DNA of 64,000 nt from an uncultured Verrucomicrobiales bacterium (GTDB lineage Bacteria; Verrucomicrobiota; Verrucomicrobiia; Verrucomicrobiales; Akkermansiaceae): positions 1 through 64,000 of the forward strand of contig CALGJQ010000012.1 of the NCBI GenBank assembly GCA_937928545.1, read 5' to 3'. A program made the position numbers and the translations under genes. Numbering within the stretch: the stretch's first letter is position 1; every line of letters begins with the position of its first letter. Shown in pieces: positions 1 to 64,000 of this stretch. The notes under the pieces are model-generated. The model was given only the letters and a program-made list of their open reading frames with translations, had not been told where the DNA came from and did not search any database.

Positions 1-1
1 A

Positions 2-550
2 GAATTGAATCAGAGCACTGATCTCGCAGCAGCGCAAAAGCAGGCTTCGGCCGATGCCCTCGCCTCGGTCGTCGCGGATGCAGAACGTTTCCGCCAACTT
101 CACTACGCCATCGACTTCTTAAAACAGCAGGTCGATGACTACCGCCAAAAAACGCAGGGTCCGATGGTCGAAAAAACCTCCTCATTTTTTAAAGCGCTGA
201 CCTCGGGAGCTTTCGAGCGCGTCGCGGCTCAGCTCGATGAAAAGAACCAACCCCAACTCATCGCGATCCGCGCAGGAGGGGAAGCGGTGAGCACCAGCGG
301 CCTTTCGGAAGGAACCGCCGATCAACTTTACCTCGCCCTCCGCCTCGCGGCCATTTCACTGCACTTGGAGAATCACCCGCCTATCCCACTGATCCTCGAT
401 GACCTCCTCATGACCTTCGATGATGAGAGGATCAAAGCCCTCATTCCCGTCCTCCAGGAACTGAGCCAGCAGACGCAGATTCTAATCTTCAGCCACCACG
501 CTCACTTGGAGAAGTTAGTCGGCAAGTCAGTGACGACTCATCAACTGTAG
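2..550 (+). CDS. C-terminal part of an SMC/YhaN-like ATPase (cut by window edge)
   Basis: Only the last ~182 codons are present; the frame is open to the window edge, so the first in-frame TTG at 5 need not be a start. The fragment has a short coiled-coil-like stretch (residues ~30-60 counted from that TTG), an ABC-type signature-like segment LSEGTADQLYLALR near residue 100, a Walker B stretch (LILDDLLMTFDDE, from ~residue 129) and an H-loop-like FSHH near residue 163. This order is that of the C-terminal head of SMC/RecN/YhaN-type ATPases that act on DNA. LSEGTADQLYLALRLA is very typical of YhaN-like proteins (established family knowledge). The specific substrate cannot be judged without the N-terminal half. 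Confidence 0.8.
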   Translation, partial: ELNQSTDLAAAQKQASADALASVVADAERFRQLHYAIDFLKQQVDDYRQKTQGPMVEKTSSFFKALTSGAFERVAAQLDEKNQPQLIAIRAGGEAVSTSGLSEGTADQLYLALRLAAISLHLENHPPIPLILDDLLMTFDDERIKALIPVLQELSQQTQILIFSHHAHLEKLVGKSVTTHQL

Positions 551-560
551 TCGAAAGCAG

Positions 561-590
561 GAGCTATTCGGCTACAATTCTCTCGCGGTG
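561..590. repeat. Copy 1 of a short dispersed element (3' of ATPase gene)
   Basis: The 30 bases after the ATPase stop align with 2201-2230 around the shared core ttcggctac followed by ttctctcg. A small hairpin (cgaaagc / gctattcg) precedes the core. It sits directly 3' of a gene, as a terminator or REP-like element would. Function unknown. Confidence 0.35.
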
Positions 591-629
591 GTCATTGCCC
601 GTTGCCGAGATACGGAGCCTGAGTTCCCC

Positions 630-1163
630 TCAAGAAAGCACGGAGGGGCTGTCTCCAGACTGCCCACCCCCACATCCAAAGTCGCGGGGAATCAGCAGAG
701 CTTCCACCTTTCCCTCTTGAGAAAGATCGCGCCAGTGGTCGATCTCGAAGTCGATGACGATCACTCCCGAAGTGGGAAGATGATCGAGTCGCTCCCCCGT
801 GAGGCGCTCGTAAAGCTCTTCCCAAGTCGGATTATGACCAACAAGCATGACCGCACTCAGTTCATCGTCGAGTTGCTCAACAAAGTGAACGATCCCTCCG
901 GGCGAAGCACCGTAAAAGGAGTCGATGATTTCAATCCGGTCCACAGGGAAAGCCAGTTCTTCGGCCAGAATTTGAGAAGTCATGCGAGTCCGGACTGAGG
1001 GACTTGAAAAAATGGCATCTGCAAGAAAGCCCCGCTCGCGCAAGACCCCACCCATGATCGGGGCAGCCCGCAAGCCGCGCTTGTTGAGAGGTCGATCAAT
1101 ATCTCGAAGATCAGGCTGATCCCAAGATGACTTCGCATGGCGGGAAAGAATGAGGCGTTTCAT
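630..1163 (-). CDS. SixA-type histidine phosphatase
   Basis: A 177-aa protein of the histidine phosphatase (phosphoglycerate mutase-like) superfamily, of SixA length. The N-terminus MKRLILSRHAK carries the catalytic R8-H9 pair; SSPSVRTRMTSQ (~53-64) fits the second arginine element, and VGHNP puts the second catalytic histidine at H110. Family members remove phosphate from phosphohistidine or small phosphoesters in the cytoplasm; the substrate here is not evident. The frame is open for 52 more codons upstream, but that part is basic and low-complexity and the catalytic motif is normally at the extreme N-terminus, so ATG at 1163 is chosen. It stands alone, facing the ATPase gene. Possible relatives act on HPr-like phosphocarriers or ADP-ribose. 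Confidence 0.85.
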   Translation of the reverse strand: MKRLILSRHAKSSWDQPDLRDIDRPLNKRGLRAAPIMGGVLRERGFLADAIFSSPSVRTRMTSQILAEELAFPVDRIEIIDSFYGASPGGIVHFVEQLDDELSAVMLVGHNPTWEELYERLTGERLDHLPTSGVIVIDFEIDHWRDLSQEGKVEALLIPRDFGCGGGQSGDSPSVLS

Positions 1164-1586
1164 TGATAAAGTTTTGAAGAGGTGAGGCTCCCTTGTCTGT
1201 CTTTTAAGTCGATTTGTGCTCGATGATCTTGGCGGGGGAGAGGGAGATGATCGTTGAGGGGCCTTGTGTTTAGCTGACTTCAGATCCGGTAGACCAATGG
1301 GTTCAAGCCCCTTTACCAATCTTCAAGAATCCAGATGAATCCTCATAAATCTGTGTTAAAAACTCCCCTTTATTTCCTGATTCTTTCATAAATCACCGAT
1401 AACTCTTCCTAGATTTTCAACACAGATTCATGAGGATTAAGAAAAATTCATGAAGATTTTCCAAACCCGAACGACGCCCCCTCAACCAAGACGGTGTGCC
1501 CCTTGGGGATTCATGAAAATTCGTGCGATCAGTGGTTCATCTTTCCCTAGCTTGATCACTCTGAGCATCCAATCGCTAACCATTTC
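1164..1586. other. Intergenic region with repeats
   Basis: No convincing gene. It holds a tRNA-like T-arm fragment near 1303-1313 that does not fold into a complete tRNA, and a long inverted repeat (separate entry). Two further degenerate copies of attcatgaagatt-like sequence lie at ~1447-1460 and ~1511-1525. Confidence 0.5.
1338..1438. repeat. Long inverted repeat, 20-nt arms
   Basis: The left arm 1338-1357 (aatcctcataaatctgtgtt) pairs with the right arm 1419-1438 (aacacagattcatgaggatt) at 19 of 20 positions around a ~61-nt centre. The arm motif continues in degenerate direct copies to ~1525. Such attcatgaggatt/ctgtgtt stretches look like a dispersed intergenic repeat rather than a terminator, because no T-tract follows. 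Confidence 0.7.
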
Positions 1587-2117
1587 TTGAGTTTGACAAA
1601 GGTTCCGGTAATTTACCCGCGTTCCTCTGCCATCGGAGTAGCTCGGCGATTCGAGTTTGCGAATAGAGTTCTAACGTTCTCGGAAAAAATGACAGGATCG
1701 AAAGCTATCGCTATCACTCTCGTGGTTGTGATGCAGATTTTTCTATTCGTGTTTATTTGGGAGTGGCTTGTGGCAGGATCCACCGAATCTGGCCGAGGAC
1801 AACGAGGAGGTGTCGGATTCGGAATCACTGTTTACTATGGGGCTATGATTCTGGGATGCATCTTCCTAATTGCGTCTCTAGTCTCTGCAATAGCACGCAG
1901 GCCTTTGACGCGATGGCTAACTATTGTCGGACTTATGGCTGGTTGGAGCACATGGATTGTTTCTTCACTTTCCAGCTACCCAGTTAGAGGTTCCGTATAC
2001 TTCTCACTCGGTGCGTTGATTCTGATTGGTGGTAGTGGGATTGTTCTTCCGATCATGTGTCGATCGCTGGAGCGGGTGATAGGAGGCGGTGACCAAAAAG
2101 TCGGACCTAAGGACTGA
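1587..2117 (+). CDS. Hypothetical four-helix membrane protein
   Basis: Not recognised as a family. Four hydrophobic segments are visible: residues ~40-63, ~76-103, ~108-130 and ~138-160, joined by short polar loops, ending with a charged tail (GGGDQKVGPKD). The longest reading starts at TTG 1587; ATG at 1689, just before the first helix, is a plausible alternative giving 142 aa. Neither has a clear ribosome binding site. It is probably an inner-membrane protein. Base composition is less C-ending than in the neighbouring housekeeping genes, which may mean an accessory origin. The function is unknown. Confidence 0.5.
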   Translation: MSLTKVPVIYPRSSAIGVARRFEFANRVLTFSEKMTGSKAIAITLVVVMQIFLFVFIWEWLVAGSTESGRGQRGGVGFGITVYYGAMILGCIFLIASLVSAIARRPLTRWLTIVGLMAGWSTWIVSSLSSYPVRGSVYFSLGALILIGGSGIVLPIMCRSLERVIGGGDQKVGPKD

Positions 2118-2200
2118 CCTTCCTTGCGCTCGTCTGGGAAATGTGTAGGGTGCGGCGATGTATTCGTTGGGAGTGATGAAAGCGGCGAAAGACCAAAAGC

Positions 2201-2230
2201 GAAGCTTTCGGCTACGGTTCTCTCGTAGGG
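2201..2230. repeat. Copy 2 of the short dispersed element
   Basis: It shares ttcggctac..ttctctcg with 561-590 and is likewise preceded by a small hairpin (aaagc gaa gcttt). It lies just beyond the 3' end of the vapC gene. Confidence 0.35.
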
Positions 2231-2241
2231 GCTGAGGCGCT

Positions 2242-2616
2242 TTATGAAGGTCGAACTTGATAAGGCGAGCGGACATCGGGCCACGATTTTTTGAAGTCCT
2301 TGGTATTGCGGGTGACGAGGAGAGTGCCGAGTTCCTGAGCGGTGGCGTAGACGATGGCGTCGGGAACTTTAAGGCGGCGTTCTTTACGGAGATGGATCGT
2401 TCGTTCAGCGATCGAGGAATTCAATTCCACCAGTTCAAAGGAGGAGAGAAAACGGCGGATGAGAGTTTCTTCTTCGGGAGCTTTAGCTCCGGCGAGAGTC
2501 TCAATCATGGTGATGATGCTGATGGCTCGCTCGTCGTAGCGCGCGAGTTCTTTGCGCGCTTTTTCGATACCGTTGAGGTAGTCGATGAGGATATTAGTGT
2601 CGAAGACGGCTTTCAT
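2242..2616 (-). CDS. vapC: VapC-type PIN-domain toxin
   Basis: A 124-aa PIN-domain protein, full length for a VapC ribonuclease. The acidic residues expected to bind the metal are visible: D6 in VFDTNILID, E39 in MIETLAG, D86 in VPDAIVYATA and D107 in TRNTKDF. VapC toxins cut tRNA or rRNA and are held inactive by their partner (family knowledge). ATG at 2616 is chosen over the in-frame ATG at 2628 because it overlaps the antitoxin stop as ATGA (2613-2616), the usual arrangement for translational coupling, and because MKAVFDTN is the normal PIN start. It is the second gene of a two-gene operon read from the promoter at ~2841-2868. Confidence 0.9.
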   Translation of the reverse strand: MKAVFDTNILIDYLNGIEKARKELARYDERAISIITMIETLAGAKAPEEETLIRRFLSSFELVELNSSIAERTIHLRKERRLKVPDAIVYATAQELGTLLVTRNTKDFKKSWPDVRSPYQVRPS

Positions 2617-2834
2617 GATCCGCTCCATTCATCTCGCATCTTTTCCTGAAAGGCCAAGCCATCGATGGGAGCGTCTTGCCAAAGCCCAAAGGCTTCTTCC
2701 CCCATCGGAAGGCGCTCGGCGAGGTAGTGATTTAAAGCCTCGCGGATGATCGCGGCGCGTGACTTTTTTTCCTGAGACCTGATGGAGTCGAGTGACTTCA
2801 CCAAGTGTTCGGGGAGATCGATGATTGTTCTCAT
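2613..2834 (-). CDS. Ribbon-helix-helix antitoxin of the VapBC pair
   Basis: A 73-aa protein starting MRTIIDLPEHLVKSLD and continuing KSRAAIIREALNHYLAE, the pattern of a CopG/RHH DNA-binding domain (strand ~2-7, helices ~10-45). The acidic C-terminal tail (WQDAPIDGLAF...) would wrap the toxin. It should bind VapC and repress its own promoter. ATG at 2834 is preferred to ATG at 2855, because the longer form would translate through the repeated ATGACGT operator-like sequence. With the predicted -10 element at 2841-2846, transcription would begin almost at this ATG, giving a leaderless message. It overlaps the toxin gene by four bases. Confidence 0.85.
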   Translation of the reverse strand: MRTIIDLPEHLVKSLDSIRSQEKKSRAAIIREALNHYLAERLPMGEEAFGLWQDAPIDGLAFQEKMRDEWSGS

Positions 2835-2868
2835 AACGTCATCATATGACGTCATCAGAATAAGTCAA
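2834..2868 (-). promoter_or_regulatory. Promoter and operator of the VapBC operon
   Basis: On the minus strand a -35 TTGACT (2863-2868), a 16-base spacer and a -10 TATGAT (2841-2846) precede the antitoxin ATG by six bases. GATGACGT is repeated twice across the spacer and the -10 box, and one copy forms the perfect palindrome ATGACGTCAT. This fits autoregulation by an RHH dimer. The -35 box overlaps the sulfatase stop codon. Confidence 0.7.
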
Positions 2869-4586
2869 TCTTTCTGCGGGAAGCCGTCGTCGGTGTGGCC
2901 TTTGTGGGTGGTGAGGTTGCGTTTTCCGGCGGCGAGTTCAGCTTCGCGGCGTTTGAGGAAGGTGCGGGAGATTTTCTCGGCCTTCTGGCGGTCCTTGGCG
3001 TCGTAGTCCCAGAATTCTTGGATGACTTGTTCGGCTTTGGGGAAGTGGGAACCATCGTCGCCGACGCGTTTGCGCGTTTCGGCGAGTTGTTTTTTCAGGT
3101 CGGCGACGAGCTCGGCGTTGGCGGGGTCGTCGTAGATGTTGACGGTTTCGTGGGGGTCTTTTGAGAGGTCGTAGAGTTCCCAAGCGGGTGGGGTTTGGTA
3201 GCCGCCATCATAGTTGCAGGCGTAGAAGTAGATGAGCTTGTGAGTCTTGGTGCGGATGCCGACGTGGGCGGGGTTATCGTGGTGGACCATGTGCATCCAG
3301 TAGCGGTAGTAGGCGGTCTGCTTCCAGCCTGCGGGTTCTTTGCCGGTTTCGAGGTGCTGTTTGAAGGACTTGCCCTGCATGGAGGCGGGGACTTGGAGGC
3401 CGGCCATGTCGAGCATGGTGGGGCCGAAGTCGACGTTTTCGACGCAGCTATCGATGACGGTTCCGGCTTTGATGCTTTTTGGGTAGCGGACGAGGAGGGG
3501 CATTCTCTGAGATTCTTCGTACATCCAGCGTTTGTCCTGGAAGTCGTGCTCGCCGAGCATGAAGCCTTGGTCGCCGGTGTAGATGATGATGGTGTTGTCG
3601 AGTTGGCCAGTGTCTTCGAGGTGCTGGAAGAGGCGGGCGAGGTTGTCATCGATCCCTTTGACGCAGCGGAGGAATTTTTTGAGGTAGGCATTGTAAGCCA
3701 TGCGGGTGTTTTCCTCGTCGGAGTGATTTTTGGGGTCGAAGTTTTTGGGGAACTCGGCGGGGAAGCGGGGTGGGAGGTCTTCGAGGTAGTTGCGGCGCGG
3801 GTTACGGGAGCCATTGGAGGTGCCGATGTGGGGGATGAGTTCGTCGCGATAGCCGCGAGTGGCGAGGGAGCCCCATTTTTCGTCGCGTTTCCAGAGGGTG
3901 GCAGGTTCGGGGACATTGACGTCTTTGAGGAAGGATTCGTAGCGGGGAGCGTTTTCGAAGTAGTCATGCGGGGCCTTGTAGTGGTGCATGAGGAAGAAGG
4001 GTTTTTCTTGGTCCCAATCTTTTTCAAGCCACTTGAGGGTGATGTCGGTGATGACGTCGGTGGAGTGCTTGCCTTCGTATTTGATGGTGTTTTGTCCCCA
4101 TTTTTTGTCGCCGCGAACGCGGAACTCGGGGTCGAAGTAGGTGCCTTGGCCGGCGAGGACGGAGTAGTAGCTGAAGTCGGCGGGCTCGTCCTTGAGGTGC
4201 CATTTCCCGATCATGGCGGTTTGGTAACCGGCCTTGCCGAACTCGATGGCGAGGGTTTGTTTTCCGGGAGGGACGCGACCGGCGAGGTCGAAGGCGTCGT
4301 TGGTGTGATTGTATTGTCCGGTGAGGACGCAAGCGCGGGAAGGGGAGCAAATGGCGTTGGTGCAGAAGGCATTTTTAAAGAGTGCGCCTTCGGTGGCGAG
4401 GCGGTCGATGGTGGGGGTGGGAGCGATCTCGGCGAGTCGGCTGCCGTATGCGGAGATGCCGTGGGCGGCGTGATCATCCGACATGATGAAGAGAACGTTT
4501 GGGCGGGAATCGTGGCCAGCTTCGTGATCGTCAGCCAGAATGAGGCTCGGGAGGAGGGCGAGGAGAGAGAGAAATTTGAATGACAT
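2865..4586 (-). CDS. Secreted type I (formylglycine) sulfatase
   Basis: A 573-aa alkaline-phosphatase-superfamily sulfatase. After a signal peptide (residues 1-~18, ending ILA) come RPNVLFIMSDDH with metal aspartates D37/D38 and the sulfatase signature C80-S-P-S-R84, whose Cys is converted to formylglycine by a maturase not found in this window. Later motifs include GKWH, the YTGDQGFMLGEH metal/substrate segment and a C-terminal arylsulfatase-like domain. It would remove sulfate from algal polysaccharides or similar esters outside the cytoplasm; the exact substrate is unknown. The frame opens at TTG 4607, but ATG 4586 gives a normal signal peptide. A 462-aa open frame on the opposite strand is a shadow of this gene. 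Confidence 0.92.
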   Translation of the reverse strand: MSFKFLSLLALLPSLILADDHEAGHDSRPNVLFIMSDDHAAHGISAYGSRLAEIAPTPTIDRLATEGALFKNAFCTNAICSPSRACVLTGQYNHTNDAFDLAGRVPPGKQTLAIEFGKAGYQTAMIGKWHLKDEPADFSYYSVLAGQGTYFDPEFRVRGDKKWGQNTIKYEGKHSTDVITDITLKWLEKDWDQEKPFFLMHHYKAPHDYFENAPRYESFLKDVNVPEPATLWKRDEKWGSLATRGYRDELIPHIGTSNGSRNPRRNYLEDLPPRFPAEFPKNFDPKNHSDEENTRMAYNAYLKKFLRCVKGIDDNLARLFQHLEDTGQLDNTIIIYTGDQGFMLGEHDFQDKRWMYEESQRMPLLVRYPKSIKAGTVIDSCVENVDFGPTMLDMAGLQVPASMQGKSFKQHLETGKEPAGWKQTAYYRYWMHMVHHDNPAHVGIRTKTHKLIYFYACNYDGGYQTPPAWELYDLSKDPHETVNIYDDPANAELVADLKKQLAETRKRVGDDGSHFPKAEQVIQEFWDYDAKDRQKAEKISRTFLKRREAELAAGKRNLTTHKGHTDDGFPQKD

Positions 4587-4702
4587 CTTTTGTGGAGTCT
4601 TGGACAAATTCAGCGAGGCGGGAAGAGAAAAGCTCGCTCAAAGTCGGTGGCGCAAAGATTGAGATTTGCACAAGGGAGTTTAGTGACTACTAAGCTAAAA
4701 GA

Positions 4703-5359
4703 ATGAAAGAGCTTCTGGCCCTCAGTCTATTTTTACAACTCCCGGTGTTTTCTACGACTTTGGTAAAGTTTGAGATCGATAGGGTCTGGGGGGAGCTTCC
4801 CTCGTCTTTTCAAGTGGGTGATGAGCACGAGTTGTTTCTTGAGGCGAGTGATCTCTTGCTTTCTGGCGGTCCTTCTATCGTTCTCGTCGATAGCGAAGGA
4901 GGAGTCTTAAGTGGAGGTTACATTGCTTTAGAGGCTGGCTCCTTACTGGTGACATTTGACTCTTCATTTCCTGGCCCGCTTTCTACTGAGACGTTGATGA
5001 GCCAATTTTCTGGAACAACTCTGTCTGGAGTTCCGGGCCATCGAGAGACCATGGCCTTGGAGGGAATGAGTGAGGGAGGCTATGCCGAATTTGAACTGAG
5101 TGGCAGTTGGGGGGACGCAACTCTGGAGGGGTTCGATGGTCTTTTGGCTGATTCAAGCTCATTTGTGGCCGCGTCAGGTTCATATCGTTGGAGTGAATTC
5201 AAACGAAGTGTCGGAGTTCCCTTGAGTTTTCCTCAACCTGAATATTTTGGGGTGGATTTTAGGATAACGAGCGTCTCGATCGTGCCTGAGCTTTCGACCG
5301 GATTTTTGAGTATGTTTGGGTTACTTTCTGTCCTTTTGAATCGTTCACGAAAGGTCTAG
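4703..5359 (+). CDS. Secreted protein with divergent PEP-CTERM tail
   Basis: A 218-aa protein with an N-terminal signal peptide (MKELLALSLFLQLPVFS) and a beta-rich middle rich in Gly, Ser and Glu. The C-terminus reads VPELSTGFLSMFGLLSVLLNRSRKV: a sorting motif, a ~15-residue hydrophobic helix, then a basic end. In PEP-CTERM proteins the motif is normally VPEPS; here the second Pro is Leu, so recognition by exosortase may be weaker or the motif may be variant. The protein would be exported and either sorted to the surface or kept in the membrane. The function of the body is unknown. It has its own promoter region in the gap after the divergent sulfatase gene. Confidence 0.6.
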   Translation: MKELLALSLFLQLPVFSTTLVKFEIDRVWGELPSSFQVGDEHELFLEASDLLLSGGPSIVLVDSEGGVLSGGYIALEAGSLLVTFDSSFPGPLSTETLMSQFSGTTLSGVPGHRETMALEGMSEGGYAEFELSGSWGDATLEGFDGLLADSSSFVAASGSYRWSEFKRSVGVPLSFPQPEYFGVDFRITSVSIVPELSTGFLSMFGLLSVLLNRSRKV

Positions 5360-5545
5360 GGCATGTGAAGTGTGAGGGCGATTTTCCATGGGGGCGGGGC
5401 CTAGGTCGGGGTGGCAGCCGTTGGGGTTCATTTTTCCGCGGACGGCGTCTTTGAGTTGGGAGGGGGTGAAATTTTGGAAGAGGGAATCGGGGAGAGGAAC
5501 TTTCTCGGAGCTGTCGAATCTGCGTGTTCTGCTCTGAGGGGCGGC
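5345..5545 (-). pseudogene. Start-less coding remnant
   Basis: On the minus strand this stretch reads as ~65 codons with strongly C-ending codon choice, like real genes here. It includes LPDSLFQNFTPSQLKDAV and MNPNGCHPDLGPAPMENRP, and ends with TGA at 5345-5347. There is no start codon before a TAG at 5546-5548, and the upstream side is occupied by the opposite-strand gene at 5560. It looks like the C-terminal remnant of a decayed gene. The family is not recognised. Confidence 0.4.
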
Positions 5546-5559
5546 CTAGAGTTCCGGCG

Positions 5560-5973
5560 ATGGTGGAAGATGAAGCGCAGTATGAGGTCGTCCTCAAGAT
5601 GGTGTTATGGGACGAGAGTCGGGAAGCGATTTTTCGTCGACTGGAAGTGAATGGAGTTGAGACGAAGAGAGCGGAGGAAATTTATGCAGCTGCGCATGCC
5701 GAGAGAGTGAGAATTTTACGAGGGGAGGGGATGAAGGCCCTCCTGATCGGTGGGGGAGCAGTGGCGCTGGGAGTTGGGATTTATCTTTTCTTCAATTTGG
5801 ACGAATTGAATGCGGCACACTTTGGCGATGGGGTGAATGGCACGGCGATTTTGCCTTGGCTTCTTGGCTTGCTGAGCACGCTCTTCTGCGCCTTTGGTCT
5901 TTGGAAAACGATCCAAGGGCTCTCGGAGATTTTGTTTGCCCCGATGAAGAGGGGATCGCTGGCAGATCGCTAA
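5560..5973 (+). CDS. Hypothetical small membrane protein
   Basis: A 137-aa protein with a charged N-terminal part (~1-48, MVEDEAQYEVVLKMVLWDESREAIFRRL...) containing helices, followed by two hydrophobic segments (~52-72 and ~88-112) and a short basic tail. The N-terminal part resembles a short cytoplasmic helical domain that could mediate interaction. ATG 5560 is chosen; the frame extends to GTG 5524 without better support. It overlaps the converging lipoprotein gene by four bases at the 3' end. No family is recognised. Confidence 0.55.
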   Translation: MVEDEAQYEVVLKMVLWDESREAIFRRLEVNGVETKRAEEIYAAAHAERVRILRGEGMKALLIGGGAVALGVGIYLFFNLDELNAAHFGDGVNGTAILPWLLGLLSTLFCAFGLWKTIQGLSEILFAPMKRGSLADR

Positions 5974-6725
5974 CGGGTGGTGGCTCTGATCATGGTGATG
6001 AAGCCGGGAGGACGTTTCTGCGAAAAGGGGAATTTGTCCTGATCTTTTGCGGGAATGCCGGGGTGGCCAAGGACGAGGAATTGGTCCTCGGAAAGAGTGA
6101 TCGAGGTCTTTTGGCGATGGCTTAGGAAGCGGGGTTGTTCGATGCGGTTTTCCGTGATGACGACGGGGACTTTTCGGCCGAGCCAATCGGTGGCGTCGGC
6201 AGTGATCGGGGTTCCGTAGTTCACGAATCCGTGGAGGACCTTGCGGTCGAAATCGATTTGGAGTTCTAGGGGGCCATCTTTCTTCTGCGTTTTCGATCCG
6301 GTGAGGGAAATCGTGGTGCCGACCTTTGTGGTGACGAAGTCGCGAGGCTTGGACGGGGTGACGGGGAAAGTGGTGTTGTCGCTAGGCTTGGTATATTTTG
6401 GAGGATCGTAAGCGGTGGGATAAACGAAGTCCTTCTCATCGCTATAGGTTTTCTTTTCCCCGAGTCGGCCCGCGATGGTTTTTAGGAGGACGGGTTCTTG
6501 ATCGAGGGAGCGGATGAGCGTGGCTCCGTCTTCTGCTGAGAGGACTCTGAGTAAGCCGTCTTGGTGGACTCCCTCGGAGACTTCGAAGAGACGGATTTCG
6601 TAAGTGATCTCGTGTTGAGCTTGAGCAAGCAGGGGTTCGACCTTTGTCGAAGAGCAAGAGCTTAGGGAGAGGATGACTCCAGCCGTGATGAAGGCTGGAC
6701 CGGCGAATCGTAGGTGGTGATTCAT
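5970..6725 (-). CDS. Lipoprotein with secretin-like C-terminal motif
   Basis: A 251-aa protein with a lipoprotein signal (hydrophobic stretch then LSSC, Cys24). Residues ~40-90 (YEIRLFEVSEG..., then LLKTIAGRLGEKKTYSDEKDFVYPT) and ~130-165 (DFVTTKVGTTISLTG...GPLELQIDFDRKVLHGFVNYG) follow the pattern seen at the end of secretin (type II/III secretion) domains: a VGTxL strand followed by a beta hairpin. It is much shorter than a pore-forming secretin and lacks the N-domains, so it is probably a secretin-like envelope lipoprotein, not a channel on its own. This assignment is by motif feel and moderately uncertain. It ends overlapping the opposite-strand gene by four bases. Confidence 0.6.
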   Translation of the reverse strand: MNHHLRFAGPAFITAGVILSLSSCSSTKVEPLLAQAQHEITYEIRLFEVSEGVHQDGLLRVLSAEDGATLIRSLDQEPVLLKTIAGRLGEKKTYSDEKDFVYPTAYDPPKYTKPSDNTTFPVTPSKPRDFVTTKVGTTISLTGSKTQKKDGPLELQIDFDRKVLHGFVNYGTPITADATDWLGRKVPVVITENRIEQPRFLSHRQKTSITLSEDQFLVLGHPGIPAKDQDKFPFSQKRPPGFITMIRATTR

Positions 6726-6782
6726 CCTGTAGGCCTATCAAAAATGGGAGGAGGGGCAATCTGTAATTGTTTTCAGCAAGTT

Positions 6783-8090
6783 TTACTCAGCGGGCTCGAC
6801 TGTGATGCCATGTTCTTCGGCGAATGCGGAAGCGGCTTCGAGGTCTTTGGCTTTCATTGAGCTATGGATGTTTCTGAGGAGCTGAGTTCGTTCGGGGCCA
6901 TCGGGGAGGGTGACGGCCCAGTCGGCGGCGGCGGCGGGTTCGTGGGGGGTGAGGGTTTCGGCGTAGGTTTTGACGGCGGTAATTTTGGTGGGCCCCTCTT
7001 CTTGAGTTTGGATCCATTCGCCGGCGGCGACGAAATTCTCTCGGGTCCAGCCGCTGAGGATTTGGCGAGTGGCGCGGTCGTTAGACTCGCTCTCATTTTC
7101 CTGTTGGCTAATCCAGCCGAGCCATTCTTTGGCTGAATCCCTGACGCTGTAGTAATGGAGGCCGTTTAGAATAGTCGCTTTGTCGGTTTCCGAGAGTTCT
7201 GGACTATCGAGCCAGGTGCTGGCTGCTTGGAAGTTTTCTTTGATAAAGGCGCTGTTGGCGAGGCTACCGAGGGCGATTTTGCGATTTTCTTCTGTCAGTT
7301 TGTTCGCGTCGAGAGCCGCTAGAAATTTCGTCTGATCGCCAGCTTTCACTCCGATGGCGAGGCTGCTGTAAGATTGATTTTTGTCTTCGAGACCGAGGGT
7401 GGTGATCATGGCGAGGGCGGACTCAAAGCTTTTTTGGGCGACGGTGAGGATGAGCTGTGTCTTGAGGTCTTCCTCTTTGTCTCCAAGTTGATCACTATTT
7501 TCCACGACCCAAGCTGCAGCGGCTTGAGGGTCCTTTGCGGCATATTGACCGATGACCATGGGAAGCATGTGGCGGTGACGATCACCGAGCTTGAGGCTTT
7601 CGCTCGATTCGCTGATGAGGGCGAGGGCGGCTTCGGGATTTTCAGAAGAAATCATCATGATGGACATCATGACGAGCTCGCGTTTGGAATCATCCTCGAT
7701 GGAGTTGTCCTCGGCGAGGGCTTTGATGAGTGACTTGAGGTCGCTTGGGCTCATGTTAGTAAGAGTCTCAAGGAAGCCGACGATTTCCTTTTGCATTTCG
7801 GCTTGATCGACATCGCCATCTGCTTCGGCGGCTTCCATTTTTTGAGCGAAAGCGGCGAGTTCGGAGGCGAAGTCGCTGATCGCTTTTTCCCGGGCGGCAC
7901 GGGCACTATCGCTCCGAACCCGTTGGGAGCTGAAGGCGGCCTTGGGATCGGTGGAGATATTTTTTTGGACAGCGGTGGTTTTGAGCTCCTCCCATTCGGT
8001 GGTGAGGACTTTGATTTTTTCTTTTTGATCGAGTCCGAAGTAGGCGGCGAGGCCGACGATGATCGCGGAGATTAGAAGTGAGATTTTCAT
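6783..8090 (-). CDS. Membrane-anchored helical-repeat protein (paralog A)
   Basis: A 435-aa protein with an N-terminal signal-anchor (MKISLLISAIIVGLAAYFG), a coiled region (~22-100) and then tandem all-helical repeats of ~30-40 residues with a recurring A-A-x-W-(A/V) core: QAAAAWVVENSDQL, FQAASTWLDSPEL, FVAAGEWIQTQEE, AAAADWAVTLPDG. It belongs to the same family as the products at 8093, 60812, 62115 and 63296. It probably faces the periplasm as a scaffold. No enzymatic motif is visible. Only two bases separate it from the upstream paralog, so the two are co-transcribed and probably translationally coupled. Confidence 0.7.
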   Translation of the reverse strand: MKISLLISAIIVGLAAYFGLDQKEKIKVLTTEWEELKTTAVQKNISTDPKAAFSSQRVRSDSARAAREKAISDFASELAAFAQKMEAAEADGDVDQAEMQKEIVGFLETLTNMSPSDLKSLIKALAEDNSIEDDSKRELVMMSIMMISSENPEAALALISESSESLKLGDRHRHMLPMVIGQYAAKDPQAAAAWVVENSDQLGDKEEDLKTQLILTVAQKSFESALAMITTLGLEDKNQSYSSLAIGVKAGDQTKFLAALDANKLTEENRKIALGSLANSAFIKENFQAASTWLDSPELSETDKATILNGLHYYSVRDSAKEWLGWISQQENESESNDRATRQILSGWTRENFVAAGEWIQTQEEGPTKITAVKTYAETLTPHEPAAAADWAVTLPDGPERTQLLRNIHSSMKAKDLEAASAFAEEHGITVEPAE

Positions 8091-8092
8091 GC

Positions 8093-9373
8093 TTATTCGG
8101 AGTCGGTGTGGTTTTGAGCAAGGTCTTCGGCGAGATTGCGATATTGCTCGGCGACCTCAGGGTCGTTGAATTTTTCGACCTGTCTCTTGATGGTGTCTTC
8201 GTTCCCGTTGCGGCTAAACTTGGAGACGAAGGAGGTGAGGATCTCGGGATCACCGAGGGATTCTGCAACGGTGAGGGCTTTTTCAAAATTGGCCTGGGGA
8301 TTATTCCAGCGGGATTGGCCACTGCTGAGGGCGTTGGCCACGAAGTCGGCTTCTTTGCCTGGTGCTTCGGTTTTGGACCACTGGTAGATGTCTTGGAATT
8401 TTGATTCTGATTCGTTGTTGAGGGAGTAGTTGCTGACTAGGCTTTCAAGGACGTTTGATTTTTCGTCCTCGGTGAGGGGGATGTCTTTGACGGCTTTGCT
8501 GATGTTGGAAAGGTCTCCGATGTGTTGATTTCCGAAGGCGGAAGAGATGGCTTGTGATGCTTTGTCTGGGGGGAGGCTTTCGCGGGTAATTTTGATGAGG
8601 TTCTTTGCGGCGTCTCCTTTGAGTCGTTGGTGGTTGTTGGAGAGGAGGTGGAGCTTGTCATCGTCCGAGAATCCCTCGAGGCGTGATTTGGCGGTGGCGT
8701 AGTCGGAGGAAAGGAGTTGCAGAATGAGGGGGCTCTCTAGACGGAGACGGAGGTCCTGATGTTGATTGAGAGTGGTGGAGTCGAGTTTTCCGTCGGCGAT
8801 GTTTTTGTCCATCCAAGCGATGGCGGCGGCGGGGTCTTCTTTGGCAAGCTTTGAGATGATTTGGGTTTGGACCCAGAAGAGCATGTTTGATTGGCTGGTG
8901 ATGGGGTCGCCGAGAGCCGTGAGTGCGGCTTTGGGATTTTTTTCCGCGAGTTGGCTTAAAAGACCTTGTTTGATCATTTCGACGTTCTCTGGATCGAGGT
9001 CGAGAGCGTCAATTTTTTCGAGACCATCGATGAGCTGTTCCTCGGAGAGCTGCATCATTTTTTGTTGGAGCTTGAGGATGGCTTTCATGTTGGTGGGCAT
9101 GCCATTGGCCCCGCGGGTTTCGGCCATCATTTCTGCGATGAGCTTCCAGTCGAGTGAGCCATCTGCGAGGGTGAATTCATCTTTCGCTTGGCCATTTTTA
9201 GGTGCGCCAAAGGAAGCGGTGGCTTCGGAACTCGCTTTCTCGACCACGACCACTCGCTCACGAATGATCCGGGTCTTTTCGGTGAGTTCACTGATGGTAT
9301 TGTTCTGGTTTGAGAGCCAGTATCCCGAGCCGACGAGGGCTAGGGCAGGAGCGATGAAATGGTAAGGCTTCAT
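8093..9373 (-). CDS. Membrane-anchored helical-repeat protein (paralog B)
   Basis: A 426-aa protein of the same build as its neighbour: a signal-anchor (MKPYHFIAPALALVGSGYWLS), a short coiled stretch (ISELTEKTRIIRERVVVVEK) and helical repeats that include NPKAALTALGDPI, DPAAAIAWMDKNI and NPQANFEKALTVAE. It is the first gene of a two-gene operon. Conservation of the repeats is lower than in the 60.8-64 kb paralogs. The function is unknown; a structural or interaction role in the envelope is an inference from architecture only. Confidence 0.7.
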   Translation of the reverse strand: MKPYHFIAPALALVGSGYWLSNQNNTISELTEKTRIIRERVVVVEKASSEATASFGAPKNGQAKDEFTLADGSLDWKLIAEMMAETRGANGMPTNMKAILKLQQKMMQLSEEQLIDGLEKIDALDLDPENVEMIKQGLLSQLAEKNPKAALTALGDPITSQSNMLFWVQTQIISKLAKEDPAAAIAWMDKNIADGKLDSTTLNQHQDLRLRLESPLILQLLSSDYATAKSRLEGFSDDDKLHLLSNNHQRLKGDAAKNLIKITRESLPPDKASQAISSAFGNQHIGDLSNISKAVKDIPLTEDEKSNVLESLVSNYSLNNESESKFQDIYQWSKTEAPGKEADFVANALSSGQSRWNNPQANFEKALTVAESLGDPEILTSFVSKFSRNGNEDTIKRQVEKFNDPEVAEQYRNLAEDLAQNHTDSE

Positions 9374-9731
9374 GAGATTTGAGGGATCATAGGGAGCAGG
9401 GCGGGATTTGGCTGCGAGAAAATAGAAGGAATTTTGGAATGCCTCTGGGGTTCTAACTCCCTATCAGCGAGTCATGAAGGGGCCGTTGTCTCGATTCCGT
9501 GTGATTTGTTAGGAGAGCAAAAAAGGGGAGACGTATGAAGGAGTTAGATTTAGTGGCTTGCATCATTTGACTTCGCCCTAGTCAGCGCTGACTGTTATTC
9601 ATAATTGGGCAGCTGAGGGGGAATTAACTAACAATTGAATCCTCCCTTAACCCATTGGTAGAAAGATTTTTATTCCGTACCATCTTTATTGTTTTGAATT
9701 AAATTTAGACGGGTTACGTTGTATCAGTATC
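9374..9731. other. Regulatory intergenic region with 14-bp palindrome
   Basis: A divergent promoter region between the helical-repeat operon (minus) and the Arg/Ser-rich lipoprotein (plus). It contains the perfect palindrome agtcagcgctgact at 9580-9593 and becomes AT-rich from ~9640. A tiny 11-codon frame at 9535-9570 is too short to call. No RNA gene was seen. Confidence 0.55.
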
Positions 9732-10538
9732 ATGAAGAAACTTTTAATGTTCGCGGCTAGCCTCTTGGCATGGCCTCTCTTTTCGTCCTGCACCGAGTAT
9801 GGTGCCTATGGGCGCACTGGGGGATTTTCGAGTGGCTACACCGCTTCTAGTTATGGCTACGGACATGGCTATGCCCCCTTGCGTGTCGGTTTCATCGGCA
9901 CGACCTATGACCGATGGAGTTACGACCCGTATCGCCGTTGTTACTACGACCGTTCGATTGGTCAGTACTACAACTATGGATCTCGGGCTTACTATCGGAC
10001 AGCTCCTCGCCGCTACACTTCACCTCGTTACCCAAGCGGTTACAGTAAGGGGACTCGAATTTCTTGCCCAAGCTACCTTCCAAGGACATCCGCTCGTAGT
10101 CATCTTTCCTCGCGCTACCCAGCAAGCCGATACACGCCCGTTCTTCACGGATCGAGCCGGACGCATGACCGTTCACGGAACAGCTACCAAAGTTCACAAC
10201 ACGAAACTCGTAGGAGTTCACAAAGTCGTTCGATTAAGTCAGCGCCGGTCATTCGCCGAGAGTCGACTTCTCAACCGAGTCGTCGGATTCAAAGCCAGCG
10301 TTCGGAGACTCGTCCTACTAGGACTCAGACGATCCGAACTAGCCCTTCTAACTACAAGAAGGTCCGGAGCACTTCGTCACCTTCAATTCGTCAGCCAAGC
10401 TCGTCTTCGTCGCGTTCTTCTTCGTCCATTCGCCAGCCGAGCCCGTCTCGCTCGATTCCGTCTATCCGACAGCCGATCCCCACACGCTCGGTGATGCCAA
10501 GCCGCTCTTTGAGCAAGGCTCGTCAAAGGACACGCTAA
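9732..10538 (+). CDS. Arg/Ser/Tyr-rich low-complexity lipoprotein
   Basis: A 268-aa protein with a lipoprotein signal peptide ending PLFSSC (Cys20). Residues ~23-95 are rich in Tyr and Gly (YGYGHGYAP, RAYYRTAPRRY); from ~95 on the chain is almost only Arg, Ser, Pro, Gln and Thr, with SIRQP-type repeats at ~219, ~236 and ~245. It has a very high positive charge and is predicted to be disordered. It could coat anionic polymer (peptidoglycan, DNA or polysaccharide) at the cell surface; that is an inference from composition. A strong hairpin terminator follows directly. No family match is recognised. Confidence 0.7.
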   Translation: MKKLLMFAASLLAWPLFSSCTEYGAYGRTGGFSSGYTASSYGYGHGYAPLRVGFIGTTYDRWSYDPYRRCYYDRSIGQYYNYGSRAYYRTAPRRYTSPRYPSGYSKGTRISCPSYLPRTSARSHLSSRYPASRYTPVLHGSSRTHDRSRNSYQSSQHETRRSSQSRSIKSAPVIRRESTSQPSRRIQSQRSETRPTRTQTIRTSPSNYKKVRSTSSPSIRQPSSSSSRSSSSIRQPSPSRSIPSIRQPIPTRSVMPSRSLSKARQRTR

Positions 10539-10564
10539 AAATTCCCCTGCTAGAATGTGTGATC

Positions 10565-10596
10565 AAAGACCTCGTGGAGAAATCCACGGGGTCTTT
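10565..10596 (+). terminator. Rho-independent-like terminator
   Basis: Arms 10565-10578 (aaagacctcgtgga) and 10583-10596 (tccacggggtcttt) pair over 14 bases with one G-U and a GAAA loop. The hairpin follows the lipoprotein gene; the A/T-flanked stem can work from both sides. Confidence 0.85.
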
Positions 10597-10623
10597 ATCG
10601 TTGGGTGTTCCCAGAAATCCTAT

Positions 10624-11337
10624 TCACTTTGTGAGCGAGTAGATCCTTAAGTCATCGATGATGGCCTTTTTAGGAACGGCCACTCGGAGCGTGCGTTTCG
10701 TGGGGTGGGCGATTCCTTCCGAAGAAAATGAACCCACTTCCTTCTCGTTGATTACGACCGTCATGGTGTCGTCCTTAATGGTCACGACGAGATTGTGCCA
10801 CTTGCCGGCCTCCAACTTATGCTGAATCCGTTTTGTCTTGGTTTTGAGCAGTTTTTGTTGCTCTGGCGTGATTGTTTTATCCTGCCGTGCCTTGCGCATG
10901 GCGAGGGCCATCACTCCGGTTTTGAGGTCATTGATCTGCACATTTTTCGTGCTTATTTTTGTCATGCAGATGTGACCAGCGTGGACTTCTTTAAATTTTA
11001 AGTCGGCGAAATTGAGACCAAGGCTGTCGGCTTCGGTGGGTAATTGGAAGCGCAGGGTGACTTTTCCATTTTGAAATTCGGCTGGGTGAACGACCGAAAC
11101 CGCGTGGTCAGCCTCTGGGTGAAAAGTGATGTGCATAGCACCGTCTTTCAAATCGACTTGCTTGTTCCCTTTTGCCCTTTTCTTACTGTTAGAAGACCAG
11201 CCTTTGCCGATCTCTTCTTTCGTGTCGTCGCTTTCGGAGCGTTCGAAATCGTCTTCGAAAATTAGGGTCGCCTTTTCATCAGCAAGCAGAGTGAAAGGGG
11301 ACATGGAGGCGGCGAGGCAAAGTAAGAGCGTTTTCAT
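10624..11337 (-). CDS. Secreted protein, DUF1080/LamG-like fold
   Basis: A 237-aa exported protein (signal MKTLLLCLAASMSPFTLLA). Residues ~24-235 look like a concanavalin-like jelly roll: LIFEDDFERSES near the start, KVTLRFQLP, and a closing pattern GKWHNLVVTIKDDTMTVVINEKEVGSF...IDDLRIYSL, typical of DUF1080/LamG-type domains that bind or cleave sugars. The charged middle insert (~150-180, KARQDKTITPEQQKLLKTKTKRI) is unusual. The frame continues upstream to 11382, but ATG 11337 starts the signal peptide. It is monocistronic. The substrate is unknown. Confidence 0.7.
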   Translation of the reverse strand: MKTLLLCLAASMSPFTLLADEKATLIFEDDFERSESDDTKEEIGKGWSSNSKKRAKGNKQVDLKDGAMHITFHPEADHAVSVVHPAEFQNGKVTLRFQLPTEADSLGLNFADLKFKEVHAGHICMTKISTKNVQINDLKTGVMALAMRKARQDKTITPEQQKLLKTKTKRIQHKLEAGKWHNLVVTIKDDTMTVVINEKEVGSFSSEGIAHPTKRTLRVAVPKKAIIDDLRIYSLTK

Positions 11338-11569
11338 GAGCGGGAGATTAGGCCTATTGAGATGCAAAGCGGCAAGAACCAAACCATCTCATGTGGCTAT
11401 TCAATCATCCGAGGAACTCCTGAAATTCTAGGCGCCTCGATGGCCATGGTAAGAGGAGGTGGAAAAGGAGAGTCGCTCCAAGACTGATCGCGATGAAGCA
11501 CCAGATCCGCTCAGCCTCATTTTTTGCGTGTTTTTCCCGCCGTGAAACGTTTCCCTCCCGCCCAACATC

Positions 11570-14500
11570 ATGTCTGAGAAACGCAAGCCTTACCCCTTCG
11601 ACCTCTTCGAGCCCAAATGGCAATCCCACTGGGCCGAAAACAAAACCTACCGCACCCCCGGTCCTGGTGAGGAAGGCTTCGATGCGTCCAAGCCGAAATA
11701 CTACATTCTCGACATGTTCCCTTACCCCTCCGGGGCCGGCCTTCACGTTGGTCACCCCGAGGGCTACACTGCGACTGATATCATCGGTCGCTACAAGCGC
11801 ATGAACGGTTTCAACGTCCTCCACCCCATGGGCTGGGACGCCTTCGGACTCCCCGCCGAGCAATACGCGATCAAGACCGGAACTCATCCACGGATTACTA
11901 CCGAAGCGAATACGAACAATTTCCGCCGCCAGCTTCAAGAACTCGGCTTCGGCTACGATTGGGATCGCGAGGTCAATACCACCGATCCCAAATACGTTCG
12001 CTGGACTCAGTGGATTTTTCTCCAGCTCTACAATTCTTACTTCTGCGATGAAGACCAAAAAGCCAAGCCTGTCTCCGAGCTTGAGGCCAAAGGTTGGACC
12101 CAAGCGCAAATCGATGACGTCCGCCTCGCCTTCATCCACGAAGCGCCTGTCAACTGGTCTCCTTCAATGGGAACCGTTCTTGCCAACGAGGAAATTGAAG
12201 AATGGAAAGCGAAAGGTGAAACTGTCGAACGCCGACCGCTCCGCCAGTGGATGCTCCGCATCACAAAATACGCCCAGCGCCTCATCGATGAGCTCGAGCC
12301 CCTCGACTGGCCTGAGTCCATCAAAGCCCTCCAGCGAAACTGGATCGGCCGCAGCGAAGGAGCCGAAGTCACCTTCGATGTAGAAGACAATGACGTCACC
12401 GTTTTCACAACGCGCCCCGATACTCTCTTCGGCGCCACTTACATGGTCCTCGCCCCCGAGCACGCGCTCGTCTCCGAGATCACCACCGCTGAAAACAAAG
12501 AAGCCGTCGAAGCTTACATTACGAATTGCGCCAGCAAGTCCGACATGGAACGCGGCCTCGACAAAGACAAAACCGGCGTCGCCACCGGGGCCTTTGCCAC
12601 CAACCCCGTGAACGGCGAAAAGATCCCCGTCTGGATCGCCGACTACGTCATGATGGGCTACGGCAGCGGAGCCATCATGGCTGTGCCGGCGCATGACCAA
12701 AGAGATTTTGAGTTTGCTAAGAAATTCGACATCCCCATCAAGCAAGTCGTCTCAGGGAGCGCGGGCGTCCCGCCCGTATCTCCGCCCTCAACCGCCGAAG
12801 TCCTCGCTTCTACCAAAACTCACCGTCGTCGCCTCCCGCATTGGCAACGCCCCGAGACCTCTCTCTTCCTCACTTGGCGTCTCGCCGACTCCCTCCCGGA
12901 GGAGAAGCTCGACAAATACCTTTCTGAAAAAGAAGCCTGGCTCGCAAACCACCCCGAGCCCAGATCTTCCGAGGACGAGGAAGAATTTCACAAACTCTTC
13001 TCAGATAAAATCGACAAATGGCTCGATGCTGGTTCCGGTGAATGTCTTCTCCGCGACCCCAAGATTGCCAAGATCGTCAGCGATGCCCTCCACCACTTCG
13101 ATGGCGAACGTTACGCCTTGGACAGTTTCGTTGTCATGCCGAACCACGTGCATGTTCTCCTGCAACTCGCGCCAGATCATAAGTTGGAGGATGTTCTTCA
13201 TTCGTGGAAAAGCTTCACTGCGAAGAAGATCAACGAGGCGCTTGGGCGGGAAGGGATGCTTTGGCAGCCAGAGTATTTCGACCGCATGATTCGTGATGAA
13301 GTTCATCTCGAAAATGTAAGGAAGTATATTGAGAACAATCCTAAGCATGGAAAGCTCGTCGAAGGAGAATACGTGCTCTTTACTTCTGAAACGGGCGGGA
13401 CGCCCGCGCTCCTCGAAGCCACCTCCGGTTCTGGGGTTGCCGTAAATTCAGGTTTCCTCGACGGCCTCAAAACCAAGGACGCCAAAAAGAAGATCATTCA
13501 TTGGCTCGTCGAAAATGGAAAAGGCGAAAAGAAAATCCAATTCAAACTCCGCGACTGGCTCTTCTCGCGCCAGCGTTATTGGGGCGAGCCCTTCCCGCTT
13601 CTTTGGGATAAGGAGACCGGCCAGCACTCCGCCGTTCCAGAATCTGAGCTCCCTCTTCTCCAACCTGAGATGGAGGACTTCAAGCCCACCGGCGACCCCC
13701 GTGGACCCCTCATCAATTGTACCGACTGGATCAACTACTCAGACAAACTCCAGCGCGAAACCAACACGATGCCGCAATGGGCTGGCTCTTGTTGGTATTA
13801 CCTCCGCTACTGCGACCCTAACAATACTGATCACTTCATCTCCCCTGAGAACGAAGACTACTGGGGGAATGAAGACGGCTTCGTCGACTTCTACGTCGGC
13901 GGAAAAGAGCACGCTGTTCTCCATCTCCTTTACTCTCGCTTCTGGCACAAAGTCCTCAACGACCTCGGTCATCTGAAATCGAAGGAGCCCTTCAAAAAAT
14001 ACTTCGCCCCCGGCCTCATCATGGGGGAGGACGGGCAAAAAATGTCCAAGTCCCTGGGTAACGTCGTTAACCCCGATGACGTCGTGGAAGGTTACGGCGC
14101 GGACTCCCTCCGCCTCTACGAAATGTTCATGGGTCCTCTCGATCAGGACAAACCCTGGGCCATGAAGGGCGTCGAAGGCGTTCACCGCTTCCTTGCCAAA
14201 GTCTGGCGTGTCGCTTGCTCAGAAGATACCGAAGGGAATTGGCAACTCAGCGGAAAAATCGTCGACGGTCAAAACCATGACCTCGCCAAAGTCACCCACC
14301 AAACGATCAAGCGTGTCGAAGAGGCCATCAACTCTCTTCGCTTCAACACTGCGATCAGTGCGATGATGGAATGCACCAATGCCTACACCGCAGCCAAGGA
14401 AGTCCCACGCGATCTTTTCCTCACCTTCCTGAAGCTCCTCAGCCCCTTCGCTCCGCATCTTGCTGAAGAGATCAACTCGGTCCTCGGCGAAAGTGAATTG

Positions 14501-14740
14501 GTGAGCGAGCAAACTTGGCCTGAGCTCGATGAAAGCCTCCTCGTTGAATCTGAGATTCAACTCATCGTGCAAGTGAACGGCAAACTCCGTGCACGCATCC
14601 AAGTGCCTGCTGACGTCTCAAAAGAAGACGCCGAAAAGGCCGCGCTTGCTGAGGAAAATGTGCAGAGTTTCATCGATGGGAAAACCGTTCGCAAAGTCAT
14701 CGTGGTTCCCGGGAAGTTGGTGAACATCGTCGCGAATTAG
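11570..14740 (+). CDS. leuS: Leucyl-tRNA synthetase carrying an in-frame RAYT domain
   Basis: Class Ia synthetase charging tRNA-Leu in the cytoplasm. HVGH (residues 59-62) and KMSKS (824-828) are intact, and the editing-domain segment with [12 protein letters not shown] (near 380-390) is present. The chain is 1056 aa against ~840-870 in the family. The excess is one block of 219 codons (~396-615) between KQVVS and [18 protein letters not shown], inside the C-terminal part of the CP1 editing domain. That block is a Y1-type transposase (next entries) bounded by inverted REP sequences and keeps the reading frame. Without it the enzyme would be 837 aa, a normal length. Either the fused protein still folds, as with an intein-like surface insertion, or the insertion is very recent. 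No start codon lets the block be read alone in this frame. Confidence 0.97.
12756..12777 (+). repeat. Left REP repeat of the RAYT unit
   Basis: A 22-base sequence (core agcgcgggcgtcccgcccgt at 12758-12777), identical to the reverse complement of 13391-13412. It contains its own hairpin: CGGGCG and CGCCCG around a 3-base loop. It is translated as part of leuS (SAGVPPV). Confidence 0.93.
13391..13412 (+). repeat. Right REP repeat of the RAYT unit
   Basis: Perfect inverted copy of the left repeat (core acgggcgggacgcccgcgct at 13391-13410), translated as [11 protein letters not shown] hairpins beside the gene are the expected substrates of RAYT enzymes. Confidence 0.93.
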
Positions 14741-14801
14741 CGGGGAGAGGAGACGCCTTTTTGGCTGCGTTTTCCCTGATTTCGAGCTGACCTTAAGAGG
14801 G

Positions 14802-14846
14802 TTTTCCTTGAATATTGAAATCATTGGTTTCAATATTCAAGGAAAA
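14802..14846. repeat. Perfect 19-bp palindromic hairpin
   Basis: Arms 14802-14820 and 14828-14846 (ttttccttgaatattgaaa and its exact complement) around a 7-base loop. It lies between leuS and the DUF4143 ATPase. The core CTTGAATATTG returns in the next hairpin. It may serve as a terminator for leuS or as an operator. Confidence 0.9.
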
Positions 14847-14866
14847 TTAAGCCATCCTTCTAAGTT

Positions 14867-14908
14867 TTTCTTGTAAATTGAAAGTATAGATGGCAATATT
14901 CAAGAAAG
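14867..14908. promoter_or_regulatory. Imperfect hairpin abutting the ATPase start codon
   Basis: Left arm tttcttgtaaattgaaa (14867-14883) and right arm caatattcaagaaag (14894-14908) pair imperfectly. The right arm repeats the CAATATTCAAG core of the upstream palindrome and ends right at the ATG of the ATPase, where it would cover the translation start. It is a candidate operator or translational control site. Confidence 0.55.
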
Positions 14909-16063
14909 ATGAATTCGAAGTTTCACCGCCCCATTTTGTTTCAGGAAACGGAGAAATCTTTAAAGTACTTCCGCGTCACGGCTTTACTAGGTCCGCGTCA
15001 GTGTGGGAAGACGACCTTGGCGCGGCAGTTTTCTGACAAGCGGGAGAACTATTTTGATCTTGAGGACCCCATTGACCTTGCGCGGCTTGCGAATCCTCGT
15101 GAGGTGCTGGGAGCGCTCAAGGGATTGGTGATTGTTGATGAGTTTCAGCGCATGCCCGAGCTTTTTCCGATTCTGCGAGTTCTTGCGGATCGGGATGATC
15201 GTCCCGCGCGTTTTCTGATCCTCGGTAGTGCCTCTCCGGATCTCATGAAGGGGGCGGCTGAGAGCTTGGCGGGGCGGGTGAACTTTATCCGTTTGGCAGG
15301 ATTCTCTTGCACCGATGTGGGCGTGGAAAATCGCGATGCGCTGTGGTTTCGCGGGGGCTTTCCGGAGTCTTATCTTGCGCCGGATGATGAAGTCAGCGGG
15401 CAATGGCGGAGGGCCTTTATCCAGACCTTTTTGCAAAAGGATCTGCCTAGTTTTGGGATCGATGTTTCACCCGAAAGACTGCGTCGATTCTGGACCATGG
15501 CGGCTCACTATCACGGACAGACTTGGAACAGTTCGGCGATCGCGTCCTCGCTCGATGTCAGTCATACCACTGCGCGTTCTTATCTCGATATTTTGAGTGA
15601 TACCTTTGTGATGCGTCAACTCAGCCCATGGCTCCCTAATCTCAAAAAACGAATGGTGAAGGCTCCGAAGGTGTATCTTCGCGACAGTGGACTTTTGCAT
15701 GCTTTGCTTCAAATCGAGACTCGGAATCAGCTTCTCTCAAATCCTCGTTATGGAGCTTCGTGGGAAGGCTTTGCTCTGGAGCAAGTTCGTGAGGTGCTCC
15801 GCTTGCAGCCCGATGAAATGCACTTCTGGTCAACTCATGCGGGAGCTGAGATGGACCTCGTGGTGCCGCGTGCGGGAAAGCTTTATGGCTTCGAGTTTAA
15901 AGTAACCGAGAAGCCCTCGACGACTCACTCCATGACCATTGCGAAAAAAGACCTTGGTCTCGATCACGTCTACCTCGTCTATCCAGGTGAACTTACCTTT
16001 CCTCTTAGAGAAGGAATGACAGCGGTGGGTTATCAAAAGCTGCCGGAGTTGGAGTTAAGGTAA
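14909..16063 (+). CDS. AAA ATPase with DUF4143 domain
   Basis: A 384-aa protein. The N-terminal AAA domain has Walker A GPRQCGKTT (28-36), Walker B LVIVDEFQ (73-80) and a sensor-like LILGSASP (~107-114). Residues ~170-290 carry a winged-helix-like segment (WNSSAIASSLDVSHTTARSYLDIL). The C-terminal DUF4143 part (YGASWEGFALEQV, then GAEMDLVV and LYGFEFKVTEKP) has a nuclease-like E..D..ExK arrangement (family knowledge: PD-(D/E)XK-like). Such orphan ATPases are widespread, variable accessory genes of unknown role. The start ATG 14909 sits on the arm of a palindrome (see neighbouring entries), which suggests self-regulation by the protein's own DNA-binding region. Confidence 0.9.
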   Translation: MNSKFHRPILFQETEKSLKYFRVTALLGPRQCGKTTLARQFSDKRENYFDLEDPIDLARLANPREVLGALKGLVIVDEFQRMPELFPILRVLADRDDRPARFLILGSASPDLMKGAAESLAGRVNFIRLAGFSCTDVGVENRDALWFRGGFPESYLAPDDEVSGQWRRAFIQTFLQKDLPSFGIDVSPERLRRFWTMAAHYHGQTWNSSAIASSLDVSHTTARSYLDILSDTFVMRQLSPWLPNLKKRMVKAPKVYLRDSGLLHALLQIETRNQLLSNPRYGASWEGFALEQVREVLRLQPDEMHFWSTHAGAEMDLVVPRAGKLYGFEFKVTEKPSTTHSMTIAKKDLGLDHVYLVYPGELTFPLREGMTAVGYQKLPELELR

Positions 16064-16069
16064 ATTGTC

Positions 16070-16846
16070 TTAGTCTTGATGCTTCCAATTCTCAGGGAGA
16101 ACTTGCCAGTCTTTTGCCGTGAGTTGTTCGTCGATCCACTCGTAGTTGATTCTGATGGTGGCATGTCCGGAGCGGCCTCCTTTTGCGTTTTTAGGATCCC
16201 GATAGACGGTGCTGTAAGAAGACATTTCGGATGGGGTTCGCCAGTGGCCACGGTGCCAGAGTTCCCAGCCCGCCTTCTTGATTTCTTGGTGGAAATCAGG
16301 CTTGGTGGCCCAGAGGGCGTGAGGGGTCAGTTTAAAATTCTTCCACCGAAAGTATTGGCGATCTTTATGGCCGCCATTTCCAGAATAGTGGCAAGTGATC
16401 GAGAGGAAGGGTTCGTCTTTGAGTAATTTCCGAGTTTTGAGGCTGTAGGTTTCGACGAGGCCTGATGATCCAGCGTTTTGGTAGAAGGCGACTTTGTGAG
16501 TGCCATCGCCATCAGGGAAAAGAAGGAGGATGCCACTTTTTCTTACGACGCCTAGCTTCAGAAATTCCATGGGATGGTAACTCACGACGCAGAGCTGGCC
16601 CGGAAAGTCTTCGACTCGGCCAATTGAGATTTGGGGGTCGCCGTCCTCTCTTTTCTTCCATTGGAGGGGGGCGAGACTCCCGTCCTTTTTCAGAAGGCCC
16701 ACGATGGGAATGTTTTCCGCGAAGAAGGAAAGGGGACGCGCTTCGGTTTGAGCGAAGTGAGAGGCCTCATAGGTGTAGGGCCCTCCGCTTTCGGCACACA
16801 CAAGTTGCGTGAAGAGAAAGAGAAGTGCGCTGATTTTCCAAAGCAT
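16070..16846 (-). CDS. Secreted hypothetical protein
   Basis: A 258-aa protein with a clear signal peptide (MLWKISALLFLFTQLVCA). The mature part is rich in Trp, His and Tyr and contains SITCHYSGNGGHKDRQYFRWKN and a C-terminal EWIDEQLTAKDWQVLPENW. No catalytic motif is recognised and no known family is assigned. It converges on the DUF4143 gene with a 6-base gap and is separated from the next minus-strand gene by 20 bases, so it may be the second gene of a transcript starting at the thioredoxin-like gene (18024). Confidence 0.6.
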   Translation of the reverse strand: MLWKISALLFLFTQLVCAESGGPYTYEASHFAQTEARPLSFFAENIPIVGLLKKDGSLAPLQWKKREDGDPQISIGRVEDFPGQLCVVSYHPMEFLKLGVVRKSGILLLFPDGDGTHKVAFYQNAGSSGLVETYSLKTRKLLKDEPFLSITCHYSGNGGHKDRQYFRWKNFKLTPHALWATKPDFHQEIKKAGWELWHRGHWRTPSEMSSYSTVYRDPKNAKGGRSGHATIRINYEWIDEQLTAKDWQVLPENWKHQD

Positions 16847-16866
16847 GATTTGTAGGAGAGGGGACT

Positions 16867-18024
16867 CTATTCGTCATTCAAGCGCCAGACTTCGGCGACG
16901 ATGATTTTTTTGAGCTCCATCGGCTTGATGCGGCCGGTGTGGCGGTAGAGGACTTTGCCGTCTTTGCCAACGAGGAGGGTGTGGGGCATGGCGCCGTTCC
17001 ATTCGGAGTCGAGGGCATTGCCGAGGTCTTCGGTGTCACCTTTGAAGATGAAGTGATTGGTCTCACGCTCCTCTTTTTTGAGGACGGGTGCGATGCGGCG
17101 GTGGATGCCGACGCCTTGAGCTTGGAGGAACTCGGTGACTTTCTTGTGATCCTTCTCGGGCTTGTCGAGGCTGATCGTGATGAGTTCGAATTTGTGGTGA
17201 GAGTATTGACGGTAGATCTCGGCGAGGTCGGGGAATTCTTGGACGCAAGGGCCGCAGGTGGTGGACCAGATGTTGAAGAGGCGGAAGTCGGAGGCGTCTT
17301 TGTTGGCTCGGAGTTTGGCGAGGGCGTCTGCTTCGATGGTCTCGACGCTGACGGGCATCTCGGCCCATTGCTTGTCCATCTTAGCGACGTTTCCGGCTTT
17401 TTCTTTCCATTTGGTGGTGCAGCCGGTGGGTCGGGTTTTGATGACCTTGGGCTCTTCTCCAGCGAGGATGGCGGTGAGGGCATCGCGCGCTTCGTTTTTC
17501 TCAGCGGGTCCGGTGCTGCGGCGACCGTCGTCAACGCGGCCGTTGTATTTGAGCTTGAGGTCAGCATCGAAGATGAAGATGTGAGGAGTGGAGATGGCTC
17601 CGTAAGCTTTGGCGACTTCTTGAGTATCGCCATCGTAGAGGTAGGGGAGGTTGAGCTCGTGGTCTTTTGAAAAGTCCTTCATGGACTCGAAGGAATCATC
17701 GCCCGTGGTGAAGGAGAGCTCAGCGAGGTGGAGTCCTTCGGGCGAGTTACTATTGATGGCGACGAAGCCGACGCCTTGCGGCTTGAAAGTTTCGACGAGG
17801 GATTTTAGGCGGCCGACGACGGCGATGGCATCAGGGCAGTGGTTGGTGGTGAAGATGATGGCAGTGGCTTTTTCTCCTTTGATATCGGCGAGAGTGTGCT
17901 CCTTGTCATCGACATTCATGAGCTTGAAGTCGGGAGCGGCAGTTCCCTGCGTGATGGGAACCGGTTTGTAGTTGGCGAGGACGGTGCTCGCGAGAGCAAG
18001 TGAGGTGAAGAGAAGGGCTTTCAT
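16867..18024 (-). CDS. Secreted two-domain thioredoxin/redoxin protein
   Basis: A 385-aa protein. After a signal peptide (MKALLFTSLALASTVLA) it has an AhpC/TSA-like domain (~25-185; APDFKLMNVDD, TTNHCPDA with a single Cys63, and the cis-Pro-like STPHIFIFD) and a C-terminal thioredoxin-like domain (~215-385) with a redox centre C257-G-P-C260 (WSTTCGPC) and a second cis-Pro-like segment (MPHTLLVGKDG). It probably exchanges thiols with exported proteins in the periplasm, as TlpA/ResA-type proteins do. The first domain lacks a CxxC pair, so it may be a sensor or a peroxidase-like relic. Such two-domain redoxins are common in Verrucomicrobia and Planctomycetes (recollection). Confidence 0.85.
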   Translation of the reverse strand: MKALLFTSLALASTVLANYKPVPITQGTAAPDFKLMNVDDKEHTLADIKGEKATAIIFTTNHCPDAIAVVGRLKSLVETFKPQGVGFVAINSNSPEGLHLAELSFTTGDDSFESMKDFSKDHELNLPYLYDGDTQEVAKAYGAISTPHIFIFDADLKLKYNGRVDDGRRSTGPAEKNEARDALTAILAGEEPKVIKTRPTGCTTKWKEKAGNVAKMDKQWAEMPVSVETIEADALAKLRANKDASDFRLFNIWSTTCGPCVQEFPDLAEIYRQYSHHKFELITISLDKPEKDHKKVTEFLQAQGVGIHRRIAPVLKKEERETNHFIFKGDTEDLGNALDSEWNGAMPHTLLVGKDGKVLYRHTGRIKPMELKKIIVAEVWRLNDE

Positions 18025-18078
18025 GATGTCAATTTTACGTGGAGGAGGCTTGGAAGATTTCAGGCTGTGAAAAGAAAG

Positions 18079-19323
18079 TCAAAGGGTCGAGGGGTCTCCG
18101 GAAAGGGTGGGGGGAGACCATGCTTCGGGGAGATGCGGGCGGAGTCGGGCATAGATCTGGCCGGCGTCGGCGGCGCTGGCAAAGCTAAGGAGTTTGGCTG
18201 ATTTGCCGTGCTGGAAATGGGCGGTCAGGCGGAAGCGAGGGTCGTCGTTGACGTGGCCGTTTTGCTTGGTTTCGAGGTCAGAGAGGCTGCTCAGTTCGTG
18301 CACTTTTGAGCTGACAAAAATGAACCAGCGTTTTTCGAGATGAAGGCGGGAGTGGCGTTTGGAAATGGTGCTGCGATAGCCGAGGAGGAAGAAGCCAACG
18401 AGGATCACGATGAAACCAAGGCCACCGAAGATGAGAGAAAACCAAATTGGGGGGCTTCCGCCGTCGCTTTTGACGGAGGAAAGGGCTTCACGGAGGGCCG
18501 GGAGGAGGTCGAAGATCCAGTTTCGAGCCGAGTCGTTGATGAAGATGCCGACGAGAAAGAAAATGCTGCCAAAGAGCATTAAGCCGATCGCTCCTAGGGT
18601 GGTGCTTCGGTTCTTGGCTTCCCAGCCCATGGTGGTTTTGGAGAAGGTGAGATTTTTTGACTGATAGTCAGGTTCGATCTCCGATTCACTTAGGTTTTCG
18701 ACCTCCGTGTTCATCATTGCATCGCGGATGCCGCGGTGAGGTTCGATCTCGTGTCCGAGGCTTAGCCTAACTTCGCGTTCTAGCCAGAGGAGTTCGGCTT
18801 CTTTGAGGCTCCCGCCGACGCCGATTTTCTTTTTGGCTCCTTCTTCTTCGAAGGTGAGCTTGTAGGAGGGAACATCGTTGGTTTTGTGGCTTTCTTCGAA
18901 GTGGAGGTGGAGATTGGCGCGTTGAAAGTCTTTTGTCTGAAAGGCTTTTCCGAAGAGTTCGCGTCGGATAGAAACATTATGCTCGCCGATGCTTACGATG
19001 GTTTTTCCGAGCCAGAGAAAGAGCCCCGTGAAAAAGGTGGCAGCTCCTACGAGAAAGAAGGGGAGTAGAAAGAGATAGCCAAAAATGCGCGTTCCAAGTC
19101 CACTGTCTGGGTCCGGGGTGCCAAAGATCATGGCGAAAAGCATGAAGGTGGGGATTCCTCCAAAAAAGAGGCCAAAGAAGATGAAGAAGCCGGGAAGGGG
19201 TTGGCCCTTGATGGTGAAGATCGAGTCTCCTTTTGGGGTGCTTGATCGCAGGAGACGAGAGCCTTGTTGAGGGGTGAGAGGCTCCTTGTCTCTGTTGAGT
19301 GACTTCATCAACTTCTCAAACAT
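18079..19323 (-). CDS. Hypothetical four-TM membrane protein
   Basis: A 414-aa protein with two pairs of hydrophobic segments (~46-70 and ~81-110; ~243-266 and ~295-322), each pair followed by a soluble region with beta character (SIGEHNVSIRRELFGKAFQ...; HSRLHLEKRWFIFVSSKVHEL). The repeated plan suggests internal duplication and resembles the DUF3592-type layout, but no family is firmly recognised. Short basic N-terminus. It is transcribed toward the thioredoxin-like gene with a 54-base gap and may share its transcript. Confidence 0.6.
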   Translation of the reverse strand: MFEKLMKSLNRDKEPLTPQQGSRLLRSSTPKGDSIFTIKGQPLPGFFIFFGLFFGGIPTFMLFAMIFGTPDPDSGLGTRIFGYLFLLPFFLVGAATFFTGLFLWLGKTIVSIGEHNVSIRRELFGKAFQTKDFQRANLHLHFEESHKTNDVPSYKLTFEEEGAKKKIGVGGSLKEAELLWLEREVRLSLGHEIEPHRGIRDAMMNTEVENLSESEIEPDYQSKNLTFSKTTMGWEAKNRSTTLGAIGLMLFGSIFFLVGIFINDSARNWIFDLLPALREALSSVKSDGGSPPIWFSLIFGGLGFIVILVGFFLLGYRSTISKRHSRLHLEKRWFIFVSSKVHELSSLSDLETKQNGHVNDDPRFRLTAHFQHGKSAKLLSFASAADAGQIYARLRPHLPEAWSPPTLSGDPSTL

Positions 19324-19582
19324 AGCGGGAGTTTATCGCAAGGGAGAGTTGGCGCAATAGGACTTGAGATTTTGTTCGCTTAGCTTCGAATTTAATAGAG
19401 AAAAATTGTACTAAGGTTTTTTTTGGAGCGATTAGCAGTTCCCGCTTGAATCCTGAAATTTTCATAAAAAAGATTCGTGTTTAGGGATGCTTAGGCCTAT
19501 TTTTTTGGGACCAATTAGTTCACGCAGAATAACTCTTTAATTTATGTTGACTACTTGATTCGCCTTACTAAATTCACACCCT

Positions 19583-20221
19583 ATGAAAGCTGTTTCCCTT
19601 GCCTTTTTTACGACAATCGTCTCCTTATCCGCTCAAACAGTCACGCTGAGTTCAGTTGATGGCGTTACGGGTCAGTTCAGAGATTCTAATGATCAGATTC
19701 TTGCTGCTGGCTCGTTGATCCGAATTGGATCTTTTGATCTTAGTGGAGGAAACTTGGCTCTAGCTCAAACCTCTAGTGACTTTGCTACCGTGGATTCTTT
19801 GTTCACACCTTTGGCCGAGGGAGAGATGAATTCAGGCTCGATTCTCCAATCTGGCAATTCAGGTGACACTTTGGTTGTTAATAACTTCTTAGCGTCGGGA
19901 AATTCCTTTGGTCAGATCACGGGAATCGCCGATTCATACCTCCCAACGGACGTACAACTTTTCTTTTGGGTGTTCAACTCCTCCGCAACTAGTTCGGCGA
20001 CCGAATGGGCCATAGCGAGCTCAAGTGTTTCGGACTTTGAGCTTCCTGCGTCGCCTGGGTCAACCACCTTGACTCCAGGTCTGGTAGATCTTCTTGTCCG
20101 AGGCACCAAGGATGGCAACAATGTGCTCCTTGCGCCGATTGATCCTATTCCAGAGCCTAGCTCTCTATTGCTGACCTCGCTGGCACTGACGCTCCTCCTG
20201 GGGAAGCGTCGCCGCGCATAG
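19583..20221 (+). CDS. PEP-CTERM secreted protein (paralog of 20273 product)
   Basis: A 212-aa protein: signal peptide (MKAVSLAFFTTIVSLSAQ), a beta-rich body with RIGSFDLSGG, FTPLAEGE, SGDTLVVNN, FGQITGI and LFFWVFN, and a tail IPEPSSLLLTSLALTLLLGKRRRA (sorting motif, helix, basic end). Body residues ~20-165 match the minus-strand product at 20273-21202 segment by segment, so the two share a domain. Exosortase would cut after the PEP motif and sort the protein to the surface (family knowledge); the enzyme is not in this window. Confidence 0.85.
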   Translation: MKAVSLAFFTTIVSLSAQTVTLSSVDGVTGQFRDSNDQILAAGSLIRIGSFDLSGGNLALAQTSSDFATVDSLFTPLAEGEMNSGSILQSGNSGDTLVVNNFLASGNSFGQITGIADSYLPTDVQLFFWVFNSSATSSATEWAIASSSVSDFELPASPGSTTLTPGLVDLLVRGTKDGNNVLLAPIDPIPEPSSLLLTSLALTLLLGKRRRA

Positions 20222-20272
20222 TGGCACCGCGTTATTTGAGCTTGGTCTTCTTTTGCGTGCTTCGTCTGCGAG

Positions 20273-21202
20273 CTACGGACGAGTAAAAAGGAGCCTTGCA
20301 AAGGCTTGCTTACCTGCGGGGAGTGGAAGTTCGAAAATATTTGGCATTAATTCGACGGGGTTCTCAGGCAGCCAGATCTGAAGATCAGTTGAGACGGCGC
20401 CGCTAATTTCGACGTCCTCAGTGTTTTCTGCTCGTTGGAAGCTTAGGCTGCGATCGCCATTCACATTCGTTACGATCCTATAGTGGTTGCTTTGGTCACT
20501 GGGTACGTTGGGATCGGTGCCAAAAACATACTCCATTATATTGGTCCAATCGTCTTTATCTGGATCAGCCGAGTCGTCAGCTTCACTATTTGACAGTTGA
20601 GAGAAATTGAAGTTCTCAACGGCCCATGCATTGAAGCCGCTTGGAGCATCTTTTGGCTCAAGGCGAATTTCATTTATGGTCAGGGTGCCTCTGAAAATCT
20701 GATCGGCTGAATCGCTGGATAGAGTTGTAGAGCCTATAAGTCCGGGCATTGCCCATGAGCTGTTGCTTGAACTTATCAGTGCCCATTCGGTCGCCTCGCT
20801 CGGGTTCGTATGATTGAAGACCCAGAGAAATAGTTTTGTTCCCTGTGGAAAAGAGCTGGCGTTTGTTATTTGGCCGAAGAATTCTCCGGCAGCAAATTGG
20901 TCATTTACGATCAAAGTCTCGCTGGTGTTTCCAGCTTGAGCGACTGTTCCACCGTTAGTTGTTCCCTCAGCGAGCGGCGTCCAATGAGCGTCGATCTTTT
21001 GAAAATCACTGCTGTGCTCGACGATGAAATCTCTCGGGCTTGTAAGATCTAGAAAGCCAACTCGGATCGCTCCACCGGAGATGATCCCGCCTGTTGAATC
21101 GCGAACTGGGAAACCACTATTCGAACTTAAGGTGATGGTGCCGGCCTCTACGATGATGAGATGAATTGCTGAGAGGGCGATTGTTGCGAGAACGACTTTC
21201 AT
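20273..21202 (-). CDS. Secreted protein with calcium-type repeat, no PEP tail
   Basis: A 309-aa protein. The N-terminal domain (~20-175) is the same as in the convergent PEP-CTERM gene (RVGFLDLTS, WTPLAEGT, SETLIVNDQ, FFGQIT, LFLWVFN). It then has a link (AWAVENFNFSQLSNSEAD) and an Asp-rich calcium-binding-like stretch (DSADPDKDDWTNIMEYVFGTDP), followed by a beta domain ending ARLLFTRP. The DPDxDxxxNxxEY pattern before a C-terminal beta domain is a frequent secretion-associated tail in Verrucomicrobia. So one body domain is attached to two different C-terminal sorting devices in neighbouring genes. Confidence 0.75.
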   Translation of the reverse strand: MKVVLATIALSAIHLIIVEAGTITLSSNSGFPVRDSTGGIISGGAIRVGFLDLTSPRDFIVEHSSDFQKIDAHWTPLAEGTTNGGTVAQAGNTSETLIVNDQFAAGEFFGQITNASSFPQGTKLFLWVFNHTNPSEATEWALISSSNSSWAMPGLIGSTTLSSDSADQIFRGTLTINEIRLEPKDAPSGFNAWAVENFNFSQLSNSEADDSADPDKDDWTNIMEYVFGTDPNVPSDQSNHYRIVTNVNGDRSLSFQRAENTEDVEISGAVSTDLQIWLPENPVELMPNIFELPLPAGKQAFARLLFTRP

Positions 21203-21383
21203 ACAAGGGAATGGGAAAAAAAGGGGAACTTCAAAATTGTCCTCTCCAGAATCTTAATCCTGTTGGTGGTTTAGGGCAAATTCGAAAGAGTCGTCGAGAA
21301 GATCGCAACCGCTTCCAGGCACAAAAAAATCACGAAGTGACTCGTGATTTCTTGTATGATTCGGATCTGCGAGGAATCCTGAG

Positions 21384-22343
21384 CTAGTTATTCGCTACAA
21401 CTGCGGGTGCGAGGTTGATTGTCTTATCTGAGGAGACGCTGACGACAGTCGATTCACGGTAGGGGATCTGAACGCTTGAGGAGTCGTTTCCGAGTCCGTC
21501 GATGAAGATCGTTCCGGTCTGAGAAATGCCACCATTGCTTAGGTAGGTTCCGCTCGGAACAAAGAGTCCATCGTTACTAAAGAAGCTAGCGGAATCCACA
21601 AAGGGGCTGAAATCGGAAACGAAGCCAATTTCAGAGAGGTCGTAGGTTCCCGGAAATGGATTTACCGGCCCAACGAGGTTAATCGTGCCAGCCGATGCCG
21701 AGATTCGAGTAGGGGTTGTTTTCACGTGGGTGAATTTTTCATTTCCACCTAAGGAGATCGTCAATTCTTCGCTCAAGAATAAGAGGATCCCTTGGCCAGG
21801 CTTGAGAACTTTGCTATCCCAACTTGTGCCGAGAGCATCCATCCAGAACCCGCCAATTGAATTCCAGAAGATATCGAGACGAGTGTCATCGTCGTTGAAA
21901 ATCGAAATGGTATCTTGGAAGCCTGCAAAGTTAGCCCCATTTGGGAGAAGGCTGGCAACGGTGAGATGCTCACGGATGATCAGCTTATCACCAGGCATCA
22001 TTCCAAGGGCGCTGGGGTCAGCGGCGACAGTGACGGAGTTAGCACTTGCCGAGATAATGTCTAAGGTGAGACCAGACTCAGGGCCATCGCACAATTCGAC
22101 ATAGTGATTGTTGAGCGTAGGAAGAGAATCAGTGTTTACAGTGATTACCGCCTCATCCTGGCTTGAATTGTAATCCATTGAGTCAATCCGACCTGAGAAG
22201 GTATCTTCAGCAACAAATGGGGGGGTCCAAACGCTGTTTCCAGCAGGAAGGGTGTAATCAAGCTTACCAACAACCTGAGCTTGGCTAGCCGAAGCGTGGT
22301 GAGTGGTGAGGAGAACAGCAATTAGAAGGGGAGTAATTCGCAT
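21384..22343 (-). CDS. Secreted TIGR02597-like protein
   Basis: A 319-aa exported protein (signal MRITPLLIAVLLTTHHASA). The body starts QVVGKLDYTLPAGN, followed by VAEDTFSGRIDS, GDKLIIREHLTVASLLP, GGFWMDALG and TRISASAGTINLVG. I associate this pattern with TIGR02597, a family expanded in Verrucomicrobia, but cannot verify the match here. Beta-rich, no enzymatic motif, no PEP-CTERM tail. Role unknown; probably a surface or outer-membrane-associated structural protein. Confidence 0.65.
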   Translation of the reverse strand: MRITPLLIAVLLTTHHASASQAQVVGKLDYTLPAGNSVWTPPFVAEDTFSGRIDSMDYNSSQDEAVITVNTDSLPTLNNHYVELCDGPESGLTLDIISASANSVTVAADPSALGMMPGDKLIIREHLTVASLLPNGANFAGFQDTISIFNDDDTRLDIFWNSIGGFWMDALGTSWDSKVLKPGQGILLFLSEELTISLGGNEKFTHVKTTPTRISASAGTINLVGPVNPFPGTYDLSEIGFVSDFSPFVDSASFFSNDGLFVPSGTYLSNGGISQTGTIFIDGLGNDSSSVQIPYRESTVVSVSSDKTINLAPAVVANN

Positions 22344-22888
22344 GCACTTCTGTTACGCTCGCTCAGAAAAAATGTCAAAAAAAAGGCCGGTTCTACTCAT
22401 TGAGCCTCAATCAATGAGTCGCTAAATACCGGAATTTTTTGGAGATGAGGAGGAAGCGAAAATATCTTAAATCCTTTTAAATCAATAAATTAAGAGGTTC
22501 TAATTAGAATCCTGATTTCAAATACAATCTGAAATTACGGATTAAATTAATATAGCAGCGACCCAAAGTTTTTAGTTAATTATTCTTAATTAACCTACAA
22601 AACAAAGGAGTTTTAAATTTTTAATCATGCCAGATATTCAGATTCTGCAAATTATGTAACTGGGATTCCCTAATCAGGCTGACGATTCAGCGAATGCCGT
22701 GGTTTGGCCAAACTAGAGAAATTTTCCTTATGTCCAGGCCCTAATCCTCTTGCTTGGGGGAGGGCGAACAGGTGGATCGTGGTATTTGATCTGCCGGATC
22801 GGGTTAACCTAAGAAGGGTTGATTGGGGATTTTTTGTGCAGCCCCTTATCTGAGAAGACCTTTTCTTTGGGTTCGATATGAATCGCCC
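22344..22888. other. AT-rich intergenic region
   Basis: About 545 bp without a convincing gene. It holds a hairpin at 22396-22418 (ctcattga / tcaatgag), close upstream of the TIGR02597-like gene, and an AT-rich inverted repeat at 22575-22594 (gttaattattcttaattaac). No RNA gene was recognised. Confidence 0.5.
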
Positions 22889-22919
22889 TAAAAAAACCTC
22901 CTCGGAGATCCGAGGAGGC
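22889..22919 (-). terminator. Terminator of the 22948 PEP-CTERM gene
   Basis: Stem cctcctcgg / ccgaggagg (22897-22918) followed on the minus strand by a run of seven T residues (22890-22896). Confidence 0.92.
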
Positions 22920-22947
22920 TTTGTAGAGAAATGTGTTCTCGTTAGAA

Positions 22948-23583
22948 TTAGGCGCGCTTGCGACGCCCGATGAGGGCCAGCCCGCTGAGTCCAAGCAAGA
23001 GAGCGCTGGATGGCTCAGGAACTGGAATGACTGCGACCCGGTCAATGAAGTGGTTGTCGTTTGCGTCGGTGTTAGACTCCCAAGTGAAACCGGTGAATGA
23101 GCCACCCGTAACGCCGCGGAATTGATTGTCGTTGCCGAGATCATCTAAAGTGCCTCCTGGCTCGTCGTGTAAGTAGATGACCGTGCCGTCGCTCGCGGTA
23201 ATTTTCGCAAAGTCGATGTTACCGTCGCCAATATCAGCAAGGTTGACCCCGAAACCAGTGACGGTTGTGCCAAAATTGTAGGTGAGAGAGTGACTTCCGC
23301 CAGTACCGATATTTCGACGAAGGATGTTCGGCCCGAAGAGGACGGGCGCGCCGTTAGATTCCCCAGAAGCATTTTCCGCGGCGATCGCAACGGATCCCCC
23401 CGTGTTGGTGAAGGTAATTGCTCCACCTGCAGCTGTGGTGAAGGGAGATGAAATAGTCCCGACGGTATCGCCAGAAAAATCATCAAAGGTCACGAATCCA
23501 GCGTCGCTGGATGTAAGGGTTTGGGCATTTGCCGAGGCGAGAGCCAGGGAAAGTGCAATCGATGTTAGGGTCAATTTTTTCAT
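22948..23583 (-). CDS. PEP-CTERM secreted protein
   Basis: A 211-aa protein: signal MKKLTLTSIALSLALASANA, a beta-sandwich-like body, and a tail VPEPSSALLLGLSGLALI followed by GRRKRA. The body shares ITASDGTVI, a GGSFTGFTW-type segment and a closing NHFIDRVAV with the next four PEP-CTERM products (23813, 24780, 25691, 26784), so these five are paralogs of one family (average identity clearly below the identity of the tail). The protein should be exported, anchored by its tail and processed by an exosortase. It has its own terminator and is preceded by the leader CTAACC-N9-ATG shared with two neighbours. Confidence 0.88.
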   Translation of the reverse strand: MKKLTLTSIALSLALASANAQTLTSSDAGFVTFDDFSGDTVGTISSPFTTAAGGAITFTNTGGSVAIAAENASGESNGAPVLFGPNILRRNIGTGGSHSLTYNFGTTVTGFGVNLADIGDGNIDFAKITASDGTVIYLHDEPGGTLDDLGNDNQFRGVTGGSFTGFTWESNTDANDNHFIDRVAVIPVPEPSSALLLGLSGLALIGRRKRA

Positions 23584-23598
23584 ATTGTTTTTGGTTAG
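23584..23598 (-). promoter_or_regulatory. Shared SD-less leader CTAACC-N9-ATG
   Basis: On the coding strand CTAACC lies exactly nine A-rich bases before the ATG. The same layout precedes the genes starting at 24469 (CCAACC) and 25430 (CTAACC). No Shine-Dalgarno site is present, so this may be the translation-initiation element of this paralog set. Confidence 0.5.
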
Positions 23599-23753
23599 TG
23601 GCGATGTCTGTTTGAAGCAGAAAAGGCTATTTCTACAGAAGTCACCCCCAACAAATAGTTAGTTTAATAAAAATATCAAGCAAATATTACCATCACTCGA
23701 ATCGAAATTAAATCCACCCTAGCCTGATTTGGACTGCGCGAGCTTCGAGCCCA

Positions 23754-23786
23754 CAAAAAAGCCTCTTCGGAAATTCCGAAGAGGCT
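23754..23786 (-). terminator. Terminator of the 23813 PEP-CTERM gene
   Basis: Stem gcctcttcgg / ccgaagaggc (23761-23785) followed on the minus strand by six T residues (23755-23760). Confidence 0.92.
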
Positions 23787-23812
23787 TTGTAGAGAAAAAT
23801 TCTCGTTATGAT

Positions 23813-24469
23813 TTATGCACGCTTGCGGCGGCCGATGAGGGCAAGTCCGCTAAGTCCAAGAAGAAGAGCGCTTGAAGGCTCAGGAACTTGTGCGGTAGAG
23901 ATCTTACTAATTCCCCAGTTGTCGGAACCACCAGAGTTAGACTCGAGTTTGAAGCCGGTGAAAGAACCACCGTCAACTCCGATAAAGAAGGACTGGTTAG
24001 CTCCTGGTGAAGTCCAAAGGCCATCAACAGCTTCGTCGTGGTCAAAGAGAACAGTTCCGTCGCTAGCGGTCACCTTCAGAGAAGATGGGTTTGTGCCATC
24101 AGCACCCCAGTCGGAAATATCCATGATGAAACCAGTCTGAGCGGATGCAAAGACAAAATCCATTGTCCGAGTTGTGGTTCCAGTGCTTGTGTTGTTTGCC
24201 GCGAGGAAGAGATAACCGCTACCAGAAGTGTCTGGATCAGGAGCACCAGCGATCGTAGCTCCCTGAGGAATCTGGAAGGTTGGTCCATCAGTAACGTAGT
24301 TGATGGTGGAACCGGCGCTTGTAACATAGCCAGAGGCGATTGCGCCTCCTGGATCTGCGTTGAAGTCGTCGATTGTTCCTGTTCCATAACCGGTCGGGTT
24401 GAGAACAGTTTGTCCGCTAGCGAGGCTAACGAGCGCGAGAGACGCGATTGTAAGGGTCGTTTTTTTCAT
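23813..24469 (-). CDS. PEP-CTERM secreted protein
   Basis: A 218-aa protein. ATG 24469 starts a signal peptide (MKKTTLTIASLALVSLASG); the frame continues upstream to 24496 without support. The body opens TVLNPTGYGTGTIDDFNAD and contains MDFVFASAQTGFIMDISDWGADG, LKVTASDGTVLFDHDEAVDG and GGSFTGFKLESNSGGSDN. The tail is VPEPSSALLLGLSGLALI plus GRRKRA. It is closely similar to the next gene (24780) along the whole length, so the pair arose by recent duplication. It has its own hairpin terminator. Confidence 0.88.
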   Translation of the reverse strand: MKKTTLTIASLALVSLASGQTVLNPTGYGTGTIDDFNADPGGAIASGYVTSAGSTINYVTDGPTFQIPQGATIAGAPDPDTSGSGYLFLAANNTSTGTTTRTMDFVFASAQTGFIMDISDWGADGTNPSSLKVTASDGTVLFDHDEAVDGLWTSPGANQSFFIGVDGGSFTGFKLESNSGGSDNWGISKISTAQVPEPSSALLLGLSGLALIGRRKRA

Positions 24470-24779
24470 TTTTTTTTTGGTTGGTAGCAAACTCAAGAAG
24501 CAGAAGTATTCCGCCCAACAAGGTTGCCTCGGACAAATTAGTCAAAAAGTGGAATGGGTCAATCATTTTTTGAAATATTTCGAAACACTCAGTTTGTAGG
24601 AGCTCGTGCTTGCTGATTTCAAAACTAGGCCCATTCGGCGGAAAGGAAATGTTTCCCCTCCCAAGCAAACGAGTTGGTTTTAAACTCGGCTACTTCTGTC
24701 TGAGCATACAAAAAAACCGTGGTATCCAAGAAGAATACCACGGTTTGAGGGTGAATGAAGAATAGATTAAGCAATCAGC
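24470..24779. other. Intergenic region between two PEP-CTERM genes
   Basis: 310 bp containing the leader CCAACC-N9-ATG (24470-24484) of the downstream gene and the terminator of the upstream gene (24712-24748). Nothing else was seen. Confidence 0.6.
24712..24748 (-). terminator. Terminator of the 24780 PEP-CTERM gene
   Basis: Stem aaaccgtggtat / ataccacggttt (24714-24725 with 24735-24746) followed on the minus strand by a T-run. Confidence 0.9.
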
Positions 24780-25430
24780 TTAAGCACGCTTACGGCGGCC
24801 AATGAGTGCCAGTCCGCTAAGTCCGAGGAGGAGAGCAGAAGAAGGCTCAGGAACATTTGCGTTCGTGATCTTACTGATTCCCCAGTTGTCGGATCCGCTT
24901 GAGTTAGAATCAACAGTGAAGCCAGTGAAGCTGCCGCCGTCGATTCCGATGAAGAAGTGCTGGTTCGCACCACCATTTGTGAAAACTCCGTCAACGGCCT
25001 CGTCCCAGTCGAAAATAACTGTGCCGTCGCTTGCAGTGACCTTGAGGGAGGAAGGCGTATTTCCATCAGCACCCCAGTCTGTGATGTCGAGGATGAAACC
25101 AGTCTGAGCAGCTGCAAAGTTAAATCTAGCACGAGTTGTGGTAGGCGCTGGCGAGTTATTTACGACGAAGCGAACGTGGCCGTCACCTGAAGTGTCTGGA
25201 TCGGTGGACCCAGCAATGGGGCCGTTGACGATTGCGAGGCCAGGGCCATCCGAGAGATACTGAATTGTCGTTCCATCGTCAGTGACATAGCCACTTGCGA
25301 AAGTGCCTGCGGCGTCTGAGTTGAAATCGTCAATTAAGCCAGTGCCGTAGCCGGTTGGGTTGAGCACAGTTTGACCACTAGCAAGGCTCGCAAATGCGAG
25401 AGACGCGATAGTAAGGGTTGTTTTTTTCAT
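24780..25430 (-). CDS. PEP-CTERM secreted protein
   Basis: A 216-aa protein, the near twin of the 23813 product: the same signal peptide (MKKTTLTIASLAFASLASG), the same opening TVLNPTGYGTGLIDDFNSD, TGFILDITDWGADGNTP, VTASDGTVIFDWDEAVDG and GSDNWGISKI, and the same tail. ATG 25430 is chosen because it begins the signal peptide and has the shared CTAACC leader at the standard distance. The conserved body suggests a binding or matrix role; no catalytic residues are recognisable. Confidence 0.88.
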   Translation of the reverse strand: MKKTTLTIASLAFASLASGQTVLNPTGYGTGLIDDFNSDAAGTFASGYVTDDGTTIQYLSDGPGLAIVNGPIAGSTDPDTSGDGHVRFVVNNSPAPTTTRARFNFAAAQTGFILDITDWGADGNTPSSLKVTASDGTVIFDWDEAVDGVFTNGGANQHFFIGIDGGSFTGFTVDSNSSGSDNWGISKITNANVPEPSSALLLGLSGLALIGRRKRA

Positions 25431-25615
25431 ATTTTGTTTGGTTAGGGCCCAATCCTCGACAAAAAGCATAAGAATTTCGCGAGGAATTGGATAACGCTGA
25501 TTATTTTGGATTCTGAGGGGTGTCTATCGATTTTTTCCAAACGAATTTAGCAAAGCTTAAGGACATGTGCCGCATTGATTGCCAGGATTGACTTCTCGTA
25601 GCGACGCTAGGCCAT

Positions 25616-25650
25616 GAAAAAGCCGTGGGGAATGAATCCCCACGGCTTAA
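25616..25650 (-). terminator. Terminator of the 25691 PEP-CTERM gene
   Basis: Stem agccgtgggg / ccccacggct (within 25620-25648) followed on the minus strand by TTTTT. Confidence 0.9.
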
Positions 25651-25690
25651 AATCAGTTTATTCCTATTTAACTACGAGCAATCTGAGCTT

Positions 25691-26338
25691 CTAGGCCCGC
25701 TTGCGGCGACCGATGAGAGCCATTCCGCTGAGTCCAAGAAGAAGAGCGCTAGAAGGTTCAGGAACTGGAGTCGTAACAATTGCGTTGATAAAGGTGTTAT
25801 CAGACCCGTTAGAGTTCATTTCGACGGTGAAACCAGTGAAGGAACCGCCAGTAACCCCTGTAAAGAAATCGATGGCAGGAGCGATCAGGCCGTCAACCGC
25901 TTCGTCATATGCATAGAGGACAGTTCCGTCGCTTGCGGTAATCTTAAGAGCAGATGGGCTTGTGCCATCGCCAAAATCACCAAAGTGAATCCCGAAGTCG
26001 CTCTGAGTAGAAGCGAAGGTATACTCGGCTTTGTGGAAGAAGGGGGGACCCCCGGCTCGGAATGACCAGACTTGGGTTCCTTGGGTGACGGGGTTCCCAT
26101 AGAGGGTCCCGGCAGAGTCTGCTGCTTCGATACGCTGGCCAAGGGAGGAGTTTGTAGCGAAATCGATGGTGCCGCCAGCGGCAGTCATGTAGCCGGTGGT
26201 GATGATACCAGTAGAGTCAGCCTCGAAGCTGTCGATCACGGTGCCAAAACCTGCGCTGCTCGAGGTGACAATCTGAGCGTGGGCACCTGTAAGAGACAGA
26301 AGTATAAGTGAGGTGGTGGTAAGGGTGTTCTTTTTCAT
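25691..26338 (-). CDS. PEP-CTERM secreted protein
   Basis: A 215-aa protein. ATG 26338 starts MKKNTLTTTSLILLSLTGAHA; the 30 codons upstream are not signal-like. The body carries GFGTVIDSFEADSTG, HKAEYTFASTQSDFGIHFGDFGDGTSPSALKI-type segments, ITASDGTVLYAYDEAVDG, GGSFTGFTVEMNSNGSDN, and the tail VPEPSSALLLGLSGMALI plus GRRKRA. It is closer to the 26784 product than to the 23.8-25.4 kb pair. It has its own terminator. Confidence 0.87.
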   Translation of the reverse strand: MKKNTLTTTSLILLSLTGAHAQIVTSSSAGFGTVIDSFEADSTGIITTGYMTAAGGTIDFATNSSLGQRIEAADSAGTLYGNPVTQGTQVWSFRAGGPPFFHKAEYTFASTQSDFGIHFGDFGDGTSPSALKITASDGTVLYAYDEAVDGLIAPAIDFFTGVTGGSFTGFTVEMNSNGSDNTFINAIVTTPVPEPSSALLLGLSGMALIGRRKRA

Positions 26339-26783
26339 AATTAGGACTTTTGGGTGATAGGCTGACAAATTCGTCATTAGCCTCTCCGACAGATGATCGT
26401 TGAGATTTGAAACTGACCTGCAAGCCAAGTGAAAGGTGAGGTTCCAACCACGACCGGAAAGTTTTTTTTGATAAAAATTGAAATTTTCATCGAAGTGCTC
26501 GGCTGTGATTCAGGATTGGTAATTCAATCCATCCTTTATTTCACCGACCTGATTACCGATAAGTTCGGCGTTTCTTCTTGATGAAATAGAAAGGGGGGGA
26601 GGCAAGGGGAGCAAAATTGGTGCCCTTTGTAATTTCGGATCAATTAATTAAATTACATTTTTTGACTCAGGATCTGCTTGGGCCCTCCATTAAGCCAACT
26701 ATTTAGGTAGGCCCCAAGATTATGAGAGAGACCAAGCCAAGCGACTTGATGGAGTATCGATCTATCGTTCGCTATTTCAGATT
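26339..26783. other. Intergenic region, no gene seen
   Basis: 445 bp, AT-rich on the side next to 26450-26500 and 26640-26670. No hairpin with a T-run was found for the 26784 gene, unlike its neighbours. No RNA gene was recognised. Confidence 0.5.
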
Positions 26784-27419
26784 TTACTGACGCTTGCGGA
26801 ACCCGATTAAGCCCATGCAAGTGAGGCCGACCAAAGCAAGACTGGATGGCTCAGGGATGGTGACAATGGCATCGATCGCGATATTGTCGGACCCGGCGGA
26901 GCTTTGTTCTATGGTGAAGCCTGTAAAACTGCCTCCGGTGATACCGAGAAAGACATTGGTGTTTCCGGGATAGCTGCCATCGACTGCTTCGTCGTGCTGG
27001 AACATCACGGTTCCGTCGCTAGCGGTAATCTTAACGGCAGAGGGGCTAGTTCCATCACCGAAGTCAATAAGGGTGAGGCCGAAGTTGGTGAGGGAATTGG
27101 CAAAAGTGTAATCTGCTTTGTGACTAAAGGGGCCTGCAACTGCTCGGAGAGCCCAAGCTTGAACTCCATCTACGAGGGGGGCGGCGAAGTAGTTGGCAGC
27201 AGAGTAGATTTGCTGATAAGCTCCATTCGTGGCGGTGAAGGTGATGGTGCCGCCTTCATCGGTAGTGTATGGCGACGCGATATTGCCAGTGGCATCATCC
27301 TCGAAGCTATCAACCATCTTCGTAAAGAGAGCAGAGTTACTTGTGAGGGTCTGGCCGAGGGCGTTTGAAGAAAGGAGTAAAGAGGAGATGAGTCCGACTT
27401 TAAGGAGCGATTTTTTCAT
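26784..27419 (-). CDS. PEP-CTERM secreted protein
   Basis: A 211-aa protein starting at ATG 27419 (MKKSLLKVGLISSLLLSSNALG). The body shares KMVDSFEDDATGNI, HKADYTFANSLTNFG, DFGDGTSPSAVKITASDGTV and GGSFTGFTIEQSSAGSDN with the 25691 product. The tail is IPEPSSLALVGLTCMGLI plus GFRKRQ, more diverged than the VPEPSSALLLGLSG tails of the array. Export and exosortase processing are expected. No clear terminator follows it. Confidence 0.86.
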   Translation of the reverse strand: MKKSLLKVGLISSLLLSSNALGQTLTSNSALFTKMVDSFEDDATGNIASPYTTDEGGTITFTATNGAYQQIYSAANYFAAPLVDGVQAWALRAVAGPFSHKADYTFANSLTNFGLTLIDFGDGTSPSAVKITASDGTVMFQHDEAVDGSYPGNTNVFLGITGGSFTGFTIEQSSAGSDNIAIDAIVTIPEPSSLALVGLTCMGLIGFRKRQ

Positions 27420-27707
27420 TGGTTTAGGGTGTTTTTGGATTGAGGGTCTCATGAATCTAAGCCGCTAGTTGAGGTCGGCTAAAAGTCAGAGCTACTGAGT
27501 AGTCAGGATTATTTTATAAAAATTGCCACTCAGGTCAAGGAATTTTAAAAACAATCAAGATTACTGAGAGTTGCTTGCGATCGACAGGCCAAGGACCATG
27601 GGGGGAAATAACGGGAGTGGGGAACTTCGAATCCCTTTGTTTGATGGTTGTTTGGAAAACGACGGGGCATGTTTTGGGGGGGGCATGATTCTCTCAGGAT
27701 CAAAGGG
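27420..27707. other. Intergenic region, no gene seen
   Basis: About 290 bp between PEP-CTERM genes, AT-rich near 27500-27560; a G-rich run lies at ~27675-27683. Nothing further recognised. Confidence 0.5.
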
Positions 27708-27742
27708 CAAAAAGAAGCCGCCCTTTCTAGGGCGGCTTCTGA
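27708..27742 (-). terminator. Terminator of the 27771 PEP-CTERM gene
   Basis: Stem agaagccgcc / ggcggcttct (27713-27740), followed on the minus strand by TTTTT. Confidence 0.92.
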
Positions 27743-27770
27743 CTTAAGTTTGTGAAAGGAATTCGAATCT

Positions 27771-28391
27771 TTACGAGCGCTTTCTTCTCGTAGCGATCAT
27801 GATACCGGCGAGTGCCGAGAGGGCAGCGCTGGAGGGTTCAGGGACAAAAACGGTTCCTACAAAAATTCGACCACGATCTCCTGGAACAGAGTAAGATACA
27901 TCAAAGCGTGTTGTCGCGCGGCCGAGACTGAAGGTGTCATTACTTTCGTAACCAATGACGCCATTGGTGGGGTAGGTCACGCCAGCAACTTCCCAAATAT
28001 CTGAACCGACCCCCTTGAGGGTGGCGTCCGTGAAGTCAAATCCGCCTACAATAGCGTCGAAGGTGAAGCTTCCAGCTTGAGCGCCTGAAGTTCCTCCTTC
28101 ATAAGAGACGATGAAAAAGCTGGTATAGGTTTCCCCTGCTTTAAGGGTTTTTCCGCTATCGGTCAGATAGTCATTGGCTAAAGTCAAAGTGTTCTCTTGA
28201 AAAATGAGTGCGCCGACAGACGACTGAGCGTCTATCGAATCGACACTAAGGTCAGTCACGGCTCCGGAAAGGAGGCCGTTAATCTTTGTGGCGTCTACAT
28301 CGCCGGAGGAGGAGAGATACGATTGAGCGCTTAGCGTAGTCGTCAAACTTCCAGCGACGATTAAGGTATGGGTGAACTTTTTGTTAACCAT
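27771..28391 (-). CDS. PEP-CTERM protein, tandem duplicate 1
   Basis: A 206-aa protein of a second PEP-CTERM family. Signal MVNKKFTHTLIVAGSLTTTLSA; the body has SYLSSSGDVDATKINGLLSG, ALIFQENTLTLANDYL, GKTLKAGETYTSFFIVSYEGG, SDIWEVAGVTYPTNGVIGYE and PGDRGRIFVGTVF. The tail is VPEPSSAALSALAGIMIA then TRRKRS. It matches the product of 28799 over the full length (very high similarity in the core), so the two are a tandem duplication. Own terminator. Confidence 0.88.
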   Translation of the reverse strand: MVNKKFTHTLIVAGSLTTTLSAQSYLSSSGDVDATKINGLLSGAVTDLSVDSIDAQSSVGALIFQENTLTLANDYLTDSGKTLKAGETYTSFFIVSYEGGTSGAQAGSFTFDAIVGGFDFTDATLKGVGSDIWEVAGVTYPTNGVIGYESNDTFSLGRATTRFDVSYSVPGDRGRIFVGTVFVPEPSSAALSALAGIMIATRRKRS

Positions 28392-28719
28392 CGGCGGGAC
28401 GCTGCTCGCTTTTTTCTAAAAAATCAAGACGAGTTTGGTCATTTTTTTAAAAATTGGAAAGCTGAAGTTAAGGTGGTGCAAAGGTGTGGATTGATGCAGG
28501 ACCACGAGGGAAGCCGAAGGGGTCACACCTTGAATTCGTTCGAATGCCCCTTATCAAGTGCTCTATTGACCACGAGAACTCCGTTAGATGTCTCAGGGAC
28601 ATGACTTACAAAATTTCGAGCCCGATACCGGGTGCAGAGATTACTGAACTTTAAAGTTAGTGGTGCCAGCGCTATGGCCGAGATGTCGACTTTAGGGGGG
28701 ATCAATTTCGGACCCATCG
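28392..28719. other. Intergenic region between the tandem duplicates
   Basis: ~330 bp. The 60 bases next to the gene (minus-strand upstream of 28391) resemble the region upstream of 29422: both contain ATTTTTAA-like and CTTGATTTTTTA blocks, so the promoter was duplicated with the gene. The rest shows no gene. Confidence 0.55.
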
Positions 28720-28753
28720 AAAAAAATAGGCCGCTCCAATAAATGGAACGACC
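28720..28753 (-). terminator. Terminator of the 28799 PEP-CTERM gene
   Basis: Stem aggccgctcca / tggaacgacct with two G-U type pairs, followed on the minus strand by a run of T residues (28720-28726). Confidence 0.75.
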
Positions 28754-28798
28754 TGTTGTTGAGTTAATGAGCGTTTGGCAATGAGAATTCGGGTCGCT

Positions 28799-29422
28799 CT
28801 ATGCTCGTTTGCGTCTACCAAGAAGAATCAAGCTAGCGAATGCCGAAAGCGCGACACTAGAAGGTTCAGGTACGAACACTGTTCCTACGAAAATCCGGCC
28901 ACGATCACCAGGCTCACTGAATCGAACATCAAAGTTGGTCGTAGCGCCACCAAGGCTGAAGGTATCTGTGGTAGCTTCGTATCCAATGACACCAGTGGTA
29001 GGGTAAGTGACTCCGGCGACTTCCCAAATGTCTGATTGAGCCCCCTTTAGGACCGCATCCGTGAAGTCGATGCCCCCGACGATTTGGTCAAAGGTAAACG
29101 ACCCTTTTTGAGAGCTTGAAGTGCCTCCTTCATAAGAAATGACAAAGAAACTGGTGTAGGTTTCACCAGCTTTGAGGGTTTTGCCGCTATCTGTTAAGTA
29201 GTCGGACGCTAGGACAAGGGTGTTTTCTTGGAAAATTAGGGCTCCGGCGCTGGATTGTGCGTCTAGTGAGGCGACACTAAGGTCGGTCACGGTTCCAGTA
29301 AGAAGATCATTGATCTTTGAGACATCGACATCGCCAGAGGAAGAGAGATACGATTGAGCATTTAGCGTGGTCGTAAGACTTCCAACAACGATCATAGCTT
29401 GGGTGAACTTTTTATGAATCAT
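28799..29422 (-). CDS. PEP-CTERM protein, tandem duplicate 2
   Basis: A 207-aa protein, twin of the 27771 product: the same SYLSSSGDVD opening, KTLKAGETYTSFF, SDIWEVAGVTYPTTGVIGYE and PGDRGRIFVGTVF, with the tail VPEPSSVALSAFASLILL then GRRKRA. Signal MIHKKFTQAMIVVGSLTTTLNA. Differences between the copies cluster in the middle (TSSSQKGSFTFDQIVGG against TSGAQAGSFTFDAIVGG) and at the hydrophobic tail. Confidence 0.88.
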   Translation of the reverse strand: MIHKKFTQAMIVVGSLTTTLNAQSYLSSSGDVDVSKINDLLTGTVTDLSVASLDAQSSAGALIFQENTLVLASDYLTDSGKTLKAGETYTSFFVISYEGGTSSSQKGSFTFDQIVGGIDFTDAVLKGAQSDIWEVAGVTYPTTGVIGYEATTDTFSLGGATTNFDVRFSEPGDRGRIFVGTVFVPEPSSVALSAFASLILLGRRKRA

Positions 29423-29700
29423 CTCCGGGAGGGTGGAAAATTTTTATAAAAAATCAAGAGGAGCTCATTTTTCTTAAAAATAAATAGTCTATTAAGACTT
29501 ATGACATCCCCCTTGATGACTGGTAGAGCCTTCATTCAGGGCTGCTTCGACAACCATTCCTTGGTCGAAGGGGGAAGCTTTGGAAATCTAAAGCTTTATG
29601 CAAAAACACCCCAAGCCAATCACTGCCTATTCTTCAGAGGCTGGGAGCTGAAAAGCACTCAGTGGTGAATTGGGCTAGGCTTCAAGATGCTGAAGTTCGA

Positions 29701-31098
29701 TTACTTCATAAAGCCGACGGGCGCTCCTGAGCCGGTCCAGAAGTTCGCAAGATTCGGGAACACACTGCTAAGATCAGATTGAGAGACTCCCAACCAAAGG
29801 GCCATTTCAGCAAAGTATTCATCGGTAGAAATTGAAGGAAGCATGCGCCCGTTTGTGCCAACATCTAAGCCAGAGGCGACACGGAGTTCGGTGGGGTCCG
29901 GATATTTCCCGTAAATTTTCTGTCCATCAACGGCTCCACCCATGACGAAGTGGTTGGCTCCCCAAGCGTGGTCGGAACCAGCTCCATTCGAACGGATTGT
30001 TCTGGAGAAGTCAGAAGCGGTGAAGAGGGTGACTTGGTCTTCCATTTGGAGTTCTTGGAGAGCACTCCAGAAGGCCCCGACCGCTTGGCTGATGTAGCTC
30101 AATAGTAAGGGATGACGGGTAAGAAGGTTAGAGTGGTTGTCAAAGCCACCGAGTTGAACAAAGTAAGTCTGACGCTCGTGTCCAAGAACTGACTGTGAGG
30201 CGATACTTCTAGCAATAGCTTTGAGTCTTCCTCCAAGCCCTCCTGCGCTCGGGAAGATGGTCGAAATCTGAGCATTGTCGAAGGCTTCCTTAAAGGCTGC
30301 ATTAAGCTCGATACTTGTTTTCGTCTCGTCAGCAAAGGCTTGTTCGTAGAGATTCTTGTAACTCTGCTCCATCAAGCTTTTGGTACTGCTAAGTTGGGCG
30401 ACCGTTCCTGATTCATTGAGGGCGACTCCTCCGCTTTCGGTCAGGCTGTAGGGGATGATGGTGTCTCCTAAAAGCATGGTCTGATTACCAGCGAGGGACA
30501 TATTCATCGACACTTTCCCTGTATTGTAGGTCGAGTTGAGTAAGTCAGCCATCCGTCCCATCCAGCCTGTGGTCACACCGCCCTGTGGAACGGAAGTCTG
30601 CCATTCCATCTTTTGGAAGTTGTGGGCGAAAAGGCTACGTGGTAGCTCGACCGATCGATTGCTGTACTGGCTTAAGGTGGTCGGCTCGACTAAGGTGCCG
30701 ACATTTGAGACAAAAGCGAGCTTGCCTGAATCGAAGAGGCCTTGGAGCTCGGGCATTGCCGAGTTGATGTCAAAGTCTCGACCGTTATTGAGAGGGGTTT
30801 TCGCATCATCTGCTCGGTTAAGGCCGAGGAGAGAAGAGCTACCCAAGGCCATGTTAGACCGCATGGCGGCATAGTTAGCATACTCAGCACCTGATGGAAC
30901 GAGCATGTTGTATGAATCATTTCCGCCATTGAGGAACAAGCAAACTAGGGCCTTGGATTGCCCACTTGATGTGGTGTTTCCAACAGCATTACCCATCATT
31001 CGCAGGTTAAGAAGGGTGCTAAGTACGCCCAAGGAACTCATGGCAGTACAGCTGCCATCTTTAAGGAATTTTCGGCGGGAGAGAGAAGACGGATTCAT
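29701..31098 (-). CDS. DUF1501 protein with Tat signal
   Basis: A 465-aa DUF1501 protein. The twin-arginine signal SRRKFLK (7-13) precedes a hydrophobic stretch, so it should be exported folded by Tat. Typical family segments: ALVCLFLNGGNDSYNMLVP, SLFAHNFQKMEWQT, FVQLGGFDNHSN, LFTASDFSRTIRSNGAGSDHAWG and the ending VFPNL. The DFSRT...DHAWG part recalls alkaline-phosphatase/sulfatase-type metal sites; the activity is undetermined. It follows the DUF1800 gene after 25 bases, the pairing seen throughout Verrucomicrobia and Planctomycetes. The same pair occurs again at 44737-51260. Confidence 0.92.
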   Translation of the reverse strand: MNPSSLSRRKFLKDGSCTAMSSLGVLSTLLNLRMMGNAVGNTTSSGQSKALVCLFLNGGNDSYNMLVPSGAEYANYAAMRSNMALGSSSLLGLNRADDAKTPLNNGRDFDINSAMPELQGLFDSGKLAFVSNVGTLVEPTTLSQYSNRSVELPRSLFAHNFQKMEWQTSVPQGGVTTGWMGRMADLLNSTYNTGKVSMNMSLAGNQTMLLGDTIIPYSLTESGGVALNESGTVAQLSSTKSLMEQSYKNLYEQAFADETKTSIELNAAFKEAFDNAQISTIFPSAGGLGGRLKAIARSIASQSVLGHERQTYFVQLGGFDNHSNLLTRHPLLLSYISQAVGAFWSALQELQMEDQVTLFTASDFSRTIRSNGAGSDHAWGANHFVMGGAVDGQKIYGKYPDPTELRVASGLDVGTNGRMLPSISTDEYFAEMALWLGVSQSDLSSVFPNLANFWTGSGAPVGFMK

Positions 31099-31123
31099 GG
31101 TAAACTTGTTTGGAAAAGGTGAA

Positions 31124-34100
31124 TTATTTTTGGATCGCAGTATTTGGAGCGATTGTCATGAGGTATGCGGCGGCTTTGACTGGGGTTCCGAATTCTTGCT
31201 CCATAACTTTCGTCAGAGTATCTCTGGATTCGGCATTCAACATGCCATTGGCAAAGAGAAGGTTGAGGCGATCTGCATACTCTTCTTCTTTAACTTGAGT
31301 AGCCCCAGAGGCCACGGCCAATCTAAAATCGTCCTTGGTGAGGCCTTGTCCGACTTGGTTTTTGAATACCCATTCGTTGAAGATCGTGCTTGTTCCAGAA
31401 GAGATATTATCCAGCAATTGGAAGCTTGAACTGCCAAGAGGACGATACTGAATTTCATAGTCCACTCCACCCGACAAGTTTAGGGTCAAAATGTACTTAA
31501 ATTGGTCTTCAGCGAATCCAAAATCAACATAGACGGGGCCGCTTGAGGGATCATTGAACGCGGTTTGGTCTCTGCTATAATCGTTCTCAAATGGAGTTGC
31601 CTGCCCTTCATTGTCAGTGTGGAATCCATTGTTCGTGTATGAAGTGATCCGGTTAGGGACCGTAAGCGCAGTCACGGGTGAAAGGATCTGAAATGCTGGA
31701 CTTTCTAAGCCAGCATCTCGCAATATCCCCGGATGAGAGTAATCAGGCTCAAAGAAGTTGAACACACTTGGAGCATTGAAGGGTTCTTGCAACAAATCAT
31801 CTTTCGGGCGCGCATCCCACCATTGAAGGTTTGTATCGAATCTGTTCGTGTCTGTTGGATTTGCGTCGTAGGAATCGTTGCGGCCAGCGTCATAGAATCG
31901 AGCTAGTTGAGTGACCCTTAGCATGGGTTCCTTCAGTTTCCCCCAAGTTGGATCAATCAGGAAGCGGGTTCCCCGAGCTTCGGGGTCCAGCAAAACAGCT
32001 TTTACGGTAGCTCCTAGATCACCGGAAACTCCTGAGCCGTTATTAGCAAATACAGTTGCAACACGCGCCACATACTCCGGCGAAGGATTCGAGGTCACAA
32101 GGTGTTTGATTAATTGTTTGGCCATGAAGGGGGCCGTGTTTGGGTGACCCGTTAAGACGCGGATGAGTGTGTCTAGCTCAGACTGGAACGCAGCGTATAA
32201 AGCTGCTTGCGTGAGGGTATCGTTTATGGAGATGACGATCTTGAAATCGTCTGCCGTCAAACCTGTTCCGACCACATTTTTTCTAATACGCTGAGTTCTG
32301 GTTGTGGTTGTGGGAGGGCTCACTTGCACGAGGTCTGCAAACGGCTGATTGGGAGCAGGGCGGTATCTCACCATGTAGTCGTTTCCAGCTTCGACCGGCC
32401 ATGTCAGATGGTATTCGGTGCTTGTCTCCAAGAAGGTGAAATCTGCGGTGGATCCCTGAGAGAGCTCCATGTCGATATGGTGCTTGATTTGAAATTGGTC
32501 GATGGACAAAGACTCTCCTACTTCGAGCTTTGATAATGTTGTCGTTAAGGTCCCGTCACTAGTGGCTGAAACCTTGGTGGTTTCGACCCAGTATCCATTA
32601 GTTCCCATAAACATGGGCATGTAGGTTAGTCCCTCTTTCGCAGGCCAGCTCAAGGCATAGGAAGCATCATCTTCATTGAGAGTCATGCCACGAACCTTAA
32701 GGAAAGATTTTGGTTCCAGATCTTTCTCATTGATTTGCCAATCCATTTTTTGGATTGAGTAGGTCCGGTCTCGAAACTGTGACGTGGTGCCAAAGCCCGC
32801 TCCTGCGAGTTTGTATCCTGTGAAAATACGAGCAAGGGCCTTGATGTCCTCGTTGTCGTAGGACTCTTGGGCGACCCCGTTTTCGTCATGAATCATGGTG
32901 CCATCCATGTTGAGTTCGAAAAGTCCGATGGAGAAAAGTTGCATAATCTCGCGAGCATAGTTCTCGTCAGGAATGCGACCACTTGCAGGATCAGGTTTCC
33001 GATTGTTCAGGAAGGTGAGATAGGTGCCCATGAGAGGGTTTTGAGAAACCTCAGTTAGCAAATCGTCAAAGTTTCCAAAGCTATGTTCGATCAGACGGTC
33101 ATAGTAGTGAGCTAAGCCAAGGGTCGCGCGCTCTAGGGCGGTATCTTCAGCAGAAATCACCATGATTTGGCTGAGGGCCCAAGCGACACGCTGTCTAAGT
33201 TGGTCTTTGCCATTGATGGCATTTCTCATCCAAATGGCATCGACGTTGCTTGCGGGGAGCCACATGGATCCGAAGTTGTAACCATGGCGATCTCGGACTA
33301 CCCCAAGGCCAAAGGGGCCGTCGCCGCGATCGTAATCGGCTTCGTCAACGACCCATAGATCGTAGATATGGCTGATGTATGGAGATTGGTAGGAAGCTGG
33401 AAGAGCAAGCTGCTGATCGATCCACTTTTCGTAGCCATTTGCTCCGAGAGCTTGCAAAGCAGCAATATCACTCATTCGAGGACCAAAGGTGGTCTGAGTG
33501 AGGAAGCGGCTGGCATGTTCGTCTGAAGGAATGCCGGGTGAAGTTGTTCCAGAAAGGCCTCCGCTAGGGTTAGCTCCTGTGAGGAGGTTAGCGAGATGCT
33601 GAGTATCACCTCCATTGGCGGCAGAGCGCACACTAAAAGAGTCTGTAGAGCTAAAGCCTAGTAGCTCTTCAGCCCAATCAGCGATTCCGTCGTCGTCGGT
33701 GTCGATTTGACCGGCAACTTTAACACTGAAGAAATTCCCAGCACTCGCGGGGAGCGAAGACTTAGAGATTGTGCTGGAGAGAACGGCTCCAGTTCCGTTG
33801 ATCTGAGCGCCGACCAAGTTCCAAACTTGTCCGTCTGAGCTGTGTTGAACTTGGTAGCTAAGTCCTTCTTTAGATGGCCACTTGATGACGAAGGCATTCG
33901 CGGTCTCGGCCAGTGGAAGGCATTTAAAGCAATCAGTAGGGTCAGTAGGGTCAGTAAGAGCGAGGGCTTCAGCGGCATTGCTGAGTCCATCTCCATCTGT
34001 ATCATCACTTGAGCTAGAACCAGAAATTGCTGGGTATTGAGCCTCGAAGATATCATCGACTCCATTTGAGTTTACGTCGATAGCCTGAGCGGAGAAGGCG

Positions 34101-34138
34101 GAAAGGGTGAATGAAACGAGGGTGAATCGAAGGATCAT
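31124..34138 (-). CDS. DUF1800 protein with repeated beta insertions
   Basis: A 1004-aa exported protein (signal MILRFTLVSFTLSAFSAQA). Residues ~25-65 carry a calcium-type DxDxDGLSN repeat. The DUF1800 domain begins near 210 (RFLTQTTFGP), with DENYAREIMQLFSIGL at 391-406 and later QLIKHLVTSNPSPEYV. It is interrupted by two ~65-residue beta modules (~490-550 and ~570-635); a related copy sits at ~82-145 and another near 890-960. All four follow the pattern (Y/F)xLxWP..xGxxYxV, a fibronectin-like beta module. ATG 34138 is chosen for the signal peptide; the open frame extends to 34180. Confidence 0.92.
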   Translation of the reverse strand: MILRFTLVSFTLSAFSAQAIDVNSNGVDDIFEAQYPAISGSSSSDDTDGDGLSNAAEALALTDPTDPTDCFKCLPLAETANAFVIKWPSKEGLSYQVQHSSDGQVWNLVGAQINGTGAVLSSTISKSSLPASAGNFFSVKVAGQIDTDDDGIADWAEELLGFSSTDSFSVRSAANGGDTQHLANLLTGANPSGGLSGTTSPGIPSDEHASRFLTQTTFGPRMSDIAALQALGANGYEKWIDQQLALPASYQSPYISHIYDLWVVDEADYDRGDGPFGLGVVRDRHGYNFGSMWLPASNVDAIWMRNAINGKDQLRQRVAWALSQIMVISAEDTALERATLGLAHYYDRLIEHSFGNFDDLLTEVSQNPLMGTYLTFLNNRKPDPASGRIPDENYAREIMQLFSIGLFELNMDGTMIHDENGVAQESYDNEDIKALARIFTGYKLAGAGFGTTSQFRDRTYSIQKMDWQINEKDLEPKSFLKVRGMTLNEDDASYALSWPAKEGLTYMPMFMGTNGYWVETTKVSATSDGTLTTTLSKLEVGESLSIDQFQIKHHIDMELSQGSTADFTFLETSTEYHLTWPVEAGNDYMVRYRPAPNQPFADLVQVSPPTTTTRTQRIRKNVVGTGLTADDFKIVISINDTLTQAALYAAFQSELDTLIRVLTGHPNTAPFMAKQLIKHLVTSNPSPEYVARVATVFANNGSGVSGDLGATVKAVLLDPEARGTRFLIDPTWGKLKEPMLRVTQLARFYDAGRNDSYDANPTDTNRFDTNLQWWDARPKDDLLQEPFNAPSVFNFFEPDYSHPGILRDAGLESPAFQILSPVTALTVPNRITSYTNNGFHTDNEGQATPFENDYSRDQTAFNDPSSGPVYVDFGFAEDQFKYILTLNLSGGVDYEIQYRPLGSSSFQLLDNISSGTSTIFNEWVFKNQVGQGLTKDDFRLAVASGATQVKEEEYADRLNLLFANGMLNAESRDTLTKVMEQEFGTPVKAAAYLMTIAPNTAIQK

Positions 34139-34307
34139 GATTGGGAATGGGGTGGCTGGTGTTAAAGTAGCGAGAATCAAGGTGAGAGCTAATTATTTCT
34201 AATTTGGCATCACTGACTATATGGAGTGTTTAAAATATCGAGTGTCGATTTTATGGGAGTCGAAATCGACCTACGGTAAAAAAAATGATTGTGTGGTGAC
34301 GAGGTCT

Positions 34308-34859
34308 TTACTCTGGAAGGGGATTCGCATCCTCTCCACTTGTAAGGTCATCGGGAGTCCACATTTTTTTGTCGAGGCCCGCTGAGCGAATCCCGACTCG
34401 ATTTGCATCGATTCCGTGAAAATAAAGAGCTGTGCCCCAACGATCAACTAGTTCACGTTTTTCATTGAGCCATTGGGATTCTGGCGAAAGTAGGCGCGTT
34501 CGATAGGGATTATTCCCCATCAGCGCTGCTGTGAGTTCACGATTTTCGCCGAGAGGAAGTGTATCGGGGGTTTTGACGAGAGAAACGAAAGACCGGAGCA
34601 TATCAGCGACTTCTTCGATATCGTTCCTAGGTCGCTCTGTTTCGGCTCCGTATTTGGTCATGAATTGACCAGAAAAGTCGTCTTTGATTGCCTCGTTGTT
34701 TTTTGACAGACCTTCAGAGCTGTTCGAAACGGGCGCTTGATCCTCAACTTTTTGAGTTTCGTCAGGTTCAGGGGATGAGGAAGTAGGATCTTTCTCAGTG
34801 TTGAACCAGTAAAGAGCCCCAGCCAGAAGAAGAACGAGAATTGGGCCAATCTTTTTCAT
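34308..34859 (-). CDS. Pseudopilin-like (GspG-C-like) protein
   Basis: A 183-aa protein with an N-terminal hydrophobic anchor (MKKIGPILVLLLAGALYWF), a polar disordered stretch (~25-60) and a C-terminal globular part with ELTAALMGNNPYRTRLL, ELVDRWGTALYFHG and VGIRSAGLDKKMWTPDDL. The DxWGxxxxF...RSxGxDxxxxxxDD order resembles the C-terminal half of type II secretion pseudopilins (GspG), where this region binds calcium (family knowledge). The pilin-type methylation site and cleavage motif are missing. A homolog with the same order follows the second DUF1501 gene (51262), so the link to DUF1800/DUF1501 is conserved. It probably precedes them in one transcript (169-base gap). Confidence 0.7.
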   Translation of the reverse strand: MKKIGPILVLLLAGALYWFNTEKDPTSSSPEPDETQKVEDQAPVSNSSEGLSKNNEAIKDDFSGQFMTKYGAETERPRNDIEEVADMLRSFVSLVKTPDTLPLGENRELTAALMGNNPYRTRLLSPESQWLNEKRELVDRWGTALYFHGIDANRVGIRSAGLDKKMWTPDDLTSGEDANPLPE

Positions 34860-34885
34860 GATAACGTCCTTTGCTGGGTGCTAAA

Positions 34886-35491
34886 CTATCGGCGGCGCAG
34901 CCCACAGAGCGCAATTGCCGCTAGGCCAGCGAGTAAAGAAGTGCTGGGCTCTGGGATGGTGTTTGCAACCTCGAACTGGAGTTTGTAGGTAGACGCTGGT
35001 CCGGTTTCGTTGAGCCATCCAGCGTAGGAACCCTCAGTCAGGGTCGCTGCACCAAAAAATGGGGCGATGCTGGGAGCTGAAGCAAAGGTAATGACAGGGA
35101 GAACATCTGAACCAATAGCACCGGAACTTAAGATACTAAATCCAATGGGCCCTGGGGCAGTACTCGGATCGTTGGATGGTGCTGAGCTTAGGGTATTGCC
35201 CGGTTGCATGAGGAGGTAGCTTCCTGACCTCCCCCCTGCAAACTCAAGAATGCGAATTGCCGTGACTTCTAGTCCTTGAGGGACAATGAGTCTGAACATG
35301 TCGAGATCGTTAGTGCCGCCGCTAAGAGCACCCGTGAGGATATTGTTGCCAGCATCGACGACCAAAGAAGTGGGGTTGAGGTAGTCGTTAGAGATATCAC
35401 CTAAAAAGGCTTCATCATAGTTGAAGGGGGCGGCAGTCGCGGAGCTCGCGATTGTGATAATGCAGAAAGTAGAGGAGGTAAGGGCGCTCAT
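34886..35491 (-). CDS. PEP-CTERM secreted protein
   Basis: A 201-aa protein with a signal peptide (MSALTSSTFCIITIASSATA), a beta-rich body (DISNDYLNPTSLVVDAGNNI, GTNDLDMFRLIVPQGLEVT, GGRSGSYLLMQPGN) and the tail IPEPSTSLLAGLAAIALCGLRRR. No close paralog lies in this window. The body suggests a calcium-binding or adhesive beta-propeller fragment, but nothing is recognised. It ends 26 bases before the pseudopilin-like start and may be the first gene of that transcript. Confidence 0.82.
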   Translation of the reverse strand: MSALTSSTFCIITIASSATAAPFNYDEAFLGDISNDYLNPTSLVVDAGNNILTGALSGGTNDLDMFRLIVPQGLEVTAIRILEFAGGRSGSYLLMQPGNTLSSAPSNDPSTAPGPIGFSILSSGAIGSDVLPVITFASAPSIAPFFGAATLTEGSYAGWLNETGPASTYKLQFEVANTIPEPSTSLLAGLAAIALCGLRRR

Positions 35492-35705
35492 AGCAAGGTT
35501 AGGAAAGGTTAATTAAGCCTAACAATCAAGGCTTTTTAATGTCAATTTGTAAGTGGGAGAGAGGGGGGCATAAAAGGTGTTTCATGAGTAAAGCTTACAC
35601 CTCCCTCGGAGGGTCACGTGATAAGGTGAAAAATGAGAATCGGTCGAGTCATTTTTTTCTGTTTCTCTTTGCCTTTTCTTCAGAAGTCCGTAGGAAAGAA
35701 GCGCC

Positions 35706-36461
35706 ATGAAGTGTATGAAGATATTCACAGCTCTCTTATTTTTCGTGAGCCTGATGTCTCAATCCGGGATGGCCCAAGGTGAGGAATACACCGAGCTCGT
35801 TGAGCGCCCCGCGAACCATGTTTGGGATCGCGATAACCTTTTCCGAAATAGTCCTGAAATCTTACTTGATCTCTCCAAGACCATGAAAGATCTCCAAAAG
35901 GAGTATGGAATGGACCTATATTTGGTGATCTATTCCTCTTTGATTGGTGAGAAGCCAGGTCCTTTTTTACAACGATGCCACGATGCTTGGCTGGGTAAAA
36001 ATAGCGACGGTTTGGTCGTGGTTTTAAGCTTTAACGAAGGGATGGCTGGAGAAATAGGTCGTTCAAATGAACTTTATGATGGTCATTTTATCGAGCAAGG
36101 TTTGTTGCCTCGGATTAGTTATCTGAAAATCCAGCAAATCGTGATGAATTCTATCGCTGAGGTTCAAAAGGAAAATGTTGAGGTGGAGAAGGTGCGAGTT
36201 TTCATCGACTTTCTAACCCAGAAGCTCAAAGGAAACTTGGAAAGTAAAGCAGAGGCAGATGCGAGCCGAGAGAGTTACCACTTTATGGGATGGATGGCTC
36301 TAGCTCTGATCCTTTGCGGGGTTGTGATGGCCTTCTTGTCGAGACTGATGGGGGCGGTGGATCGCAAATCGAAGAAGTTCTATCATTTCCCAGACTTTAC
36401 GGTTCCTCAGAGGCTAAGAGCGCCGAATGGTGGTGGGAAGATCGGCGTGGTGGATTTTTAG
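35706..36461 (+). CDS. TPM-domain membrane protein
   Basis: A 251-aa protein with a signal peptide (to ~24), then a TPM (DUF477)-like domain (~40-165): DRDNLFRNSPEILLDLS, LQKEYGMDLYLVIYSSL, WLGKNSDGLVVVLSFNEG, EIGRSNEL. A TM segment follows at ~194-214, and the chain ends with a short basic cytoplasmic region. TPM domains occur in YgcG/TLP18.3-type proteins and some have phosphatase activity or act in membrane-protein quality control. Here the catalytic DGVL-type motif appears as SDGLVVVLS. ATG 35706 has an AGGAAAG Shine-Dalgarno site at suitable distance, one of the few in this window. Confidence 0.75.
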   Translation: MKCMKIFTALLFFVSLMSQSGMAQGEEYTELVERPANHVWDRDNLFRNSPEILLDLSKTMKDLQKEYGMDLYLVIYSSLIGEKPGPFLQRCHDAWLGKNSDGLVVVLSFNEGMAGEIGRSNELYDGHFIEQGLLPRISYLKIQQIVMNSIAEVQKENVEVEKVRVFIDFLTQKLKGNLESKAEADASRESYHFMGWMALALILCGVVMAFLSRLMGAVDRKSKKFYHFPDFTVPQRLRAPNGGGKIGVVDF

Positions 36462-36569
36462 GGTGGTTTTGTAGAGATGGGCGAGGCTTTGGCCCTCGAT
36501 GATTAGGCGATCCGATTTGGAATTTTTCTTCATTCTTGGTCGATCGTAGGTGGCCCGCTACAAAGAGAG

Positions 36570-37364
36570 ATGTTCAAAATTGAAGGCCTTCCGGCCCCGC
36601 TTCATCCATATGCGAAAGGGGCGATTGGGATGAAGGAGGTGGATGGGGGACTTCGGTCATCGACTGGTGGCTTGCCTCCCGAAGGTTTGAAGTTTGCGTG
36701 GCCGGAGTATGACGGCCGGTCGCTGACTCTTCTTGCGACGCTGTATTTGGCGGAGATCCCGTTTCTCCACGATTGGCTTCCTCGAGATGGAGTCCTGCTC
36801 TTCTTCTACGATTTTGAGAGTGTACCGTGGGGAGATGATGTTTTTGAGGCGGAAGGATGGAGGGTCTTGTGGACTGCCGATACCGTAGCGGGGGATGCCA
36901 CGGTTTCCGAGAGGCCTGAAAATTTGAAGGAGGGATTTGTGATGAAAGCCCGACCGCTCAGCTTTGAGGAAGGGGTGACTCTTCCTTTTGAAGATCACCC
37001 CTTGTTTGAGGAAGTGGGATTGTCCGATGAGCTGATGGAGGAATTAGAAGAGTCCGCCGAAGATGATGAATCCTGTGGGCATATCGGAGGGTATTCGGGG
37101 GCTGCTGAGGGAGCCTTGTATGCCTTCAGATGCCGCCAACAGATCATGGGAGAAAATCCGATGCTGGCTTACGAGGCGAACCTGGAAGAAATCCAAGAAG
37201 CTGAGAAAGAGATGTGCTTACTCTTCGAATACGAAATGGAGGAGCGGGAAGAAGACGAAGCTCCGGAAATTTTTGGGAGTCGGAATCTCTCCTTCTGGGC
37301 CTTCAAAGCGGATGTGAAGCAGCAGGATTTCTCGAAAGTCTGGCTGAGGCTGGAGCGGGATTAG
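36570..37364 (+). CDS. DUF1963 (YwqG-like) protein
   Basis: A 264-aa cytoplasmic protein. Recognisable DUF1963 segments: LTLLATLYLAEIPFLHDWLPRDGVLLFFYD near the middle-N half, an acidic core, CGHIGGYSGAAEG and a Met/Glu-rich C-terminal half (CLLFEYEMEEREEDEAPEIF...LSFWAFKADVKQQDFSKVWL). The family is of unknown function, often linked to nucleic-acid or toxin-immunity loci. Its TAG stop overlaps the GTG start of the following split micro-ORF by one base (37364). Confidence 0.75.
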   Translation: MFKIEGLPAPLHPYAKGAIGMKEVDGGLRSSTGGLPPEGLKFAWPEYDGRSLTLLATLYLAEIPFLHDWLPRDGVLLFFYDFESVPWGDDVFEAEGWRVLWTADTVAGDATVSERPENLKEGFVMKARPLSFEEGVTLPFEDHPLFEEVGLSDELMEELEESAEDDESCGHIGGYSGAAEGALYAFRCRQQIMGENPMLAYEANLEEIQEAEKEMCLLFEYEMEEREEDEAPEIFGSRNLSFWAFKADVKQQDFSKVWLRLERD

Positions 37365-37546
37365 TGAAGATAGTGAACCCTGCACGATTTGGGCTCCCAG
37401 AGCGATTGGCTGGAATGATGGCAGGCGGAGCGGGATATCCCCTGGGGCAAAGCGAGTGAATCGTAAGGAATGAAACAAAAGTGGCGCGGAATGATCCCTG
37501 TCCCTGCGGGAGCGGGAAGAAGTTTAAGAAGTGCTGCGCGAATTGA
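37364..37546 (+). pseudogene. SEC-C micro-ORF interrupted by an in-frame TGA
   Basis: One reading frame runs from GTG 37364 (or GTG 37373) to TGA 37544-37546 with a single in-frame TGA at 37457-37459. Before it: MKIVNPARFGLPERLAGMM...PLGQSE (31 aa). After it: IVRNETKVARNDPCPCGSG... ending KFKKCCAN, a SEC-C zinc motif (C-P-C...K-x-C-C) together with the usual KVxRNDPC linker. The second half alone could also be read from GTG 37481 (21 aa), with AAGGA at 37465-37469. SEC-C normally sits at the C-terminus of SecA and other proteins. Reading it as a nonsense-interrupted small gene, a UGA-read-through protein, or a free SEC-C micropeptide are all open. Confidence 0.6.
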
Positions 37547-37558
37547 TACTTCTAGGAA

Positions 37559-39092
37559 TCAGGGAGTGGCAATGTGGAGTCGATAGAAGCGATTGGTGTC
37601 GGGCATGGGGTAGCTTCGGGTGATATCGCTTCCGGTGCCAGAGAGGGATTCGACCATGGTCCAACTGTTTTCAGCGAGATCAAGACTGGTGAAAATTTGA
37701 TATTCGTTACCAGTCTCGGTCTCGAAACTCAGGGTGACTTGGGATGGGTCGCCGGAAACTTTGAGGAGACCTTCGGCGATCTCGGAGAGTTGAACGAGGG
37801 AGAGGTCATCGAAATACATCGAGCCGGGGTCCCAGAGGATTTGGCGGTAGACGATTTGGTAGCGGACGGTCGTGGTGCCGGCTGGGGCGATCATTTCTGG
37901 GGAGTTGCCGAGGAGGGCGAAGGTGCTGGGGTCATATTGATGGGTGACTTGGAGGTCGATCCATTGGTTGGGAGTGAAGGCGCCGCCCTCGAGAATTTGA
38001 GAGCGGTAGAGGCCAATGACGCCGTCCGTTGAATCGCGGAAGCTGACTTCGATCCATGATTCGGCATCGCCTGACATGAGGTCTTGCGGGTGACTGAGAG
38101 CCCATCCGCTAGCGGTCCATCGTGAGCCTGGACTCGCGGGGCGGTCTTGGTAGAAGCCGTTGTAGTTTTCCTCTCCGCTGTAGTCGCCGAAGACCTTGGC
38201 GACGTAGTTTCCGGAATGGGTTTGCACGGGGTCGCCGCCGCCGTTTCCGCCGTTCCAATAGGTATTGTTACCGGATTCGATGAAGACGCCAGGTTCATTC
38301 GCTCCTCCGGGTGGGGAGAAGGCGGTCCATGAGCTCAGGGAGTTGAGTTCGAGGCCGCCGTTTTCGAGTTGCTCAGGGTTGAGGGTGATGGGGCTTGTCT
38401 CCTCGTAGACCCGGACGTAGTCGACGAGCATCTGTTTCGGGAAGCTGACGCTGCCGCCAACGGGTCCGCCGAAGTTCCCGCCCACCGCGACGTTGAGGAT
38501 CATGAAGAAGGGGTGGTCGAAGGGAAAGTCGTTGGGAGCGACATCGGAGGGATTGGCGCTGTGGTAGTGGATGTCATCGACATACCAGCGGATTTCGTTG
38601 GGCTCCCATTCGACGACGTAGGTGTGGTAGTCGTTGGCGACGGCTTGGCCGAAGTTGTGGATGCTGCCGAAGCTATCGCCTCCGGAGTAGCCGGGCCCGT
38701 GGATGGTGCCAAAGATTTCGTTCGGGAGGCGGCCGACGAATTCCATGATGTCGATCTCACCGCAGGCGGGCCTCGAAGCGTCCATAGGCTTGTACAAATT
38801 TCCCCTGCGTTTTGAGGCGGGCCGAGGTGTAGCCGTAGCCTCCGAGGTTTTCTTCACGGACCTCGATGATGAGTTCACCGTTTTCAATGCGCGCGTTGTT
38901 GGTGCTATTGGTGTAGTATTGAAGTTCGCTATTTCCCCAACCGCCGCCGCCGAGGTCGTAGGTCCATTTTGAGGAATCTGGAGCGGTGCTGTCGGCTTGA
39001 GTAAATTCGTCGGACCAAGTGAGGGTCCAGCCGGGAAGAGCTTGAGAATAAAGGGTGGCCGGAAAGAGGACCGCGATGATGAGGGCTTTCAT
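37559..39092 (-). pseudogene. GH16 glucanase broken by an internal deletion
   Basis: The first frame (38760-39092) encodes a signal peptide and the GH16 start (WTLTWSDEFTQADSTAPDSSKW, LQYYTNSTNNARIENGELIIEVREE, GYTSARLKTQGKF, AYGRFEARL) and stops at TGA right after EARLR. The second frame (from codon 38762-38764) resumes at CGEIDIMEFVG, which holds the catalytic ExDxxE, and runs to 37559 through the rest of the GH16 domain, a carbohydrate-binding-like module and a C-terminal beta domain. The segment between EARL(K) and CGEID, usually ~25 residues with a GQG(L/I)WPAFWM-type motif, is missing and the frame is shifted. So it is a deletion with frame change, or a sequencing error; as given, no active enzyme is made. 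Confidence 0.85.
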
Positions 39093-39198
39093 GGGGGGAG
39101 GCTAAGATCGCCGCAACGAGAAAGGAGGGCAATGAGAAATGAGCAATATTCATCAATTCTTCCTTTCAAATAGAGCGTGGTCAGACTATGGTCATTTC

Positions 39199-39426
39199 AT
39201 GGAAGTGACGGTCACTCAGTTTAAAGCAAAGTGCTTGGGCATTATTGAGAAGGTGCAGCGTGAAAAGCAGCGGGTGATTATTAGTCGTCATGGTAAACCT
39301 GCAGCTGAGTTGATCCCGATCCAGAACGCGCAATCCGGCACTTTCTTTGGGAGAGCTCAAAAAACGACGACGATCAAAGGGGATCTGTTTACCAGTGAGG
39401 AGACGTGGGATGCCGAAGCTGAGTAA
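39199..39426 (+). CDS. Phd/YefM-type antitoxin
   Basis: A 75-aa protein: MEVTVTQFKAKCLGIIEKVQREKQRVIISRHGKPAAELIP is the DNA-binding Phd/YefM fold. The C-terminal part is acidic and Thr-rich (ETWDAEAE), to fold on the toxin. The start ATG 39199 is chosen because the longer open frame from 39139 adds a non-homologous leader and lies over TGGTCA repeats (39179-39184, 39189-39194) that may be the operator. It overlaps the toxin gene by 17 bases, so the pair is co-translated. Confidence 0.88.
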   Translation: MEVTVTQFKAKCLGIIEKVQREKQRVIISRHGKPAAELIPIQNAQSGTFFGRAQKTTTIKGDLFTSEETWDAEAE

Positions 39427-39817
39427 CCTCGTCGCGGCGGTGCTGGATACGCACGTGTGGGTGTGGGCTGCCGCAGGGGATGTCCGCGCGAATGCGCTGA
39501 AGGAATTTCGCGGAGCGGCGATTGTTTCCGCGATTTCTACTTGGGAGGTCTCGATGCTGGAGATGAAAAATCGGCTCGAACTCCAACCTGATGCGGAGAG
39601 CTGGTTTCAGCAAAATTTGGCCTCGCCCGTTTCTCTAGAACCACTGAGCCCGGAAATCTCTCTCGTAAGTTGCCAGCTCCCTGATTTTCATGGAGACCCC
39701 GCCGACCGAATGATCGTCGCCACCGCGATGGTTTTAGGTCTCCCGCTGATCACGGCTGATTCAAAGATCATCGCATGGAATGAGGAGCATCGAATGCTTC
39801 AAGTGATTGATCTTTGA
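39410..39817 (+). CDS. PIN-domain toxin (Sll0205-like)
   Basis: A 135-aa PIN-domain protein. Motifs: LDTHVWVWAA with D13, IVSAISTWEVSMLEMKNRLEL with the Glu after STW, DPADRMIVATAMVLGLPLITADSKI with the paired aspartates. This is the Sll0205-like VapC subgroup that normally pairs with Phd-type antitoxins (family knowledge). It is an RNase toxin held in check by the upstream antitoxin; its start ATG 39410 lies inside the antitoxin gene. It sits next to a degraded GH16 gene and the orphan AT-rich patch, so the locus looks like an accessory insertion point. Confidence 0.88.
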   Translation: MPKLSNLVAAVLDTHVWVWAAAGDVRANALKEFRGAAIVSAISTWEVSMLEMKNRLELQPDAESWFQQNLASPVSLEPLSPEISLVSCQLPDFHGDPADRMIVATAMVLGLPLITADSKIIAWNEEHRMLQVIDL

Positions 39818-39971
39818 TAGAGATGCTCGCGGCATACCCTAGGGCAGGCTTTTAAAAGCTCTCGTTTTTTTAAAAATTAAAGGCCTTGCCCCCATATAAA
39901 AGGCTTGAAAAATTACTGAGCACGGGTAAGAGGGTGCAGAGAGAACCTATCTGGATTGAATATTTTTCATG

Positions 39972-39987
39972 TTGAAAGCGTTTTCAA
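39972..39987. promoter_or_regulatory. cre-like LacI-family operator
   Basis: ttgaaagcgttttcaa is a near-palindrome whose centre TGAAAGCGTTTTCA fits the catabolite-response (LacI/GalR-type) operator pattern TGWAANCGNTNWCA. It lies 53 bases before the ATG of the small gene at 40040. Confidence 0.45.
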
Positions 39988-40039
39988 TGGTAATTCGTCA
40001 GGTTCTTTCCATAATTCTTGTATCAAAGAAAAATCGATC

Positions 40040-40240
40040 ATGAGCAACAATAGATCAGCAGAGACACATGCAGATCTTGGAGTTTTAAAGCGCTCCAAGG
40101 CTAAGTCTGTGGTGGAATGTATCAACGAAAAGTTAAACCCTAATCCAAATGGAAGGGGTGAAATAAGTGAAATTACTGACGGTTCTGTTCAAAATTGGTC
40201 TCGGAAGCTTCCTGAGCGAGCGGCAACTCTTTCTGAATAA
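40040..40240 (+). CDS. Small hypothetical protein
   Basis: A 66-aa polar protein (MSNNRSAETHADLGVLKRSKAK...LPERAATLSE), Asn-, Arg- and Glu-rich, without hydrophobic segments. The call rests on three things: a clean ATG placed after a cre-like operator, a strong hairpin terminator 12 bases beyond its stop, and AT-rich codon use shared with the next gene. The longer frame from 39956 would read through the operator and is not preferred. No family is recognised. It may be a regulator partner or antitoxin-like protein. Confidence 0.45.
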   Translation: MSNNRSAETHADLGVLKRSKAKSVVECINEKLNPNPNGRGEISEITDGSVQNWSRKLPERAATLSE

Positions 40241-40251
40241 AGTAACCTTCA

Positions 40252-40281
40252 AGCCCGCTGCAATGATGTAGCGGGTTTTTT
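40252..40281 (+). terminator. Rho-independent terminator
   Basis: Stem cccgct / agcggg (40254-40259 with 40270-40275), a 10-base loop and a run of six T residues (40276-40281). It closes the small gene at 40040-40240. Confidence 0.9.
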
Positions 40282-40286
40282 GTGCC

Positions 40287-40991
40287 ATGGATAATTTTGA
40301 AAAACTTAATATCTACTCGTCTAAAATTCGAAAAACTTGTGAGGATGCGTTTGAAAGTTTCGGTTCTCCCTTAAATCGCGAGACAATTTTTCTTGATTCT
40401 AGGGAGCCGGATGAAGCTGAGAGATATCTTGCAGCGGAGACAAATGAACGTAATCAAATGCTGAATGGCTTTGAGCTTCAAGCTTGGCGAAGCGTTGAGA
40501 TTAATGCTCGTATGATTCTTAACAAGGGGTGGGGAGGGGTAAATGCAAGTCCCTTTAAAACATGTGCAGCGACAGTGCTTTCGATCGTTAGCTATGCCCC
40601 TGTCCCTGCTTACATTTCAGAAGATGTTATTAGGGATAATAACCTCCATCCTAATTTTCAGTATCCATACTCACTCATTAGCTATATCGCGCTAGATTAC
40701 TGTTTGTCAGCATTACACACTAGTATCATCGGAACGAAGCAAGAAAAGGAAGAAGACAACAGAGTAATTGAGAACCCGATTTCGTGCTCGAAACATTTTG
40801 CAACAGATATGCTCGCAACGATAGCGATTCAGGCGGACAAGGCGCGTGCTACGAAGGGCGGAGGGATTGAACCAGTGGACCTAGCTGTCGCCTTTAATCT
40901 CTTATCTTTGCTCTTCGAGGCCTTGGCTTATAAGTCTAATCAAGAATCCCTTGAAAATGACACGACGGTTAGTTTTCCAAGAGTGCCTTAA
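40287..40991 (+). CDS. Orphan hypothetical protein in an AT-rich patch
   Basis: A 234-aa protein, predicted all-helical and soluble (MDNFEKLNIYSSKIRKTCEDAFESF, LAAETNERNQMLNGFELQAWRSVEINARMIL, ISYIALDYCLSALHTSIIG, PVDLAVAFNLLSLLFEALAYKSN). No catalytic motif is recognised. The codon use is much more A/T-ending than that of leuS or lepA and the surrounding GC is lower, a sign of recent acquisition. ATG 40287 starts just six bases after the terminator T-run, so its own promoter must lie within or before the preceding gene. Confidence 0.55.
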   Translation: MDNFEKLNIYSSKIRKTCEDAFESFGSPLNRETIFLDSREPDEAERYLAAETNERNQMLNGFELQAWRSVEINARMILNKGWGGVNASPFKTCAATVLSIVSYAPVPAYISEDVIRDNNLHPNFQYPYSLISYIALDYCLSALHTSIIGTKQEKEEDNRVIENPISCSKHFATDMLATIAIQADKARATKGGGIEPVDLAVAFNLLSLLFEALAYKSNQESLENDTTVSFPRVP

Positions 40992-41087
40992 GTTGTCTCG
41001 AATTTTTGAGGGGCTTATTTTTCTCAATGATTTTGGGAGAGAGTATAACGGTGGATAAGGGTAGACCTAATCCCCACTCTTCAGCAT

Positions 41088-41113
41088 CCCGCGTGGGCGG
41101 GACTCCTTCGGAG
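41088..41113. repeat. REP-like double hairpin 3' of lepA
   Basis: Two adjacent hairpins: cccgc/gcggg around a short loop (41088-41101) and ctcc/ggag (41103-41113). The strand GGGCGGGAC (41095-41103) is also the core of the REP repeats that bound the RAYT unit in leuS. The element lies just beyond the lepA stop, where REP elements and terminators often sit. Confidence 0.6.
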
Positions 41114-41127
41114 CCAAGATTCTCAAA

Positions 41128-42927
41128 TCAGTCTCCTGATTTGAGGACCTTGATGAAGGCGTCTTGGGGGATGTTTACTTTGCCGAAGGCTTTCATTTTG
41201 GCTTTACCCTTTTTCTGCTTTTCGAGGAGCTTGCGCTTTCGGGAGATGTCGCCTCCGTAGCATTTGGCTGTGACGTTTTTACGCATGGCACTGATCGTTT
41301 CGCGGGCGATGATGTTGCCTCCGATCGCGGCCTGGATGGCGACGACGAACATTTGGGTGGGGATGACTTCCTTGAGCTTGGCGGCGAGTTCGCGGCCTCG
41401 GGCGACGGCTTTGTCGCGGTGGACGATGGTGGAGAAGGCTTCGACGGGTTCGGCGGCGATGAGCATGTCCATTTTGACCATGTTGGCGGCGCGGTATCCG
41501 GCGTGTTCGTAGTCCATGGAGCCGTAGCCTTTGGTCATGGATTTGAGGCGGTCGTTGAAGTCGACGAGGATGTCGGCGAGGGGGATGGTGGCGGTGAGGA
41601 GGACGCGGAATTCGTCGATGGTCTCGGTGTTCTCGAGGTCGCCGCGTTTTTCCATGATGAGTTTCATGGCGTCGCCGATGTATTCGCCGGGGAGCATGAC
41701 GAAGATGCGGACGATGGGCTCGCGGATTTCTTCGATGATTTGTTGCTCGGGGAGGTAGGTGGGGTTGTCGATGATGAGTTCTTCGCCATCGGTTTTGGTG
41801 ACCTCGTAGATCACGGAGGGGTAGGTGGAGATGACGTCCATGTCGAACTCGCGGCGGAGGCGTTCTTGGATGATTTCCATGTGGAGGAGGCCGAGGAAGC
41901 CGCAGCGGAAGCCGAAGCCGAGGGCGGTGGAGGATTCGGTCTGGAAGGTGAAGGCGGCGTCGTTGATCTGGAGTTTACCCATCGCGACCTTGAGGGCCTC
42001 GTAGTCGGAGGTGTCGATGGGGTAGATGCCGGAGAAGACCATGGGGCGGATTTCTTTGAATCCGGGGAGGGGCTCGGGGCAGGGCTTGTCCTTGTGAGTG
42101 ATGGTGTCGCCGATTTTGACTTCGGCGGATGATTTGACGTTGGCGATGATGTAGCCGACGTCTCCGGTGGAGAGTTTATCGGTCTTTTGCATCTTGGGGG
42201 TGAAGATGCCGGTTTCCTTGATCTCGTAGTTATTGGGGGTGTGGAAGAGCTTGATCTTATCGCCTTTTTTCATCTCGCCGGAGACGACGCGGACGTAGGA
42301 GATGACGCCGCGGTAGGCATCGTAAAGGGAGTCGAAGACGGAGGCGCGGAGGAGGCCATCGGGGTTTTCGACGGGTGGGGGGACGAGTTCGACGACCGCT
42401 TCGAGGATTTCATCAATGCCGAGGCCCATTTTGGCGGAGGCGGGGATGCCGTGTTCGCCGGGGATGGCGAGGATTTCTTCGAGCTGCTTGCGGCAGCGGG
42501 GGACATCGGCGGCGGGGAGGTCGATCTTGTTGAGGACGGGGACGATGGCGAGGTCCTGCTCCATGGCGAGGTTGACGTTGGCCATGGTCTGGGCTTCGAC
42601 GCCTTGGGCGGCATCAATGATGAGGATGGCGCCTTCGCAGGCGGCGAGGGAGCGGGAGACCTCGTAGGAGAAATCGACGTGGCCGGGGGTATCGAGGAGG
42701 TTGAGCTTGTAGGTTTTGCCGTCCTTTGACTTGAAAGCGAGGGTGACGGGGTGGGATTTGATGGTGATCCCTTTTTCGCGCTCGAGGTCCATGGAGTCGA
42801 GGTGCTGGGCCTGCGATTCACGCTGGGTGATGGTCTGGCAGGTTTCCATGAGGCGATCGGACAGGGTCGTTTTGCCATGATCGATGTGGGCGATGATGGA
42901 GAAGTTACGGGTGAGTTCGACGGACAC
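41128..42927 (-). CDS. lepA: Elongation factor 4 (LepA)
   Basis: A 599-aa translational GTPase, exactly the usual length. G1 AHIDHGKT (13-20), the TITQRESQAQHLDSMDLEREKGITIKS switch region, G3 DTPGHVDF and G4 NKIDLP are present, as are the LepA-specific C-terminal segments (MDYEHAGYRAANMVKMDMLIAAEPVEAFS, then GGDISRKRKLLEKQKKGKAKMK). It back-translocates or monitors ribosomes under stress. The start is GTG 42927 (MSVELTRNFS); the 44 codons upstream that stay open are basic filler. The gene is monocistronic, with a REP-like element just downstream. Long open frames on the opposite strand are its shadow. Confidence 0.97.
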   Translation of the reverse strand: MSVELTRNFSIIAHIDHGKTTLSDRLMETCQTITQRESQAQHLDSMDLEREKGITIKSHPVTLAFKSKDGKTYKLNLLDTPGHVDFSYEVSRSLAACEGAILIIDAAQGVEAQTMANVNLAMEQDLAIVPVLNKIDLPAADVPRCRKQLEEILAIPGEHGIPASAKMGLGIDEILEAVVELVPPPVENPDGLLRASVFDSLYDAYRGVISYVRVVSGEMKKGDKIKLFHTPNNYEIKETGIFTPKMQKTDKLSTGDVGYIIANVKSSAEVKIGDTITHKDKPCPEPLPGFKEIRPMVFSGIYPIDTSDYEALKVAMGKLQINDAAFTFQTESSTALGFGFRCGFLGLLHMEIIQERLRREFDMDVISTYPSVIYEVTKTDGEELIIDNPTYLPEQQIIEEIREPIVRIFVMLPGEYIGDAMKLIMEKRGDLENTETIDEFRVLLTATIPLADILVDFNDRLKSMTKGYGSMDYEHAGYRAANMVKMDMLIAAEPVEAFSTIVHRDKAVARGRELAAKLKEVIPTQMFVVAIQAAIGGNIIARETISAMRKNVTAKCYGGDISRKRKLLEKQKKGKAKMKAFGKVNIPQDAFIKVLKSGD

Positions 42928-43046
42928 GGGAGGAATGGTGACTGGTGAGGGGTGAATTGTGAAGGGTTTTGGAAAGCCCTGACGGGCGTGAGATAAGGGG
43001 GTTTTTGGGAAAATGGAAGGTTGAATCGTTTGAAGGGAAGGGGATG

Positions 43047-43080
43047 AAAAAAGCCGCACCTGAGATGGCGCGGCTTTTTG
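43047..43080 (-). terminator. Terminator between lepA and the PEP-CTERM gene
   Basis: Perfect stem aaaaagccgc / gcggcttttt (43048-43057 with 43070-43079) around a 12-base loop, with A and T runs on both ends, so it can act in both directions. Here it ends the minus-strand PEP-CTERM transcript. Confidence 0.93.
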
Positions 43081-43103
43081 AAAAGAAGAGTCGATCTAGC
43101 GTC

Positions 43104-43790
43104 TTAGCGACGGCGACGGAGAAGAGTAAGTCCGGCGAGGGCGCTGAGGAGCGCGGTGGAGGGCTCGGGGACGGCGTTGAAGGTCAATTGTTGGACGACG
43201 AAGCGGGAGTCGCTTCCGGTGCCATCGAGATCTAGGGCTCCGATGGTGAAGGAGGTGGCTGGAGTGAGGGTGATACTTGACTGAGCCGTGGGGAAAGGGG
43301 TGGCGGCTCCTCCATTGATGTTGAAGTATTCAGTATTCGCGCCGGCATCTGCGGAGAAGTTGGATTTGAAGCCCGTGATCTCGATGGTGTAGCCTGGGGT
43401 GACGTTGGTAACGGTGAAGGTAATGGTTTCGACGGCGGTGGTGGCGGTGCCTCCAGTGCCGTTGAAGTTGTTATCAATTCCAGATGCCGCTTGTCCTCCT
43501 TGGACTCCTACTCCCCCTCCTTGTGTCCGAGGGCCAGTGCTACCTGGATAGCCGGTGGAGGTTATACCGAGATCAAAAGTGACGCCCGCAGGGAGAGCTG
43601 GACCGGAGACGGTGTTGTAATAGGTATTGGTGCTGGTTATTCCGGACGCGTTTCCGAGACCAACGTGGTCATTACTCATTGCGGTTGGGGTTCCGATCTC
43701 GATGGTGAAAACAGTGGCGGCAGAGGTCAGGCCTGCTGTGCCGAGAAGAAGAAAGGTCGTGGATAGGAAATTTTTCATAATCGTTTTCAT
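43104..43790 (-). CDS. PEP-CTERM secreted protein
   Basis: A 228-aa protein (or 224 aa from ATG 43778, MKNFLSTTFLLLGTAGLTSA, which looks like the real signal peptide). The body is Gly- and Thr-rich (FTIEIGTPTAMSNDHVGLGNASGITSTNTYYN, GYPGSTGPRTQGGGVGVQGGQAA) and shows two beta modules (TITFTVTNVTPGYTIEITGF; ITLTPATSFTIGALDLDG). The tail is VPEPSTALLSALAGLTLL then RRRR. It is preceded by no clear promoter and followed by the strong terminator near 43060. No paralog in this window. Confidence 0.83.
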   Translation of the reverse strand: MKTIMKNFLSTTFLLLGTAGLTSAATVFTIEIGTPTAMSNDHVGLGNASGITSTNTYYNTVSGPALPAGVTFDLGITSTGYPGSTGPRTQGGGVGVQGGQAASGIDNNFNGTGGTATTAVETITFTVTNVTPGYTIEITGFKSNFSADAGANTEYFNINGGAATPFPTAQSSITLTPATSFTIGALDLDGTGSDSRFVVQQLTFNAVPEPSTALLSALAGLTLLRRRR

Positions 43791-43935
43791 GATCGGAGAC
43801 AGTAGAAGTTAGGGGAGAGGGGCTTTACGGGTCAAGGAATAAGCTTGGTATGCTGAGGGGCTTTGGCTTGGGTCGCGAGAACGGGGTATCGATCTCTCTT
43901 GAAAGAGAGGGGAGGCTGTTCATGTTTAAGGAGTC

Positions 43936-44664
43936 ATGAGAAACATTTTTATTTCCTGTTCAGTTGTCGCGTTGTGTTTGATTCCGATTTCTAGCTACGG
44001 CCAAGAGGTGAAGGTAGAGAAAGAGAGCTCTCATTCTTTGTTCAATGGGAAAGATTTAGCCGGGTGGCATGTGGATGTTCCGAAGGCGGATAAGGATCCT
44101 GAAATTGGGCCGAGTTTTGTGGTGCGTGATGGGAAGCTGGTGAGTTTGGGCGAGCCACGGGGGCATTTGATTACGGATAAGGTTTATGAGAATTTTAAGC
44201 TGACGGTGGAGTATCGTTTTTCGAAGAAGCCGGGGAACTGTGGGGTCTTGGTTTATTCTTCGAAGCCTCGTGCTTTGTTCGGAATGTTTCCGGCATCGAT
44301 CGAGGTGCAGATGCATCACGAGAATGCGGGGGACTTTTGGTGCATCGATGAGAACATCGAGGTGCCTGAGATGGAGAAGCGTCGCCCAAAGGGTGAGAAT
44401 CAGAAGTGGGGTGGCAAGAAGGGAGATGCGCGCCGGATTTTGAATCTCACCGACGGATCTGAGAAGCCGGTAGGGGAATGGAATAAGATGGTGATCGAGT
44501 GTCTGGGAAATGAGCTCAAGGTTTGGGTGAATGGCGATCTGGTGAATCACGGGACGAATTGCACGGCCTCGAAAGGGCAAATCGCGCTGCAGGCTGAGGG
44601 TTCTGAGGTGGAGTTTAAGACTTTGATGTTGGAGCCTTTGAAAGTGGAGAAGAAAGTGGAGTGA
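43936..44664 (+). CDS. Secreted DUF1080 (sugar hydrolase-like) protein
   Basis: A 242-aa exported protein (signal MRNIFISCSVVALCLIPISSYG). The domain starts SLFNGKDLAGWHVDV, the diagnostic DUF1080 opening, followed by LVSLGEPRGHLITDKVYENFKLTVEYRF, NCGVLVYSSKPRALFGMFPASIEVQMHHENAGDFW and a closing GEWNKMVIECLGNELKVWVNGDLVNHG. DUF1080 proteins are concanavalin-like and include 3-keto-disaccharide hydrolases; many act on algal or plant sugars. The substrate is unknown. It is 72 bases upstream of the DUF1800 gene and may begin that operon. Confidence 0.9.
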   Translation: MRNIFISCSVVALCLIPISSYGQEVKVEKESSHSLFNGKDLAGWHVDVPKADKDPEIGPSFVVRDGKLVSLGEPRGHLITDKVYENFKLTVEYRFSKKPGNCGVLVYSSKPRALFGMFPASIEVQMHHENAGDFWCIDENIEVPEMEKRRPKGENQKWGGKKGDARRILNLTDGSEKPVGEWNKMVIECLGNELKVWVNGDLVNHGTNCTASKGQIALQAEGSEVEFKTLMLEPLKVEKKVE

Positions 44665-44736
44665 TTCTGCGCCTTAAGTTAAGGCGTGTGAATTTAGGCA
44701 ATTGTGGTAAGTTTTCCTTCAGCCCAATCACTTAGC

Positions 44737-47700
44737 ATGCGGATTTCTCTTTTGTTTAGCGTCGGTATTGCTCTTTCAGCAAGTGCCCTAGATCTTGGGG
44801 TAGACGGGATGTCTGACGTTTGGCAGCAGCGTTATGGGGCGATGAATGTTTTGCCTCTCGATGATGAAGATCTCGATGGCTATTTGAATCATGAAGAGGC
44901 GATCGCGGGAACGGATCCGTTTTCGCCGTCGAGCTTTCCGCGACAGGAATCGGTTTGGCTGGGGGCGGGTGGGAGTCCGGTGAATTTGAGTTTTGAGACG
45001 CGGCCGGGGAAGTTCTACCAAGTGTCGCGTTCGGGGGATTTGGGAGTTTTTGCTCCGGTTGGTCCCCTTCTTACGGGTGACGGGACGCAGGTGGAATTGG
45101 CTCTGGCTGATGCCGCGATATCTGGGAGGAGCGGGGGAGTTTTGCATGAGTTGTGGGCAAATGTGGCGGGCAATAATCTGTCGCTTCTTACAAGCCAGCC
45201 AACTTTTCCGGGGCAGCCGGATGGTGAGTTGGGTTTGGCGGAATTTGATGTTCCGGAGGTGGTTTCGACGGGTTTTGGGGGAAGGTTGCGTTCACTGATC
45301 ACGCCCTCTCAGTCGGGTGATTTTGTCTTCCATCTTTCCTCTGCCGGAGCGGCGGAGTTGCTCCATGGTGAGGATTTGGTGTCGGCGGTTTCTTTGGCAC
45401 AAGTGCTGCCAGCGCAGGTGGGAATTCAGAAGGGAGAGTGGGATGCTTTTCCGAATCAGCAGTCTGTGTCGGTGAATCTGACGGCGGGGACTCCTTACTA
45501 CTTGGAGCTGAGATACATTGCTTCGGTTTCACAGGGACATTGTCAGGTGGCTTGGTCGGGGCCGGGATTGGATGGGATCCAGTTGATTGGCGCGAGTGAT
45601 TTGGCAGAAGGGACTTTTCTTCCGGTGGAGGTGGACTCTCCCGAGGTGATCAAGCATGACTATGATTTGGCAGGGCAAACTGGGGCTCTTTGGACAAGCG
45701 GGACGGCCGTGGAGCCGGCACCTGTCGGGATGAGCGGAAATGGCGAACGTTTCACGGCGGATCCGACGCAGGATTTGGTGACTTTTCCGGGAGCGGCGAC
45801 GGAGCATTTTTATGCGACGTTTTTGTTTAACATGGCACCGGGGCATCGTGATCTGGATTTGTTTTTCCGGAACTCGACGACTGGAGCGCAGGAAGGGCCG
45901 CGAGTTGATTTGGAGGATAGTTCAGTTACGACGGCGGTGGTTCGCCCGAATAATCAGGGGGGGGATTCGCAAATTGTGGTGACTTTTGGAGACACTTATC
46001 GGGTTGAGATTATCGCCTCGATGAGTCCGGGTGGTTTTCAATATCAGGCGGGTCTTTCGACGATGACGGTGGCGGAAGATACCTTTGATATTTACGTCAG
46101 TGATGCGAATGGGGGTTTGGTAGGACGGACGCTGGGGCTGCCATTCTGGGATGCTGGGCCGAATGTGGTGCAGCGGTTGAACGCGGTGAGAGCGCGATAC
46201 ATTCGCGAGGCGAATGTGATCTTGGATGGCTGGGAAGTGACGGGTGGAACGATCGCGGGGAATGGGTATCTCGCGGCGAATACCGAGGGCTTTTCTTCGG
46301 AAGAGGGGGATCAATATTTTCGGGTGGGTGTTTCGGAGAAGGATCAAGATGGGGACGGGCTTTCCGATTGGGAGGAGCTACAGTTGGCGGAGTTTGGGCC
46401 GTATCTTTTCTTCGATGCCGAGTCGGTGGATGGGACGTCAGATTTGGCGGCGGCGACGGCATTGCTGAATGGGGCTTCGGGTTCCATTGAGGTGTCATTG
46501 CAGGCTTCAGACACGGCAGCTTTTGAGAGGAACACTCCGAACCTCACGGAGGATCATGGCGAGATCACGGTGACTCGGACGGGGCCGCTGACTCCGCTGA
46601 CGATCAATCTTTGCCAAGCTCCTCTCGCGAACACGGGTAATACGGCAACGGTTTGTGACGGGACCTGTTGCTCCTTGATCGGGAGTGCGGGCGACGAGGA
46701 GGCGGAGGCGGATGATTATTTGCTCATGGATGCAAGAGGGAATGTCATCACGAATCGCCTTAGCTTTGGTTTTGGTGAAATGAGCAAGGTGCTGACGGTG
46801 AAGGCGACGCCTGATGCGGTGAATGAGTATCCTGAGACTTTGAACATCGCGATCGAAGCAGACGATGCTGGGACTTATCAAATTGGGGTAATGAATGGGG
46901 CCTCGATCCAGCTCTTCGACCTTCCTGAACATCCTGAGAACGTGGCGCTCTTTACGGGGACTTTTAGTCAAGATGGCAATGCCACAGTGGCGACCAATGG
47001 AGCGGGATTTACCACGGCGACCTTGAACGGTCCGAGGACGGAGATGCGTTTTTGGAATGAGTTTTCGAATCTGACTTCGGCGCAGCAGGATTCGCACATT
47101 CATAAGGCGAATTCGGGGCCAGCTCCGGGGGTGATCATTTATGCGATTACGAATGAGCCGGGTGACGAGTCTGGGAACTCGCCAGATTCTGATCCTTTGA
47201 ACGGTCCATTGACGAATTATCCTTGGGATTTATCGGCCTCGTCTGGAGCGGTCCCGACAGCGGGGGGAGCGGCCAGTAAGCAGGTGATCATTGATTCGCT
47301 CTTTAATCAAAATGGCGAGTCTCCGCTCTATCTGAATATTCATACGGTGGACAATCCGGCTGGGGAGATTTGGGCTTTCTTGGGTCTCTCAGGTGGGTCT
47401 CAAGTTTCGCCGGGGGCTCCGACTCTTGCTCCGCTTCCAGGGTCCGCCGAATATCCCATGTTGGTTGGGGAGGAATTAGAATCCGAAGTGCGCCGCTTTC
47501 TGAATCAGGCGACTTTTGGGGCGATGGATGATGAGGTGAATGTGATGGTGGCAGAGATTGAGGCGGAGAGATTGAGTGATCCGACTTACCATCGACACGA
47601 GGCCTTTGAGGCTTGGATGGATGAGGAGATGGACCCGCAAGTGACTCCTCAGAGTTATTTGTTGGATTATAATTTGGCGACGGACTTTCAGTATTATGTC

Positions 47701-49695
47701 TTGGGAGGATCATTTGATCCGGTGAGGAATCCGACTGATGGGGTGACGCCGACTCCAGTAAGGCCAGCGGTTTGGCCGACGGTTGATCGCAGTGATCCCG
47801 ATCCTGATCAGTGGCACATTTCTTTGGCCTATCCGATTAATTACGATGAATTGGAGTTGATCGATGACAATAATTTGGTCGAGCCATCGAACCGGAATCG
47901 CCGTCAAACGCATTGGCAGATGATGTTTAATGCGAAGGATCAGTTAAGGCAGAAGATGGGGTTTGCTCTCCAGCAAATCGTAGTGGTGAGCGCGGAGGCG
48001 GATGCGATTGAGGACAACATGTACGGAGCATCCAACTACCAGGATCAGCTTAATCATCATGCCTTCAATCACTACCGAGACGTTTTAGGCTTTGTGAATT
48101 GGTCGCCGTTGATGGGGAAGTGGCTGTCGAGCCTGCAGAACCAAAAAGGGGCTGATTTGGATGGGGATGGCGAAGACGATATTTTTCCGGATGAGAATTT
48201 GGCCCGTGAGGACATGCAGTTGTTTTCGATCGGCCTTTTCGAGTTGTGGCCAGATGGTTCGCTGCGACTTGGGTCCGATGGTTTGCCGATTCCAACTTAC
48301 ACCAACGACGATATCCGGGAGTTCGCGAAGGTGCTGACGGGGCAATCGTTTGGACAATATAATGCCACGAGTGCTCCTTGGGGTGGCGTTCCGTTTGCGA
48401 ACATGGTGGAAAATACGTATTTTGATCGGGGTCAAAATACGAACGGTCTTTTGACGAAGCGTTACTCTTACCCGATGACGATGTTTGGCGCATACCATGA
48501 TCCTAGCGTGAAGACCTTTGCGGGGACGGTGATTGATAATACGCATCTCACCGACCCAACTGAGCAGGGGGTGGCGGACATCGAGCAAGCGGTTGATTGG
48601 TTGGCTGGAAAGCCGGGTGATGGTCAGCCGGATTATGACATGGTGAACAGTCACCGGAGTGTGCCGGCTTTTATCTGTCGTCGATTAATTCAACGCTTCA
48701 CGACTTCTAATCCATCGAAGGATTACCTTCATCGAGTGGCGACCGTCTTTAAGGACAACGAGGGTGATCTGGGGCTGACTTTGAAAGCGATCTTGTTAGA
48801 TCCTGAGGCGAGGATCGTGGATCTGAGTAACGACACTTTTGGAATGAAGAAGTCGTCGCTGGAAGCCTACCTTCAAGTGGTGCGGACGATGGAAGGGCTA
48901 ACTCATATTCCCTTGCAGGATCCGGCTGGAGCGGCGCCCTTTGATACGGCAAATGGTAACTTCTCGAATAGCGATTTGTATTTGGGGAATTTTGGTTTGA
49001 ACGCGGTCCAAGTGAGCAATCAGGAACGCAACTTCCGCTTCTTGCAGGACTACACAATCACGGCTGGAACGGCTGATTTGCAGATGGTTCCTTTCCGCCA
49101 GGAGACGGTTTTCAATTGGTATCTTCCGGACTATTCGCCGGGTGGGCCGATTGCGAGTGCTGGACTGGTGTCTCCGGAACTTCAGCTTTCAAATGAGCCT
49201 GATGTGATTCGTAACATTAACTTCTTTGAGGATTTGACGCGTTCAACTCGTGGGGTGAATGCTGATAATCTTGGTAATTCAACTCAGAATCAGCAGCTTG
49301 CTCTGGGAGGTGGGAGTGAGGTGAACAGTAATGGTCGCCTTAGGCTGGATCGAGTTGGTTTAGCGGCGGCTCTTTATCCATCAACTGCACCAAGTGCGGC
49401 AGGTGGGAGGTCGAGCGAGTCGCTGGCCGACGAGATCTTACTGGATGAGTTAGACCGCCGCTTAACGCTGGGATATTTCAAGCGGAAGTATCCTTACGAC
49501 CCCACGGATGACGATGATCCGAATGTTGCCGGCGTAGACGATCTTTTGAAGAATCCGCGCGAGTTAATCATCGATGCGCTCACCGCTCACAATAACCCCT
49601 TTAGTGGGGTAAACGATGACTTGGATCGCCTCAATAAACTTTCTGACGCGCTCTATCTGTTGACCTTTTCTCCCGAGTTTCAAATTAAGAAGTAG
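44737..49695 (+). CDS. Very large exported DUF1800 protein
   Basis: A 1652-aa protein with a signal peptide (MRISLLFSVGIALSASA). Modules in order: a short DEDLDGYLNHEE calcium-type repeat (~45-60), a PA14-like domain (~131-290), beta domains with PRVDLEDSSV/Calx-beta-like GEITVTRTGPLTPLTI (~608-730), a CHRD-like domain (~735-884) and the DUF1800 domain from RRFLNQATFG (~918), with DENLAREDMQLFSIGL at ~1152. PA14 and CHRD modules suggest that the protein binds carbohydrate or matrix. ATG 44737 is chosen; the GTG at 44704 adds no signal-like residues. It is followed by DUF1501 after 8 bases. Confidence 0.92.
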   Translation: MRISLLFSVGIALSASALDLGVDGMSDVWQQRYGAMNVLPLDDEDLDGYLNHEEAIAGTDPFSPSSFPRQESVWLGAGGSPVNLSFETRPGKFYQVSRSGDLGVFAPVGPLLTGDGTQVELALADAAISGRSGGVLHELWANVAGNNLSLLTSQPTFPGQPDGELGLAEFDVPEVVSTGFGGRLRSLITPSQSGDFVFHLSSAGAAELLHGEDLVSAVSLAQVLPAQVGIQKGEWDAFPNQQSVSVNLTAGTPYYLELRYIASVSQGHCQVAWSGPGLDGIQLIGASDLAEGTFLPVEVDSPEVIKHDYDLAGQTGALWTSGTAVEPAPVGMSGNGERFTADPTQDLVTFPGAATEHFYATFLFNMAPGHRDLDLFFRNSTTGAQEGPRVDLEDSSVTTAVVRPNNQGGDSQIVVTFGDTYRVEIIASMSPGGFQYQAGLSTMTVAEDTFDIYVSDANGGLVGRTLGLPFWDAGPNVVQRLNAVRARYIREANVILDGWEVTGGTIAGNGYLAANTEGFSSEEGDQYFRVGVSEKDQDGDGLSDWEELQLAEFGPYLFFDAESVDGTSDLAAATALLNGASGSIEVSLQASDTAAFERNTPNLTEDHGEITVTRTGPLTPLTINLCQAPLANTGNTATVCDGTCCSLIGSAGDEEAEADDYLLMDARGNVITNRLSFGFGEMSKVLTVKATPDAVNEYPETLNIAIEADDAGTYQIGVMNGASIQLFDLPEHPENVALFTGTFSQDGNATVATNGAGFTTATLNGPRTEMRFWNEFSNLTSAQQDSHIHKANSGPAPGVIIYAITNEPGDESGNSPDSDPLNGPLTNYPWDLSASSGAVPTAGGAASKQVIIDSLFNQNGESPLYLNIHTVDNPAGEIWAFLGLSGGSQVSPGAPTLAPLPGSAEYPMLVGEELESEVRRFLNQATFGAMDDEVNVMVAEIEAERLSDPTYHRHEAFEAWMDEEMDPQVTPQSYLLDYNLATDFQYYVLGGSFDPVRNPTDGVTPTPVRPAVWPTVDRSDPDPDQWHISLAYPINYDELELIDDNNLVEPSNRNRRQTHWQMMFNAKDQLRQKMGFALQQIVVVSAEADAIEDNMYGASNYQDQLNHHAFNHYRDVLGFVNWSPLMGKWLSSLQNQKGADLDGDGEDDIFPDENLAREDMQLFSIGLFELWPDGSLRLGSDGLPIPTYTNDDIREFAKVLTGQSFGQYNATSAPWGGVPFANMVENTYFDRGQNTNGLLTKRYSYPMTMFGAYHDPSVKTFAGTVIDNTHLTDPTEQGVADIEQAVDWLAGKPGDGQPDYDMVNSHRSVPAFICRRLIQRFTTSNPSKDYLHRVATVFKDNEGDLGLTLKAILLDPEARIVDLSNDTFGMKKSSLEAYLQVVRTMEGLTHIPLQDPAGAAPFDTANGNFSNSDLYLGNFGLNAVQVSNQERNFRFLQDYTITAGTADLQMVPFRQETVFNWYLPDYSPGGPIASAGLVSPELQLSNEPDVIRNINFFEDLTRSTRGVNADNLGNSTQNQQLALGGGSEVNSNGRLRLDRVGLAAALYPSTAPSAAGGRSSESLADEILLDELDRRLTLGYFKRKYPYDPTDDDDPNVAGVDDLLKNPRELIIDALTAHNNPFSGVNDDLDRLNKLSDALYLLTFSPEFQIKK

Positions 49696-49703
49696 TAAGA
49701 ACC

Positions 49704-51260
49704 ATGTCTGATTATCCAAGCATCTCACGTCGTCAGTTTCTTAGAACAGGAACCTGCGGCACGATGGGGGTGGGTTCTCTCATCAATACGCTCACGCAGC
49801 TGCAGCTGATTAATTCGGCGGCGGCTTCAGATGTGGGTGGGAGTGATGTGGTGGGTTCTGATTATAAGGCGATCGTTTGTCTCTTTCTGCGTGGTGGATG
49901 TGACATGAACAATGTCCTGATTCCGACGGTGGGGAATCCACAGGCGGCGGGATATACGACAGACCGTGATGTGGTGGGAATTCGGAATGGAGTGGTGGAT
50001 GCTACGCTCAATCCCGATGGCTTGAATGATACGCTGCCGATTACTGTTCCGGATGGTGATCCCATTGGCTTACATCCGTCCTGTGTGAATTTGGCTTCGA
50101 TGTATGGAGCGGGAGATGCAGCCTTTGTCGCGAACGTGGGGACCTTGGCTCAGCCGACAACTTCTGCGACTTATCGGAGCGTGGCTTTGCCAAAGCAGCT
50201 TTTTTCGCACTCGGATCAAGTAACGGAATGGATGTCATCGATTGCCGATCAACCGTACACTTCGGGGTGGGGTTCACGGGTTGCCGATCTTTACCACTCG
50301 ACTTGGAATCCCCAGAGCCAGACTTCGATGTTGATCACGGCGGCAGGGAATAACCAGTTCATGAACGGGGGGGATGTGAATCAATATTCCGTCACTTCAA
50401 CCGGGGCGATCTCCTTAGCGAGTTTTGGAACGAATTACGGAAATGCGGTGAATACAGATGGGTCTTATAAAACGACCGCAACCGGTCAACGACTAAAGGC
50501 CTTGGAGCGGATCATGACTTATAGTCACGGGCACTTGTTAGAGGATGGTTACAATGCGGTGGTGCGACGCGCTCGCGAAAACGAAGCGATTGTGACCGAA
50601 GCTGCTACGGTGGCGACGGGCTTGGGCTTAGACTTCGATACCACGTGGACGAATTTTGGGGCGGATAGCAGCGTGGGTGATGAGTTGAAGGCGATCGCGA
50701 AATTGATCGCGGGGCGGGATTGTTTGGGGAACAAGCGGCAGATCTTTTTTGTCGATTTAGGCGGCTTCGATAATCACCAAGACATTAACGCGGATTTGGC
50801 TGAGCGCCTCTCGACAGTAGACAGCGCAATAGGAGCTTTTAATCAGGCGATGAAGGATTTGGCAGCGGTTGATACCGACTTTGAATATGACAAGGTGACG
50901 ACTTTTCAGGCTTCTGACTTTAACCGGACCTGGACTCCGAATAGTGATAATCCAGCGACGGCCGGAACGGACCACGCTTGGGGAACTCATTGTTTCTTGT
51001 TTGGTGGAGCGGTGAATGGAGGAAATGTCTACGGCACTTTTCCAGAGCTGGCAGTGGGAGGCTTGAACGATGTGCCCTCGGGGTCGCGAGGACGGTGGAT
51101 TCCGACGACTTCGGTGGATCAACATGCGGCGGTTCTGGCGAAGTGGTTTGGGGTTCCGCTGGGATCGAGTTCTCTCAGTGAGGAGATGAAAACGATCTTG
51201 CCGAATTTGGATCGCTTTGAGTCGATCGAAGCGACGGCTGCAAATCTGGGATACCTTTAA
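49704..51260 (+). CDS. DUF1501 protein with Tat signal
   Basis: A 518-aa partner of the DUF1800 protein. The Tat motif SRRQFLR lies at residues 8-14. Family segments: AIVCLFLRGGCDMNNVLIP, LFSHSDQVTEWMS, FFVDLGGFDNHQDI, TTFQASDFNRTWTPN and TDHAWGTHCFLFGG. They mirror the 29701 product. It is translated eight bases after DUF1800 and ends one base before the pseudopilin-like gene. The 'DLGGFDNH' and 'DHAWG' clusters are candidate metal ligands. The activity remains undetermined. Confidence 0.92.
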   Translation: MSDYPSISRRQFLRTGTCGTMGVGSLINTLTQLQLINSAAASDVGGSDVVGSDYKAIVCLFLRGGCDMNNVLIPTVGNPQAAGYTTDRDVVGIRNGVVDATLNPDGLNDTLPITVPDGDPIGLHPSCVNLASMYGAGDAAFVANVGTLAQPTTSATYRSVALPKQLFSHSDQVTEWMSSIADQPYTSGWGSRVADLYHSTWNPQSQTSMLITAAGNNQFMNGGDVNQYSVTSTGAISLASFGTNYGNAVNTDGSYKTTATGQRLKALERIMTYSHGHLLEDGYNAVVRRARENEAIVTEAATVATGLGLDFDTTWTNFGADSSVGDELKAIAKLIAGRDCLGNKRQIFFVDLGGFDNHQDINADLAERLSTVDSAIGAFNQAMKDLAAVDTDFEYDKVTTFQASDFNRTWTPNSDNPATAGTDHAWGTHCFLFGGAVNGGNVYGTFPELAVGGLNDVPSGSRGRWIPTTSVDQHAAVLAKWFGVPLGSSSLSEEMKTILPNLDRFESIEATAANLGYL

Positions 51261-51261
51261 G

Positions 51262-51855
51262 ATGCTGCGTTCGGGACGTGCTAAGCTGCTTTGTGTGCTT
51301 GTTTTAGTGGGGCTTTTTGTCGCCTTGAAAGGGCCGGGACCTGACGGTTTTTTACGACGATCTTCGCAGGAGGAATCGCGAGATCGAACAAAGAAGACTG
51401 AGGGAGCGAATGAGCCGAGAAAGGTCGAGATTGATACGAGCAACACGGATGAACGCTTTGTGAGATTCACGGATGGGACGGTTCACTGGATGGCATCTTT
51501 CGAGAAGAGTCGTCAGCTACATCAAGGGGAGTTGGCGAGGAGTGATTTGGAAATTGTGGAGCGGATCTTGAGTGATTACCGCTTGGTGTATCGTGAGAAC
51601 CCGGTGGGGGTTGAGAATTTTGAAATCACGGCAGCCTTGATGGGGGAGAACCCGAAGAAGGTCTTTTTTATCGATCCAGATATGGCAATCGTGAATGGAG
51701 AAGGTGAGTTGCTCGATCGATGGGGCTCGCCGTTTCGCTTTCATGCCATCAGTGGAGATCGCATGAATGTGCGATCGCTCGGGCCGGATCGGGTTCTTTG
51801 GAGTGAAGATGACTTGGTTCTTTATAAAGAAGAACAATCCCAACTCGCGGAATGA
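51262..51855 (+). CDS. Pseudopilin-like partner of DUF1800/DUF1501
   Basis: A 197-aa protein: hydrophobic anchor (LLCVLVLVGLFVAL, ~10-25), charged linker and a C-terminal part with FEITAALMGENPKKVFFI, ELLDRWGSPFRFHA and NVRSLGPDRVLWSEDDLV. It matches the 34308 product in order and in the WG(S/T)xxxF...RSxGxDxxxWxxDDL core, so the two are homologous. The start ATG 51262 lies one base after the DUF1501 stop. The function is likely structural or assembly-related. Confidence 0.75.
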   Translation: MLRSGRAKLLCVLVLVGLFVALKGPGPDGFLRRSSQEESRDRTKKTEGANEPRKVEIDTSNTDERFVRFTDGTVHWMASFEKSRQLHQGELARSDLEIVERILSDYRLVYRENPVGVENFEITAALMGENPKKVFFIDPDMAIVNGEGELLDRWGSPFRFHAISGDRMNVRSLGPDRVLWSEDDLVLYKEEQSQLAE

Positions 51856-51873
51856 CTTGAGCTTTGATAAGAA

Positions 51874-52824
51874 ATGTCCGTGAACTTAAAGCAGGTGCTT
51901 GGATTGGTTGTGGGCCTTATTGTGGGAGTGGTTGGAGGAATTCTTTTTTCAAAGAGCCTGCGACCAGAGCCGGGTTCAATGCAGGATCAGTTGGAGATTG
52001 CGCAAGAGAAGTTGAGGCGCGCGGAGCGGGGTTTACGATCGATGGAAAAGCACTTTCATCGGCAGCAAAGTATGCGAGATGGGGGACTGCGTGATTTGGC
52101 GCGCGATTTTAGGGATGGAAAGGACATTAGCCCTGACGATCTTTTGGCAACGATGAAGCCGTGGATGCGGCAGATGTCGCCGATTTTCGGGAGGATCCGA
52201 CAAATTAATGAGGAGGATTGGGCTGATGCGAAAGCGTCTGAATGGGGGCGAAAGTATGATCTCTCGGATTCGGAGAAGGCGCAGTTAAAGGCGTGGTTTG
52301 CAGAGCAGGGGCGAATCCGTCAGGAGCGTTTGGATGAGGTGATCGCCAGCGACGAGACAGGCTTTGTCGATTTGATGCGGGCGACTGAATACAGTTGGAA
52401 AGATGCGGAAGGCGCGGAATCGCTTATGGAGGGGTTTTTGGAAGGGGAAGAGCGGGAGAGTTTTCTTGCGGAGCGATTGGACGAACGAGTGCGCAGCGTT
52501 CAGCAGGAGGCGGATCGGAATCTGCAGCGATTGGACAATCTTGTGACTTTAGATGATGATCAGCATGAACAACTTTTTGGGGTCTTGGTTCGGGGGTCAG
52601 AGGATTATCGTCCGGAGGTCAAGCCGGAGGGTTTTGTGGGTCAAGAAACGGCTTTGGATCGAGCGGGCCGAGATACGGCGATTCGCGAGGTGTTGCGTCC
52701 GGAGCAGATTCAACAACTCGATCAGGAACGTGATCGGCGACGTGAGGAAGCGGAGAAAGAGTTAAGGCGCGCAGGAATGGTTTTGCCGAAGGACTGGGAT
52801 TTGTTGGAGGGGGACTTTTTCTAG
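51874..52824 (+). CDS. Membrane-anchored charged helical protein
   Basis: A 316-aa protein with one N-terminal TM (MSVNLKQVLGLVVGLIVGVVGGILFS) and a strongly charged, all-helical body: a coiled-coil-like part (MQDQLEIAQEKLRRAERGLRSMEKHF, ~36-62), then helices rich in Arg, Asp and Glu (KYDLSDSEKAQLKAWFAEQGRIRQERLDE, LDDDQHEQLFGVL, VLRPEQIQQLDQERDRRREEAEKEL). It resembles periplasmic Spy/CpxP-type or zinc-resistance helical chaperones in feel, but no family is assigned. Its stop is directly adjacent to the start of the ABC ATPase, so it belongs to the transporter operon and may be its periplasmic partner. Confidence 0.6.
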   Translation: MSVNLKQVLGLVVGLIVGVVGGILFSKSLRPEPGSMQDQLEIAQEKLRRAERGLRSMEKHFHRQQSMRDGGLRDLARDFRDGKDISPDDLLATMKPWMRQMSPIFGRIRQINEEDWADAKASEWGRKYDLSDSEKAQLKAWFAEQGRIRQERLDEVIASDETGFVDLMRATEYSWKDAEGAESLMEGFLEGEERESFLAERLDERVRSVQQEADRNLQRLDNLVTLDDDQHEQLFGVLVRGSEDYRPEVKPEGFVGQETALDRAGRDTAIREVLRPEQIQQLDQERDRRREEAEKELRRAGMVLPKDWDLLEGDFF

Positions 52825-53772
52825 ATGAGCGAAGCAGCGATCGAGATCAAAGACCTCCGAGTGGATTACGGGGATTTTATGGCGGTGCATGACATTAGCT
52901 TGAGTATTCCTTATGGGCAGGTTTTTGGCTTAGTGGGACCAAACGGGGCAGGGAAGACGAGCACCTTCAAGGTGCTGACGACTTTGATGGAGCCAACATA
53001 CGGCGAGGTGAGCGTGGCGGGTTTTGATATTTTTGAATCGGCGGAGGAGGCTCGACGAGTGATGGCTTACATGCCGGATTTGGCGCCGGTGCCATCGGAT
53101 TTGAAGCTTTGGGAGTTTCTCGATTTTCATGCAGACACGCATCAACTCGGTGGCCGCAAAGAGCGGCGGGAGAGGGTGGATGAGTGCCTGAAGATTGTGA
53201 ACCTTTTCGATAAGCGGGGGGCATGGTGCAAGGAGTTATCGCGAGGACAAACGCAGCGCTTGGTCTTGGCGAAGACGCTGCTTCATCGGCCGAAGGTTTT
53301 GATTTTGGATGAGCCGGCGAGTGGTCTGGATCCTCTTTCTCGGCGTGAGATGAGAATGGCCCTGCAGGCTCTTGCGGCGGAAGGGGCGACGGTTTTGGTG
53401 AGTTCGCATATTCTGAGTGAGTTGGCGGAGATGTGCTCTTCGCTTTGTGTTATGAACCAAGGTCGCTTGCTCGCGAGCGGGACGGCGGAGGAGGTGCGAA
53501 AGGCGCTGGGGAAGGCTGAGCGAAGGTTTCGTACGACGACTTTCGGAGATGTTCAGGATTTGGTTTCGTGGTTGGAGAAAAAGCCGACAATTTCTGCGCT
53601 GAAAGTCGAGGAGGCAAAAGTCGATTTTCAGTTTACGGGAAGTGATGAGGAGCAGGTGCAGTTGTTGGTGGAGATGGTGAATGCGGGTTTGAAGATCCGA
53701 TCGTTTGAGGAGGAAAATTCTTCCTTTGAAGATATTTTGGTACGTGTCGCAGAAGGGAATCGAGAGGAATGA
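52825..53772 (+). CDS. ABC transporter ATP-binding protein
   Basis: A 315-aa ABC ATPase of the drug/polysaccharide/'ABC-2' type. Walker A GPNGAGKT (38-45), signature LSRGQTQRL (138-146), Walker B VLILDEPASGLDP (158-170) and the H-loop H195 (SSH). A C-terminal extension (~220-315) recalls the CcmA/NatA group that drives ABC-2 export. It works with the next gene's permease: its stop and the permease start overlap as ATGA (53769-53772). The gene begins one base after the preceding stop. Confidence 0.95.
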   Translation: MSEAAIEIKDLRVDYGDFMAVHDISLSIPYGQVFGLVGPNGAGKTSTFKVLTTLMEPTYGEVSVAGFDIFESAEEARRVMAYMPDLAPVPSDLKLWEFLDFHADTHQLGGRKERRERVDECLKIVNLFDKRGAWCKELSRGQTQRLVLAKTLLHRPKVLILDEPASGLDPLSRREMRMALQALAAEGATVLVSSHILSELAEMCSSLCVMNQGRLLASGTAEEVRKALGKAERRFRTTTFGDVQDLVSWLEKKPTISALKVEEAKVDFQFTGSDEEQVQLLVEMVNAGLKIRSFEEENSSFEDILVRVAEGNREE

Positions 53773-55442
53773 GAAACTTAGAAAATCAGAAACCAGTTCC
53801 GGCATGGAAGATTTGGGCGAATCCGATTGTACGGCGCTATGCGCGGAGTCGTCTGAGGCCAGCGAGCTTTGGGGTGGCGCTGATGTTGACGATTTTGATT
53901 GCGGGCTTTTTCTTCTTCGTGACCCGAGAGGGAAGTGCAAGGACGATGAGTCAGGCCGTCGATATTGCGAGGATGCCCTTAATTCCACTTTTGATTTTGC
54001 AGGGTTTGATCCTCTTTGGTTTGGGGACAGGGCAAGCGGCGGCTGGGATTACCACTGAGGCTGATGAGGGAGTGATCGACTATCAACGGCTCGCGCCGAT
54101 GACACCGTTGGCGAAGGTGGTGGGTTATCTCTTCGCTCTTCCGATTCGGGAATGGCTTCTCTTTCTTGCGACAATGCCCTTTACGATTTACTCGGTGTGG
54201 AAAGGGGAGGTGCCGGTTTGGAGCATCACTCAGCTTTATTCAGTCTTCGTGATGGCGGCGATTCTTTACCATCTCACGGGCTTGTTAGCGGGCTCCGTGA
54301 TGAAGAATCGGAGGTGGGCGTTTTTGGCATCAACGGGAATGGTTTTCCTTCTCTACACCGTGATTCCACAGGCTGCGAAGTTTGGCCTAGTCTATCTCAA
54401 ATACGTCACGGTTTATCCGGTTTTTAATGAGGTTTATCCCTATCTTTTGGCACGTCCGATGGGTGAAGCGGCAGAGGCAATTCAGAGCTTTGTGCCGCAG
54501 GCGCGTTTCTTTGGGCTGAATTTGCCGCAGGCGGTGTTCACGCTGATTTCTCAAGCGGTGCTGAGTTTTGCGATGGTGATGATGTTGTGGCGGCGTTGGC
54601 GAAAGGCGGATTGCCATTTGTTGGGGAAGGTAGGGGCGACGGGTCTCTTTGCGTGGTTGCAGTTGATGCTTCTGGGTAATGCGCTGCCGTTGATCGCGTC
54701 GGGGGATCTTTTTCCTTCGCGGGAGTTGAATCGGCGATTCGGTCGTTTTGTGAATCCGGATCTGACGCGGTGGAAGCCGGAGCCGTGGGAGGCGGTGGCA
54801 ATGATTGCGCTCTATGGAATTGTCACGCTGGGTTTTCTCTGGTGGCTCACCTTTCTGATTACGCCGCAGAACCATACTCAGGTTCGTGGATGGCGGCGTG
54901 CCCGTAAATTGGGACAGCCTCGCTTGCCAAGCTTCTCGGATGCTGCGACGTCGACGCCATGGATCTTAGCGATGGCTTTGATGGGAGCGGCGGGTTGGTT
55001 GATCTTTTCGAGGTCCTTGGTTGAATCGCATTGGTATCCTCAGTTGTCTTTGATTGCACTGGCACCGCTTGCGATGGTGCTGACTCTGGTGAGTGGGGGC
55101 TTGGGAATTCAGACTTTGTTGGAGGCCTTTGGTCGAAAAATCACGGGGATGGCGGTGATTATGGTTGGGATTTTACCGGTGATGCTGGCGGTGATCATGG
55201 GGGTGAGCCGAGATGATTTGATTGCTCCGGCAATGTGGATGGGGGGGATTTGCCCGCTGTCTTGGCCGGTTTATGGCGCGGGGGTTTGCCTCTCTCAGGA
55301 GGGAATGCCCCGCGATGTGGCGCGGGCAACACCGCTGGCATTTTGGTTCATGCAGGGCGTGGGTGTCCTGGTAGCCATCTGGCTGCTAGGGAAACTCCGC
55401 GCGTCGCGGAGGAAGATCTCGGAGGCCTCGAGGGAGGGCTGA
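53769..55442 (+). CDS. ABC-2-type permease
   Basis: A 557-aa polytopic membrane protein. Several hydrophobic segments: ~36-60 (VALMLTILIAGFFFFV), ~71-95, ~128-150, ~163-185 (YSVFVMAAILYHLTGLLAG), ~198-220, ~263-290, ~350-375, and three more after residue ~400, ending with a TM and a basic tail. It has no periplasmic binding motif and is the membrane partner of the ABC ATPase. Exporters of this kind move lipids, polysaccharides or proteins. The link to the DUF1800/DUF1501 genes suggests, but does not show, involvement in their delivery. Confidence 0.9.
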   Translation: MRNLENQKPVPAWKIWANPIVRRYARSRLRPASFGVALMLTILIAGFFFFVTREGSARTMSQAVDIARMPLIPLLILQGLILFGLGTGQAAAGITTEADEGVIDYQRLAPMTPLAKVVGYLFALPIREWLLFLATMPFTIYSVWKGEVPVWSITQLYSVFVMAAILYHLTGLLAGSVMKNRRWAFLASTGMVFLLYTVIPQAAKFGLVYLKYVTVYPVFNEVYPYLLARPMGEAAEAIQSFVPQARFFGLNLPQAVFTLISQAVLSFAMVMMLWRRWRKADCHLLGKVGATGLFAWLQLMLLGNALPLIASGDLFPSRELNRRFGRFVNPDLTRWKPEPWEAVAMIALYGIVTLGFLWWLTFLITPQNHTQVRGWRRARKLGQPRLPSFSDAATSTPWILAMALMGAAGWLIFSRSLVESHWYPQLSLIALAPLAMVLTLVSGGLGIQTLLEAFGRKITGMAVIMVGILPVMLAVIMGVSRDDLIAPAMWMGGICPLSWPVYGAGVCLSQEGMPRDVARATPLAFWFMQGVGVLVAIWLLGKLRASRRKISEASREG

Positions 55443-55452
55443 GATAGAAAGA

Positions 55453-55902
55453 TTAAGCGACGTCGACGGTCTCGGGGCGCTGTTCGGCGCGTTCGAGGCT
55501 CTGTTCGGCGCGTTCGAGGCTCTGGCGGAAGTTGTCGAGCATCTTGGACTCGCGCTTGAGCATGTTGACGATTGCGGCTTCATCAACTTCGCTGATGAGT
55601 TCGCGGTCTCCAAAGAAGATGATGAGGTTTGCGATCTCAAGAGTTGCTCCGCGGGCACGGCCTACGAAGACGGCAAATTCTCCCTTAGTGGGGCAGCTGC
55701 TGCCTTCAGCAAGGATGCTAGAGACAAGCATGCTGGATTCACGCAAGCGATTGGCGAAGGTTGTTTTGCCGAGGGAGTCGATGCCATCTGAGAGATCGGC
55801 AAGGCGATGCCCAATCTCAGTTGCCATTTTCCATACCTCTAGGTTTTCAAATCGAAAGTCAGCCACAAGTTGGGAACTAGAGGAAAGTGGAGATTTTGAC
55901 AA
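55453..55902 (-). CDS. Four-helix bundle protein (23S-IVS-type)
   Basis: A 149-aa protein whose core FRFENLEVWKMATEIGHRLADL..., LRESSMLVSSILAEGSS and FVGRARGATLEIANLIIFFGDR is the four-helix-bundle family (TIGR02436, also found in 23S rRNA intervening sequences). The C-terminus carries two identical SLERAEQ repeats encoded by a 21-bp tandem duplication (55480-55521), which lengthens the last helix. Function unknown; members are often near mobile or repeat-rich DNA. It converges on the ABC permease. Confidence 0.85.
   Translation of the reverse strand: MSKSPLSSSSQLVADFRFENLEVWKMATEIGHRLADLSDGIDSLGKTTFANRLRESSMLVSSILAEGSSCPTKGEFAVFVGRARGATLEIANLIIFFGDRELISEVDEAAIVNMLKRESKMLDNFRQSLERAEQSLERAEQRPETVDVA
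55480..55521 (-). repeat. 21-bp tandem duplication in the four-helix-bundle gene
   Basis: Two perfect copies of ctgttcggcgcgttcgaggc-t (55480-55500 and 55501-55521), plus the beginning of a third. In-frame, encoding SLERAEQ twice. Slippage-prone. Confidence 0.95.
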
Positions 55903-56016
55903 GTCTCATCTCTGCTTTTGTCATGTAGCTTGGTTGGGGAGGTTGAGGGGGAGAGCCGTGCAGGCGCAGAGAGTTTTGGGGCTTGGTTAGGGGGGAGTCT
56001 CACGCGGAGCAGCTGA

Positions 56017-56041
56017 GGGTTTTGGGGGCTGGGCTGAGGGG
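56017..56041 (+). other. G-quadruplex-type motif
   Basis: Four G-runs of 3, 5, 3 and 4 with loops of 4, 2 and 4 bases on the plus strand, in a G-rich spacer of ~170 bp between the four-helix-bundle and rhomboid genes. Confidence 0.5.
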
Positions 56042-56071
56042 CTGAGGATTCGAGGTTGGGGAGTTGTTTGA

Positions 56072-56656
56072 TTAGGAAGCGATTTTCAGGCGTTTTTTGC
56101 GGGCGACGAGGAGTCCTCCGATGGCGCCGCCGAGATGGCTTTCCCAGCTGATTCCGGAACTGGTGGGGAGGATGCCAAAGAGGGCGCCGCCGTAAAAGAT
56201 GACGATGAGGATGGAGATGATAATGGTGGCGGGTGTTCTTTGGTAGAAGCCGGAGGCGAGGAGGAAGCCAAGGTAGCCGAAGACGAGGGAGCTGGCGCCG
56301 ATGTGGTTGGTACCGGAGGAGCCAATGATCCAGACGAGAAGTCCGGCGGCAGCGGCGGAGGCGGCTGAGACGATGGCGAGGTCGCGCCATCCCCAGGCGA
56401 GGATGGCGGACCCGAGGACGAGGAGGGAGAGGGAATTGCCAAAGAGGTGGCCCCAGCCATCGTGCAAGAAGGGCGCGAAGATGAGGCCTTCGAGATGCGA
56501 GAAGCTCCTAGGATGGATGCCGTGGTTTTCGAGCGCGCTTTGGAAAAGAACTCGGTCAGCGATTTCGATGAGCCAAAGAAGGAGGACGAACGAGCCGAGG
56601 TACTTGAGGCGCTCGAGGTAGCTGGTTTCGGGAGTGACAGGGAGATCCTGATTCAT
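56072..56656 (-). CDS. Rhomboid-type intramembrane protease
   Basis: A 194-aa membrane protein with ~6 hydrophobic segments. The catalytic elements of rhomboids are visible: GWGHLFGNSLSLLVLGS (HxxxN element), HIGASSLVFGYLG (Ser in GxS; residue ~125) and ESHLGGAIGGLL (catalytic His). The usual GASGxxFG is here GASSLVFG. It cuts TM helices of other membrane proteins (family knowledge). The start ATG 56656 with AAGAG six bases before it is preferred to the longer frame from 56698. It is preceded by the ispH gene on the same strand with a 62-base gap. Confidence 0.88.
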   Translation of the reverse strand: MNQDLPVTPETSYLERLKYLGSFVLLLWLIEIADRVLFQSALENHGIHPRSFSHLEGLIFAPFLHDGWGHLFGNSLSLLVLGSAILAWGWRDLAIVSAASAAAAGLLVWIIGSSGTNHIGASSLVFGYLGFLLASGFYQRTPATIIISILIVIFYGGALFGILPTSSGISWESHLGGAIGGLLVARKKRLKIAS

Positions 56657-56718
56657 GAACTCTTTTAGGATGAGTCCATGAGCGAGAGTCGCCAGCAAAA
56701 TCGGATTCTAGCCGGATT

Positions 56719-57600
56719 CTAGCAGATGGCAGTTTGGGGTTCTGCGAGCTCGCGGAGATGGTAGGTGACAGCATGGAGGGATTCGTCGAGGGTGGAGGTG
56801 CCAGCGGTGAGTCCGATTTTAGTGATCCCTTCGAGCCATTCTTCGCGGATCTCTGAAGGGGTTTCGATATGGTAGGCTTTACAGCCGAGCTTGCGGGCGG
56901 TGCGGGCGAGTTGGGCGGTGTTGTTGGAGTTTTTTCCGCCGATGGCGAGGACGAGTTCGGAGGCTTGGCAGAGTTCGTTGAGGGAGGTTTGGCGATCTTT
57001 GGTGGGGTGGCAGACGGTGTCGTAGAAAACGACTTCGACTTCGGGTCGTTGCTTGCGGACTTCATTGACGAGGGCGCGGACGCGGTCGATGGGTTGAGTG
57101 GTTTGAGAGATGATGCCGAGGCGTTTGACGTGGGGGATCTTGGCGATGTCATCGGGGTGGAGGATGACGCGGGCATTTGGGAAGTCTCCCTGCAAGCCGC
57201 GGACTTCGACGTGACCTTCTTTGCCAATGATGACGGGGAGGTATCCTTGGGAGACAAGTTTCGCGAGTTTTGAGTGGGCGACTTTGACGAGGGGGCAGGT
57301 GGTGTCGGTGACTTTGTAGCCTGCGTCTTTCCAGCGTTTGCGATCGCGGTCAGCGGCGCCATGGGCGGTGATGATGACGTGTGGCGTGGCGGCGGATTTG
57401 GAGGAGAGGTCACCGGTCCGAGCGCCTTGATTGGCGAGGCGGGATTTGACGGTGGGATTGTGAGCGAGTTCGCCGAGGATGGTGGCGGGTTGCTTTTTTA
57501 GGAGAGCTTCGGTGGTTTCGAGAGCTTGCCGAACGCCGAAGCACATGCCGGTGTGTTCTGCGATGAGGATTTGGTAGCGGGGTGTCTGGATGGTCTTCAT
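56719..57600 (-). CDS. ispH: 4-hydroxy-3-methylbut-2-enyl diphosphate reductase
   Basis: A 293-aa IspH (LytB). It reduces HMBPP to IPP/DMAPP, the last step of the MEP isoprenoid pathway, using a [4Fe-4S] cluster. The three cluster cysteines are C20 (HTGMCFGV), C102 (DTTCPLV) and C197 (DTVCHPT). H47 (ELAHNPTV), H80 (TAHG) and H130/E132 (GKEGHVEV) line the active site. C-terminal GLTAGTSTLDESLHAV is also typical. Full length. Presence implies the MEP route in this organism. Confidence 0.97.
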   Translation of the reverse strand: MKTIQTPRYQILIAEHTGMCFGVRQALETTEALLKKQPATILGELAHNPTVKSRLANQGARTGDLSSKSAATPHVIITAHGAADRDRKRWKDAGYKVTDTTCPLVKVAHSKLAKLVSQGYLPVIIGKEGHVEVRGLQGDFPNARVILHPDDIAKIPHVKRLGIISQTTQPIDRVRALVNEVRKQRPEVEVVFYDTVCHPTKDRQTSLNELCQASELVLAIGGKNSNNTAQLARTARKLGCKAYHIETPSEIREEWLEGITKIGLTAGTSTLDESLHAVTYHLRELAEPQTAIC

Positions 57601-57675
57601 TTGAGACCGTAAGATGCCCGACGATTGTGGAGACTTGATGAAGGGTATGAGAAGAAATGGTGAAATTTCGTTCTC

Positions 57676-58566
57676 TTATTCCAAGGCGTCACGGAGGAGG
57701 CGGTAGGAGGAGGGGGGGAGGGCGGACTTTTCCAGTTGGTCAAGATCGGCGCGGGCTTGGCAGTGATTGTTAAGGAGGGCGAGGATGAGTCCGCGGTCGG
57801 CGATGAGGGTGAGGTCTGGTTGATTTGGTCGGATGCGAGGGCTGAGCTCGGCGAGAGCGGCTTGGAGGTCGCGGTGAGCTTGTTCTTTGTTTTTCAGAGC
57901 AAGGGCGGCGCGGGCGCGGCGGATCAGCCAAGAGGAGGTGAAGCGGGAGGAGGCGATTTCTTGATTGATGAGGGGGAGGACTTCTTGGGCGAGTCCGGCG
58001 GTGAGGGCGGTGTCGATCCAGTTGTTTCGGAGTACGATGGAATTCGTACGTTTCCAGGCGGTTTTGAGAATGGTGGCGGCTTGTTTGTGTCGATCGAGGT
58101 CTCGGAGAGTCTGGGCGTGGAGGAGGTCGAGCGCGGGGTCATGCTGGGGGCGAACTTCCTGAAGCCCCTTGCAGAGGAGGAGGGCGACGGAAGGCATTTG
58201 GGATTGCGCGTAGTGCTGAGCGAGGAGGAAGGTGGCTTCGAATTCTTGCTCGGGGTCTTTGGCAAAGTCGGCGTATCGTTTGATGAGCTTGAGGCCTTTT
58301 TCACTAGGGCCGTAGAGCTGGATCAAAGAGGTGATGGCGAAGCGATGACGAGGGTCTAGCTTGAGGGCGGAGTGGAGGTCTTCGAGGGCGTGTTCGCTTT
58401 CGCGAAGCGCGCGGAATTCGGTAGCGCGTTGGAAGTAGAGGTCAGCGGTAGGGGCTTTTTCGAGCTGAGCGGTGAGGGCCTTGATGGTTTCGGAAACGTC
58501 GTTATGCCCCTGCGATGAGGCAGGGAACAGGAGGACGATGAGAAGCCAGATTGACGACCGCAGCAT
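57676..58566 (-). CDS. Secreted TPR-type repeat protein
   Basis: A 296-aa protein with a signal peptide (MLRSSIWLLIVLLFPASSQG). TPR-like helical hairpins follow: ADLYFQRATEFRALRESEHALEDLHSALKLDPRH (~41-75), FLLAQHYAQSQMPSVALLL (~112-130), DLLHAQTLRDLDRHKQAATILKTAWKRT (~147-172), WLIRRARAALALKNKEQAHRDLQAALAEL (~212-240) and CQARADLDQLEK near the end. It is separated by two bases from the phosphoesterase gene, forming an operon. Probably a partner or organiser of that enzyme. Confidence 0.85.
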   Translation of the reverse strand: MLRSSIWLLIVLLFPASSQGHNDVSETIKALTAQLEKAPTADLYFQRATEFRALRESEHALEDLHSALKLDPRHRFAITSLIQLYGPSEKGLKLIKRYADFAKDPEQEFEATFLLAQHYAQSQMPSVALLLCKGLQEVRPQHDPALDLLHAQTLRDLDRHKQAATILKTAWKRTNSIVLRNNWIDTALTAGLAQEVLPLINQEIASSRFTSSWLIRRARAALALKNKEQAHRDLQAALAELSPRIRPNQPDLTLIADRGLILALLNNHCQARADLDQLEKSALPPSSYRLLRDALE

Positions 58567-58568
58567 GT

Positions 58569-60503
58569 CTATTTTCCGAGGAGAAGTCGGGGATGGAGGG
58601 AAAAGTCGGTGCTATTGAGGTTGGCATTGTGGCCTTCGATCGCGAGGACGTTTTTCTCTCCGGGTTTGAGGATTTTTGAGATTCCTTTCAGCGGGAAGTA
58701 TTCAAATTTTTTGGTGGCTTCGTGAGGGGTGAAGCCATCGGCGGAAGCTCCTTGTCCTTTATCGACTCCTTGGCGGTGGACCTCGTGTCCGTTCAAGTAG
58801 GCGATGAAGGCATCGTCATAGGAAACGGAGAGTCCGAGTTTGCTGAGGTCGGCTCCTTCGGGGAGTTCGAACTCGCGGCGGATGTAGAGGGTGGTGAATT
58901 TTCCCTTCATGTCGATCTCGGTGGTGTCGTCTTTATCACTGTATCCGAAGCCTGCTTTGCCGGTTTTCCATGAAGAGATGTCGTAGCCTGGAGCAGCCCA
59001 GTCGGTGTGATTCCCGGCTGGGTGTGAGCCGCCGAGGTAGGACCATTTAGCATTCTTTCCGATGAGTGCGACGGCGTTCTTAGGTGCAGTCGGAGTCTTT
59101 CCCTTTTTCTGAGGGGTGTATGGCTCGGGTTGCCATGGATCGGCGATGGGGCTGTGCTCTACGACACCGCTTTTGTGGATGGCGAAGGTGTCGACAATCT
59201 TTCCGTTGAGGTTGAGCATTTCGCCGGTGATGGTGTCGCCTTTGATGCTGATGAGGCATGATCCATTTTCAAGGATGATGCGGCGCATGAGGGGGTGAGT
59301 TCCTTTGCGACGATTGGAGGTGCCGCCGTGTCCGGTGGTGATGGAGATGGTGCCGTTGTTTGGGTTTAAGCCTTCGCTCTTTTTGTAGGGGCCATCGCCA
59401 TTTGGGTCGCCATCTTTGTCGTCGAGGATGACGCCATCGGGAATGGATGGGGTGTGGTAGGCGCCGTCGATGAGCATGGAGCGTTCATAAATGTGGGAAT
59501 GACCGGTGAAGACGAGGTCAATGCCGCCACTTTCGAGAATGGGCATGATGTATTCCCGCATTTCGATGAGTTGGCCTTCGGTGTCGGAGTCGTGGGATCC
59601 TTTGGTGTAGGGAGGGTGGTGGAAGAAGGCGACGAGGAAGTCGGCCTTGGTTTTCTCGAGGTCGGCTTTGAGCCATTGAGCCATTTCGCCGGTGGGACGT
59701 CGATCCAGGTCATGAGAGTCGAGGCAGATGAAGTGGACTTTTCCGAAGTCGAAGGAGTAGTAGGCTTCCTTGCCGGAGGGGAGTCCGCCAGCTTCGCCAT
59801 TCATGGGGCAGATGTAGGCATCGTAGTAGGGGCCTACGCCGGTGGCTCCCTTTGAGGTGCGGCCTTCGTGATTTCCCATCGACGGCCAGCAAACGACGTT
59901 GCGGAGGGTGGGCTCGTACATCTTGAAGAAGCGGTCGCTGAATTCCTTATTGGTTCCGGATCCGTAGGCCATGTCGCCAACGTGGAGGTAGAGGTCGAGT
60001 TCGCGTTTTGCGGCGGCGTTGTGATCAAGCATGGCTTGGTGGACTGCGGCCTGAGACTTGCTGCCGGTGCCGGAGTCGCCGACAACCCAGAAGTAGACAG
60101 GAGCATCGGTGCCGGGAAGGGGGTTAGTCTTGACGCGGTAGGATTCGTCGGCAGGGGTGAGGCGGGTCTCGCCATCGTAGATTGCGTAGTAGTATTGGGT
60201 GGCGGGCTCGAGGTCGCTGAGGGTGGCTTCGAATTGACGGGTATCGAGGGGGACGTCTTTAAAGAGGGCGTTTTCGTTTTGGAGCGAGGAGTGAGTGCGG
60301 GTGAGGATTTCTTTGGCGCTGAGGGGAAGCTCGGAAAGGGTGCGGCCGTAAATGAGGCGTGGTTCCATTTCTTTGCGAGCACGCCAGACGACTTTGATTG
60401 AGTTGTCGGTCGCCAGCTGTAGATAAGGCTGCCGCGAGAATTCCGAAATAGGTTCGGCGGTGGCAACGAGGCTTGCTAGGAAGAGGAATAGAAGGAGCTT
60501 CAT
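58569..60503 (-). CDS. Purple acid phosphatase-like metallophosphoesterase
   Basis: A 644-aa exported enzyme (signal MKLLLFLFLASLVATA). N-terminal fibronectin-like domain (QPYLQLATDNSIKVVWRA), then a dinuclear metallophosphatase core: GDSGTGS (D143), GDMAYGSG (D177), SMGNHEG (N211-H212), FFHHPPY (H295/H296) and TGHSHIYERS (334-342). The C-terminal region has a Fn3/galactose-binding-like module (WSYLGGSHPAGNHTDWAAPGYDISSWKTGKAGFGYSD...). It releases phosphate from esters in the periplasm or outside. ATG 60503 starts the signal peptide; the frame is open to 60599. The first gene of an operon with the TPR protein. Confidence 0.92.
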   Translation of the reverse strand: MKLLLFLFLASLVATAEPISEFSRQPYLQLATDNSIKVVWRARKEMEPRLIYGRTLSELPLSAKEILTRTHSSLQNENALFKDVPLDTRQFEATLSDLEPATQYYYAIYDGETRLTPADESYRVKTNPLPGTDAPVYFWVVGDSGTGSKSQAAVHQAMLDHNAAAKRELDLYLHVGDMAYGSGTNKEFSDRFFKMYEPTLRNVVCWPSMGNHEGRTSKGATGVGPYYDAYICPMNGEAGGLPSGKEAYYSFDFGKVHFICLDSHDLDRRPTGEMAQWLKADLEKTKADFLVAFFHHPPYTKGSHDSDTEGQLIEMREYIMPILESGGIDLVFTGHSHIYERSMLIDGAYHTPSIPDGVILDDKDGDPNGDGPYKKSEGLNPNNGTISITTGHGGTSNRRKGTHPLMRRIILENGSCLISIKGDTITGEMLNLNGKIVDTFAIHKSGVVEHSPIADPWQPEPYTPQKKGKTPTAPKNAVALIGKNAKWSYLGGSHPAGNHTDWAAPGYDISSWKTGKAGFGYSDKDDTTEIDMKGKFTTLYIRREFELPEGADLSKLGLSVSYDDAFIAYLNGHEVHRQGVDKGQGASADGFTPHEATKKFEYFPLKGISKILKPGEKNVLAIEGHNANLNSTDFSLHPRLLLGK

Positions 60504-60598
60504 GTGAGAGGTTGGAGAGCTTCGTGATTTTAGATGATTTGGCAACTCAGATTGTAAGTTTGACGGATGGGGAGGGGAGGGAGTATCTAAGAGGTCCA

Positions 60599-60805
60599 AT
60601 GAAATTGTTATTTCTCCCCCTTGTTTGTGTCGGCGCGATGAGCCTGACTTCGTGCGGTTTGGTTAGAACAGCTACGCAGCTTCCAGGCAGTCTCTTGCAG
60701 ACGGTGGGGCGGACGGTGGGCTTTGGGATTGAGGGAAGTGAGGTGACTGAGGGTGAAAAGGCTCCTCAGGTTCAGTTCGAGCAGGCTGCTCGGAAGGAGC
60801 GATAG
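60599..60805 (+). CDS. Small lipoprotein
   Basis: A 68-aa lipoprotein (MKLLFLPLVCVGAMSLTSCG, lipobox LTSC) with a short polar body (LPGSLLQTVGRTVGFGIEG, EKAPQVQFEQAARKER). ATG 60599 is preceded by AGAGG at the right distance. It lies divergent to the phosphoesterase gene and converges, with a 6-base gap, on the helical-repeat gene at 60812. Function unknown. Confidence 0.65.
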   Translation: MKLLFLPLVCVGAMSLTSCGLVRTATQLPGSLLQTVGRTVGFGIEGSEVTEGEKAPQVQFEQAARKER

Positions 60806-60811
60806 ATTCTC

Positions 60812-62008
60812 TTAACCTCGGCGTCCGCGGTTGCGTGAGGTGACGCGTTTTTGTTGTTCCTCATTGAGACCGCTGGTGCTGAGCCATTCTTTGGCGGCTT
60901 CAGGGTCTTTGCGGAAGAAGGCGCGGCCGGTTTCCATGAGGGCATTATTTCGAGTTCCTTCATCGTTGATGGTGTTGGCCCATTCGATGCCGACTTCGGG
61001 ATTTTCCCAAGCGACGCGGGTGGCGTATCCATAGGCGGCGGAGTCGCGTTCGGGCGACTCGCTCATTGTGCCAAGGCGGCTCGCGGCGGCTTCAGGATTT
61101 TCTTGGGCCCACTCGGAGAATGATTCGCGGACGGCGCGGTTTTTTGCGTTGCCGTTGGGGAGGGTGTTGGCCCAGTCAAGGGTGGCGACGGGATCTTCGT
61201 CCGCGTATTCACGGGCGACGCGATTGATAGCGGCGTCTTGCATTTCTCCAGCAGGGAGGGTGGAGGCCCAGCTGGCGGCATCGGCAGGCTCACCAGAGAG
61301 GAGGACTTGGCGAGTGACAAGGTCCATGAGGCGGCGAGCTTCACGATCTCCGGCTTGGTGTTGGTCCATGGCGAATTTGACGGCGAGGTTTGGGTCGGCA
61401 TCAACGAGGCCGTAGACGGCGCCCCATTTCAGGCCTCCGCCGTTTTGTTGATCTTTGTCGAGGCTATTGAAGTAGGCGAGGGCGGCATCGGGGGATTTGG
61501 CGGCCCATCCGGCGAGGGTGGAGGCCATGTCGCGTTCGCGGGTTTCGGCTCCATTGAGGACGGCTTCTTCTCCGGCGATGGCTCCCCAGGCGTAGTGGAA
61601 TTCGCGGAATTCGGCGCTGTTGTTGTCGAGGTGGAGAATTTGCTCACGCATGAGCTGGGCGTTTTCGACGGTGAGGTTGGCGAGGATTTGGGAGAAGGCT
61701 TCGCGGCGTTCGAGGGGGCCTTTGGCGGATTTTAAGTCGAGGCCAAGTTGGCGGATTTGTGATTCGGAGAGGAGGGTGGGGGAGGCGTCGGCGCTTCCGG
61801 AATTACGGGAGGTTTTTGAGCGGGAACGGGAATTGGCAGAACTGCTATCGGTGCTTTCTTCGGGCGAGCGTGAGGAGAGGTCGGGTGATTTTCTGCTTCC
61901 ATCGCTGGCTGTGGGATCGATGGATGAGTCTGAGGATTTTGATCCTACGGCAAAGGCTGCGATGGCAACGAAGGCCCAGAAAAGGTGGACGAGATAGGAT
62001 TTTTTCAT
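60812..62008 (-). CDS. Helical-repeat protein (paralog C)
   Basis: A 398-aa protein: N-terminal anchor (MKKSYLVHLFWAFVAIAAFAVG), a Ser/Asp/Arg-rich disordered linker (~23-80, with SKSSDSSIDP, SRSRSKTSRNSGSAD), then six or more ~33-residue helical repeats with A-x-W-A cores (LAGWAAKSPDAALAYFNSL, AASWASTLPAGEMQDAAI, LDWANTLPNGNAKNRAV, IEWANTINDEGTRNNAL). These repeats match the product at 63296-64000 module by module, so the two are tandem duplicates. The linker suggests the repeat domain is held away from the membrane. Confidence 0.85.
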   Translation of the reverse strand: MKKSYLVHLFWAFVAIAAFAVGSKSSDSSIDPTASDGSRKSPDLSSRSPEESTDSSSANSRSRSKTSRNSGSADASPTLLSESQIRQLGLDLKSAKGPLERREAFSQILANLTVENAQLMREQILHLDNNSAEFREFHYAWGAIAGEEAVLNGAETRERDMASTLAGWAAKSPDAALAYFNSLDKDQQNGGGLKWGAVYGLVDADPNLAVKFAMDQHQAGDREARRLMDLVTRQVLLSGEPADAASWASTLPAGEMQDAAINRVAREYADEDPVATLDWANTLPNGNAKNRAVRESFSEWAQENPEAAASRLGTMSESPERDSAAYGYATRVAWENPEVGIEWANTINDEGTRNNALMETGRAFFRKDPEAAKEWLSTSGLNEEQQKRVTSRNRGRRG

Positions 62009-62114
62009 GAGACGCAGAAAGGGAGCCCTTCATAAACGGTTGAGAGACCGAAATTCTTTCGAGAGTCTGTGGGGGGCAAGAGGGATAGGGATTTTTTGTC
62101 GGTAAACTTCCGGA

Positions 62115-63299
62115 TCATTCCGTCGGCTCTTGTGAGTCTTTCAATTGAACTCGACCTTCGAATTGTTTTTCGAGGGCTCGCCTTAGATTTGGTTCAGAAA
62201 TGGATTCCATGAAACTTTTCGCGCGACTTTGATCTTCTTCAAAGAGGGCGCCGAAAGATTTGTGGATCGCGACACTCCGCTCAGGGGTTTCAGATGGGAT
62301 GCTGAGACTCCAATCCATCGCCTGCCTAGGATTGTTATTTTTCTCAATGAGGAGCTTGGTGATCGTTCTGATTATTCCCTTTGAAAGATCATCACTCTCT
62401 GGACGCTGGATCGATCTGTTTGCAAAGTCGTAAACCCATTCGTGATCTCCTTGTTGAAAAGCCGAAGTCAGCAGAATGGAACTTGCGGAAATCACGGAAT
62501 TTGGAACATTTTCAAACAGCTGTTGTTCAAGTTCTTTGTGTGACTTTCCTGTTTCAAGCATCAAGCTGGTATGCTGAGTGAGTAAAGAATCTAAAGCTTC
62601 TGGTTGTTTGGCTACTGCGATGGACCGTTCTAAGAATGAGATTTGTTCTTCGGTGGGCTTCTTGCGAAGTTGCTTCCAAAGACTTGAAGTGAGGCTCCGG
62701 ACTGCTATCTGATCTATTGCCGCAATCATATCGAGAAGGGCGCTATGATCTTCTGGTCTGTTGAGAAAGTGGTCTTTGGTCCCGACTTCCTCTGCGATGC
62801 TTCTAAATAGGACTTTTGATGAGCGGTCGGTGTAGTTCCGAGCTAGAAAACTCTCGAGGAGTTGCTGATACTCGCGGCGATTTTTTAACCGACCTGCGAG
62901 ATCTTTGCTTAGGATGGCAATCATCTCCCCACCTGAGTCAAGGTCGAACAAATCCAACAGTTCAGTGAAAGTGAAGTGCTTGAGTTGGTTCTTGAGAATG
63001 CCGTAAGCTAATCTTTTTTCAGATTCACCAAGTTCGTGGTTTGAGAGGAATTGGATGATTTCATTGGGTTTGTTTCCACGGAGTATGGGATTGGCGATGA
63101 TTTGATCTTCGGTCAGGAAAGCTCCGGATTGAGGAGGAGAACCAGAGTTTCGCAAGCTGGAGGTGGCACGCGAATCGTTTGTGATTTGATTTTTCCTTTT
63201 ATGAGATTTCTCAGAAAGTCCCGTGTATTTCAATGCAAATAGAATGACCAGTATTATACCGATAGATGCGGCAGCCAGTTTTGGGATGGGTTTTTTCAT
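62115..63299 (-). CDS. Helical-repeat protein (paralog D)
   Basis: A 394-aa protein starting at ATG 63299 (MKKPIPKLAAASIGIILVILF); the 51 codons upstream belong to an out-of-frame shadow of the next gene. After the anchor and a polar linker comes an all-helical repeat domain more diverged than its neighbours, but with one clear A-x-(D)W unit (AMDWSLSIPSETPERSVAIHKSF). Its ATG overlaps the upstream gene's stop as ATGA (63296-63299), so the two are translationally coupled. It is probably a binding partner of the two close paralogs. Confidence 0.8.
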   Translation of the reverse strand: MKKPIPKLAAASIGIILVILFALKYTGLSEKSHKRKNQITNDSRATSSLRNSGSPPQSGAFLTEDQIIANPILRGNKPNEIIQFLSNHELGESEKRLAYGILKNQLKHFTFTELLDLFDLDSGGEMIAILSKDLAGRLKNRREYQQLLESFLARNYTDRSSKVLFRSIAEEVGTKDHFLNRPEDHSALLDMIAAIDQIAVRSLTSSLWKQLRKKPTEEQISFLERSIAVAKQPEALDSLLTQHTSLMLETGKSHKELEQQLFENVPNSVISASSILLTSAFQQGDHEWVYDFANRSIQRPESDDLSKGIIRTITKLLIEKNNNPRQAMDWSLSIPSETPERSVAIHKSFGALFEEDQSRAKSFMESISEPNLRRALEKQFEGRVQLKDSQEPTE

Positions 63300-64000
63300 T
63301 CTTCGCCTGTAATTTTTTGGATAGCTTCGGGAGGGAGGTCGGAGGTGGCGAGCCAGGCTTGAGCGGCATCGGGGTCGCGGTGGAAGAAGGTGCGGCCGGT
63401 GTCGATGAGGGCGCGGCCGCGGGCATCGGGGTTGGAGATGGAGGCGGCCCATTCGACGCCGACGACGGGGTCGTCATGGACGGCACGGAGGGCGTAGCCG
63501 TAGCGGGCGGCGTCTTGTTGGTCGGCGGGGATTCGATTGATGGCTTCGGCCGCTTGCTCGGGGTTGCGGTTGGCGTAGGCGTAGAAGGAGCTGCCGACGG
63601 CGTGGTTTTTGCCGTCGCTTTCGGGAAGGGCGAGGGCCCAGTCGATGGTGCCATCGGGGTCGTTTTTTGAAAGTTCGCTGGCGGCGTGTTGGTGGGCTTG
63701 GAGGTTCATTTCGCCATCGGGGAGCTTGGCGAGGAAGTGGGTGATTTCTTCGGGGTCACCGGAGCGGAGGGCGGCGGTGGTGGCGATGTGGATCATTTTT
63801 CCGGCTTCTTTGTCGCCGTTTTGGAATCGTTCGATGGCGACCTCGGCGGCGAGTTGGGGGTCGGCATCGGCGAGTCCGAAGGCGGCTCCCCATTTCATGT
63901 GGTTGCTGCCGGATTGTTCTTCGGGTGAGAGGGAATCGAAGTAGGCCATGGCGGAGGTGGGTTCGGTGGCGGCCCAGCCGGCGAGGGTGGCGGCCATGTC
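63296..64000 (-). CDS. Helical-repeat protein (paralog E), cut by window edge
   Basis: The C-terminal 234 codons of a protein whose start lies beyond the window. Repeats: LAGWAATEPTSAMAYFDSLS, LKWGAAFGLADADPQLAAEVA-like, IDWALALPESDGKNHAVG, VEWAASISNPDARGRALI and QAWLATSDLPPEAIQKI. It aligns along its length with the 60812 product (same DADPxLA, AxYGYAxR, TGRxFFxxDPxAAxxWL order). It forms an overlapping ATGA pair with the 62115 gene and heads the same transcript. Confidence 0.85.
   Translation of the reverse strand, partial: DMAATLAGWAATEPTSAMAYFDSLSPEEQSGSNHMKWGAAFGLADADPQLAAEVAIERFQNGDKEAGKMIHIATTAALRSGDPEEITHFLAKLPDGEMNLQAHQHAASELSKNDPDGTIDWALALPESDGKNHAVGSSFYAYANRNPEQAAEAINRIPADQQDAARYGYALRAVHDDPVVGVEWAASISNPDARGRALIDTGRTFFHRDPDAAQAWLATSDLPPEAIQKITGEE

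What the first reader, a model, noticed from the sequence alone, without database searches (positions are those of the whole stretch)
12756..13412. A whole RAYT transposase lives in frame inside leucyl-tRNA synthetase
The leuS frame contains a 657-bp (219-codon) block bounded by perfect 22-bp inverted repeats, each a REP hairpin. The block encodes a TnpA-REP-type Y1 transposase with the HUH pair (H526/H528) and candidate catalytic Tyr586, and it leaves leuS open. It has replaced or split a loop of the editing domain between HDQRDF and the VNSGFLDGL segment. The product is a 1056-aa synthetase instead of ~840. Seen directly: repeats, motifs, multiple-of-three length, no in-frame start codon in the block. 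Inferred: the organism makes the fusion and the synthetase tolerates it. A mobile element using an essential gene as its own expression unit would be analogous to inteins but without splicing.
Basis: partly seen in the sequence, partly recalled or inferred. Interest (0 to 1): 0.93.

Follow-up and report, generated by a model that had tools for sequence, protein, structure and literature searches.

The report
Transposase living inside an essential enzyme
In an environmental bacterium, a small jumping-gene enzyme sits in frame inside the gene for an essential protein-synthesis enzyme; related insertions occupy the same spot in many relatives and fixed spots in other important genes, much as inteins do but with no sign of cutting themselves out of the protein.

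Summary
leuS (11570-14740) is one 1056-codon frame; codons ~396-615 are a RAYT (Y1/HUH) transposase between inverted REP repeats (12756-12780 / 13388-13412), open through both ends. Related RAYTs sit in frame in carB, metH, hsdR, an adenosine deaminase, GT4, NUDIX and other genes; 36 of 80 GTDB loci have open frame on both sides. RAYTs cluster by host gene more than chance. leuS and leuS-RAYT trees reject each other. In-gene RAYTs evolve under purifying selection; HUH and Tyr are invariant in 18 of 18. REP copies partly follow the RAYT lineage, and 4 of 41 insert-free leuS loops carry palindromes read as scars. AlphaFold gives two confident domains joined by low-confidence REP-encoded linkers.

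Best reading: an autonomous, protein-embedded REP/RAYT element with an intein-like distribution and no sign of splicing. In-frame REPs and Rickettsia palindromic elements are known; whole in-frame RAYTs in host genes were not found in the papers searched. Protein production, activity and homing are inferred.

The parts
11570..14740 (+). leuS frame, 1056 aa, LeuRS with embedded RAYT
12335..12760 (+). LeuRS editing (CP1) domain, part before the insert (codons 256-397)
   Evidence: Pfam PF13603; 1h3n alignment
12756..12780 (+). left REP arm; outer end of the element, itself a hairpin
12761..12838 (+). low-confidence linker, codons 398-423, partly REP-encoded
   Evidence: AlphaFold pLDDT < 50
12806..13387 (+). 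RAYT coding region, codons 413-606
13145..13153 (+). HUH motif H526-V-H528
   Evidence: invariant in 18 of 18 leuS RAYTs
13325..13327 (+). candidate catalytic Tyr586
   Evidence: invariant in 18 of 18; catalytic role recalled from the family
13388..13412 (+). right REP arm, inverted to the left one
13391..13414 (+). low-confidence linker, codons 608-615
13418..14737 (+). rest of LeuRS after the insert (codons 617-1056)

Best explanation
The block is an autonomous REP-RAYT element without its own start and stop that lives as an in-frame domain of LeuRS. Shown: it is open through both REP ends, sits in a variable loop of the editing domain, keeps the catalytic motifs and evolves under purifying selection. 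Inferred: it is transcribed and translated as part of leuS, giving one protein in which synthetase and transposase fold side by side. As LeuRS is essential, any stop or frameshift in the transposase would be lethal, so the host gene gives the element expression and protection from decay. The RAYT domain acts on hairpin REP ends, its own and those of REP/REPIN copies elsewhere. Over evolution such elements move between leuS genes (and between host genes), landing in the same loop, by transposition, homing-like copying or recombination; which one is not shown. They are sometimes lost, leaving a palindrome, and the site can be occupied again.
For: RAYT pN/pS 0.085-0.26 in 13 in-gene pairs, close to the hosts' 0.064-0.24. 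HUH and Tyr invariant in 18 of 18. Host labels on the RAYT tree need 11 changes, shuffles 25.6 on average, 0 of 2000 as low. leuS and RAYT trees (18 taxa) reject each other, AU 9e-86 and 1e-31. Remnant of another element's right end beside the G127 element; 4 of 41 empty loops with a palindrome that 0 of 200 codon shuffles reached. REP copies: 26, 8 and 2 in the three genus members with the element, 0 in 9 of 13 without. Two confident domains with loose linkers.
Against: No protein or activity data. G026 has only its own two REP ends, and four genus members without the element have 1-3 REP copies, some at a free RAYT in G015. The G269 REP also has 10 near-copies in G304 and 5 in G254, which lack that leuS-RAYT lineage. 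The leuS copies are not one clade: 16-17 fall in one group that also holds four hsdR and five free copies, and G069's is elsewhere. Low pN/pS could partly reflect the need not to spoil LeuRS folding; pS is near saturation in several pairs (to 0.87). The left/right arm test is biased because arms were picked as the best inverted match.
Confidence: 0.65

Rival explanations
1. Survivors only: RAYT elements land anywhere; only in-frame, stopless landings in tolerant loops survive in essential genes, and later exchange of leuS segments between species by homologous recombination spreads them. The present RAYT need not be active and has no site preference.
For: Explains why all surviving copies are in frame and in tolerated loops; tree conflict can come from recombination; G026 shows no extra REP copies.
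Against: Catalytic residues and ends are kept; REP numbers tend to follow the RAYT lineage; leuS genes that would have to recombine are only about 60-80% identical at protein level across genera.
Confidence: 0.23
2. Domesticated domain: the RAYT became an accessory domain of LeuRS, for example handling nucleic acid, and is inherited with leuS with losses.
For: Purifying selection as strong as on LeuRS; presence in many species.
Against: Tree conflict; absence from most members of the genus; the same domain in unrelated enzymes; retained inverted REP ends.
Confidence: 0.08
3. Assembly artefact or decaying relic.
For: Draft assembly in 75 contigs.
Against: Independent assemblies of other species agree; pN/pS far below 1 and catalytic residues invariant.
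Confidence: 0.02

Closest known systems
RAYT / TnpA-REP transposases and REPtrons (PMC3733652: sections 15 and 16 read, other passages; PMC6006769: section 5 read, three passages; PMC2817692: search listing only)
   Same: Y1/HUH domain, flanking inverted REPs, REP copies elsewhere in the genome.
   Different: Known RAYTs are described as genes of their own. This one has no start for the whole RAYT and no stop, and is an internal segment of a host protein. PMC6006769 set aside a few unexpectedly long proteins as fusions or annotation errors.
REPs in frame inside genes (PMC3733652 section 15; REPs in frame inside tnpAREP genes, PMC6006769 passage)
   Same: Palindromic inserts translated as part of conserved proteins, including tRNA synthetases and O. 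terrae (Verrucomicrobia) uvrA; one case at about the same site in two species (recB).
   Different: Those inserts encode 20-82 aa and carry no transposase.
Rickettsia palindromic elements (PMC10969869 passages, citing Ogata 2000 and 2002, not read)
   Same: Selfish palindromic DNA in frame inside unrelated metabolic genes.
   Different: About 150 bp with a short peptide; here a whole transposase is carried.
Inteins with homing endonucleases (recalled)
   Same: In frame, conserved hosts, fixed sites, patchy distribution, element tree differing from host tree.
   Different: No splicing domain found by Pfam; the enzyme is a single-strand HUH transposase; the product is expected to stay fused.

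Membership tests
RAYT (REP-associated tyrosine transposase) | Y1_Tnp domain with HUH and a C-terminal catalytic Tyr | tested here: met
   Pfam 46 bits, cut-off 23; motifs invariant in 18 of 18; weak match to TnpArep 4er8, E 9e-4
RAYT (REP-associated tyrosine transposase) | gene flanked by inverted REP hairpins | tested here: met
RAYT (REP-associated tyrosine transposase) | cognate REP copies elsewhere in the genome | tested here: met
   26 copies in G000, 8 in G018; only its own two ends in G026
RAYT (REP-associated tyrosine transposase) | GTAG tag at the foot of the REP | tested here: not met
   no GTAG in the leuS arms as listed (read by eye); arms of some NUDIX, ADH-GFO and Clp elements do begin with GTAG
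RAYT (REP-associated tyrosine transposase) | enzymatic cleavage and joining of REP DNA | not testable with these tools
   needs biochemistry
intein | splicing (Hint) domain and junction residues | tested here: not met
   no Hint family in the Pfam result; no His-Asn at the right end of the block (by eye; motif recalled)
homing element (works like) | fixed site, patchy distribution, element tree in conflict with host tree | tested here: met
homing element (works like) | target-specific cutting of the empty site | not testable with these tools
   needs biochemistry
Rickettsia palindromic element | short (~150 bp) palindromic insert without a transposase | tested here: not met
   657-bp element carrying a transposase

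The most novel reading that the evidence does not exclude
A previously unrecognised class of autonomous protein-embedded transposons: stopless REP-RAYT elements, spread over many bacterial phyla, that settle at fixed loops of essential and defence proteins, are expressed as host protein domains without splicing, protect themselves through the host gene's essentiality, scatter in-frame REPs and REPINs into other genes in trans, and cycle through invasion, scar and reinvasion as inteins do.
Probability: 0.4. Interest if true: 0.95.

Novelty: new variant of a known kind. Interest (0 to 1): 0.9.

Why it matters
It would show that a whole transposon can persist as an unspliced part of an essential enzyme, gaining expression and protection from decay without intein or intron chemistry. 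It gives a natural catalogue of insertion-tolerant loops in large enzymes, suggests where in-frame REP decorations come from, and offers a system to test how single-strand transposases choose targets and whether essentiality works as an addiction device.

Tried and rejected
Second leuS: none found in the own genome. Assembly error: rejected, independent genomes agree. Pseudogene: rejected by pN/pS. Strict vertical inheritance: rejected by AU tests. One origin within the genus: G000/G018 and G026 are not sisters on the leuS tree, but support there is weak. That all leuS RAYTs form one clade, as I first noted, does not hold: four hsdR and five free copies fall among them and G069's lies elsewhere. 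Whole-fusion AlphaFold was poor for LeuRS (mean pLDDT 62.8); replaced by editing domain plus insert with a deeper alignment (83.6). Structure searches showed only LeuRS chains or editing domains in the 50 rows printed, so the RAYT fold rests on sequence. G051 is ambiguous: an unfused leuS N half at one contig end and a RAYT-leuS C half on another contig; left out of the counts. A REP in the open frame before HMG-CoA reductase (L165) may be untranslated; not counted. ADA-type elements, L060 and L062 have weak or unclear inverted repeats. Four 'free' copies (L047, L100, L108, L115) lie in frames of 361-496 aa without a recognised host; I labelled them free. In one search, 7 of 48 loops could not be parsed and were dropped. 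In-frame tests on trees used 65 of 67 RAYTs after two identical rows were removed.

Full report
What is there. leuS runs 11570-14740 as one open frame of 1056 codons. Pfam finds the LeuRS editing domain up to residue 397, then a Y1 transposase domain at 514-590, then the rest of LeuRS. The block is bounded by inverted REP arms at 12756-12780 and 13388-13412 (outer 22 nt perfect). On T. thermophilus LeuRS (1h3n) the insert falls between about residues 363 and 376 of the editing domain. H526, H528 and Tyr586 are invariant in the 18 leuS RAYTs aligned. Of the six frames of the block only the translated one is free of stops; start-type codons begin only at 517.

Not one strain and not an artefact. 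Among 57 relatives (some with leuS cut by contig ends), full-length fusions were seen in G018, G026 and G057, and G051 is ambiguous. In a survey of 288 genomes of the order, 12 of the 14 best non-self matches to this RAYT lie in leuS; the printed list was cut short. A search with the LeuRS C-terminal part found one leuS in each of the 18 (G097's two rows are one gene, G297's gene is split over two contigs; completeness 86-98%).

Other host genes. Members of the same RAYT group lie in frame inside carB, metH (own genome, G000:C30), adenosine deaminase, GT4 glycosyltransferase, NUDIX, hsdR, an ADH-GFO/IDH/MocA protein and a Clp ATPase. Two deaminase frames also match Cas_NE0113; the label Cad1-like is recalled. 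In 36 of 80 the RAYT has at least 80 aa of open frame on both sides; 8 more have one long flank and 36 have neither. At least six of the 36 are the same records as genomes above, and some frames run to a contig end. Hosts recognised there include hsdR, type IIG restriction enzymes, SNF2 helicases, class I synthetases, alaS, carB, xseA, a poly(A)/CCA polymerase, uxaC and a FabA-like protein; in several the Pfam match is on one side only, and L181 and L197 gave no host family. Record titles name Verrucomicrobiota, Planctomycetota, Bacteroidota, Chloroflexales, Gallionellaceae, Methylobacter and Methylomirabilis; most are MAGs, so misbinning is possible. In carB the insert lies around E. coli residues 477-483; in metH around residues 1089-1094 of 9ssp. 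Junction peptides show one site each for carB, GT4, NUDIX and ADH-GFO, and for four of five hsdR copies (read by eye, L062 and L063 less clear).

Selection and DNA ends. In 13 in-gene pairs RAYT pN/pS is 0.085-0.26 and the host's 0.064-0.24; four pairs of free RAYTs give 0.17-0.34. pS is high (to 0.87) in several pairs, so the ratios are rough. In-gene elements carry both arms inside the frame except L127, whose frame runs off its contig; free copies with a clear repeat have their stop before the end of the right arm. Across 18 leuS elements, the two arms of one element are 94.5% alike, those of different elements 70% (0 of 10000 permutations); as arms were chosen for their match this overstates the contrast, but it shows that ends differ between elements and agree within them.

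Movement. On a tree of 67 RAYTs, 17 of 18 leuS copies fall in one group (support 0.93) that also contains four hsdR and five free copies; G069's leuS copy belongs to another lineage, next to the metH one, so the loop was invaded at least twice. carB and NUDIX copies intermix; ADA, ADH-GFO and most GT4 copies form their own groups. Among 45 in-gene copies host labels need 11 changes against 25.6 in shuffles (0 of 2000 as low). For 18 taxa, without G069, the leuS and RAYT trees reject each other (AU 9e-86 and 1e-31); well-supported conflicts include G264 with G127 and G282 with G289 on the RAYT tree only. G127 carries what looks like the right end of a G289/G282-type element beside its own. Of 41 parsed empty loops, four (G006, G033, G035, G010) carry a palindrome that 0 of 200 codon shuffles matched; the next best reached p 0.035. 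Reading these as scars is an inference; G033 and G035 resemble element ends, G006 less so.

Trans activity (inferred). The leuS REP (up to 2 mismatches) has 26 copies in G000, 8 in G018 and 2 in G026, against 0 in 9 of 13 genus members without the element and 1-3 in the other four; the reversed-pattern control is 0 in all 16. Two of G015's copies flank a free RAYT, so the REP is not exclusive. The G269 REP has 26, 13 and 11 copies in G269, G297 and G168, whose RAYTs group together (some of G297's are a tandem array beside leuS), and 0 in G264, G127, G282 and G289, which have leuS RAYTs of other lineages. Against a clean match, it has 5 in G254, 10 in G304 (9 with two mismatches), 3 in G292, 1 in G279 and 0 in G239, G266 and G305. 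REPs of the G000 family lie in frame in pyruvate carboxylase at two places and, in G018, in alanyl-tRNA synthetase.

Structure. AlphaFold of the editing domain plus insert (70 sequences) gives mean pLDDT 83.6, pTM 0.59: two confident parts joined by low-confidence stretches at codons 398-423 and 608-615, at the REP-encoded ends. The editing part matches 4k47 at 1.2 A over 136 columns. How the two domains sit relative to each other is not determined.

Literature. PMC3733652 (sections 15 and 16 read) reports REPs encoding 20-82 aa inside genes and mentions no RAYT inside a gene there. PMC6006769 (section 5 read, three passages) set aside a few unexpectedly long TnpA proteins as fusions or annotation errors, and reports REPs in frame in tnpAREP genes. 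PMC10969869 (passages) summarises Rickettsia elements. Searches listed no report of whole RAYTs in frame in host proteins; I judged most hits by title and abstract start, and the library lacks most subscription papers.

Verdict. Shown: fusion frame, site, motif conservation, selection, recurrence, tree conflict, palindromes at empty sites. Inferred: production of the fusion, tolerance by LeuRS, transposase activity, homing.

Noticed in passing
window 14802-14846: Just after leuS a perfect 19-nt, AT-rich inverted repeat with a 7-nt loop, seen by eye; perhaps a terminator or another small palindrome.
   Followed up: no
G000:C30 (L046): A second in-frame RAYT of the own genome, inside the activation domain of metH.
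   Followed up: partly
G000:C11 near 23035 and 23905-24018 (L157, L159); G018:C42:68811-68868 (L147): In-frame REPs or REPINs of the leuS-element family inside pyruvate carboxylase and alanyl-tRNA synthetase.
   Followed up: partly
L105, L224: RAYTs in frame in proteins with Cas_NE0113 and adenosine deaminase domains, which look like CRISPR-associated effectors; hsdR and type IIG enzymes are also hosts, so defence genes are frequent.
   Followed up: no
L114 (G124:C9): The leuS-RAYT frame continues to 2175 codons; Pfam names no domain in the last ~1100.
   Followed up: partly
G000:C5:32955-33293: Four perfect leuS-type REPs in direct tandem, 106 nt apart.
   Followed up: no
G297:C196:7141-7314: Six REP copies 30 nt apart beside the leuS C-terminal half.
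   Followed up: no
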